A stretch of DNA of 32,436 bases from Halanaerobium saccharolyticum (GTDB taxonomy: Bacteria > Bacillota > Halanaerobiia > Halanaerobiales > Halanaerobiaceae): positions 1 through 32,436 of the forward strand of contig NZ_QLME01000009.1 of the NCBI RefSeq assembly GCF_003259895.1. Direction: 5' to 3'. The position numbers and the translations under genes were made by a program. Below are positions 1 to 32,436 of the stretch, piece after piece. Below the pieces are notes generated by a model that had not been told where the DNA came from, ran no database searches, and was given only the letters and a program-made list of their open reading frames with translations. Each line of letters begins with the position of its first letter. Position 1 is the stretch's first letter.

Positions 1-79
1 CAATAAAATATTTTATTTTTAAAGATTGAAATGATTTTTTAACGGCAAAAATCTAAAAAGAACTACTTTAACTTTTTAC

Positions 80-553
80 TTGCCGAATTCAAGTTTAATA
101 ATGTTTGTTATTGTTGGGGCTAATGTTTTTGCTCGTTTTATTTTAAATAGTTCTTTGGGGTGGGCTGATGAGCTGGCACGATTTATTTTCATCTGGATTT
201 CATTTTTGGGCGCAGTTTTTGCCTACACTACAGATGATCATGTTGGTTTGAATTTTGTTGTAGCGAAAATTAAATCTGCTAAAGCTCAGAACATAGTTAA
301 CATAATTTCGGATTTATTAATTTTACTTGTAGTAGGATTTATAACATATTATGGATATATTGTGGCAATTTCTGCTACAAATGTTTCACCGGCGCTCTAT
401 ATTCCAATGAGTTTAGTTTATGCTGTGGTTCCAGTCAGTGGCTTTATGATGGTGGTTATTAATTTCATTAAAATCAAAAAACATATAGAGTTATATATTA
501 AAGATGAAAAAGAAAAGTTTGATATTATGGAAGATATTGGAGGTGCTGAATAA
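80..553 (+). CDS. TRAP transporter small permease (DctQ-like), 5' end uncertain
   Basis: Small membrane subunit of a TRAP (tripartite ATP-independent periplasmic) transporter, which with the large permease moves an organic acid into the cell using an ion gradient. The residues after the start include the family's N-terminal pattern (FARF, NSSLGWADELARF), and four hydrophobic segments are visible. The gene overlaps the large-permease start by one base (TAATG), so the two are translationally coupled. The start is a problem: TTG at 80 has no ribosome site before it, and DctQ proteins normally have about 20 more residues before FARF. The frame is open back to base 35 without an ATG. An ATG at 31 would join this frame if one T of the T run at 35-40 were removed. 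The real start may therefore be upstream, frameshifted or degraded. The binding protein DctP is not in the window and may lie just upstream. Confidence 0.8.
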   Translation: MPNSSLIMFVIVGANVFARFILNSSLGWADELARFIFIWISFLGAVFAYTTDDHVGLNFVVAKIKSAKAQNIVNIISDLLILLVVGFITYYGYIVAISATNVSPALYIPMSLVYAVVPVSGFMMVVINFIKIKKHIELYIKDEKEKFDIMEDIGGAE

Positions 554-1842
554 TGCTCTGGCTCTTTTTAGGAACACTTTTTACATTTGTTTTAGCCGGG
601 ATTCCGGTTGTATTTAGCCTTGGTTTATCAAATATTGCAATTATGAATGCGATGGATCTGCCATTTATGGTACTGCCTTCAAAAATGATCTCAGGTATGA
701 ATAGTTTTCCACTTTTAGCTATCCCATTTTTTATGTTTGTAGGTGAAGTAATGAACAGAGGTGGAATCGCCAAGCGTCTGGTTGACTTTGCTGATGCGAT
801 AGTTGGTCATATTACCGGTGGCCTGGGCCATGTTAATATCTTGGCCAGCATGTTTTTTGGTGGTATTTCCGGTTCTGCAATTGCTGATACAGCAGCCATT
901 GGTGGCCTTTTAATACCTCCGATGATTGAACAGGATTATCCGGCAGATTATTCAGCAGCGATTACTGCTTCTTCAGCTGTTATTGGGATTATTATCCCCC
1001 CAAGTATTCCTTTTATTTTGTATGGAATTATTACTAATACTTCAATTGCCCAGCTTTTTTTAGCAGGTATTATTCCCGGAATTATTGTTGGTTTGTCTTT
1101 AATGGTCACAACTTATATCACAACTAAAAAGCACGGCTACGGACATATTGAAGGTTCAGAACAGGTTGCAGAATTCAGTTTTAGTCGTTTATGGAAGACC
1201 TTCAAAAAAGCCTGGCTTGCTCTGACAATTCCGGTTTTAGTTGTTGGTGGTATTTTAGGTGGTATTTTTACGGCAACTGAAGCTGGAGTTGTAGCGGCCT
1301 TTGTGGCTTTATTACTCGGTTTATTTGCCTATAGAGAAATTACTATTAAAGATTTACCTGATATACTTTTAGCAACAGCAAAAACAACTGCAATAGTCTT
1401 ATTTTTATGTGGAATGGCAATGGTAACTGCCTGGCTTTTAACTATGGCCAGAGTTCCCTTTACATTGGCTAATTTATTGACTTCTATTACCAGCCGCCCA
1501 ATAGGTGTTTTACTAATAGCTAATGTTTTATTATTTCTGGTTGGTTTTGTAATGGATTTAACTCCTGCAATGTTAATTCTGGCTCCGATACTGCTGCCAG
1601 TAATGAAGTCAGTCGGTATTGATCCTGTTTATTTTGGAGTTATTATGTCAATTAACTTAGGGATAGGTTTAATTACTCCTCCGGTTGGTACAGTATTATA
1701 TGTAGCAACAGGGGTGGCCAATATTACTTTAGAAGAACTGGTTAAATCAATATTACCGTTTTTATTCACCTTACTGGCAGTGTTGGCACTTTTAATTGCT
1801 TTTCCACAGTTAGTAATGTTTATTCCAAATACTTTTGCTTAA
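553..1842 (+). CDS. TRAP transporter large permease (DctM-like)
   Basis: Large, multi-spanning membrane subunit (429 aa) forming the substrate channel of the TRAP transporter. Its length is normal for DctM, and hydrophobic segments run throughout. Family motifs are visible: a glycine/serine-rich stretch FFGGISGSAIADTAAIGG near residue 100, IIPPSIPFILYG near 150, and NLGIGLITPPVGTVLY near 370. The start ATG overlaps the stop of the small-permease gene, with GGAGGT just upstream, so the pair is one transcript. A dehydratase and a dehydrogenase follow about 60 bases later on the same strand, which suggests the imported substrate is a sugar acid or hydroxy acid. The substrate itself cannot be read from the sequence. 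Confidence 0.93.
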   Translation: MLWLFLGTLFTFVLAGIPVVFSLGLSNIAIMNAMDLPFMVLPSKMISGMNSFPLLAIPFFMFVGEVMNRGGIAKRLVDFADAIVGHITGGLGHVNILASMFFGGISGSAIADTAAIGGLLIPPMIEQDYPADYSAAITASSAVIGIIIPPSIPFILYGIITNTSIAQLFLAGIIPGIIVGLSLMVTTYITTKKHGYGHIEGSEQVAEFSFSRLWKTFKKAWLALTIPVLVVGGILGGIFTATEAGVVAAFVALLLGLFAYREITIKDLPDILLATAKTTAIVLFLCGMAMVTAWLLTMARVPFTLANLLTSITSRPIGVLLIANVLLFLVGFVMDLTPAMLILAPILLPVMKSVGIDPVYFGVIMSINLGIGLITPPVGTVLYVATGVANITLEELVKSILPFLFTLLAVLALLIAFPQLVMFIPNTFA

Positions 1843-1902
1843 ATAAATTATAATATAAATTTAAATTGGATATTACCTTTTTATGATGAGGAGATGATTT
1901 GA

Positions 1903-3621
1903 TTGCTTAGAAGTCAAAAAATCAGAAAACAGGGAGCAGAAATTGATGCCCTGCGGATGGGGATGGACTGGAAAGCTGAAGACTTAGATAAAATGCAAAT
2001 TGTAATCGCCAATACCTATGGCAATGGTCATCCAGGAAGTTTTCATTTAGATAAATATGTTACTTTGTTGAAAAAAGAATTAAAAGATATTGATGTGATG
2101 GGAAGTCGAATGACAACTTCAGATATTTGTGATGGAATTGCCCAGGGACATGATGGAATGAATTATTCCCTTGTTTCGAGAGAGATGATTGCCAATATGG
2201 TTGAAATCCAGGCAATGGCAGCCCCTTATGATGGGATTGCTCTTTTTTCCAGCTGTGATAAGTCTGTGCCGGCTCATTTAATGTCGATTATGAGACTTGA
2301 TCTGCCAGCAGTTCATATTCCAGGAGGAGCTATGGCTCCCGGTCCGGATGGTTTAACCCTGGAAATGGTAGGAACTTATTCTGCTCAGCTGCAGCGGGGT
2401 GAAATTACAGAAGCTGAATTTAAAGAATATCAGTATTCGGCCTGTCCCAGCTGTGGAGCCTGTCAGTTTATGGGGACAGCATCTACAATGCAGCTGATGG
2501 CTGAAGCACTTGGCTTAGCTTTACCGGGAGCGGCTTTAATTCCCTCAACCAGTCCTGCACTGGCAGAGATGACAAAAGAGGCAGGCCATTATTTAGTTGA
2601 GTTAGTTAAAAAGGGACTAAAACCATCTGATATAATTACCCGAAAGTCATTTGAAAATGCAGTGATGATCCATGCAGCAATTGGTGGCTCAACAAATGCA
2701 CTGCTGCATATTCCGGCAATTGCCCATGAATTTGGGATTGAGATTGAACTGGATGAATTTGATCAGATCCACCGGAAAATACCTTTTATAGCCAATGTTA
2801 AAACCAGTGGTGATTATCCAACTCATTATTTCTGGTATGCAGGTGGACTTCCGGCCATAATGAAAGAACTAAAAGATTATTTACATTTAGATCAGATGAC
2901 TGTGACCGGAAAAACTCTGGCAGAAAATTTAGAAGAACTTGATAAATTTAGCTATTTAGATTATATGGAAAGTGAAGCTCCTGCTAATCTGCCTGCTGAT
3001 GTAATTTATCCAGCATCTGCTCCGATAAATGATGAGGGTTCTCTGGCAGTACTCAAAGGTAATCTGGCTCCAATGGGAGCAGTAGTTAAACATTCTGCTG
3101 TTGAGCCGGAGATGCACAAGTTTAAAGGAAAGATCAAAGCCTATGATACAGAGGAAGAAGCACTGGAAGCAGTACTTTCCGGTGATATTGTGTCAGGTGA
3201 TGCAGTAATCATTCGTTATGAAGGACCAAAAGGAAGCGGTATGCCGGAGATGTTTTACACCAGTGAAGCAATAGCTTCAGACGAGGTGTTAAATACTTCG
3301 ACAGCCTTAATTACAGATGGGCGTTATTCAGGAGCTACTCGTGGTCCGGCTATCGGTCATGTTTCTCCAGAAGCTGTAGATGGAGGTCCAATTGCCCTGG
3401 TTGAAGATGGAGATCTTTTAGAAATTGATATTCCAGAGCGAAAATTAAATATAATAGGTATCAATGGTCAAGAAAAATCTGCAGCTGAAATAGATAAAAT
3501 TCTGGCTGCAAGAAAAGAAAAGTGGGTTAAACCAGAACCTAAATTTAATAAAGGGACTTTAGGACTTTATATTCGCCATGCTGTCCCTGCTGCTAAGGGC
3601 GCTTATATCGGTATGGAATAG
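1903..3621 (+). CDS. IlvD/Edd family dehydratase, probable sugar-acid dehydratase
   Basis: A 572-aa iron-sulfur dehydratase of the dihydroxy-acid/phosphogluconate dehydratase family, expected to remove water from a 2,3-dihydroxy acid to give a 2-keto-3-deoxy acid. The TTG start is set by TGAGGAGA eight bases upstream. Visible motifs: SSCDK (C118), CPSCGAC (C181, C184, C187), GGSTNALLH, and near the C-terminus TDGRYSGATRGPAIGHVSPEA (split here as TDGRYSG and ATRGPAIGHVSPEA). The N-terminal cysteine of the PCNxHL motif of [2Fe-2S] members is replaced (HPGSFHL), so the pattern resembles the E. coli [4Fe-4S] type. The usual SGGT near the end is SGAT. No other branched-chain amino-acid genes are nearby, and the TRAP permeases and an alcohol dehydrogenase-type enzyme flank it, so catabolism of a sugar acid is more likely than isoleucine/valine synthesis. 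Confidence 0.85.
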   Translation: MLRSQKIRKQGAEIDALRMGMDWKAEDLDKMQIVIANTYGNGHPGSFHLDKYVTLLKKELKDIDVMGSRMTTSDICDGIAQGHDGMNYSLVSREMIANMVEIQAMAAPYDGIALFSSCDKSVPAHLMSIMRLDLPAVHIPGGAMAPGPDGLTLEMVGTYSAQLQRGEITEAEFKEYQYSACPSCGACQFMGTASTMQLMAEALGLALPGAALIPSTSPALAEMTKEAGHYLVELVKKGLKPSDIITRKSFENAVMIHAAIGGSTNALLHIPAIAHEFGIEIELDEFDQIHRKIPFIANVKTSGDYPTHYFWYAGGLPAIMKELKDYLHLDQMTVTGKTLAENLEELDKFSYLDYMESEAPANLPADVIYPASAPINDEGSLAVLKGNLAPMGAVVKHSAVEPEMHKFKGKIKAYDTEEEALEAVLSGDIVSGDAVIIRYEGPKGSGMPEMFYTSEAIASDEVLNTSTALITDGRYSGATRGPAIGHVSPEAVDGGPIALVEDGDLLEIDIPERKLNIIGINGQEKSAAEIDKILAARKEKWVKPEPKFNKGTLGLYIRHAVPAAKGAYIGME

Positions 3622-3656
3622 ATTTATAATAAATAATTTGATATGAGGTGAAGAAA

Positions 3657-4766
3657 ATGGATAAAAAAGTTTATTTAGATCCTCAGACAGCTTATCTGCA
3701 GGCAGCCCCAGCTCAGTATATCAATGAAAAAGATATTTTAAAAAAGGCCGGTGCCTATGTAAGTGAATGGGGAACAAGAGTTTTAATCAGCGGTGGTGTG
3801 AGAGCACTTAAAGCTGCAGAAAAAGATTTAACTGAGTCTCTGGATCAATATGAGATTTACTGGGAAAAGAATGTTTTTAAAGGTGAGGTCTGTCAGTCAA
3901 ATATAGATCTCATAAAGGAAAAAGCAGAAGCGATGAATGCTGATTTGGTAATCGGTGTTGGCGGGGGGAAGGCGATTGATACAGCCAAGGCAGCTGCAGA
4001 AGATATGAGGCTTCCAGTTGCCGCAGTTCCTACAATTGCTGCTACCTGTGCGGCTGGCTCAGCTTTTGCTGTAGTTTATACAGAAGATGGTCAGTTTGAG
4101 AAAGATTATTTTATGACTCAAAATCCACGTCTGGTAATGGTGGATCCCGGGATCATTGCGGAAGCACCTGCCAAATATTTAAAATCCGGTATTTTAGACT
4201 CACTTGCCAAATGGTATGAGGGCCAGGCTGTTGCCAGTGGAATTGATGATCCCAGCTTAGAAACTGTTGTAGCTATGAATTTGGCTGAAATTTTATATAA
4301 TAAAATGCGTAAAGAAGCCATTACAGCTGTTGAGCAGTGTGAAAACAATGAGCTGGGTCCAGAACTAATGGAGGTTATAGACTTAAATATTTATCTGACC
4401 ACAATTATTCAGAGTCTGGGTCAGAATACTTCCCGGGGCGCAGCAGCTCACGGAATCCATAATGGAATGACCGCAATGGAGGAATCACATGAAGTTTTAC
4501 ACGGTTTAAAAGTTGGTTATGGAATTATTGTTCAGCTCTATCTGGAAGAAAAGCCGCAGGCTTATATAGATGATGTGATTGACTTTTTCAATCAGCTTGG
4601 ATTAGTACCTTCATTTAAGGGACTGGGACTTACTTTTAACGAAGAAAACCTCAAAAAAACGGCAGCTAAATCTGTTAATGATACAGTAATGCTCAAAATG
4701 CCGATGAAGGTAACAGAGGAAATGATAATTGAGGCTATGAAAAAAGTAGAAGCAGAAGTTAATTAG
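3657..4766 (+). CDS. HcxA/YbdH-like hydroxycarboxylate dehydrogenase (GldA superfamily)
   Basis: A 369-aa iron-containing alcohol dehydrogenase/glycerol dehydrogenase superfamily enzyme, closest in motif content to E. coli YbdH (HcxA), which reduces 2-oxo acids with NAD(P)H. Visible: cofactor loop GVGGGKAIDTAK near residue 105, VPTIAATCAA near 125, and probable metal ligands D181 (SGILDSLAKWYEG), H265 (AAAHGIHNG) and H282 (LHGLKVGYG), with spacing like GldA. The start is taken as ATG 3657 because the in-frame GTG at 3648 lies inside the ribosome site GAGGTGA. It follows the dehydratase by 35 bases in the same operon and would suit interconversion of the keto acid and hydroxy acid in that pathway. 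Exact substrate unknown. Confidence 0.85.
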   Translation: MDKKVYLDPQTAYLQAAPAQYINEKDILKKAGAYVSEWGTRVLISGGVRALKAAEKDLTESLDQYEIYWEKNVFKGEVCQSNIDLIKEKAEAMNADLVIGVGGGKAIDTAKAAAEDMRLPVAAVPTIAATCAAGSAFAVVYTEDGQFEKDYFMTQNPRLVMVDPGIIAEAPAKYLKSGILDSLAKWYEGQAVASGIDDPSLETVVAMNLAEILYNKMRKEAITAVEQCENNELGPELMEVIDLNIYLTTIIQSLGQNTSRGAAAHGIHNGMTAMEESHEVLHGLKVGYGIIVQLYLEEKPQAYIDDVIDFFNQLGLVPSFKGLGLTFNEENLKKTAAKSVNDTVMLKMPMKVTEEMIIEAMKKVEAEVN

Positions 4767-4816
4767 TTTAAATTAAAAAGTTAATAAAATTCCACCCTCC
4801 GAGGAATTAATATTAA

Positions 4817-4860
4817 AGCCAGCCCAACCCATTTAGAATTCAGGTTTGGGCTGGCTGTTA
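4817..4860. terminator. Bidirectional intrinsic terminator
   Basis: An 11-bp perfect stem, AGCCAGCCCAA (4817-4827) with TTGGGCTGGCT (4846-4856), lies between the convergent dehydrogenase and PIN-toxin genes. T-rich flanks on both sides (GTTATTATTT on plus; AT-rich on minus) suggest it ends transcription from both directions. Confidence 0.8.
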
Positions 4861-4864
4861 TTAT

Positions 4865-5209
4865 TTAGGGTATTATAAATCCAGCGGCTGCAAAGTGGCG
4901 ATCTAAACTTAAAGCATATTTAAGCTCAAGTCTATTCATAACTGCAAAAGAAGTAGCATCAACATAACTAAATCGCTGGTCTTTGTAATTCTCAAGGATT
5001 TTTATCACATTCTTTTCTGTTTTTGCTTCAATATGAATTTTTTTGATCATCATTGATTTATTAATTAGTTTGATAAACTTGAAAGGTAAACTATTATTTT
5101 TGATTTTTTGATGATTTTTATCATTTTTACTTAATAAGGCAAACCAGGCGCTGGTGTCTACGAAAATTGTTTCGTTTGTAAGTTTTACAAAAAGCTGAGA
5201 TTTACTCAT
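4865..5209 (-). CDS. PIN-domain (VapC-like) toxin, internally shortened
   Basis: A 114-aa protein of the PIN ribonuclease fold, the toxin half of a type II toxin-antitoxin pair. The start ATG (5209) overlaps the antitoxin stop in ATGAGTAA. The N-terminal metal-site motif FVDTSAWFALL (D18) and the C-terminal SYVDATSFAVM (D84) and LDRHF (D103) are well kept. Between them, after NDKNHQKI, the family normally has about 30-40 more residues, carrying the strand with the second conserved acidic residue (typically a DE in a TNYxLDET-like segment). Here the sequence jumps straight to the helix FIKLINKSMM. This looks like an in-frame deletion that removes a catalytic acid, so the toxin is probably inactive. 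A longer open frame extends upstream to 5281, but it has no ribosome site and lies inside the antitoxin. Confidence 0.75.
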   Translation of the reverse strand: MSKSQLFVKLTNETIFVDTSAWFALLSKNDKNHQKIKNNSLPFKFIKLINKSMMIKKIHIEAKTEKNVIKILENYKDQRFSYVDATSFAVMNRLELKYALSLDRHFAAAGFIIP

Positions 5210-5465
5210 CTTCTGGCCTCTTTTCAGCATATAAATATTGATCATGGTCTTTTGCAATATTATTATCCTCAAGCTCTTCATCTATCAAGCCGATAAGATC
5301 ATAGGCTGTATCTTTTTCTAAAGGCAGCTTTTCTTTTAGTATTTTATTGACTCCTTCTCGCACTAGAGATGCTTTGGAAACACCAAGTTTTTCAGAAATA
5401 ATTCCCAGTTTCTCATTTGCATCCTGGTCAATATAAAATTGCAGGCGTTCTTTTTTTTCACTCAT
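5202..5465 (-). CDS. Ribbon-helix-helix antitoxin (VapB-like)
   Basis: An 87-aa DNA-binding antitoxin. The first 45 residues read as a ribbon-helix-helix: strand RLQFYID, then two helices around ANEKLGIISEKLGVSKASLV and VREGVNKILKEKL. The acidic tail (EELEDNNIAKDHDQ) would be the toxin-binding part. The start ATG at 5465 is chosen for its ribosome site GAGGTGG six bases upstream; an ATG at 5528 gives a longer frame but lies beyond the promoter. It overlaps the PIN gene by eight bases. Such antitoxins repress their own promoter; two near-identical 11-base repeats at the promoter are the likely operator. Confidence 0.82.
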   Translation of the reverse strand: MSEKKERLQFYIDQDANEKLGIISEKLGVSKASLVREGVNKILKEKLPLEKDTAYDLIGLIDEELEDNNIAKDHDQYLYAEKRPEDE

Positions 5466-5499
5466 GCTTAACCACCTCAGATAATTTGTGTGATATACA

Positions 5500-5548
5500 T
5501 ATACGTCTATTTTAATATAATTATACATCTATCTGCAGATAATTACAA
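5500..5548 (-). promoter_or_regulatory. Promoter and candidate operator of the antitoxin-toxin pair
   Basis: On the minus strand, -35 TTGTAA (5543-5548), a 17-base spacer and -10 TATAAT (5520-5525). Two direct repeats, ATAGATGTATA (5522-5532) and ATAGACGTATA (5500-5510), are 22 bases apart, two helical turns, as expected for side-by-side binding of a ribbon-helix-helix repressor. The first overlaps the -10. Confidence 0.6.
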
Positions 5549-5580
5549 ATTAAAAAGAAAAATCGCCCCTGAGGGCGATT
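5548..5580 (-). terminator. Intrinsic terminator of cheB-cheR
   Basis: Perfect 8-bp stem AATCGCCC (5561-5568) / GGGCGATT (5573-5580) with a 4-base loop. Read on the minus strand it is followed by a T-rich run (TTTTTCTTTTT). It lies 24 bases after the cheR stop and directly abuts the antitoxin promoter. Confidence 0.85.
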
Positions 5581-5603
5581 AAAAGTTGAGCCAGAATACT
5601 AAA

Positions 5604-6389
5604 CTAGCCCTGATACTTATAAAACGACTGGAAAATTTTATCCAGCCCATATTTTTCGGGTGAAAAAATATATTCAGTATTACCGAGGAAAAAGTAGCCT
5701 CCCGGATTTAAAACAGAGGTAAATTTCTTGATTAGCTGATCTTTCATATCTTTAGTTAAATAGATAAAAAAGTTGCGGCTTAATATGAGATCCCAGTCGG
5801 CTTTGAAACGAGCATTAATTAAATCTTTCTGCTCAAATTTTACCATCCTCTTAATTTCGGAGTTCAGGGCATAAGTTTTGCCATCAGAACTTTCTTTAAA
5901 GTATTTATTTAAGATCTTATCCGAAACATTTTTAAGAGAATTCTCCTTATATTCTCCCTGGCGGGCAGTATCTAAAATTGTATGATCTAAGTCTGTAGCA
6001 TAGATTTCGAACTTACCAGGGCTGATTCCCATTTCTTTTAAAATGATTGCCATGGTATAGGGTTCTGAGCCGTTAGAACAGGGAGCACTCCAGATTTTAA
6101 CCTTTTTCTTTTCTGCAAATAGTTTTGGAAATACATCTGACTGCAAAAATTCAAAATTCTCCGGATTACGAAAAAACTCTGAGGTATTGATAGTAAAGTG
6201 GTTTAGATAAGCATCTTTAAATTCTGTGTCATGCTTAATTAAATCAATACACTTGTCAAAATCATCCACCTGATATCTGCGCATTAAACTTTTGGTTCTT
6301 CTCTCTACTCGGTCTAACTTATAGCCATCTAAATCAATATTCAAAATTTCCTTTGCCCGATCTTTAAACTCTGTAAAAGTAATTCCCAT
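5604..6389 (-). CDS. cheR: Chemotaxis protein methyltransferase CheR
   Basis: A 261-aa enzyme that methylates glutamates on chemoreceptors with S-adenosylmethionine, setting receptor sensitivity together with CheB. It has an N-terminal helical domain (residues 1-70), the conserved NTSEFFRNP stretch near 69, and a methyltransferase fold with the SAM-binding motif SAPCSNGSEPYTMAI near 101-115. The usual CSTGEEPYS is here CSNGSEPYT, a mild variation. Near the C-terminus GYFFLGNTEYIF matches the family. The start has GGAGGG nine bases upstream. It follows cheB with a 6-base gap, in one transcript ending at the terminator at 5548-5580. Confidence 0.95.
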   Translation of the reverse strand: MGITFTEFKDRAKEILNIDLDGYKLDRVERRTKSLMRRYQVDDFDKCIDLIKHDTEFKDAYLNHFTINTSEFFRNPENFEFLQSDVFPKLFAEKKKVKIWSAPCSNGSEPYTMAIILKEMGISPGKFEIYATDLDHTILDTARQGEYKENSLKNVSDKILNKYFKESSDGKTYALNSEIKRMVKFEQKDLINARFKADWDLILSRNFFIYLTKDMKDQLIKKFTSVLNPGGYFFLGNTEYIFSPEKYGLDKIFQSFYKYQG

Positions 6390-6395
6390 TTAAAT

Positions 6396-7406
6396 TTATC
6401 CCTCCACAATTTCTGTAATTCTTTTTCCGATTTCATCTATTCTTTTAATTTCATGATAGGCTCCAGCCTTTACTGCTGAAGAAGGCATACCATAAACCAG
6501 TGCTGTTTCTTTAGATTCTATTATACCATATCCACCTTTATTTACAATGGCAGACATTCCCTCGGCTCCATCATGGCCCATTCCAGTTAAAATAACTCCT
6601 AAAAGCCTGTCGCCATCAAAATGCTCGGCAAGACTCTGCATCATATAATCAACACAGGGTCGAACTCCGTGCCGTCTGTCTTTTTTATTTAATTTAACCC
6701 TTCCCTGAGCATCGATTTCTAAGTGGAAATCACCGGGTGCCAGGAGACCATGACCGGGTTTTAAAGTATCACCTTCCTCGGCTTCTTTAATTTTAAGTCC
6801 CGAAATATTATTTAGTCTTTCGGCCAGTGTTTCTGTAAAACCGGCCGGCATATGCTGGACAATTACAAAGGCTGCTGAAGAATTTTCAGCAATATCTTCG
6901 AATAATGTATTTAAGGCCCGGGGGCCGCCGGATGATGCACCAACTGCAACTATTGGAAAAGAGCTGCTGTTTTTAATCACCCTTTTTTTAACCTTTTTAG
7001 CTTTAAAAGTGTCATTAGAATCTGCAGCAGCTTTCAACTTAAGCAGCAGTTCCTCTTTAATTGAATCAATATTTAAGGAAATAGAGCCTGAAGGTTTGGG
7101 AATAAAGTCAAAAGCTCCTAATTCCAGGGCTTTAATTACAGTTTCTCTGTTATCCAGAGCACTGACCATGATCACAGGTATTTTTGGATATTTATCTTTA
7201 ACAATCTCCAATGTTTCAAGGCCATTTAATTTTGGCATTTCTACATCTAACATTAAAAGATCAACATCTATTTTTTTAAGTTTACGGAGGGCGTCCTGAC
7301 CGTTATATGCAGTTGCTGCAACTTCCAGGTCTGGATCCTTTTCGATAGTATCTGAGTAGATTTTTCTCATAAAAGCAGAATCATCACAGATTAAAACTTT
7401 AAGCAT
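6396..7406 (-). CDS. cheB: Chemotaxis response regulator/protein-glutamate methylesterase CheB
   Basis: A 336-aa enzyme that removes methyl groups from, and deamidates, chemoreceptors when phosphorylated by CheA. Residues 1-120 form a receiver domain with acidic pocket D8/D9 and phosphoacceptor D54 (LLMLDVEMP). After a basic linker (residues 134-147), the methylesterase domain carries the catalytic Ser158 (VGASSGGP), His185 (VQHMPAGF) and Asp279 (TGMGHDG). Length and domain order are normal. GAGGAGG precedes the start. It is first in a two-gene operon with cheR, driven by a consensus promoter at 7499-7527. No other core che genes (cheA, cheW, cheY) are adjacent. Confidence 0.97.
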   Translation of the reverse strand: MLKVLICDDSAFMRKIYSDTIEKDPDLEVAATAYNGQDALRKLKKIDVDLLMLDVEMPKLNGLETLEIVKDKYPKIPVIMVSALDNRETVIKALELGAFDFIPKPSGSISLNIDSIKEELLLKLKAAADSNDTFKAKKVKKRVIKNSSSFPIVAVGASSGGPRALNTLFEDIAENSSAAFVIVQHMPAGFTETLAERLNNISGLKIKEAEEGDTLKPGHGLLAPGDFHLEIDAQGRVKLNKKDRRHGVRPCVDYMMQSLAEHFDGDRLLGVILTGMGHDGAEGMSAIVNKGGYGIIESKETALVYGMPSSAVKAGAYHEIKRIDEIGKRITEIVEG

Positions 7407-7498
7407 TTTTTAACCTCCTCAATTTTCTTTATCTCTAATTTATATATTCTTTATCTGCAGGCAAAAACCTCTATAAATATTTGATTATCTAGATAAAG

Positions 7499-7527
7499 AT
7501 TATACGATTTTGAGCTGAATTTGTCAA
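7499..7527 (-). promoter_or_regulatory. Consensus sigma-A promoter of cheB-cheR
   Basis: On the minus strand: TTGACA (7522-7527), exactly 17 bases, TATAAT (7499-7504). Both hexamers match the consensus perfectly. The start codon of cheB lies about 90 bases downstream. No sigma-28 box was seen here. Confidence 0.85.
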
Positions 7528-7565
7528 AAAATGTCTTAAAACCTCTGGAGGCTTAAATGACTCTG

Positions 7566-7574
7566 TGTTATAAT
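7566..7574 (+). promoter_or_regulatory. Extended -10 promoter of the YvyF-like gene
   Basis: TGTTATAAT (TG, one base, perfect TATAAT at 7569-7574), 73 bases before the start at 7647. No good -35 is present at 16-18 bases, as is common with extended -10 promoters. It fires away from the divergent cheB promoter. Confidence 0.55.
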
Positions 7575-7646
7575 GTAAATACGGAAATAATTTTAGGATG
7601 GTTTTTATTATTTTAAAATAAAGCAATAATTAGGGAGTTGAGTATA

Positions 7647-8051
7647 ATGGAGTTAATAAATTGTAAGGAATGCGGGAAATTATTTTCTTCAGCTGGTCAG
7701 AAAGTTTGTTCCGATTGTCGATCGAGTGAGGAAGAAAAATTTGAAATAGTTAAAGAGTATTTATGGGAGCATCCTAATTCTACAGCAATCAAAGTATCTA
7801 AAGAAACTGGCGTGGAAAAAGAACTGATAATTAAGTTTATGCGGGAGGAAAGACTGGCTGCTGAAGGACTGCTAATTGATTATACCTTGAAATGCAAGCG
7901 CTGCGGCTGTGAAATCAAATCTGGATTATTCTGTGACAGCTGCCGCTCCAAAATGATTAATGATTTTAATCAGGGAGATGAACCAGCTGAGGAAGAAAAA
8001 CAAAAAGATAGTAAAGGAATGTTTTTAAAGGATCGTTTTAAAAATAATTAA
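7647..8051 (+). CDS. YvyF-family flagellar operon protein
   Basis: A 134-aa protein resembling Bacillus subtilis YvyF (TIGR03826), found in Firmicutes flagellar regions; its molecular role is poorly known. Two zinc-ribbon-like cysteine clusters bracket a helical centre: C6/C9/C21/C24 (NCKECGKLF, VCSDC) and C83/C86/C96/C99 (KCKRCG, FCDSC). The middle (TAIKVSKETGVEKELIIKFMREERL) looks like a small helix-turn-helix. The tail is charged and low in complexity. ATG 7647 is preferred over TTG 7638 because the ribosome site AGGGAG ends at 7637. In Bacillus this gene sits just before flgM-flgN-flgK-flgL; here it stands alone beside cheB, about 20 kb from those genes. Confidence 0.75.
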   Translation: MELINCKECGKLFSSAGQKVCSDCRSSEEEKFEIVKEYLWEHPNSTAIKVSKETGVEKELIIKFMREERLAAEGLLIDYTLKCKRCGCEIKSGLFCDSCRSKMINDFNQGDEPAEEEKQKDSKGMFLKDRFKNN

Positions 8052-8101
8052 ATCTATAATTGAGATTGTGAGCTGAATACTGCTATTTTATTAACTTTTT
8101 A

Positions 8102-8138
8102 AAACAGGTCAGTCTGAAAGTAGGGGCTGACTTTGTTT
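8102..8138 (+). terminator. Possible terminator after the YvyF-like gene
   Basis: An imperfect hairpin: AAACA (8102-8106) with TGTTT (8134-8138) and GTCAG with CTGAC inside, followed only by a weak, mixed A/T tail. It lies about 50 bases past the stop. Confidence 0.4.
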
Positions 8139-8181
8139 GAAAAAATAATTTTCAAAATAATCTTTTAATTTGCTCTAAATA

Positions 8182-8190
8182 TGATATAAT
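8182..8190 (+). promoter_or_regulatory. Likely promoter and long leader of the sugar ABC operon
   Basis: Extended -10 TGATATAAT (TATAAT at 8185-8190), about 165 bases before the binding-protein start. The stretch 8052-8356 holds no convincing gene. In the leader are a perfect 10-base palindrome TGTTTAAACA at 8309-8318, a possible operator, and a stray GGAGGTG at 8278-8284 with no good start after it. Confidence 0.45.
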
Positions 8191-8356
8191 GATATATAGA
8201 ATGAATCTATGATTTGTTTTGCATGGTATTTAATTGTTATTTTATTTAGCTTTAGAAATCTGAATATTTGTTCATCGGAGGTGGTAATTAGATTAGGTGT
8301 TTTTATTCTGTTTAAACATTTCTTAAATCTGAATAAAAAAATAAGGAGGACAAAAA

Positions 8357-9616
8357 ATGTTGTTGAAAAAGAGTACATTGCTGAGTGTTCTATTGGTAGT
8401 TGCTTTGATGTTTGGCCTCAGTTTTTCTGCTGTGGCTCAAGATGGAGAAGTGGAAATTTTTAGCTGGTGGACCGGTGGTGGAGAAGAAGAAGGTCTGAAT
8501 GCTTTAATTGAACTTTTCAATGAACAATATCCCGATGTTGAAGTTATTAATGCTACCGTTGCTGGTGGTGCTGGTTCTAACGCTAAAGCTGTGCTTAAAA
8601 CTAGAATGGTCGGTGGAAATCCTCCGGATTCATTCCAGGTACATGGTGGAGCTGAGTTAGTTGACACCTATGTTGAAACTGGAATGATGCAGCCAATTAC
8701 TGGCCTGCTGGAAGAGTGGGGAGTAAAAGATAAATTTAATCAGCAGATTTTAGAAATGTCTTCTTATGAAGGCGAATATTATTCTATTCCTGTTAATGTT
8801 CACCGTTCCAATGCTATGTTCTATAATAAATCAGTACTTGAAGAAAATGGAGTTGAACCTCCAACAGATTTAGATAGTTTTGTTGATGCTCTGGCAGAAC
8901 TTGATGAGGCAGGTGTGGTTCCACTGGCTCTTGGTGATACAAATAAGTGGCCTGCTGGTCAGATTTTTGAAACATTATTGGTAGCAACTTTAGGCCCTGA
9001 TGGTTATAATGGTCTCTGGAATGGTTCAACTGCTGCTGATGATCCAGCTGTTAGAGAAGCACTGGTTTATTTTGATAAAATTATGGAATATGTAAACGAT
9101 GATCACTCAGCTCTAACCTGGCAGGATGCAACTCAGATTATGCAGGAAGGTGAAGCTGGATTTAATATTATGGGTGACTGGGCAGAAGGTTACTTAAAGC
9201 AGTTAGGCTGGACTCCTGGTGAAGAATTTGGCTGGATGCCTGTACCTGGTTCAGAAGGAACATTTATAGTTGTAACTGATACTTTTGGACTGCCAAAAGG
9301 TGCTCCAAATCCTGAAAATGCTAAAAAATGGTTAAAAACTATTGCTTCTGTAGAAGGCCAGGATACATTTAACCCAATTAAAGGTTCAATTCCTGCACGT
9401 TTAGATGCAGATGAAAGCAAATATGACGCTTATTTAACAAGTGCAATGGAAGACTTTGCAAGTGATACATTATCACCATCCATTGTTCATGGTTCTGCTG
9501 CTCCTGAAGGATTCATCACAGCTATGAATGATACAATTAATGAGTTTATCACAACTGGTGATGTAGATCAGGCATTTGAAAGTTTCCAGGCAAATCATGA
9601 GGAATATGTTCAGTAA
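8357..9616 (+). CDS. Sugar ABC transporter substrate-binding protein (CUT1 type)
   Basis: A 419-aa extracytoplasmic sugar-binding protein for an ABC importer. Residues 1-27 are a signal peptide (basic start, hydrophobic core, AVA-Q cleavage). There is no lipobox cysteine, so it should be soluble in a periplasm rather than a lipoprotein. The mature start EIFSWWTGGGEEEGLNAL, together with VHGGAEL and the following region, resembles glucose/mannose-binding proteins of the GtsA type; this is family recollection, so glucose-like specificity is tentative. AAGGAGGA lies 7 bases before the ATG. Two permease genes follow after a hairpin, and the gene is first in the operon, which fits the need for more binding protein than permease. 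Confidence 0.92.
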   Translation: MLLKKSTLLSVLLVVALMFGLSFSAVAQDGEVEIFSWWTGGGEEEGLNALIELFNEQYPDVEVINATVAGGAGSNAKAVLKTRMVGGNPPDSFQVHGGAELVDTYVETGMMQPITGLLEEWGVKDKFNQQILEMSSYEGEYYSIPVNVHRSNAMFYNKSVLEENGVEPPTDLDSFVDALAELDEAGVVPLALGDTNKWPAGQIFETLLVATLGPDGYNGLWNGSTAADDPAVREALVYFDKIMEYVNDDHSALTWQDATQIMQEGEAGFNIMGDWAEGYLKQLGWTPGEEFGWMPVPGSEGTFIVVTDTFGLPKGAPNPENAKKWLKTIASVEGQDTFNPIKGSIPARLDADESKYDAYLTSAMEDFASDTLSPSIVHGSAAPEGFITAMNDTINEFITTGDVDQAFESFQANHEEYVQ

Positions 9617-9696
9617 ATTAATTTAAAGCAGCTGGAAGTTTAACTAAAATCAAAGAATTGATACAATAAACAATTTTGGTAAAGAATGCAAATATC

Positions 9697-9722
9697 TCCC
9701 CTCCTGAATGTTTGGGAGGGGA
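9697..9722 (+). promoter_or_regulatory. Intercistronic hairpin between binding protein and permeases
   Basis: An 8-bp stem TCCCCTCC (9697-9704) / GGAGGGGA (9715-9722) with a 10-base loop, GC-rich in otherwise AT-rich DNA, followed by AGATTTATTTT. It is likely to stabilise the upstream message or partly terminate it, giving more binding protein than permease. It occupies the upstream part of the longer frame starting at 9676, which argues for the permease start at 9748. Confidence 0.6.
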
Positions 9723-9747
9723 AGATTTATTTTATGGAGTGATAGAA

Positions 9748-10668
9748 ATGAAAAGAAAACATAAAGAATCACTTACTTCACTTGCAATTTTATCACCATC
9801 AATTATTACTCTTGCAGTATTTGTTTATGGCTTTATCAGCCGCACTATTCAGATTTCAATGCTTGACTGGGATACTTTTTCAAATTTTATGCGCAAAGCT
9901 AAAGATTATGTATGGTTTGAGAATTATATAGGTCTGCTGCAGGAATCAAGATTTCAGACAGATCTCTGGAATACTCTGTATTTTACGCTCTTTTTTATTC
10001 TGGGTTGTCTGGCAATAGGAATCTTATTATCATTAATTTTGAATAATAAGCCTAAGGGAGGCTACTTTTTTCAAAATCTTTATTTATTCCCGATGGCAAT
10101 CTCTTTTGTTGTAACAGGTACAGTCTGGCGCTGGATTTTTGCTCCTGGCCGTCTTCCAAATAACCCCAGGGGTATCAACCTGCTTTTTGAGCAGCTCGGT
10201 TTAAATAGTCTGCAGTGGGGCTGGTTTACCAGCACCGGCAATGTTTTAGGTTTTAATATTGCGCTGATTGCAGTTATTATAGCTGCTGTCTGGCAGTATT
10301 CGGGTTATACAATGGCCATGTGGCTTGCCGGTCTGCGAGGTATTGATCAGCAGTTAATTGAGGCAGCCCGGATTGATGGTGCCAGCAAATGGCAGGTTTT
10401 TTCGAAAATATTATTTCCGATTCAAAAGCCAATTACTCTTTCGGCAATTATAGTTCTGGCTCATGTTTCACTTAAAGCCTTTGCTTTAATTTATGCAATG
10501 ACAGGTAGTGGACCAAATAATGTTACAGATATACCTGCAGTCTATATGTTTGAGGCCACTTTTAGATCCAATCGCTATTCTACAGGTTCCGCAATTGCGA
10601 TTGTGCTCTTAATGATGGTTGGACTGCTGATTATTCCATATCTGGTCCACAGCTTTAAGGAGGATTAG
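9748..10668 (+). CDS. Sugar ABC transporter permease 1 (MalF-type, CUT1)
   Basis: A 306-aa membrane subunit with about six hydrophobic segments and the EAA loop that contacts the ATPase (LIEAARIDGASKWQVFSKI, about residues 205-225). The ATG at 9748 is chosen because GGAGTGA precedes it; the longer frame from 9676 would run through the intercistronic hairpin. The second permease follows after three bases. No ATP-binding subunit is encoded in the operon, so a shared ATPase (MsmX/UgpC type) made elsewhere is expected to power it, as is common for CUT1 systems in Firmicutes. Confidence 0.9.
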   Translation: MKRKHKESLTSLAILSPSIITLAVFVYGFISRTIQISMLDWDTFSNFMRKAKDYVWFENYIGLLQESRFQTDLWNTLYFTLFFILGCLAIGILLSLILNNKPKGGYFFQNLYLFPMAISFVVTGTVWRWIFAPGRLPNNPRGINLLFEQLGLNSLQWGWFTSTGNVLGFNIALIAVIIAAVWQYSGYTMAMWLAGLRGIDQQLIEAARIDGASKWQVFSKILFPIQKPITLSAIIVLAHVSLKAFALIYAMTGSGPNNVTDIPAVYMFEATFRSNRYSTGSAIAIVLLMMVGLLIIPYLVHSFKED

Positions 10669-10671
10669 CCA

Positions 10672-11499
10672 ATGAATGATAAAATGACTACTCGAGAAAA
10701 AGTAATCAGATACAGTATTTTAATTTTATTTGCACTATTTTTTCTAACTCCAATGTATGTTTTACTTAGTACCAGTTTAAAACCATTTGCCGATGTCTCG
10801 ATTAATACAATGTGGCAGCTGCCTTCTTCCATTTCTTTTGAAGGATTTACAGAGGCTTTTGCCAAGCTGGCTCCAAATGTACTTAACAGTTTTTATTTGG
10901 TAATTCCGGCAACCCTACTTTCAGCTATTATGGGTTCAATGAATGGTTATGTATTGTCCCACTGGAAGTTTAAAGGTTCAGATACACTTTTTGCGCTGAT
11001 TTTATTTGGAATGTTTATTCCTTATCAGAGTGTGCTTTTTCCATTGGTGCAGTTTATGCAGTCAATTGGACTTTACGGTTCGATACCAGGTTTGATTTTA
11101 GTGCACGTGGTTTATGGACTGCCGATTACTACGCTAATGTTTAGAAACTATTATCAGGATGTACCGGATGCCCTGACAGAAGCAGCAAAGGTTGATGGTG
11201 CTAACATCTTTAGCATTTACCGACATATTTTCTTTCCGATTTCTATTCCGTCATTTGTAGTTGTCTTTATCTGGCAGTTTACAAATATTTGGAATGAGTT
11301 TCTTTTTGCTGTAACTTTAACTAATACTAAAAGTCAGCCAATAACCGTTGCGCTGACCAATCTGGCCGGAAGTCAAGTTGTTGAGTGGAATGTACAGATG
11401 GCAGGTGCTTTAATTACTGCTTTACCCACACTTTTAGTTTATATAATTTTTGGCCGTTACTTTATTAAAGGAATGCTTGCTGGTTCAGTTAAGGGTTAA
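10672..11499 (+). CDS. Sugar ABC transporter permease 2 (MalG-type, CUT1)
   Basis: A 275-aa partner of the preceding permease. It starts with a basic cytoplasmic segment and a hydrophobic helix ([20 protein letters not shown]), and has the EAA loop [20 protein letters not shown] near residues 168-188. AAGGAGGA overlaps the end of permease 1, so the two are coupled. An intrinsic terminator follows 36 bases after the stop, closing the three-gene transporter unit. Confidence 0.92.
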
Positions 11500-11535
11500 G
11501 ATTTCATCTTAAAAATTAATAAAAAATATAGATAG

Positions 11536-11567
11536 ACTCAGTCTTTTAAGAGGCTGAGTTTTATCTT
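11536..11567 (+). terminator. Intrinsic terminator of the sugar ABC operon
   Basis: Stem ACTCAGTCT (from 11536) with AGGCTGAGT (to 11559), with one T-G wobble, then TTTATCTTTTA. It separates the transporter from the oxidoreductase gene. Confidence 0.75.
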
Positions 11568-11599
11568 TTATACCTTAATTTTTACAGTTAAAAAAGGAA

Positions 11600-11628
11600 T
11601 TGAAACTTTTTTCAAGAAATAATAATTA
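11600..11628 (+). promoter_or_regulatory. Tentative promoter/operator before the oxidoreductase
   Basis: TTGAAA (11600-11605) followed 17 bases later by the weak -10 TAATTA (11623-11628). TTGAAA-CTTT-TTTCAA at 11600-11615 is a 6-bp inverted repeat that could be an operator. AT-rich composition makes chance matches likely. Confidence 0.3.
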
Positions 11629-11690
11629 GGAAAAGAATAAGAAAGCAAGAAATTAGACAAAAAATAGAGCTCATGAGGAGTGATCTGATA

Positions 11691-12683
11691 ATGAAAAAAG
11701 TTAAATGGGGAATTTTAGGATGTGCCAATATTGCCCGCAAAGCAGTTATACCTGGAATTATTGGAGCTGATAACTCTGAATTATATGCAGTTGCCAGCCG
11801 TAATAAAGAAAAGGCAGCAGATTTTGCTGAGGAATTTGATGCAGATAAATATTATGATGATTATCAAAAATTACTGGAAGATGAAGAAATAGAGGCAGTT
11901 TATATTCCACTGCCCAATGGCCTGCACAAAGAATGGACAATTAAAGCTGCAGAAGCCGGTAAACATATCTTATGTGAAAAACCTCTTTCCGGTAAAAGCA
12001 AAGCTGAGGCAGAAGAAATGTTTGCAGCAGCTAAAAAGAATAAGGTCAAATTAATGGAAGCATTTATGTATAGATTTCAACCCTTTGTCATAAAGCTCAA
12101 GGAAATGATAGAAAAAGGAGTCATTGGTGAGGTCAAAGAGATCAAGAGTAACTTCGCTTTTGACATTAGTGACCGTAAAGACGATATCCGGCTGAATGCA
12201 GAGCTTGATGGAGGAGCATTAAATGATATCGGCTGTTATACAGTCAATATTTCTCGCTATTTAATGGGAGGGCTGCCGACAAAAGTTGCTAATTTCTTTG
12301 AAAAAGAAACTGCAGCCGGGGTTGATTTAAGCGGCAGTGCAATCCTCTATTTTGAAGGGGGAGTCTTTGCCAGTCTTTATTACAGTCTAAACTCCTATAA
12401 TGAACAGGATTTAGAGCTTGTAGGTACAGAAGGGATTATTCGGATTCCGGGCTTTTTCTCCTGGCTGGAAGATAATTATTTTCTGCTTGATAAAAATGGA
12501 GAAGTAGAAAGGATTCCGGTGGAGACAGGTCCCCAGTATCTGCTGGAAGTTGAAGCTTTTGCTGAAGCAGTCCTCAATGATACAGAAGTCCCTCTTAAAG
12601 TAGATGAGGAAACTTACGCCAATCTCAAAGTAATGGATGCTATGCGCAAATCGGCTGCAGAAGAGACTGTTGTTAAGCTTTAG
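11691..12683 (+). CDS. Gfo/Idh/MocA family oxidoreductase
   Basis: A 330-aa NAD(P)-dependent oxidoreductase of the glucose-fructose oxidoreductase/inositol dehydrogenase family, acting on a sugar or sugar derivative. The N-terminal Rossmann motif is WGILGCANIARKAVIPGI (residues 5-22), followed by the family's VYIPLPNGLHKEWT and CEKPLSG (the lysine of EKP is the usual catalytic residue). The substrate domain has the GGALNDIGCYTVN motif near 180. ATG 11691 is preferred over ATG 11673, because GAGGAG (11675-11680) lies between them. The neighbouring sugar importer and galT suggest a role in sugar use; the true substrate is unknown. Confidence 0.88.
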   Translation: MKKVKWGILGCANIARKAVIPGIIGADNSELYAVASRNKEKAADFAEEFDADKYYDDYQKLLEDEEIEAVYIPLPNGLHKEWTIKAAEAGKHILCEKPLSGKSKAEAEEMFAAAKKNKVKLMEAFMYRFQPFVIKLKEMIEKGVIGEVKEIKSNFAFDISDRKDDIRLNAELDGGALNDIGCYTVNISRYLMGGLPTKVANFFEKETAAGVDLSGSAILYFEGGVFASLYYSLNSYNEQDLELVGTEGIIRIPGFFSWLEDNYFLLDKNGEVERIPVETGPQYLLEVEAFAEAVLNDTEVPLKVDEETYANLKVMDAMRKSAAEETVVKL

Positions 12684-12858
12684 TTTTAGGTTCTAGATAA
12701 ATTTCTGCTGATAACTGGATTTTTTGCCTGAAATCAAATACAATAATAAGCAATAAGATTTTATGAATCAGTTTAATTTAACACTGCAGTTTTAGTAATT
12801 TGTTTTTTGTTTAAGTAATTTAATTTTTCACAGTTAGTATTTGACAGGAGGTTGAATT

Positions 12859-14421
12859 GTGGAAATAGAAAAAATTAATCAGCTTATAGAAAAATTATTA
12901 GTTTATGGTGAAGCCAATAATTTGCTTGGTGACTGGGATAAGGTTGCAGCTCGAAATCAGATTAGAGATATCTTGAAAATTAAAGCAAGTCCTGCCCCGG
13001 AACTGACAGCAGATGATTTTGAAGTACCGTCTGAGCCCCAGGTTTTACTGGATCAGCTTTTAGATTTTGCTGTAGAAAAGGAATTGATAAGTGATCGGGT
13101 AACAGAAAGAGATCTTCTGGATACTAAGATTATGGGAGCGATGACACCCCGGCAGTCTGAGATTGGTCGGCGTTTTTACAGGACTGCGGATATAGAGGGA
13201 ATAAAAAGGGCTACAGATGAATACTATAATTTTGCCAAGGCCAGCAATTATATCCGTCAGGCAAGAATTGCCAGAGATTTAAACTGGAAGGCCGAAAGTG
13301 AATACGGCCAGATTGAGATAACTATTAATCTTTCCAAACCGGAAAAGGATCCGGATGAGATTGCCAGGGCTAAGGAAGAGCCCCAGAGCAATTATCCTAA
13401 ATGCTATCTCTGTCTGGAGAACGTTGGTTTTCCAGGAACTTTCAGCCATCCGGCTCGTCAAAATCACAGAGTTGTACCTTTAAAACTGCAGAATGAAGAC
13501 TGGTTTTTACAGTATTCCCCTTATGTTTATTACAATGAGCACTGTATAGTTTTTCATAAAGAACATATTCCGATGCAGATTGATAAAAATACTTTTGCAG
13601 TGCTGCTGGACTTTATTGATCAGATCCCGCATTATTTTATTGGTTCCAATGCTGATTTACCACTGGTCGGTGGTTCGATTTTAAATCATGATCACTATCA
13701 GGGCGGACGCCATATTTTTCCGATGGAAGAGGCTGAAGCAGAAGCATTTTATCAGCATCCAGCTTTTCCAGAGGTCGAAATCAGCAGAGTTAAGTGGCCG
13801 ATGTCAGTTATTAGATTAAGGGCTGACGTCAGAGAAGATATTATCAACCTGGCTGCTAAAATACTGGAGAACTGGCGTCAGTATTCTGATTCAGATCTTG
13901 ATATTTTAGCCTTTTCTCAGGTTGATGGCAAACAGAAAGCACATAATACTATTACCCCCATTGCCCGGAGAAAAGAGGGGGTTTATGAGCTGGATTTAGT
14001 ACTGCGCAACAATCGCAAGAGCGAAGAATATCCGGCAGGTATTTTTCATCCTCATGCAGACTTACATCATATAAAGCAGGAAAATATTGGTCTGATTGAA
14101 GTTATGGGAAGAGCGATTCTGCCCGGCCGACTGAAAAAGGAATTAAACTGGATTTCCAGTTATCTAAGTGGAGATCTTAAGTTGGAAGAACTGGAACAAA
14201 AAGAAGGTCTGGAAAAACACTTAGCCTGGGTAAGCGAGCTAAAAAACGAATACGGCATTAACTTAAGTAAGGAAGAGGCCGAAAAAGTTGTAGAAGCTGA
14301 AGTTGCCGGCAAATTCAGCCGCGTTCTGGAAGATGCTGGTGTTTATAAAAATAATTCAATAGGATATAAGGGCTTTGAGCGTTTTTTAGCAGATGTAGGA
14401 ATTGAAACCTCAGAGCTATAA
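12859..14421 (+). CDS. galT: UDP-glucose--hexose-1-phosphate uridylyltransferase, class II GalT
   Basis: A 520-aa enzyme that swaps UMP between UDP-glucose and galactose 1-phosphate in the Leloir pathway. It is the class II form typical of Firmicutes, much longer than the E. coli type. The active-site motif is GGSILNHDHYQGG with H277/H279, and KCYLCLENVGFPG and NEHCIVFHKEHIPM are also characteristic. GTG start with AGGAGG seven bases before it. No galK or galE lies in the window. A GntR-type regulator follows by 25 bases in what looks like one transcript. The 175 bases upstream (12684-12858) are AT-rich and show no clear terminator or promoter. Confidence 0.92.
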   Translation: MEIEKINQLIEKLLVYGEANNLLGDWDKVAARNQIRDILKIKASPAPELTADDFEVPSEPQVLLDQLLDFAVEKELISDRVTERDLLDTKIMGAMTPRQSEIGRRFYRTADIEGIKRATDEYYNFAKASNYIRQARIARDLNWKAESEYGQIEITINLSKPEKDPDEIARAKEEPQSNYPKCYLCLENVGFPGTFSHPARQNHRVVPLKLQNEDWFLQYSPYVYYNEHCIVFHKEHIPMQIDKNTFAVLLDFIDQIPHYFIGSNADLPLVGGSILNHDHYQGGRHIFPMEEAEAEAFYQHPAFPEVEISRVKWPMSVIRLRADVREDIINLAAKILENWRQYSDSDLDILAFSQVDGKQKAHNTITPIARRKEGVYELDLVLRNNRKSEEYPAGIFHPHADLHHIKQENIGLIEVMGRAILPGRLKKELNWISSYLSGDLKLEELEQKEGLEKHLAWVSELKNEYGINLSKEEAEKVVEAEVAGKFSRVLEDAGVYKNNSIGYKGFERFLADVGIETSEL

Positions 14422-14446
14422 TAATTTGAGAAGGAAGTGATAGAGT

Positions 14447-15133
14447 ATGAGCAAATTTAATTTAAATGCGATTGATTCTTATAGTTATGAGCCATTGCGC
14501 AAGCAGGTTTACAATGTTTTGCGGGAGGCAATTTTAAAAGGTGAGCTGATGATTGGGGAAAAAATTACTGAGATGGAGATAGCAGATGAGCTCAGTGTCA
14601 GCAGGACTCCGGTTCGCGAAGCCTTTAGAATGCTGGAACAGGAAGAGCTAATTAATATAATTCCCCAGCAGGGAGTTTTTGTGGCTGGAATAGAAACGAA
14701 AAAAGAAATTGATGATATTTTTCAGTTAAGAACCGAATTGGAAGGGCTGGCTGCCTATCTGGCCGCTCAAAATATTAATGAAAAGCAGAAGGGACAGCTC
14801 AAAGAATATACAGAAGAGCTGGAAGAGTGTATCGAGCATAATGATCAGCGGGGCTGTATCCGGGTCGATGTTGCCTTTCACCGGATAATCAAGGAAGCCT
14901 CCAATAATAAGTGGCTGGAGAAGTTTTTAGATACACTTTTCGAACAGGCTACCCGTTTTCGCCGCAGCAGTTTTTCCCGTGAGGGCCGAATGCAGGAATT
15001 TCTGGCTGAACACAAGGAATTGGCTGAGGCAATCAGCAGTGGAGATGCCGACCGGGCACGCAACTGTGCCGAAGATCATATTAGAGCCGCCTGGCAGAGC
15101 ATAATTACTGTTTTTGAAAAAGAACAGAAATAA
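14447..15133 (+). CDS. GntR-family regulator, FadR/FCD type
   Basis: A 228-aa transcription factor. Residues 12-78 are a winged helix-turn-helix (PLRKQVYNVLREAILKG, then MEIADELSVSRTPVREAFRM, then IIPQQGVFV). Residues 85-220 are an all-helical FCD sensing domain with the expected metal/ligand residues D-x3-H in VDVAFH, H in AEHKEL and H in AEDHIRA. Such regulators often answer to sugar acids or organic acids. It sits directly after galT and likely controls this sugar locus or itself; no operator could be assigned. A strong terminator follows. Confidence 0.9.
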   Translation: MSKFNLNAIDSYSYEPLRKQVYNVLREAILKGELMIGEKITEMEIADELSVSRTPVREAFRMLEQEELINIIPQQGVFVAGIETKKEIDDIFQLRTELEGLAAYLAAQNINEKQKGQLKEYTEELEECIEHNDQRGCIRVDVAFHRIIKEASNNKWLEKFLDTLFEQATRFRRSSFSREGRMQEFLAEHKELAEAISSGDADRARNCAEDHIRAAWQSIITVFEKEQK

Positions 15134-15234
15134 GATTAGAAAAGTTTTAAAAAGGATTAAGAGGATTAAAGATGATTAAAAAGAATTGAAATATATAAAA
15201 TCAAATTCAGTTAATCAGTTAAATAGAATAAATT

Positions 15235-15269
15235 AAAACCGCTTCCTGTTAAATTGGGAAGCGGTTTTT
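15235..15269. terminator. Bidirectional intrinsic terminator
   Basis: Perfect 12-bp stem AAAACCGCTTCC (15235-15246) / GGAAGCGGTTTT (15257-15268) with a 10-base loop. The A/T ends give T tails on both strands, between the convergent GntR gene and the GGDEF-EAL gene. The preceding 15134-15230 is AT-rich with short GGATTAA/GATTAAA repeats and no gene. Confidence 0.9.
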
Positions 15270-15305
15270 CTAAGTGTTTTTTAACTAATTACTTATTAAT
15301 CACTT

Positions 15306-17642
15306 TCAACTATTTTTTAATTCCGAAATAATTTTTTTAAGTGGAGCCGGATGGCTGTAGTAATAACCCTGAATAATATCACAGCCGGCTTTTTTGAGCT
15401 GTTCAGCCTGTTGTCTGCTTTCTACACCTTCTGCGACAACACTTAAGTTCAGATTATGAGCCAGAGTAATAATTGTGTTGACGATGGCTCGATTGTTGAG
15501 ATTGTCTAAAAATTCATCAATAAATGATTTGTCAATTTTTAAAGTATTGATTGCAAATTCCTTAATATAATTTAAGGAAGAATAACCGGTTCCAAAATCA
15601 TCAATAGCTGTTTTAACCCCCATTTGATTTAGTCGATCCAGAACCTCAATTGTATAATCAATGTTTTCTACAGTTGTCCTTTCGGTAATTTCTAATTCCA
15701 GATTCTGGGGTTCGAGACCAGTTTTATTGAGCGCATTTTCTACAGTTCTAATAAAATCTTTGGCTATAAACTGCTCTGGACTGACATTAACCGAAAGATA
15801 GTAATCGCTTTCAAGTTGGTCATTTAACAACTTAATTTCTCGACAGGCCTTTTCTAAAACCCAGTTACCAATTTCTTTGATAAACCCATTTTCTTCTGCC
15901 AGTGGGATAAAAACTCCGGGTGGAATTAAGCCTTTAGTTGGATGCTGCCACCTGATTAGAGCTTCAAAACCTACTACTTTTTCACTTTTTCCAGCATTAA
16001 AGCTTTGATAGTGCAGGATGAATTCTTCACTTTTAAGAGCAGGGGCCAGATTATTTTCGAGTTTCTTTTTTTCAGAAATGCTCTTATCAACATTGACTGA
16101 ATAAAAAGCCATTTTATCTGAGCTATTTCTTTTGACCGAATGCATGGCTAAACTGGAATTTTTAAGCAGTTTCTCTATTTTTTTGCTGTCGTCTGGATAG
16201 ATTGAAACACCCAGACTCGATTTAAGATAAATTATACTCTCATTTATAAAATAATCACTATTAATATGGGCCAAAATATTTTCTAATCGCTCTTCTATAC
16301 TTTGCTTAGCTTTTAGATCGTTTTCTGTTAAATAAAAGTAAAACTCGTCTCCAACCCGACTGATTAAGTGAGCAGACTGCAGCTGATTTGATAATCTATT
16401 GGCTAATTTCTTTAAAATTTGATCACCTGCGTTATGGCCAAAACTATCATTAATAGATTTAAAATCATCAATACCAACAGCACATAAATATAATTTCTCG
16501 TCCTTTAATTCAGCTAAATAGTTTTCCAATTCTTTCTTAAAATAATTTATATTGGGCAGGCCGGTCAGCGCATCATTATAGCTTAGGTCTTTAATAACAT
16601 CCATCATCTGATTAAAACTTTCTGCAGCCTCTCCAATTTCATCATCACTGTTTATCTCTGAACGGATATTTAAATTCCCAGAAGCACCCTTTTGAAAGGT
16701 GTTTTTAAGCTGGATTATTGGACTGGCAATATTATGGGAAAGAAAAATACTTAAAATTATTGCTATAATAATAGTAATTACAGAAATCATAATAATAATT
16801 TTATTGACCTGGTCCACGGACTGCTGCAGATAGCTCTGAGGCAGAACACTAACTATTTTCCAGTTTTCAGTACCCGGTATTGTCTGATAAAAGGCGTGCT
16901 TTTGGATATTGTTTTCTTTAAAAGTTAAATTTCCCCGCTCGTTATTTTTAATATTTTCAACAAAGTCATATCGATAATCAAAGAAACTGCTAAAATTATA
17001 AAAATGATGGTTATTTAATTCCTTCTGATCTGGATGAGCGACTATATTTCCTTTTCCATTGATAATAAAGGAATAGATACCCTCATTTTTAATCGTATAT
17101 CTATTAATATAATTTGATAAATCATTTATTTTGATTGTTGCTCCCAGCAAAGAGAGACTATTTCCCGAAATTGGTGAAGCAATGACAATTATTGGCTTAC
17201 CTGTAGATTTAGAAATTATCGGGTCTGAAATCACTGTTTTGCCAGATAAAACTTCTTCAAAATAACCTCTGTTACTAATATTACCTGCATTTTGCTCAAG
17301 GGTAGTGCTGTAATTTCCATTGTGGTCGGCTATAAAAAAGAAAAAGTAATTATCACTTCTTTTATGTAATTCAGACTGCAGATAATTTAATTTTGCCTGC
17401 CAGCTCCCAAATTGTACTATCTGAGTGTTTGCATAAATTTCTAAGTCAGATTTCTTTTTTTCAAACCAGTTGGCGGTCAGTTCTGACTTCTGAGCCACAT
17501 TATTTATCTCATTTTCAAAGATGATATCTTCCAAAATCCAGTTAAAACTATTGGTAATTGCAATAATGACAGTTAGAGTAAAAACTACGATGATTGTTAG
17601 GATTAAAGCGAGAATCTTATTGCGAAAACTAATACTTTTCAT
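15306..17642 (-). CDS. Membrane Cache-HAMP-GGDEF-EAL cyclic di-GMP signalling protein
   Basis: A 778-aa membrane receptor for cyclic di-GMP turnover. In order: a transmembrane helix (about 9-31), a Cache-type extracellular sensor (about 35-275), a second transmembrane helix (about 281-303), HAMP (about 305-355), GGDEF (about 358-510), and EAL (about 530-770). The EAL domain looks fully active: FEALIRW, NVSPEQF, ELEITERT, DDFGTGYSS, K in LKIDKSF, VAEGVES. The GGDEF signature is altered to SRVGDEF (first glycine replaced by valine) and no RxxD inhibitory site is seen, so cyclase activity is doubtful. The protein probably acts as a phosphodiesterase tuned by an external ligand. Its ribosome site (CAGGTG) is weak and 12 bases from the start. 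Confidence 0.93.
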   Translation of the reverse strand: MKSISFRNKILALILTIIVVFTLTVIIAITNSFNWILEDIIFENEINNVAQKSELTANWFEKKKSDLEIYANTQIVQFGSWQAKLNYLQSELHKRSDNYFFFFIADHNGNYSTTLEQNAGNISNRGYFEEVLSGKTVISDPIISKSTGKPIIVIASPISGNSLSLLGATIKINDLSNYINRYTIKNEGIYSFIINGKGNIVAHPDQKELNNHHFYNFSSFFDYRYDFVENIKNNERGNLTFKENNIQKHAFYQTIPGTENWKIVSVLPQSYLQQSVDQVNKIIIMISVITIIIAIILSIFLSHNIASPIIQLKNTFQKGASGNLNIRSEINSDDEIGEAAESFNQMMDVIKDLSYNDALTGLPNINYFKKELENYLAELKDEKLYLCAVGIDDFKSINDSFGHNAGDQILKKLANRLSNQLQSAHLISRVGDEFYFYLTENDLKAKQSIEERLENILAHINSDYFINESIIYLKSSLGVSIYPDDSKKIEKLLKNSSLAMHSVKRNSSDKMAFYSVNVDKSISEKKKLENNLAPALKSEEFILHYQSFNAGKSEKVVGFEALIRWQHPTKGLIPPGVFIPLAEENGFIKEIGNWVLEKACREIKLLNDQLESDYYLSVNVSPEQFIAKDFIRTVENALNKTGLEPQNLELEITERTTVENIDYTIEVLDRLNQMGVKTAIDDFGTGYSSLNYIKEFAINTLKIDKSFIDEFLDNLNNRAIVNTIITLAHNLNLSVVAEGVESRQQAEQLKKAGCDIIQGYYYSHPAPLKKIISELKNS

Positions 17643-17760
17643 ATTTTATAGATACACCTGCTCTGATTGATTTTGTTTTAAGTAGTTTATATAATTGCGG
17701 TAATGAAATACTATAATTTGGATCTTCTTTTATTATAGTTCGCTATAAATATCGAAAATC

Positions 17761-17789
17761 CTGTTTTGCTTAGTTAAATTTAATATAAT
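17761..17789 (+). promoter_or_regulatory. Possible promoter of gltB-gltD
   Basis: A TATAAT at 17784-17789, with CTGTTT as a poor -35 at 17 bases. The gap 17643-17971 carries no gene; apart from this site its notable content is the palindrome at 17888-17923. Confidence 0.35.
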
Positions 17790-17887
17790 CCCTGTATACA
17801 AGGATAGAAATCATTTAATCTATTTACAGTCTGCAGCTTTGGCTTTATACTAAATAGTACACCTTTTAAGAACCAACATATATATAG

Positions 17888-17923
17888 GTACCAGGTACAA
17901 AAACGCGTTTTTGTACCTGGTAC
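17888..17923. repeat. Perfect 36-bp palindrome upstream of gltB
   Basis: Each base from 17888 to 17905 pairs with its partner from 17923 back to 17906, with no spacer. The structure is nested: GTACCAGGTAC, AAAAA, CGCG, TTTTT, GTACCTGGTAC. Each outer 11-mer is itself a near palindrome. It lies 48 bases before the gltB start. It could be a dispersed REP-like element or a regulatory site or terminator. Confidence 0.9.
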
Positions 17924-17971
17924 TAGAGAAATCAAGTACAAACTAATCCAAGAGAGAAGGAATGATTTACT

Positions 17972-20900
17972 ATGACTTTTACAAAAATGCCTGAGAAGCA
18001 GGGATTGTACAGTCCAGAATTTGAACATGATGCCTGTGGTATGGGATTTGTGAGCCATATTAAAGGTCAGAAGTCTCATCAGATAGTCGAACAGGCTTTA
18101 GAAGTGCTTGTCAATTTAAGTCATCGGGGAGCAAGTGGTAGTGAGGAGAACACCGGTGATGGAGCCGGGATACTTCTTCAGCTTCCTGACAGCTTTTTAA
18201 GACAGAAACTGAAGTCAGAAAAAGTAAGTCTGCCGGAACAGGGAAATTATGGAACAGGAATGGTTTTTCTGCCCCGGGAGGAAGAGAAGAGAAAAGGAGT
18301 TAAAGAAATTGTAGAGGCTGCTGTAGAGGTTGAGGGACAGCAGGTTATCGCCTGGCGGGATGTTCCGGTTAATCCGGACGGTCTTGGCGATTCAGCCCTG
18401 GAAGTTATGCCCCATTTTTCGCAAATTTTTATTGAGAAGTCTAAAGAAGTAGAGCAGGGAATAGATTTTGAACGCAGGTTATATTTGATTCGCAAAAAAA
18501 TTGAAAATAAAATTCGTAATTCTGAATATCAGGGAGAACTGTATTTTGCTTCCCTTTCCAGCCGTACTTTAGTTTATAAAGGAATGCTGACTCCGGGGCA
18601 GCTGGAAGGATTTTTCCCCGATTTATCGCAGCCGGAGCTGAAGTCAGCTATTGCTCTTGTTCATTCACGTTTTAGCACCAATACTTTTCCCAGCTGGGAG
18701 AGAGCACATCCGAACCGCTACTTGATTCACAATGGTGAGATTAATACTATGCTCGGCAACCAGAACTGGATGCGGGCCCGGGAAGGAATATTTGAAAGTG
18801 AAATTTTTGGAGATGAGTTAAAAGATCTGCTGCCAGTTATCGCCCGGGAAGGCAGTGACTCGGCTCGTTTTGATAATGTGCTGGAATTTTTAACTTTAAA
18901 TGGTCGTTCACTGGCCCATTCAATGATGATGATGATACCAGAGCCCTGGGAGCACAACGAGCAGATGGAAAAAAAGAAGCGGGACTTTTATCATTATCAC
19001 AGTACTCTAATGGAAGCCTGGGATGGCCCTGCTGCAATGGCCTTTACCGATGGGACTCAGGTGGGAGCAGTGCTGGACCGTAATGGTCTGCGGCCTTCGA
19101 GATATTATATTACAGATGATGATTTACTGATCCTATCTTCTGAGGTTGGAGTCCTGGAGCTCCCCGAAGAAAAAGTTATCAGCAAACAGCGCCTGGAACC
19201 GGGTAAGATGCTGCTTTTAGATACAGAAAAAGGCAGGATCATCAATGATCAGGAGTTAAAGGCAGATATTGCTTCAGCTGAGCCTTATGGTAAGTGGCTT
19301 GAGGACGAGCTGCTGAAATTGAAAGATCTAAAAGCTGATTCTGAAAGTTCTCAAACTGCGGCTGTGGAAACTGAAAATAAAACCCTAGGAAAAGAGGATT
19401 TGCAGTCCTCCAGTCTGGTTAAGCTGCAGAAGAGTTTTGGCTACAGCTATGAGGAATTACAGAAGCTTTTAATTCCGATGGCCAGAGATGGAGTTGATCC
19501 AATCGGTTCAATGGGTAATGATGCTTCGCTGGCAGTTTTATCTGACCAGCCACAGCTTTTATATAACTATTTTAAGCAGCGCTTTGCCCAGGTAACCAAT
19601 CCTCCAATTGATTCGATTAGAGAAAAGCTGATTACAGCAGCCAATACATTTTTGGGTTCAGAAGGCAATTTACTGCAGCCCGATTCCAAAAGCTGCCGCC
19701 AGCTGGAGTTAGAACACCCTCTTTTAAGAAATGAAGAGCTGGAGCTAATTAAAAATCTAGACCGAGAAGGATTTAAAACAGCGACTCTGGATATTGTCTT
19801 CGAAAAAGAGGAAGAATGCGGCAGTCTGGCTGCCAGAATGGAAGAATTATGTGCTGAAGCAGAAGAATTAATTGCTGAAGATGTTAATATGCTAATTCTT
19901 TCTGATCGAGGAGTTAATAACAAAAAAGTTGCCGTACCTGCACTTCTGGCAGTCAGCGGCCTGCACCATTATTTAATCAAAAAAGGCTTAAGAACAGAGG
20001 TCAGCCTGGTATTAGAATCAGGTGAGCCAAAAGAAGTTCATCATTTTTCAGTTTTAATTGGTTATGGAGCCGATGCAGTAAATCCTTATCTGGCCTATGC
20101 AACTTTAGAGGATCTAGTTGAAGAAGGTCATCTGGAGATGCCGAAGGAAACTGCTGTTCAGAAATATATTAAGGCAGCTGTTAAAGGTGTGGTCAAGGTT
20201 ATGGCCAAAATGGGAATCTCTACAGTGCAGAGCTACAGGGGGGCCCAGATTTTTGAAGCAGTTGGAATTTCGGAAGCAGTAATTGATAAATATTTCTGCC
20301 GTACCGCTTCGAGGATCGGTGGTATTGGAATAGATGAAATTGAAAAAGAAAGCATTATGCGTCATGACAGTGCTTTTAAAGGGGTTAAAGTAGAAAAAGA
20401 AACACTTGATTCCGGCGGCAGTTTCAGCTGGCGTAAAGATGGAGAAGAACATCTTTATGATCCGGAGACTATTTATCTGCTGCAGCGGGCAGTAAGAGAA
20501 AATAATTATGATTTATTTAAAGAATATAGAAATAAGTTGAATGATCAGAGTTCCAGAATGCTAACTCTGCGCGGACTTTTAGAACCACAATATCAGCCGG
20601 AACCTATTCCTTTAGAGGAAGTTGAACCGGCGGCAGAGATAATGAAAAGGTTTAAAACTGGAGCTATGTCCTATGGTTCGATCAGTCAGGAAGCACATGA
20701 AGCTCTGGCAGTCGCAATGAATAGAATTGGTGGTAAGAGCAACACCGGTGAGGGGGGAGAAAATCCGGAACGCTTTACCCGGGATCCAAATGGAGATCTG
20801 CGCAGCAGTGCAATTAAACAGGTTGCATCAGGCCGTTTTGGAGTTAATTCTCACTATCTGGCAAATGCTCAAGAAATTCAGATCAAGATGGCCCAGGGAG

Positions 20901-22606
20901 CTAAACCGGGTGAAGGTGGACAGCTGCCCGGCAAAAAAGTATATCCCTGGATTGCAGAAACCAGAGGGACAACCCCGGGAGTTGGTTTGATTTCACCTCC
21001 ACCACACCATGACATTTATTCAATTGAAGACCTGGCCCAGCTGATTCATGATCTAAAAAATGCAAACCGTGAAGCCCGGATCAATGTTAAGCTGGTTTCT
21101 GAAGTTGGAGTTGGGACTGTTGCGGCCGGAGTAGCCAAAGGTAAAGCAGATGTAATTTTGATCAGCGGTTATGATGGTGGTACCGGTGCTTCTCCCCGGA
21201 CCAGTATTCAGCACGCAGGACTTCCCTGGGAGCTTGGACTTTCCGAGACGCACCAGACCCTTGTTTTAAATGACCTGCGGGATCGGGTTACACTGGAAAC
21301 TGATGGTAAGATAATGACCGGAAAAGATCTAGCAGTGGCAGCAATGCTGGGAGCAGAAGAATATGGTTTTGCGACAACTCCTTTAGTTGCTTTAGGCTGT
21401 ATTATGATGAGAGTCTGCAGTAAGAATACCTGTCCTGTGGGAGTTGCGACCCAGGATCCGGAACTGCGGAAAAAATTCACTGGCAAACCGGAACATGTGG
21501 TTAACTTTATGCGCTTTATGGCTGAAGATTTTCGCCGGGAACTGGCAGCTTTAGGTTTCCGATCGGTTAATGAACTGGTAGGTAGAGTTGATAAATTGAG
21601 GCAGGATAAGAGAGAAGAACACTGGAAAGCAAAAGGGCTTGACTATGCTTCTATTCTTTATCAGCCGGAAAAGGCAAAAGAAAAGGCTGTTTACTGTCAG
21701 CAGAAGCAGGACCACGGTCTGGATAAAAGTCTGGACCTGAGGGAACTGCTTGAGCTGACAAAAGAGGCAGTTGAACATGAGGTTCAGCTCGAAAAAGACT
21801 TAAAGATCAAAAATACAGATCGAGTTGTGGGAACTATTCTGGGCAGTGAGATAACTAAACTTCATGGAGCTGATGGACTGCCGGAAGATACAATTCAGCT
21901 CAATTTTGAAGGTTCAGCCGGACAGAGTTTTGCCGCCTATCTGCCACGGGGAGTTACTTTTAGACTCAAAGGAGACAGTAATGATTATCTGGGCAAAGGA
22001 CTTTCTGGAGCTAAAGTGATTGTTGAGAAGTCAGAACGGTCAAAGTTTAAGGCTGAAAACAATATCATTATCGGCAATGTGGCCTTTTTTGGTGCAACTG
22101 CCGGTGAAGCTTATATAGAAGGAAAAGCGGGTGAGCGTTTCTGTGTCCGCAACAGTGGTGTCAATGCTGTTGTCGAAGGCCTGGGAGACCATGGCTGTGA
22201 ATACATGACAGGTGGTAAAGTTGTTGTGCTCGGCCAGGTTGGACGTAATTTTGCTGCCGGAATGACTGGTGGAACCGCCTATGTATTTGATCTGGAAGCT
22301 GATTTTAGAGAAAAAGTTAATAGAGACATGATTGAACTTGAGTATTTAACAGAAACTGAAGATGAAATGATGGTTAAAGAAATGATTAAAGAACATTTAA
22401 AATATACTGGAAGTGATCGTGCGGCTGAGATTCTAAATAACTGGGAAAAGTATAAATCGAAGTTCATTCGAGTAATGCCCTGTGATTATAAGCGGATGAT
22501 TACTGCTATTGATAACTTTAAAGCTCAGGGACTAAGCAGAGATGATGCCTTAATGAAGGCTTTTGAAGAAAATGCTCAGGATAAAGCTCGAGTCAGCGGA
22601 AATTAG
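17972..22606 (+). CDS. gltB: Glutamate synthase large subunit
   Basis: A 1544-aa enzyme making glutamate from glutamine and 2-oxoglutarate; its full length is normal for bacterial GltB. The N-terminal glutamine amidotransferase begins at Cys22 ([10 protein letters not shown]), the expected nucleophile after removal of a 21-residue propeptide. The central domain is followed by the FMN-binding synthase domain ([29 protein letters not shown]). The [3Fe-4S] ligands are C1143, C1149 and C1154 ([16 protein letters not shown]). A C-terminal glycine-rich beta-helix ([19 protein letters not shown]) ends the protein. A short insertion rich in charged and polar residues sits near residues 455-475. GAGAAGG precedes the ATG; gltD follows after 18 bases. 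Confidence 0.97.
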
Positions 22607-22624
22607 GACAGAGGAGGAGATAAA

Positions 22625-24097
22625 ATGGGTAAAGCAACTGGATTTATGGAATATCAGCGGGAAGTTCCCAGAGAACGCCCGCCAGAAGAGAGAATTAAAG
22701 ACTGGAAAGAATTTAAAAATAAATTTAGCGAAGAAGCTGCTAAAATTCAGGGAGCCCGCTGTATGGAATGTGGAATCCCCTTCTGTCACAGTGGTCTGGA
22801 AATTGGTGGTATGGTCTCCGGCTGTCCGGTTAACAATTTGATTCCGGAGTGGAATGATTTAATCTATAAGGGAAAATGGAAAGAGGCAGTTAAAAGACTT
22901 TTAAAAACTAACAACTTCCCCGAATTTACGGGTCGAGTCTGCCCTGCACCCTGTGAGGGTTCCTGTACACTTGGAATTACTGATCCGGCAGTGACAATTA
23001 AAGCCAATGAGTATCAGATTATAGAAAAAGCTTTTGCAGAAGGCTGGATTCAGCCTGAACCCCCGGAAGTCAGAACCGGAAAGTCAGCAGCTGTAGTTGG
23101 TTCTGGCCCGGCCGGACTGGCAGCAGCAGATCAGCTAAATAAGCTGGGACATCAAGTAACTGTTTATGAACGTCAGGATAGAATCGGTGGACTTTTAGTC
23201 TACGGTATTCCCAATATGAAGCTGGATAAAGAAAAGGTGCTGCAGCGGCGTCTGGATATTATGGAGACTGAAGGAGTAGAGTTTATAACCGAAACCGAAA
23301 TCGGTAAAGATCTAAGTCTGGAAGAACTAAAGCAGAAATTTGATGCAGTTGTTCTGACAGGTGGTGCAACAAAGCCCAGGGATCTCGAGGTTCCAGGTAG
23401 AGATGCAGCTGGAGTTCACTTTGCAGTTGATTATCTTAAAGCCAATACAAAACATATCCTGGGAGATCAAAATGAGGACTATATTTCTGCCGAAGGTAAG
23501 GATGTAATTGTGATCGGTGGTGGTGATACCGGAACTGACTGTGTGGCAACTGCTATCAGACAGGGTGCCAGAACCGTTAATCAGTTTGAGATTATGCCTA
23601 AGTCACCGGATGAGCGTCAGCCCGATAATCCGTGGCCGGAATGGCCCAAAACTCTAAAAGTCGATTATGGCCAGGAAGAAGCAATAGAGGTTTTTGGCTC
23701 TGATCCAAGAGAGTTTCTAATCATGACCGAAGAAATAATAACTGAAGAGATTGACGGTCAAAAAGTTATTGATGGAGTCAAAACAGTTAAAATCAACTGG
23801 GAAAGAAATGAAGAAAACCGTTTTGTTCCAATCGAACAGCCGGGTACCGAAAAAGTCTGGCCCGCAGATCTGATCCTGATTGCAATGGGCTTTCTGGGAC
23901 CAGAAGAAAATATCATTGAAGCTGCCGGACTTGAACAGGATCAGCGCTCCAATGTCAAAGCAGATTACGGTGATTTTAAAACCAACATCGAAGGAATTTT
24001 TACTGCCGGTGATATGCGCCGCGGCCAGAGCCTGATCGTTAATGCGATTGATGAAGGTAGAAAAGCAGCTCGAGAAGTGGATGATTACCTTAAATAA
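22625..24097 (+). CDS. gltD: Glutamate synthase small subunit
   Basis: A 490-aa NAD(P)H-oxidising subunit that passes electrons through iron-sulfur clusters to GltB. The N-terminal cysteines for two [4Fe-4S] clusters are C46, C49, C54, C67 ([18 protein letters not shown]) and C106, C110, C114 (CPAPCEGSC). An FAD-binding fold has [13 protein letters not shown] near 159-171, and the nucleotide-binding [10 protein letters not shown] lies near 298-307. AGGAGGAG lies just before the ATG, and it forms an operon with gltB. After the stop there is only a weak CCGTTAACGG palindrome before a T run at 24124-24129, a doubtful terminator. Confidence 0.97.
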
Positions 24098-24213
24098 ACG
24101 TGCAACTACCGTTAACGGAACCATTTTTTGTAAAAATATAAATTTCAATTTAAGCTTTTAGCTATCTAGACAATTGCCTTATGTAATTATCTCAAAAATC
24201 TTACTATGAGTTC

Positions 24214-24242
24214 TTTATTAACATTTTCAGCTGTGGTATACT
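24214..24242 (+). promoter_or_regulatory. Promoter and structured leader of the small coiled-coil gene
   Basis: Extended -10 TGGTATACT (TATACT at 24237-24242) with a poor -35 TTTATT 17 bases upstream. The leader has two small hairpins side by side: GCAAT-CGAA-ATTGC (24258-24271) and one pairing CTGAA with TTCAG within 24271-24286. Confidence 0.45.
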
Positions 24243-24344
24243 TAAATATAATAAGACGCAATCGAAATTGCTGAACAATTTTTCAGTATTTATTGCAATC
24301 AAATGCCGCTCATGGAAACGATTAAGAGATAGGTGGTGTTAACT

Positions 24345-24671
24345 TTGGATCAGGAGCTTTTAGATGGTATCAGACAGATTGTAAGAGAGGAAATTTCTGG
24401 AGTTAAGGATGACGTATCTTCTTTACAGAAGGATATTTCTGGATTGAAATCTGATGTGGCAGAAATAGAAAGATTATTAGATAAAAATAATCATTTGTTA
24501 AGAGTATTGCGCATTGAAACTGATACTAACAAAATAAAAATGAGCATTATAGACGATAAAATAGATCATCTCATTGATAATCTGGAAAAACAGACTAAGC
24601 TTAAAGATGCGCTTAGAGATCATCACCACCAGATAGTTATTGAGACCGGAGAACCAGTATTTAATGACTAA
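24345..24671 (+). CDS. Small coiled-coil protein of unknown function
   Basis: A 108-aa protein I do not recognise. It has no membrane segment. Residues 8-45 alternate EEISGVKDDVSSLQKDISGL with heptad-like spacing of hydrophobic residues, suggesting a coiled coil, and a second helical stretch (IDDKIDHLIDNLEKQTKL) follows. The TTG at 24345 is chosen because AGGTGG (24331-24336) lies eight bases before it; the GTG codons at 24333/24336 are inside the ribosome site. It has its own promoter and terminator, so it is separate from the toxin-antitoxin pair downstream. It could be a regulatory or structural partner protein, but nothing in the sequence says which. Confidence 0.65.
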   Translation: MDQELLDGIRQIVREEISGVKDDVSSLQKDISGLKSDVAEIERLLDKNNHLLRVLRIETDTNKIKMSIIDDKIDHLIDNLEKQTKLKDALRDHHHQIVIETGEPVFND

Positions 24672-24683
24672 TATAGACTTATT

Positions 24684-24716
24684 AAGCCACTATCCACCTC
24701 GGGTAGTGGCTTTTTG
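24684..24716 (+). terminator. Intrinsic terminator of the coiled-coil gene
   Basis: Stem AAGCCACTATCC (24684-24695) / GGGTAGTGGCTT (24701-24712), 12 bp with one wobble, 5-base loop, then TTTTT. Confidence 0.92.
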
Positions 24717-24725
24717 CTAGCTATG

Positions 24726-24734
24726 TGATATAAT
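24726..24734 (+). promoter_or_regulatory. Extended -10 promoter of the MntA-HepT pair
   Basis: TGATATAAT (TATAAT at 24729-24734), 25 bases before the MntA start, just after the preceding terminator. The -35 position would fall in that terminator stem and is not consensus. The short leader is usual for toxin-antitoxin pairs. Confidence 0.55.
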
Positions 24735-24759
24735 AAAAACAAAGAAAGCGGGTGAGATC

Positions 24760-25101
24760 ATGAGCAAAAAGTATCCCCTTTTATTGAAGGACAGCAAAAA
24801 AGAGGAAAAGGCAGAACGGAGACAGGAAGCTCTAACTAAAGCAAAAAAAGCAGCTAAAGTACTAAAAGAAAAATATAAGGCAGAAAGGGTAATACTCTTC
24901 GGCTCTGTTTTAGATGAAGATAGGTTTTACCTGCGCTCAGATGTAGATCTGGCTGTTTTTGGACTTAAAGATGAGCTGTTTTATAAAGCTTATGCAGAAG
25001 TAATGAATATTATAAGTGGATTTGAAGTTGATCTCCTTGATTATAAAGAATGCAGAGATTCATTTAAAAAAGAAATTAAAGAGCAGGGGGTAGAATTATG
25101 A
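24760..25101 (+). CDS. mntA: MntA-type minimal nucleotidyltransferase antitoxin
   Basis: A 113-aa nucleotidyltransferase of the MNT family. In type VII systems it blocks the HepT toxin by adding AMP units to it. The polymerase-beta-like active site is LFGSV (G48, S49) with DVD (D61, D63); the spacing between GS and DxD is 11 residues rather than the usual 10. A lysine/glutamate-rich helical arm (residues 9-42) precedes the fold. GGGTGAG lies six bases before the ATG. Its stop overlaps the HepT start in ATGA, the coupling typical for this pair. Confidence 0.85.
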   Translation: MSKKYPLLLKDSKKEEKAERRQEALTKAKKAAKVLKEKYKAERVILFGSVLDEDRFYLRSDVDLAVFGLKDELFYKAYAEVMNIISGFEVDLLDYKECRDSFKKEIKEQGVEL

Positions 25102-25577
25102 CTGAAAAAGGTATTTTAACTTTTATTGCCAAGGTTGAAGATGAGCTGACTGAATTAGACCAGCTAAAAGATAGGATTCAAACAGTCTGGAAAGAATATA
25201 AAACAAATGGTGATGAATTTTACCTGGATAGTGTTGCTCTAAATTTACACGGTCTTTATTCAGGTTTTGAGAAAATATTTTTAGAAGTGGCAAGAGAAAT
25301 AGATGAAAATATACCAGAAGGTTCGTCCTGGCACAAAGAACTCCTGGATCAAATGGCTTTAAATATTAAAAATTTAAGACCAGCTGTCATTTCTAAAGAG
25401 AGTAGAAACATACTTGATGAATACAGAGCATTTAGACATGTAGTTAGAAATGTTTATGCCCACAAATATTCAGCTAAAAAAATTGCTATCTTACTGGAAA
25501 ATTTTCCTGCCGACTACAAAAGAGTCAGAAGAGAAATTGTGAGTTTTCTTCAGTTTCTGGAAGCGGATGTAGAATAA
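25098..25577 (+). CDS. hepT: HepT-type HEPN ribonuclease toxin
   Basis: A 159-aa all-helical HEPN-domain protein. The family toxin is an RNase. The catalytic signature Rx4HxY is intact as RNVYAHKY (R117, H122, Y124); in characterised pairs, the tyrosine of this motif is the residue AMPylated by MntA. The N-terminal helices hold the conserved SVALNLHGLYSGFEKIF stretch. It overlaps mntA by four bases. Because the catalytic and target residues are all present, the pair looks functional, unlike the PIN pair at 4865-5465. Confidence 0.85.
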   Translation: MTEKGILTFIAKVEDELTELDQLKDRIQTVWKEYKTNGDEFYLDSVALNLHGLYSGFEKIFLEVAREIDENIPEGSSWHKELLDQMALNIKNLRPAVISKESRNILDEYRAFRHVVRNVYAHKYSAKKIAILLENFPADYKRVRREIVSFLQFLEADVE

Positions 25578-25600
25578 ATTTTATTTTTTAAGACAAAGAC

Positions 25601-25629
25601 TGTTAAAATCAGTTAAATTATTATATACT
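25601..25629 (+). promoter_or_regulatory. Possible promoter of cheV
   Basis: TATACT at 25624-25629 with TGTTAA 17 bases upstream; about 40 bases before the cheV start. Moderate at best. Confidence 0.4.
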
Positions 25630-25670
25630 AGGAATAATAACTAAAAAGAGAGAGTTTGAGGGGGCAAATT

Positions 25671-26618
25671 ATGAAACAAAAACAGGATATTTTACTCGAA
25701 AGTGGGACCGGGGAGTTAGAAATTTTAAAATTTATTGTTGATGATAGTTCATATGCTATAAATGTCTTAAAAGTAAGAGAGATTTTGCGGATTGAAAAGG
25801 GTGATATTAAAAAGCTGCCCGAAAAGTCTGATGTGATACTGGGAATGACCAATATTCGCGGTGATGTAATAATGATCGTTAACTTAAGTTCCTATTTGAA
25901 TTCAGAGCTGATAGAAAACGATGGAGTAATAATGGCTATTCTGGCCGAGTTTAATGCAACCAAGATCTTATTTGCGGTTGACAATGTAGTTGGTATTGAC
26001 CGTATTGGCTGGGATGATATTCAGCCACCTGATCGGATGATGGGAGAATTAGTTAATGGTGTTATAAAATCAGATACTGATAAAGATTTAATTAACTTTT
26101 TAAATTTCGAAAAGATTTTAGAAGATTTACAGCCTGAGCTGGGTAATAAAGTTGATGTTAAACCGGAAGCTTCTGCTGATTTGAGAGCGAGAAGAAAGAA
26201 TAAAACTCTGGCTTTAGCAGATGATTCTCCAACAACCAGAAATATGATTAAGGATACCTTAGTGGAAGCAGGTTATCAGGATTTTAAAATTTTTAGTGAT
26301 GGCAGACAGCTTTTAGATCATCTTTTAGAAATCAAGGAAAAATATCCAGAGGACAGTGTTTTGGACCATGTACAGGGTATTATAACCGATATTGAGATGC
26401 CCAATATGGATGGACATACACTTATTAGAAAGATTCATGAGGATCGTTACTTAAGAAAACTGCCGACAGTTATCTTCTCTTCTTTAATTAGTGAAGATCT
26501 GCTGCATAAGGGTAAGGATGTTGGAGCAGATGCTCAGATAACTAAACCCGAACTGGATAAACTTGTGGGAGTAGTTGATCAGCTGGTTAAGGCTGTGAAG
26601 CCGATAGCCGATTATTAA
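25671..26618 (+). CDS. cheV: Chemotaxis coupling protein CheV (CheW plus receiver)
   Basis: A 315-aa protein linking chemoreceptors to the CheA kinase and helping adaptation. Residues 10-155 are a CheW-like domain (INVLKVREILRI, LGMTNIRGDVIMIVNL). Residues 178-310 are a receiver with acidic pocket D184/D185 and phosphoacceptor D240 (GIITDIEMPNMDG), and the later T/S and K positions are in FSSLISEDL and ITKPEL. ATG 25671 follows GAGGGGG by five or six bases; the TTG at 25656 overlaps that site. It is a single-gene unit. Its stop codon runs directly into a 204-bp inverted-repeat element. Confidence 0.93.
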   Translation: MKQKQDILLESGTGELEILKFIVDDSSYAINVLKVREILRIEKGDIKKLPEKSDVILGMTNIRGDVIMIVNLSSYLNSELIENDGVIMAILAEFNATKILFAVDNVVGIDRIGWDDIQPPDRMMGELVNGVIKSDTDKDLINFLNFEKILEDLQPELGNKVDVKPEASADLRARRKNKTLALADDSPTTRNMIKDTLVEAGYQDFKIFSDGRQLLDHLLEIKEKYPEDSVLDHVQGIITDIEMPNMDGHTLIRKIHEDRYLRKLPTVIFSSLISEDLLHKGKDVGADAQITKPELDKLVGVVDQLVKAVKPIADY

Positions 26619-26820
26619 TAAAAGCTATAAAGTTAAACTTCAAATAAAACTTAGAAATAACTAAAATTCAAAAAAGGCTTAAATCAAGCTACCTGCCGTA
26701 TTGAGAATCCTGTCTCGGCGGCAGTTCAGAACTTCGTGTTCTTCAGTCTGATTTAAGCATTTTTCTCATTAAGTTATTTTAGCTAATTTTTCTAAGTCAT
26801 TTAACTTTATAGCTTTTATT
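26617..26820. repeat. 204-bp imperfect inverted-repeat element after cheV
   Basis: The ends, 26617-26637 and 26800-26820, are a 21-bp perfect inverted repeat. Further inward, ACTTAGAAA (26649-26657) pairs with 26789-26797, and CTAAAAT (26661-26667) with 26776-26782. The centre is a branched hairpin head (26671-26764). The left end starts inside the cheV stop codon. No target-site duplication is evident outside the ends. It could be a MITE-like element, a large terminator or a structured RNA. The gap 26619-27074 holds this element plus the alcohol dehydrogenase promoter and no gene. Confidence 0.85.
26671..26764 (+). other. Three-way-junction RNA-like head with T run (terminator or small RNA)
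   Basis: Outer stem GCTTAAATCA (26677-26686) / TGATTTAAGC (26749-26758), extended by AAAAA/TTTTT. Inside are two hairpins: CTGCCG (26693-26698) / CGGCAG (26719-26724), topped by GAGA/TCTC (26703-26706/26713-26716), and AGAAC (26728-26732) / GTTCT (26738-26742) closing on TTCGT. GC content is raised relative to flanks. The TTTTT after the outer stem could end cheV transcripts. Confidence 0.7.
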
Positions 26821-26985
26821 TGGTGGATGATACTAATTTAGCTTTTATCTTTATCAAGTTATTTATCAAAAAATATTAAGTCACTCAATTTCTTATATTA
26901 AAGAGATTATATTTTTTAAAATATAAAGTGAATAATTTCACTACTGTTCTGATTTATTTTAAAATTTAAACTTATTAGGATTTCA

Positions 26986-27014
26986 TTGTTATTTTAAAGC
27001 CCCGGTGTTATAAT
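26986..27014 (+). promoter_or_regulatory. Promoter of the iron-containing alcohol dehydrogenase
   Basis: TTGTTA (26986-26991), exactly 17 bases, TATAAT (27009-27014), with an upstream TG (extended -10). About 60 bases before the start codon. Confidence 0.75.
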
Positions 27015-27016
27015 AA

Positions 27017-27034
27017 TTGTGAATTAAATAACAA
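27017..27034. promoter_or_regulatory. Candidate Rex (redox) operator
   Basis: TTGTGAATTAAATAACAA fits the Rex pattern TTGTGAA-n4-TTCACAA at 12 of 14 defined positions. It begins two bases after the -10 and covers the expected transcription start, so bound repressor would block the promoter. Rex responds to the NADH/NAD ratio and commonly controls alcohol dehydrogenases in Firmicutes. No rex gene is in the window. Confidence 0.6.
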
Positions 27035-27074
27035 AATCTTATCAGTTAATAATTTAAAAAGGAGATGGATAATT

Positions 27075-28217
27075 ATGAACTCATTTGTTATACCACCTGA
27101 GATTCACCATAGTCAGGATTCTCTTTCTTATTTAGAAAATCTGGAAGGTGAAAAAGCGGTTTTAGTTACTGGCGGTAGTTCTATGAAACGCTTTGGTTTT
27201 TTAGACCAGGCTGTAGAACTTTTAGAAAAAGCCGGAATTGAATCTAAGATTATTGATGGAGTTGAGCCAAATCCTTCTGTTAAAACAGTTAATAAAGGGA
27301 AAAACTTAATGCTCGATTTTGAACCGGACTGGGTTATTGCCATTGGTGGAGGTTCTGCTCTGGATGCAGCCAAAATCATGTGGGCTTTTTATGAACATCC
27401 AGATTTAGAGTTTGAAGAGATTATAGAAGTTGGTTCTATACCGGAATTAAGAAATAAGGCTAAATTTATTGCTATTCCTTCAACAAGTGGAACAGCTTCT
27501 GAGATTACAGCCTTTTCTGTAATTACTGATCTGGAAAAGAAAATTAAATATCCAATTGTTTCACCAGAGATTGTACCTGATCTAGCAATTGTTGATCCCC
27601 AGATTCCGGCTACTATGCCTTCTCATATTACTGCTAATACAGGAATGGATGTTATGGCCCATGCAGTAGAGGCTTTTGTTTCAACTGCAGCCACAGATTA
27701 TACTGATCCTCTGGCTCTAAAAGCAATTAAACTTGTCTTTGATTACTTACCAGAGGCTGTAGCTGATGGAGATAATTTAGAAGCCAGAGAAAAAATGCAT
27801 AATGCTTCTACTCTGGCAGGAATGGCTTTTTCTAATGCTTCTTTAGGTATTGTCCATAGTTTAGCTCATAAAATAGGAGGAGAATTCCATGTAACTCATG
27901 GTCTGGCAAATGCAATCTTATTACCATATGTAATAGATTTTAATTATCAGGCAGCAGAGAATAAGTTTAAAGAAATTGAAGAATATCTGGGAATTAATGA
28001 CTTAAAAGCTGAAGTCAAAAACTTAAATCAAAAATTAGATATTAAAGCTAACTTTAAAGAAATAGACTGGCTGGATTATACTGAAGAGGATTTTGAAGAA
28101 GTTCTGGCAAGAATGTCTCAGAATGCTTTAGAAGATCCCTGTACCCTAACTAATCCAGAGGAACCCGAAGTTGAAGACTTAAAAGAAATCTATAAAAAAG
28201 CATATTATGGTGAATAA
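27075..28217 (+). CDS. Iron-containing alcohol dehydrogenase (group III)
   Basis: A 380-aa NAD(P)-dependent alcohol dehydrogenase, interconverting an aldehyde and an alcohol, likely reoxidising NAD(P)H in fermentation. Visible: cofactor loop AIGGGSALDAAK (G91-G93), PSTSGTASEIT near 135-146, and metal ligands D192 and H196 (GMDVMAHAVEA), H261 (GIVHSLAHKIGG) and H275 (VTHGLANAILLP). Length is normal. GGAGATGG precedes the ATG. The gene is monocistronic, with a strong promoter, a Rex-like operator and an intrinsic terminator. Ethanol or butanol specificity cannot be told from sequence. Confidence 0.93.
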   Translation: MNSFVIPPEIHHSQDSLSYLENLEGEKAVLVTGGSSMKRFGFLDQAVELLEKAGIESKIIDGVEPNPSVKTVNKGKNLMLDFEPDWVIAIGGGSALDAAKIMWAFYEHPDLEFEEIIEVGSIPELRNKAKFIAIPSTSGTASEITAFSVITDLEKKIKYPIVSPEIVPDLAIVDPQIPATMPSHITANTGMDVMAHAVEAFVSTAATDYTDPLALKAIKLVFDYLPEAVADGDNLEAREKMHNASTLAGMAFSNASLGIVHSLAHKIGGEFHVTHGLANAILLPYVIDFNYQAAENKFKEIEEYLGINDLKAEVKNLNQKLDIKANFKEIDWLDYTEEDFEEVLARMSQNALEDPCTLTNPEEPEVEDLKEIYKKAYYGE

Positions 28218-28248
28218 TTAATATTATAAAATAGAAATAGTATTTTCA

Positions 28249-28295
28249 AGTATCGGATTGCTGAATTTTTTTCAGCTCTCTGATACTTTTTTTTT
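28249..28295 (+). terminator. Intrinsic terminator of the alcohol dehydrogenase
   Basis: AGTATC (28249-28254) pairs with GATACT (28282-28287), with an inner GCTGA/TCAGC stem, followed by a run of nine T (28287-28295). Confidence 0.88.
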
Positions 28296-28416
28296 GCTCG
28301 GCATTTTTTAATTTAAAATAAAAATAATAAAAATTAAATTAAGCTAATAACAAGAGCAAAAAAGAGTTAATCACTGCTGATAGCCTATAAAAGCTTTAAT
28401 TGGGGTTAAAATGAGT

Positions 28417-28443
28417 TTAAGAATTCTACGACTCTGACGATAT
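28417..28443 (+). promoter_or_regulatory. Sigma-28 (SigD/FliA-type) promoter of the flgM operon
   Basis: TTAA (28417-28420), 15 bases, GACGATAT (28436-28443). This compares with the consensus TAAA-N15-GCCGATAT (7 of 8 in the -10, 3 of 4 in the -35). It lies about 50 bases before flgM, the anti-sigma-28 gene, a classic feedback target. The rest of 28296-28416 is AT-rich and shows nothing else. Confidence 0.65.
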
Positions 28444-28489
28444 TAGTAGCAGAAGATAAAAATGAATTACCCTTTAGGAGGGAGCAGCC

Positions 28490-28762
28490 ATGAAAATTAA
28501 TAACATTCAAGCAGGAAAAATAAATCAATATTATAAGCAGATGCAGCAGAAGCAGACTGAGAAGAAACAAACTAAAGATGACACTACCCAAATTTCTGCA
28601 AAAGCTAAAGAAATCATGACTGCTAGAGCTGAACTCAAAAAGATACCTCAGATTAGAGAAGAAAAAGTTGCAGCACTTAAAGAAAAAGTTCAATCCGGTA
28701 ATTACCAGGTTGACAGCAAAAAATTAGCTGCAAAAATTCTAAATAATGTTGAGCAGGTGTAA
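28490..28762 (+). CDS. flgM: Anti-sigma-28 factor FlgM
   Basis: A 90-aa negative regulator of late flagellar genes; it holds sigma-28 until the hook is complete. The N-terminus is polar and glutamine/lysine-rich, as expected for the disordered part (residues 1-40, MQQKQTEKKQTKDD). The C-terminal half has the family helices: ISAKAKEIMTARAELKKIP, then REEKVAALKEKVQSGNYQVD, then KKLAAKILNNV. AGGAGGG lies 7 bases before the ATG. It is first in flgM-flgN-flgK-flgL, with three bases to flgN. Confidence 0.92.
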   Translation: MKINNIQAGKINQYYKQMQQKQTEKKQTKDDTTQISAKAKEIMTARAELKKIPQIREEKVAALKEKVQSGNYQVDSKKLAAKILNNVEQV

Positions 28763-28765
28763 TAA

Positions 28766-29266
28766 ATGTCAGAGAAGCTAAAAAAAGATTTATTAAATAT
28801 TTTAAAAGAAGAGAAAGCTCTCTATCAAAAACTTTTTGAGATTGCAGAAGAAAAAAATGAAGCTTTAGTAAATAACGACACAGATAAATTAATGGAAATA
28901 GTAGAAAATGATAGAGAAGTAATTGCAGATATAGAAGCAAAGGATAAAGAAAGAAATGATAAAATTCAGGAGATCAAAGATGAGTTTGAAATAGAATTAG
29001 AAAAAAATTCTTACAGCAGCTTAATCGAAAAACTGCCTGAAGGCTGGGGAGAAGATTTAAATCCTATTAGAGAAGAACTGATTGACTTGACTGATGACTT
29101 TCATAATTTAAATGAACAGAATCAAAAACTTCTCGAGCAGGCCATAGATTTAAATCAGACTTCATTTGAAACAATAGTGAAAAGCATAAAAGATCAAGAT
29201 ACTACTTATTCTAAAACAGCAAAAGATAAAAAAGAACAGCCGAGAATTATAAATAAACAGGGCTAA
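28766..29266 (+). CDS. flgN: Flagellar chaperone FlgN
   Basis: A 166-aa helical export chaperone for the hook-filament junction proteins FlgK and FlgL. It is almost all helix, strongly charged, with LLNILKEEKALYQKLFEIAE at the start and a heptad-like LNEQNQKLLEQAIDLNQ near 115-130, typical of FlgN. The tail after residue 150 is lysine-rich and probably disordered. Its position between flgM and flgK supports the call. The start is three bases after the flgM stop, with CAGGTG as ribosome site. Confidence 0.88.
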   Translation: MSEKLKKDLLNILKEEKALYQKLFEIAEEKNEALVNNDTDKLMEIVENDREVIADIEAKDKERNDKIQEIKDEFEIELEKNSYSSLIEKLPEGWGEDLNPIREELIDLTDDFHNLNEQNQKLLEQAIDLNQTSFETIVKSIKDQDTTYSKTAKDKKEQPRIINKQG

Positions 29267-29279
29267 AGGTGGGAAGATA

Positions 29280-30998
29280 ATGAATAATATATTCAGCGGC
29301 CTGCATGTCGGGTTAAGAGCACTGGAAACACAGCGTAAATCACTCGATGTAACAGGTCATAACATAGCAAATGCAAATAATGAAAATTATAATAAACAGC
29401 GAGCAATACATAAGGCTTCTTACCCTTATACAGCTCCCGGTCTTTCCAATCATGGAGGAGCCGGACAGTTTGGGACAGGAGTTGAGATCGAACAGGTAGA
29501 GAGGGTTAAAGATCAATTTATTAATTCGCAGATTTTTAATGAAACTCAAACTTCAGGTTACTGGGAAGAAATGCAGCGGGGTTTAGAAAAGGTAGAATAT
29601 ATTCTAAATGAACCTTCTGATTCCGGAATAGACAGTTCTATCAATCAATTCTGGAACTCACTCCAGGATTTAAGTAATAACCCCAGTGATGATGCAGCAA
29701 GAAATATGGTAAGAGAAAATGCCTATAATGTAATTGATTCTTTTAAAAGTGTAGAAAATCAGCTTAATGATTATAAAGAAAGTATTAATGATAATCTTAG
29801 CAATGCAGCAGCAGATATTAATAATATTACTAATAAAATGGCTGACTTAAATAAACAGATAGTTTCTGTTAAGGGTAGTGGACAGAATCCTAATGATTTA
29901 CTTGATGAGCGAGATGCTCTTTATAAAGATTTAAGTGAGTTGATTAATGTTCAGTCCAGAGAAGATGCTCAGGGTAATTTGGTTGTTTCAACTCAGGGGC
30001 TGCAGCTGGTTAATGGCTCAGATGCTTATGAGTTAGAAACTAAAGGTAATACTGATGATAATAGTATTCCGAGGATGGAAGATCAACTGATTCACAGCCG
30101 CACAGGAACAGAGATCAAACCTACTAATGGTAAAATAGCAGCCTGGATGGAAATGAGAGACGAAAAACTTGATTTTTATGCAGGTAGGCTTGATAAACTA
30201 GCAGAGACTATGGTGACAGAATTTAATAATCAGCATCAGGCTGGTTATGATGCTAATGGAGTTGATGGTGGAAATTTTTTTGAACCCATTGATAATTCAA
30301 GTAATCAGAGCGTAATTGCTCAGTTAGATCTGACAGCGGCTATCAAAGATCTGGAAAATGGTCTTGATAAAATAGCAGCCGGAAATAAAAATATAGATAC
30401 TTTTGTTGAACTTGATACTCTTGGAAATAATTTGAGTGGTAATTATCAGATAGAAGTTACAGAAAACACTTCAAACAGTGACCAATTAGATATAGTAATT
30501 AATGATACTGATGGTAATGAAGTTTATTCAGATACTGGAATTAATGTTGATGAAACTATCAATTTAAGTGTTGAAGCAGATGGTGGGATTTCTGTAGATA
30601 CAGATCCAGCTGTCGATGCTATTAATGACTTTACTCTAACTCTTAATAAAGAGGGTAAAAGAAATATAACCCTTGACAAATCGATTGGTAATGGAGAAAA
30701 TGCAAATGCCCTTGCTAATATATTTAATAGTGATGAAGTTATAGAGGGTGCTTCACTTGAAGGATATTTTAGAACAATTGTAACCTCTGTTGGTGCTGAA
30801 TCATCAAGATCTCAGCAGATGAAAAATAATCAGGATGTAGTTCTAAAACAGCTAACGACTCTTGATAGAAGTATTTCGGGGGTTTCACTTGATGAAGAAA
30901 TGGCAAATTTAATTAAATATCAGCAGTCATATGCAGCAGCAGCAAAATATATTAATAAAACTGAAGAATTACTCGATAGCTTAATGACAATAGTTTAA
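29280..30998 (+). CDS. flgK: Flagellar hook-associated protein 1 FlgK
   Basis: A 572-aa hook-filament junction protein. The N-terminal flagellar axial motif is SGLHVGLRALETQRKSLDVT followed by GHNIANANNENYNKQRA. The C-terminal axial motif is SGVSLDEEMANLIKYQQSYAA and the following KYINKTEELLDSLMTIV. The variable middle (about residues 370-470) is rich in Asp, Asn and Thr, an exposed domain. Acidic surface residues are frequent, which would suit a salt-adapted organism but is not proof. It lies 13 bases after flgN, with AAAGGTGGG as ribosome site. Confidence 0.95.
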   Translation: MNNIFSGLHVGLRALETQRKSLDVTGHNIANANNENYNKQRAIHKASYPYTAPGLSNHGGAGQFGTGVEIEQVERVKDQFINSQIFNETQTSGYWEEMQRGLEKVEYILNEPSDSGIDSSINQFWNSLQDLSNNPSDDAARNMVRENAYNVIDSFKSVENQLNDYKESINDNLSNAAADINNITNKMADLNKQIVSVKGSGQNPNDLLDERDALYKDLSELINVQSREDAQGNLVVSTQGLQLVNGSDAYELETKGNTDDNSIPRMEDQLIHSRTGTEIKPTNGKIAAWMEMRDEKLDFYAGRLDKLAETMVTEFNNQHQAGYDANGVDGGNFFEPIDNSSNQSVIAQLDLTAAIKDLENGLDKIAAGNKNIDTFVELDTLGNNLSGNYQIEVTENTSNSDQLDIVINDTDGNEVYSDTGINVDETINLSVEADGGISVDTDPAVDAINDFTLTLNKEGKRNITLDKSIGNGENANALANIFNSDEVIEGASLEGYFRTIVTSVGAESSRSQQMKNNQDVVLKQLTTLDRSISGVSLDEEMANLIKYQQSYAAAAKYINKTEELLDSLMTIV

Positions 30999-31017
30999 AT
31001 AACAGGAGTTGACAGCA

Positions 31018-32202
31018 ATGAGAGTTACAAATTCAATGATGGTTCAAAATATGTTAGATCATCTAAAAAATAATATGGGAGATTTGAATAACTTAAATGA
31101 GCAGTTGAGCTCGGGTAAGTTATTCCAGATGCCATCTGATGCACCAATTAAAGTCTCAGACAGCATGAATTATAAGTCTCAACTAAATAGAAACGATCAG
31201 TATCAGCGTAACCTTAACCAGGCCGAAAATTGGCTTAATACAACTGAGAGTTCTCTTAAAAGTGCTACAAAGGTTGTTCAGAGAGCTAGAGAATTATCAA
31301 TCTATGCTTCAAATGATTCTGTTACTTCTAATGATAGAGAAAAAATCGCTGGTGAAATTAAGGAATTAAGAGATGAATTAGTTGATATTTCCAGGGCTGA
31401 ATTAGGAGATAGTTATATTTTCTCCGGCCAAAAGACTAATGTACAACCGTTTAGTGTAACTGGAAATAGTGATTATGTAAAATATCAGGGTGATAAAGAG
31501 ATTATTGAAAGGCGTTTAAATGAAAATGTAGAAATGGATATTAATTTAAATGCTCAAGATGTTTTTGAAGATGAGATTAATACTTTAAATAATCTATACA
31601 ATCAGCTTTCTGGTCAGGCAGCAGAAGTTGAAACCTCAGAATTTACTGATTTTAATGATTTAGATAATAGTGGCACTTTTGATATTCAGGTTGATAACGG
31701 AGCAGTTCAAACTGTTGATTTAAGCGGAGAAGATTTTGATAGTTGGAATGAAGTAACCAGTTTTCTTGAAAATGAAATTGATGGAGTAACTGTTGAAGAA
31801 AATGATAATAGATTAATTTTCAGAAGTGAAGAATACAGTGAAGACTCTGCAATTGAAATAACGGATACTGATGGTATTTTTGGTGAAAATTATGAAGCTG
31901 CTGGTTCTGGAGATTCTTATAGTGGAGAAGAGATTAGTGCTAGTCTAACAAAACTTGATAATTCTATTAATAAATATGCTGAATTAAGAGCTGAAATCGG
32001 TGGAAAACTAAAAAGAACGGATAATTTAAGAAGCAGATTAGAAGCGGGAGAAGTTCATTTAAAGAAGTTAAAGTCTCAAAATGAAGATGCGGACCTGGCT
32101 GAAGTTATAACTAATCTTAAGATGGAAGAAAATGTTTATCGAGCATCACTTGCATCAGGTGCCAGAATTATGCAGCAATCTTTAGTAGATTTTATTAGAT
32201 AA
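31018..32202 (+). CDS. flgL: Flagellar hook-associated protein 3 FlgL
   Basis: A 394-aa junction protein between FlgK and the filament. The flagellin-like N-terminus is MRVTNSMMVQNMLDHLKNNM with NEQLSSGKLFQMPSDAP, and the C-terminus is DLAEVITNLKMEENVYRASL with MQQSLVDFIR. The middle (about residues 200-305) is acidic and variable. ATG 31018 is preferred over TTG 31009 because CAGGAG ends at 31008. It is 19 bases after flgK in the same operon. A long hairpin starts at its stop codon. In Bacillus subtilis, fliW and csrA lie between flgL and hag; here the flagellin gene follows directly. Confidence 0.94.
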   Translation: MRVTNSMMVQNMLDHLKNNMGDLNNLNEQLSSGKLFQMPSDAPIKVSDSMNYKSQLNRNDQYQRNLNQAENWLNTTESSLKSATKVVQRARELSIYASNDSVTSNDREKIAGEIKELRDELVDISRAELGDSYIFSGQKTNVQPFSVTGNSDYVKYQGDKEIIERRLNENVEMDINLNAQDVFEDEINTLNNLYNQLSGQAAEVETSEFTDFNDLDNSGTFDIQVDNGAVQTVDLSGEDFDSWNEVTSFLENEIDGVTVEENDNRLIFRSEEYSEDSAIEITDTDGIFGENYEAAGSGDSYSGEEISASLTKLDNSINKYAELRAEIGGKLKRTDNLRSRLEAGEVHLKKLKSQNEDADLAEVITNLKMEENVYRASLASGARIMQQSLVDFIR

Positions 32203-32255
32203 TTAGTGACAATTATAGCTCTAAAGATATCTTTAGGGCTGTGGTGATCACTAAT
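32202..32255 (+). other. Long two-part hairpin after flgL
   Basis: Outer stem ATTAGTGA (32202-32209) / TCACTAAT (32248-32255) and inner stem AGCTCTAAAG (32217-32226) / CTTTAGGGCT (32231-32240) with one wobble and a 4-base loop. There is no T run after it, so it is not a standard terminator. GTGATCAC (32244-32251) is an alternative small palindrome that would compete with the outer stem. Confidence 0.7.
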
Positions 32256-32304
32256 GCTGTTGGAGCGAAACGGCCGATCGTAAAAACAGTTTTAGGGTCA
32301 AGAG

Positions 32305-32356
32305 TTGGCCTGCAAGGATGCGGGTTAATATAACACTAATAAAAATTTCAAGGAGG
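32305..32356 (+). promoter_or_regulatory. Flagellin leader with two CsrA-type GGA sites
   Basis: A 9-bp hairpin (32305-32313 with 32320-32328, three G-T wobbles) displays AAGGAT in its loop, within GCAAGGATGC, close to the CsrA consensus RUACARGGAUGU. A second GGA, in CAAGGAGG (32349-32356), is the ribosome site itself. The spacing and arrangement match the hag leader of Bacillus subtilis, where CsrA bound at both sites blocks translation and FliW relieves it. Confidence 0.65.
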
Positions 32357-32364
32357 AATAAAAA

Positions 32365-32436
32365 ATGATTATTAACACAAATGTAGCTGCATTGAATTCA
32401 TACAATCAGCTAAGTCAAACAAACAACAACATGCAG
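32365..32436 (+). CDS. Flagellin, N-terminal fragment cut by the window end
   Basis: The first 24 codons are visible, beginning MIINTNVAALNSYNQLSQTN, a strong match to the flagellin N-terminal D0 helix (MxINxNxxAL). AGGAGG (32351-32356) lies eight bases before the ATG. The leader carries the CsrA-type sites described above. The rest of the gene lies beyond the window. Confidence 0.93.
   Translation, partial: MIINTNVAALNSYNQLSQTNNNMQ

Follow-up and report, generated by a model that had tools for sequence, protein, structure and literature searches.

A palindromic element with a divergent TwoAYGGAY core behind cheV of Halanaerobium saccharolyticum and its probable mobile origin

The first 32,436 nucleotides of a Halanaerobium saccharolyticum contig (NZ_QLME01000009.1, here referred to as the window) carry a large palindrome directly behind cheV. 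This raises the question of what such a structure is and how it came to lie there. The original prediction had left three answers open, namely a MITE, a hairpin recognised by a transposase or an undescribed structured RNA at which cheV transcripts end, with a chance fold of AT-rich sequence as the fallback. Based on our analysis, the feature is probably an ancient and fixed copy of a MITE-like, non-autonomous mobile palindrome with a divergent TwoAYGGAY centre.

Structure of the palindromic element

The perfect terminal inverted repeat of 21 bp that had been predicted was confirmed, as were the further paired arms, the three-way-junction head with its TTCGT loop and the T run (Table 1). The head is formed by two hairpins. 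The left arm starts within the cheV stop codon, as predicted, since the TAA occupies positions 26616-26618. The element contains no ORF of at least 90 aa, and no target duplication was visible by eye at 26616/26821. Tandem GA pairs are found in the stem: a GA/GA site lies beside the CTT..TTAG helix, and the second site is Watson-Crick paired in the window copy.

Folded as RNA, the element reached a minimum free energy of -63.1 kcal/mol compared with a mean of -29.1 kcal/mol for shuffled sequences (z -8.96), and none of 200 shuffles was as low. The opposite strand, folded as DNA, gave a z of -8.86. Furthermore, inverted repeats of at least 16 bp within 320 nt were absent from all 50 Markov surrogates of the window, while the real window contained two, the ends of the element and a palindrome at 17888-17923. 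The latter is a perfect 36-bp palindrome (GTACCAGGTACAAAAACGCGTTTTTGTACCTGGTAC) located just 5' of a 1544-aa ORF at 17972 and represents a possible operator or terminator.

The arms are indeed AT-rich, as a chance fold would have it. However, the z-score of -8.96 together with the homologues and the covariation described below refutes this reading, to which we give practically no weight.

Table 1. Features of the element and its neighbourhood (positions in the window)
Feature	Position	Strand	Basis
Whole palindromic element	26617-26820	.	fold z -8.96; homologues behind cheV in G001, G003, G009
Left terminal arm, 21 bp	26617-26637	+	perfect inverted repeat; starts within cheV stop codon
Right terminal arm, 21 bp	26800-26820	+	perfect inverted repeat
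Conserved core, divergent TwoAYGGAY fold (GGA-loop strand)	26653-26781	-	R2 match 113.6 bits, E 3.9e-24, with the window copy itself among the 71 sequences used to build R2; RF01731 homology via relatives
Junction hairpin 1	26728-26742	-	loop ACGAA on - (TTCGT on +)
Junction hairpin 2	26693-26724	-	loop AGGAT on -
T run behind core stem	26760-26764	+	sequence; possible cheV transcript end
Right arm of a probable second, broken element	26837-26893	.	by eye, likeness to the two broken copies at the corresponding place in G009
cheV, upstream neighbour	25656-26618	+	Pfam CheW and Response_reg
Iron-containing alcohol dehydrogenase (adh), downstream neighbour	27075-28217	+	Pfam Fe-ADH

Copies, covariation and relation to TwoAYGGAY RNA

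BLAST searches of the own genome and of relatives revealed the same element behind cheV in three further genomes (G001, G003 and G009), along with partial matches at other places. In all 12 copies first collected the core was 129-131 nt long, and 31 of 40 predicted pairs showed double changes. With a covariance model (R1), 11 copies were detected in the own genome, and 17 of 61 relatives carried the element. Five candidates (L005, L010, L012, L013 and L017) were excluded, as they looked like ordinary terminators or AT-rich chance matches. The family is present in 10 of 30 genera of its class. A second model, R2, built solely from copies of the class, detected it in 32 of 398 genomes of the phylum; the core is approximately 130 nt in size and most matches spanned about 127-133 nt. 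A pattern match in Pleionea (L152) was not found by R2 and was rejected. BLAST gave no match for the window element among plasmids, nor for an element from G039 among plasmids and phages.

The many dispersed copies are those expected of a mobile element. At the same time, copies in syntenic position carry compensatory changes, as expected of a conserved fold: the fold was kept when four cheV copies were aligned alone, and 15 pairs showed changes on both sides. In an alignment of 67 distinct copies, both-side changes were present in 45 of 47 core pairs, and 90% of cells were paired compared with 65% after shuffling and 32-45% for slid structures; the alignment had been fitted to the model and its structure finished by hand, which biases these counts towards the structure, yet the margin remains large. 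Unpaired features were conserved as well: these are an AT bulge, an internal loop of GA/GA and pentaloops of the type A[GC]GAN. Template switching could also imitate covariation by making the arms alike, but conserved mismatches of this kind would then tend to disappear.

TwoAYGGAY has been described as a candidate RNA (Rfam RF01731; Weinberg 2010, PMC2864571; Gardner and Eldai, PMC4333381). A direct Rfam search of the window gave no match, and no RF01731 score above the gathering cut-off was obtained in the window or in the own genome. Two relatives found by R2 (L130 and L131) exceeded the RF01731 gathering score at the R2 position. Across 19 genomes, RF01731 gave 55 matches in G174, one in G039 and none in the own genome. 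The G039 copy (L150), which belongs to the same repeat as the other G039 elements, passed the gathering score with 51.7 bits and reached 127.6 bits with R2. R2 was built without RF01731-positive copies and finds them, and both models match the same places.

Judged by these sequence comparisons, the minus-strand core is homologous to TwoAYGGAY, with a three-way junction of common descent. Both share the three-way junction, two GGA-type hairpins, the tandem GA in the stem and the length of the core. The window copy differs in remaining undetected by RF01731, in its loops AGGAU and ACGAA in place of the two AYGGAY loops of the definition, and in its longer palindromic arms. Since Rfam does not detect it and its loops are altered, we would rather regard it as a variant than as a strict member. 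As to the structured RNA considered earlier, the conserved fold was borne out, but the element can be called undescribed only in part.

Mobility of related elements

Evidence for mobility comes from relatives. In G039 one arm end matched 551 and 563 times with at most 2 mismatches (reversed control 0), corresponding to approximately 550 elements. Flanking duplications exceeded expectation in three genomes, with boundaries left free by a few bases in data and shuffles alike. Duplications of at least 6 bp flanked 34 of 64 elements examined in G039 (2.2 expected; 6-8 bp long) and 7 of 9 in G109 (1.4 expected; ~8 bp); in Halanaerobium sp. MA284 (G013), 43 of 49 elements showed duplications of at least 8 bp, mostly 9-10 bp (1.4 expected). 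The end sequences differ among G039, MA284 and G109; the palindrome ends in G039, MA284 and G174 are GATTAWACTGCAAAAAG, GGACTTTCCCC and CAGACTGTAGACAAA. Of the answers considered originally, the mobile element is thus supported by the dispersed copies and by the target duplications in relatives.

Short derivatives in G039 (L103-L109, 83-200 bp) are palindromic and retain both ends. Those of 83-140 bp lack the full core, and several show apparent duplications. This hints that the core is dispensable for movement, unless the derivatives shrank after insertion. Within Halanaerobium no shared end sequence is proven, because the outer arms differ among its copies; here, the dispersed loci and one empty site argue for movement.

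A different situation was found in G174. Among 30 RF01731 copies, 28 were flanked on either side by a copy of the same terminator-like hairpin, directly abutting the ends of the element; if there is a T run, it follows the hairpin on the right. In L224 the flanking hairpins differ by compensating changes (CGGCCTCC..GGAGGCC compared with CGGTCTCC..GGAGACC), so that both hairpins seem to be kept. We infer that these duplications arose at insertion. Group IIC introns target terminators. The G174 elements resemble them in their insertion beside terminator hairpins but are distinguished by the whole hairpin on both sides and by the lack of any Rfam intron match in the scanned loci.

Like MITEs, the elements are short, lack an ORF, have inverted terminal arms, occur in many copies and show target duplications in relatives. 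Unlike MITEs, they are palindromic over their full length and share a conserved folded core among families with different ends. We slightly favour the wider view that TwoAYGGAY forms the core of several mobile families across Bacillota, which have different ends and probably different transposases; one of these families would target intrinsic terminators and duplicate the hairpin as a whole. In the literature searched, neither a mobile TwoAYGGAY nor an element that duplicates terminators was described. If correct, the orphan Rfam family would have to be re-read, from a stationary regulatory RNA to the core of mobile palindromes, and a candidate CsrA RNA would sit in multi-copy mobile palindromes with up to ~550 copies per genome. 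Two testable questions follow: why a single core of fixed length is present in elements with different ends, and how terminators serve as landing sites with the whole hairpin left on both sides. It would also be a warning that covariation and many copies need not imply a regulatory RNA.

ISL3 elements were considered as mobilisers. The G109 elements have ends starting with GGCTCT and duplications of ~8 bp, as do the ISL3 elements of G039 and G174. However, an intact ISL3 element whose ends match was not found in G109, and in G039 and G174 the palindromes end differently from the local ISL3 elements; ISL3 was rejected accordingly. The search for an autonomous partner, which covered ISL3 in G109, G039 and G174, thus found no element with matching ends, and this speaks against a mobile palindrome, as does the missing target duplication of the window copy. 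As a separate observation, made at L244, L249, L254, L258, L260 and L262, G039 carries more than 40 ISL3-family transposase copies, most with an open frame of 408 codons, with 8-bp duplications and the ends GGCTCTCCGTCAAATGTTGTG.

Function of the core and fate of the cheV terminator

Genes next to the copies were predicted with a crude ORF procedure. With regard to the strand on which the core may act, 9 of the 11 copies in the own genome had both neighbours running against the GGA strand, and most lie close behind a stop codon. The same orientation was seen 13 times versus 3 in other genomes of the phylum and 3 times versus 6 in G174; these counts are not independent trials, because copies in one genome may share history. 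Outside the genus there were 56 GU and 27 AC mismatches; inside it the excess of GU over AC was just 37 to 29, a further point against the preferred mobile palindrome with a functional core. Together, orientation and mismatches do not point to a single transcribed strand for all families.

In 2014 TwoAYGGAY was proposed to be a CsrA-binding RNA, via a match to the CsrA motif (PMC4333381). The core could accordingly be a regulatory sponge whose copies persist as the host gains from the binding sites. Of 45 copies from other genera, 38 have GGA in both loops, and the excess of GU over AC there fits a functional GGA strand. Within one and the same phylum sample, a CsrA match was present in 28 of 32 carriers versus 257 of 366 non-carriers. 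This excess is weak and confounded by kinship, and four carriers had no CsrA match. Moreover, hairpin 1 lacks GGA in 17 of 26 copies of the own genus including the window copy, which has GGA in one of its two loops, and most copies of the genus are antisense to both neighbours, so that transcription of the GGA strand would require a separate promoter. The target duplications require mobility regardless. CsrA binding of the core is therefore weakly supported, least in this genus, and we consider a sponge that explains the copies unlikely.

Alternatively, the core may work as DNA, as a cruciform or single-stranded hairpin recognised by a transposase or repair protein, with its conservation serving transposition. 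The perfect palindromes, the fixed core length and the target duplications would fit. However, the same core occurs in elements with different ends and duplication lengths and thus probably with different transposases; the G039 derivatives that lack the full core keep both ends, several with apparent duplications, though they may have arisen by deletion after insertion; and the GU over AC asymmetry outside the genus is more consistent with one functional strand. We regard this as a less likely alternative.

The cheV locus itself was compared among species. The order is cheV, element, adh in the own genome. In the related species G011 it is cheV, a plain terminator (AGCCCACATTGAGTGGGCTTTTTT) and adh, and the element is absent. 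G001, G003, G004 and G009 carry the element behind cheV with downstream sequences different from that of the own genome, so that five species in all have the element at this site. In G007, the cheV site holds a short hairpin and a T run, a possible remnant. Behind cheV of G009 (L008, 1308-1720), one complete and two broken copies lie in a row, as if inserted into or beside earlier ones.

The position at the stop codon and the presence in five species would also suit a stationary 3'-end RNA or a large cheV terminator with no mobile history. This is contradicted by dispersed copies at unrelated loci, by the target duplications in relatives and by the lack of the element between the same two genes in G011; we consider it very unlikely.

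For the preferred mobile palindrome, we propose that a transposase from another element would move it by its ends and that landing at a gene end would cost the host little. The window copy would stand at the site of a former terminator, whose place it took, and may now end cheV transcripts by its long stem and T run. Such a role is plausible: a long stem is present with TTTTT behind the core stem, but this T run is short and lies inside the outer stem. A simple scan, unsuited to so large a hairpin, found no ordinary terminator between cheV and adh. The least certain steps concern the core, which might act in single-stranded, folded form, probably as RNA from the GGA strand, and be read by a host protein at its two GGA-type loops.

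Just upstream of cheV, at 24760-25577, overlapping genes for a nucleotidyltransferase (Polbeta) and a HepT-like protein were found, which are likely to form an MNT-HepT toxin-antitoxin pair.
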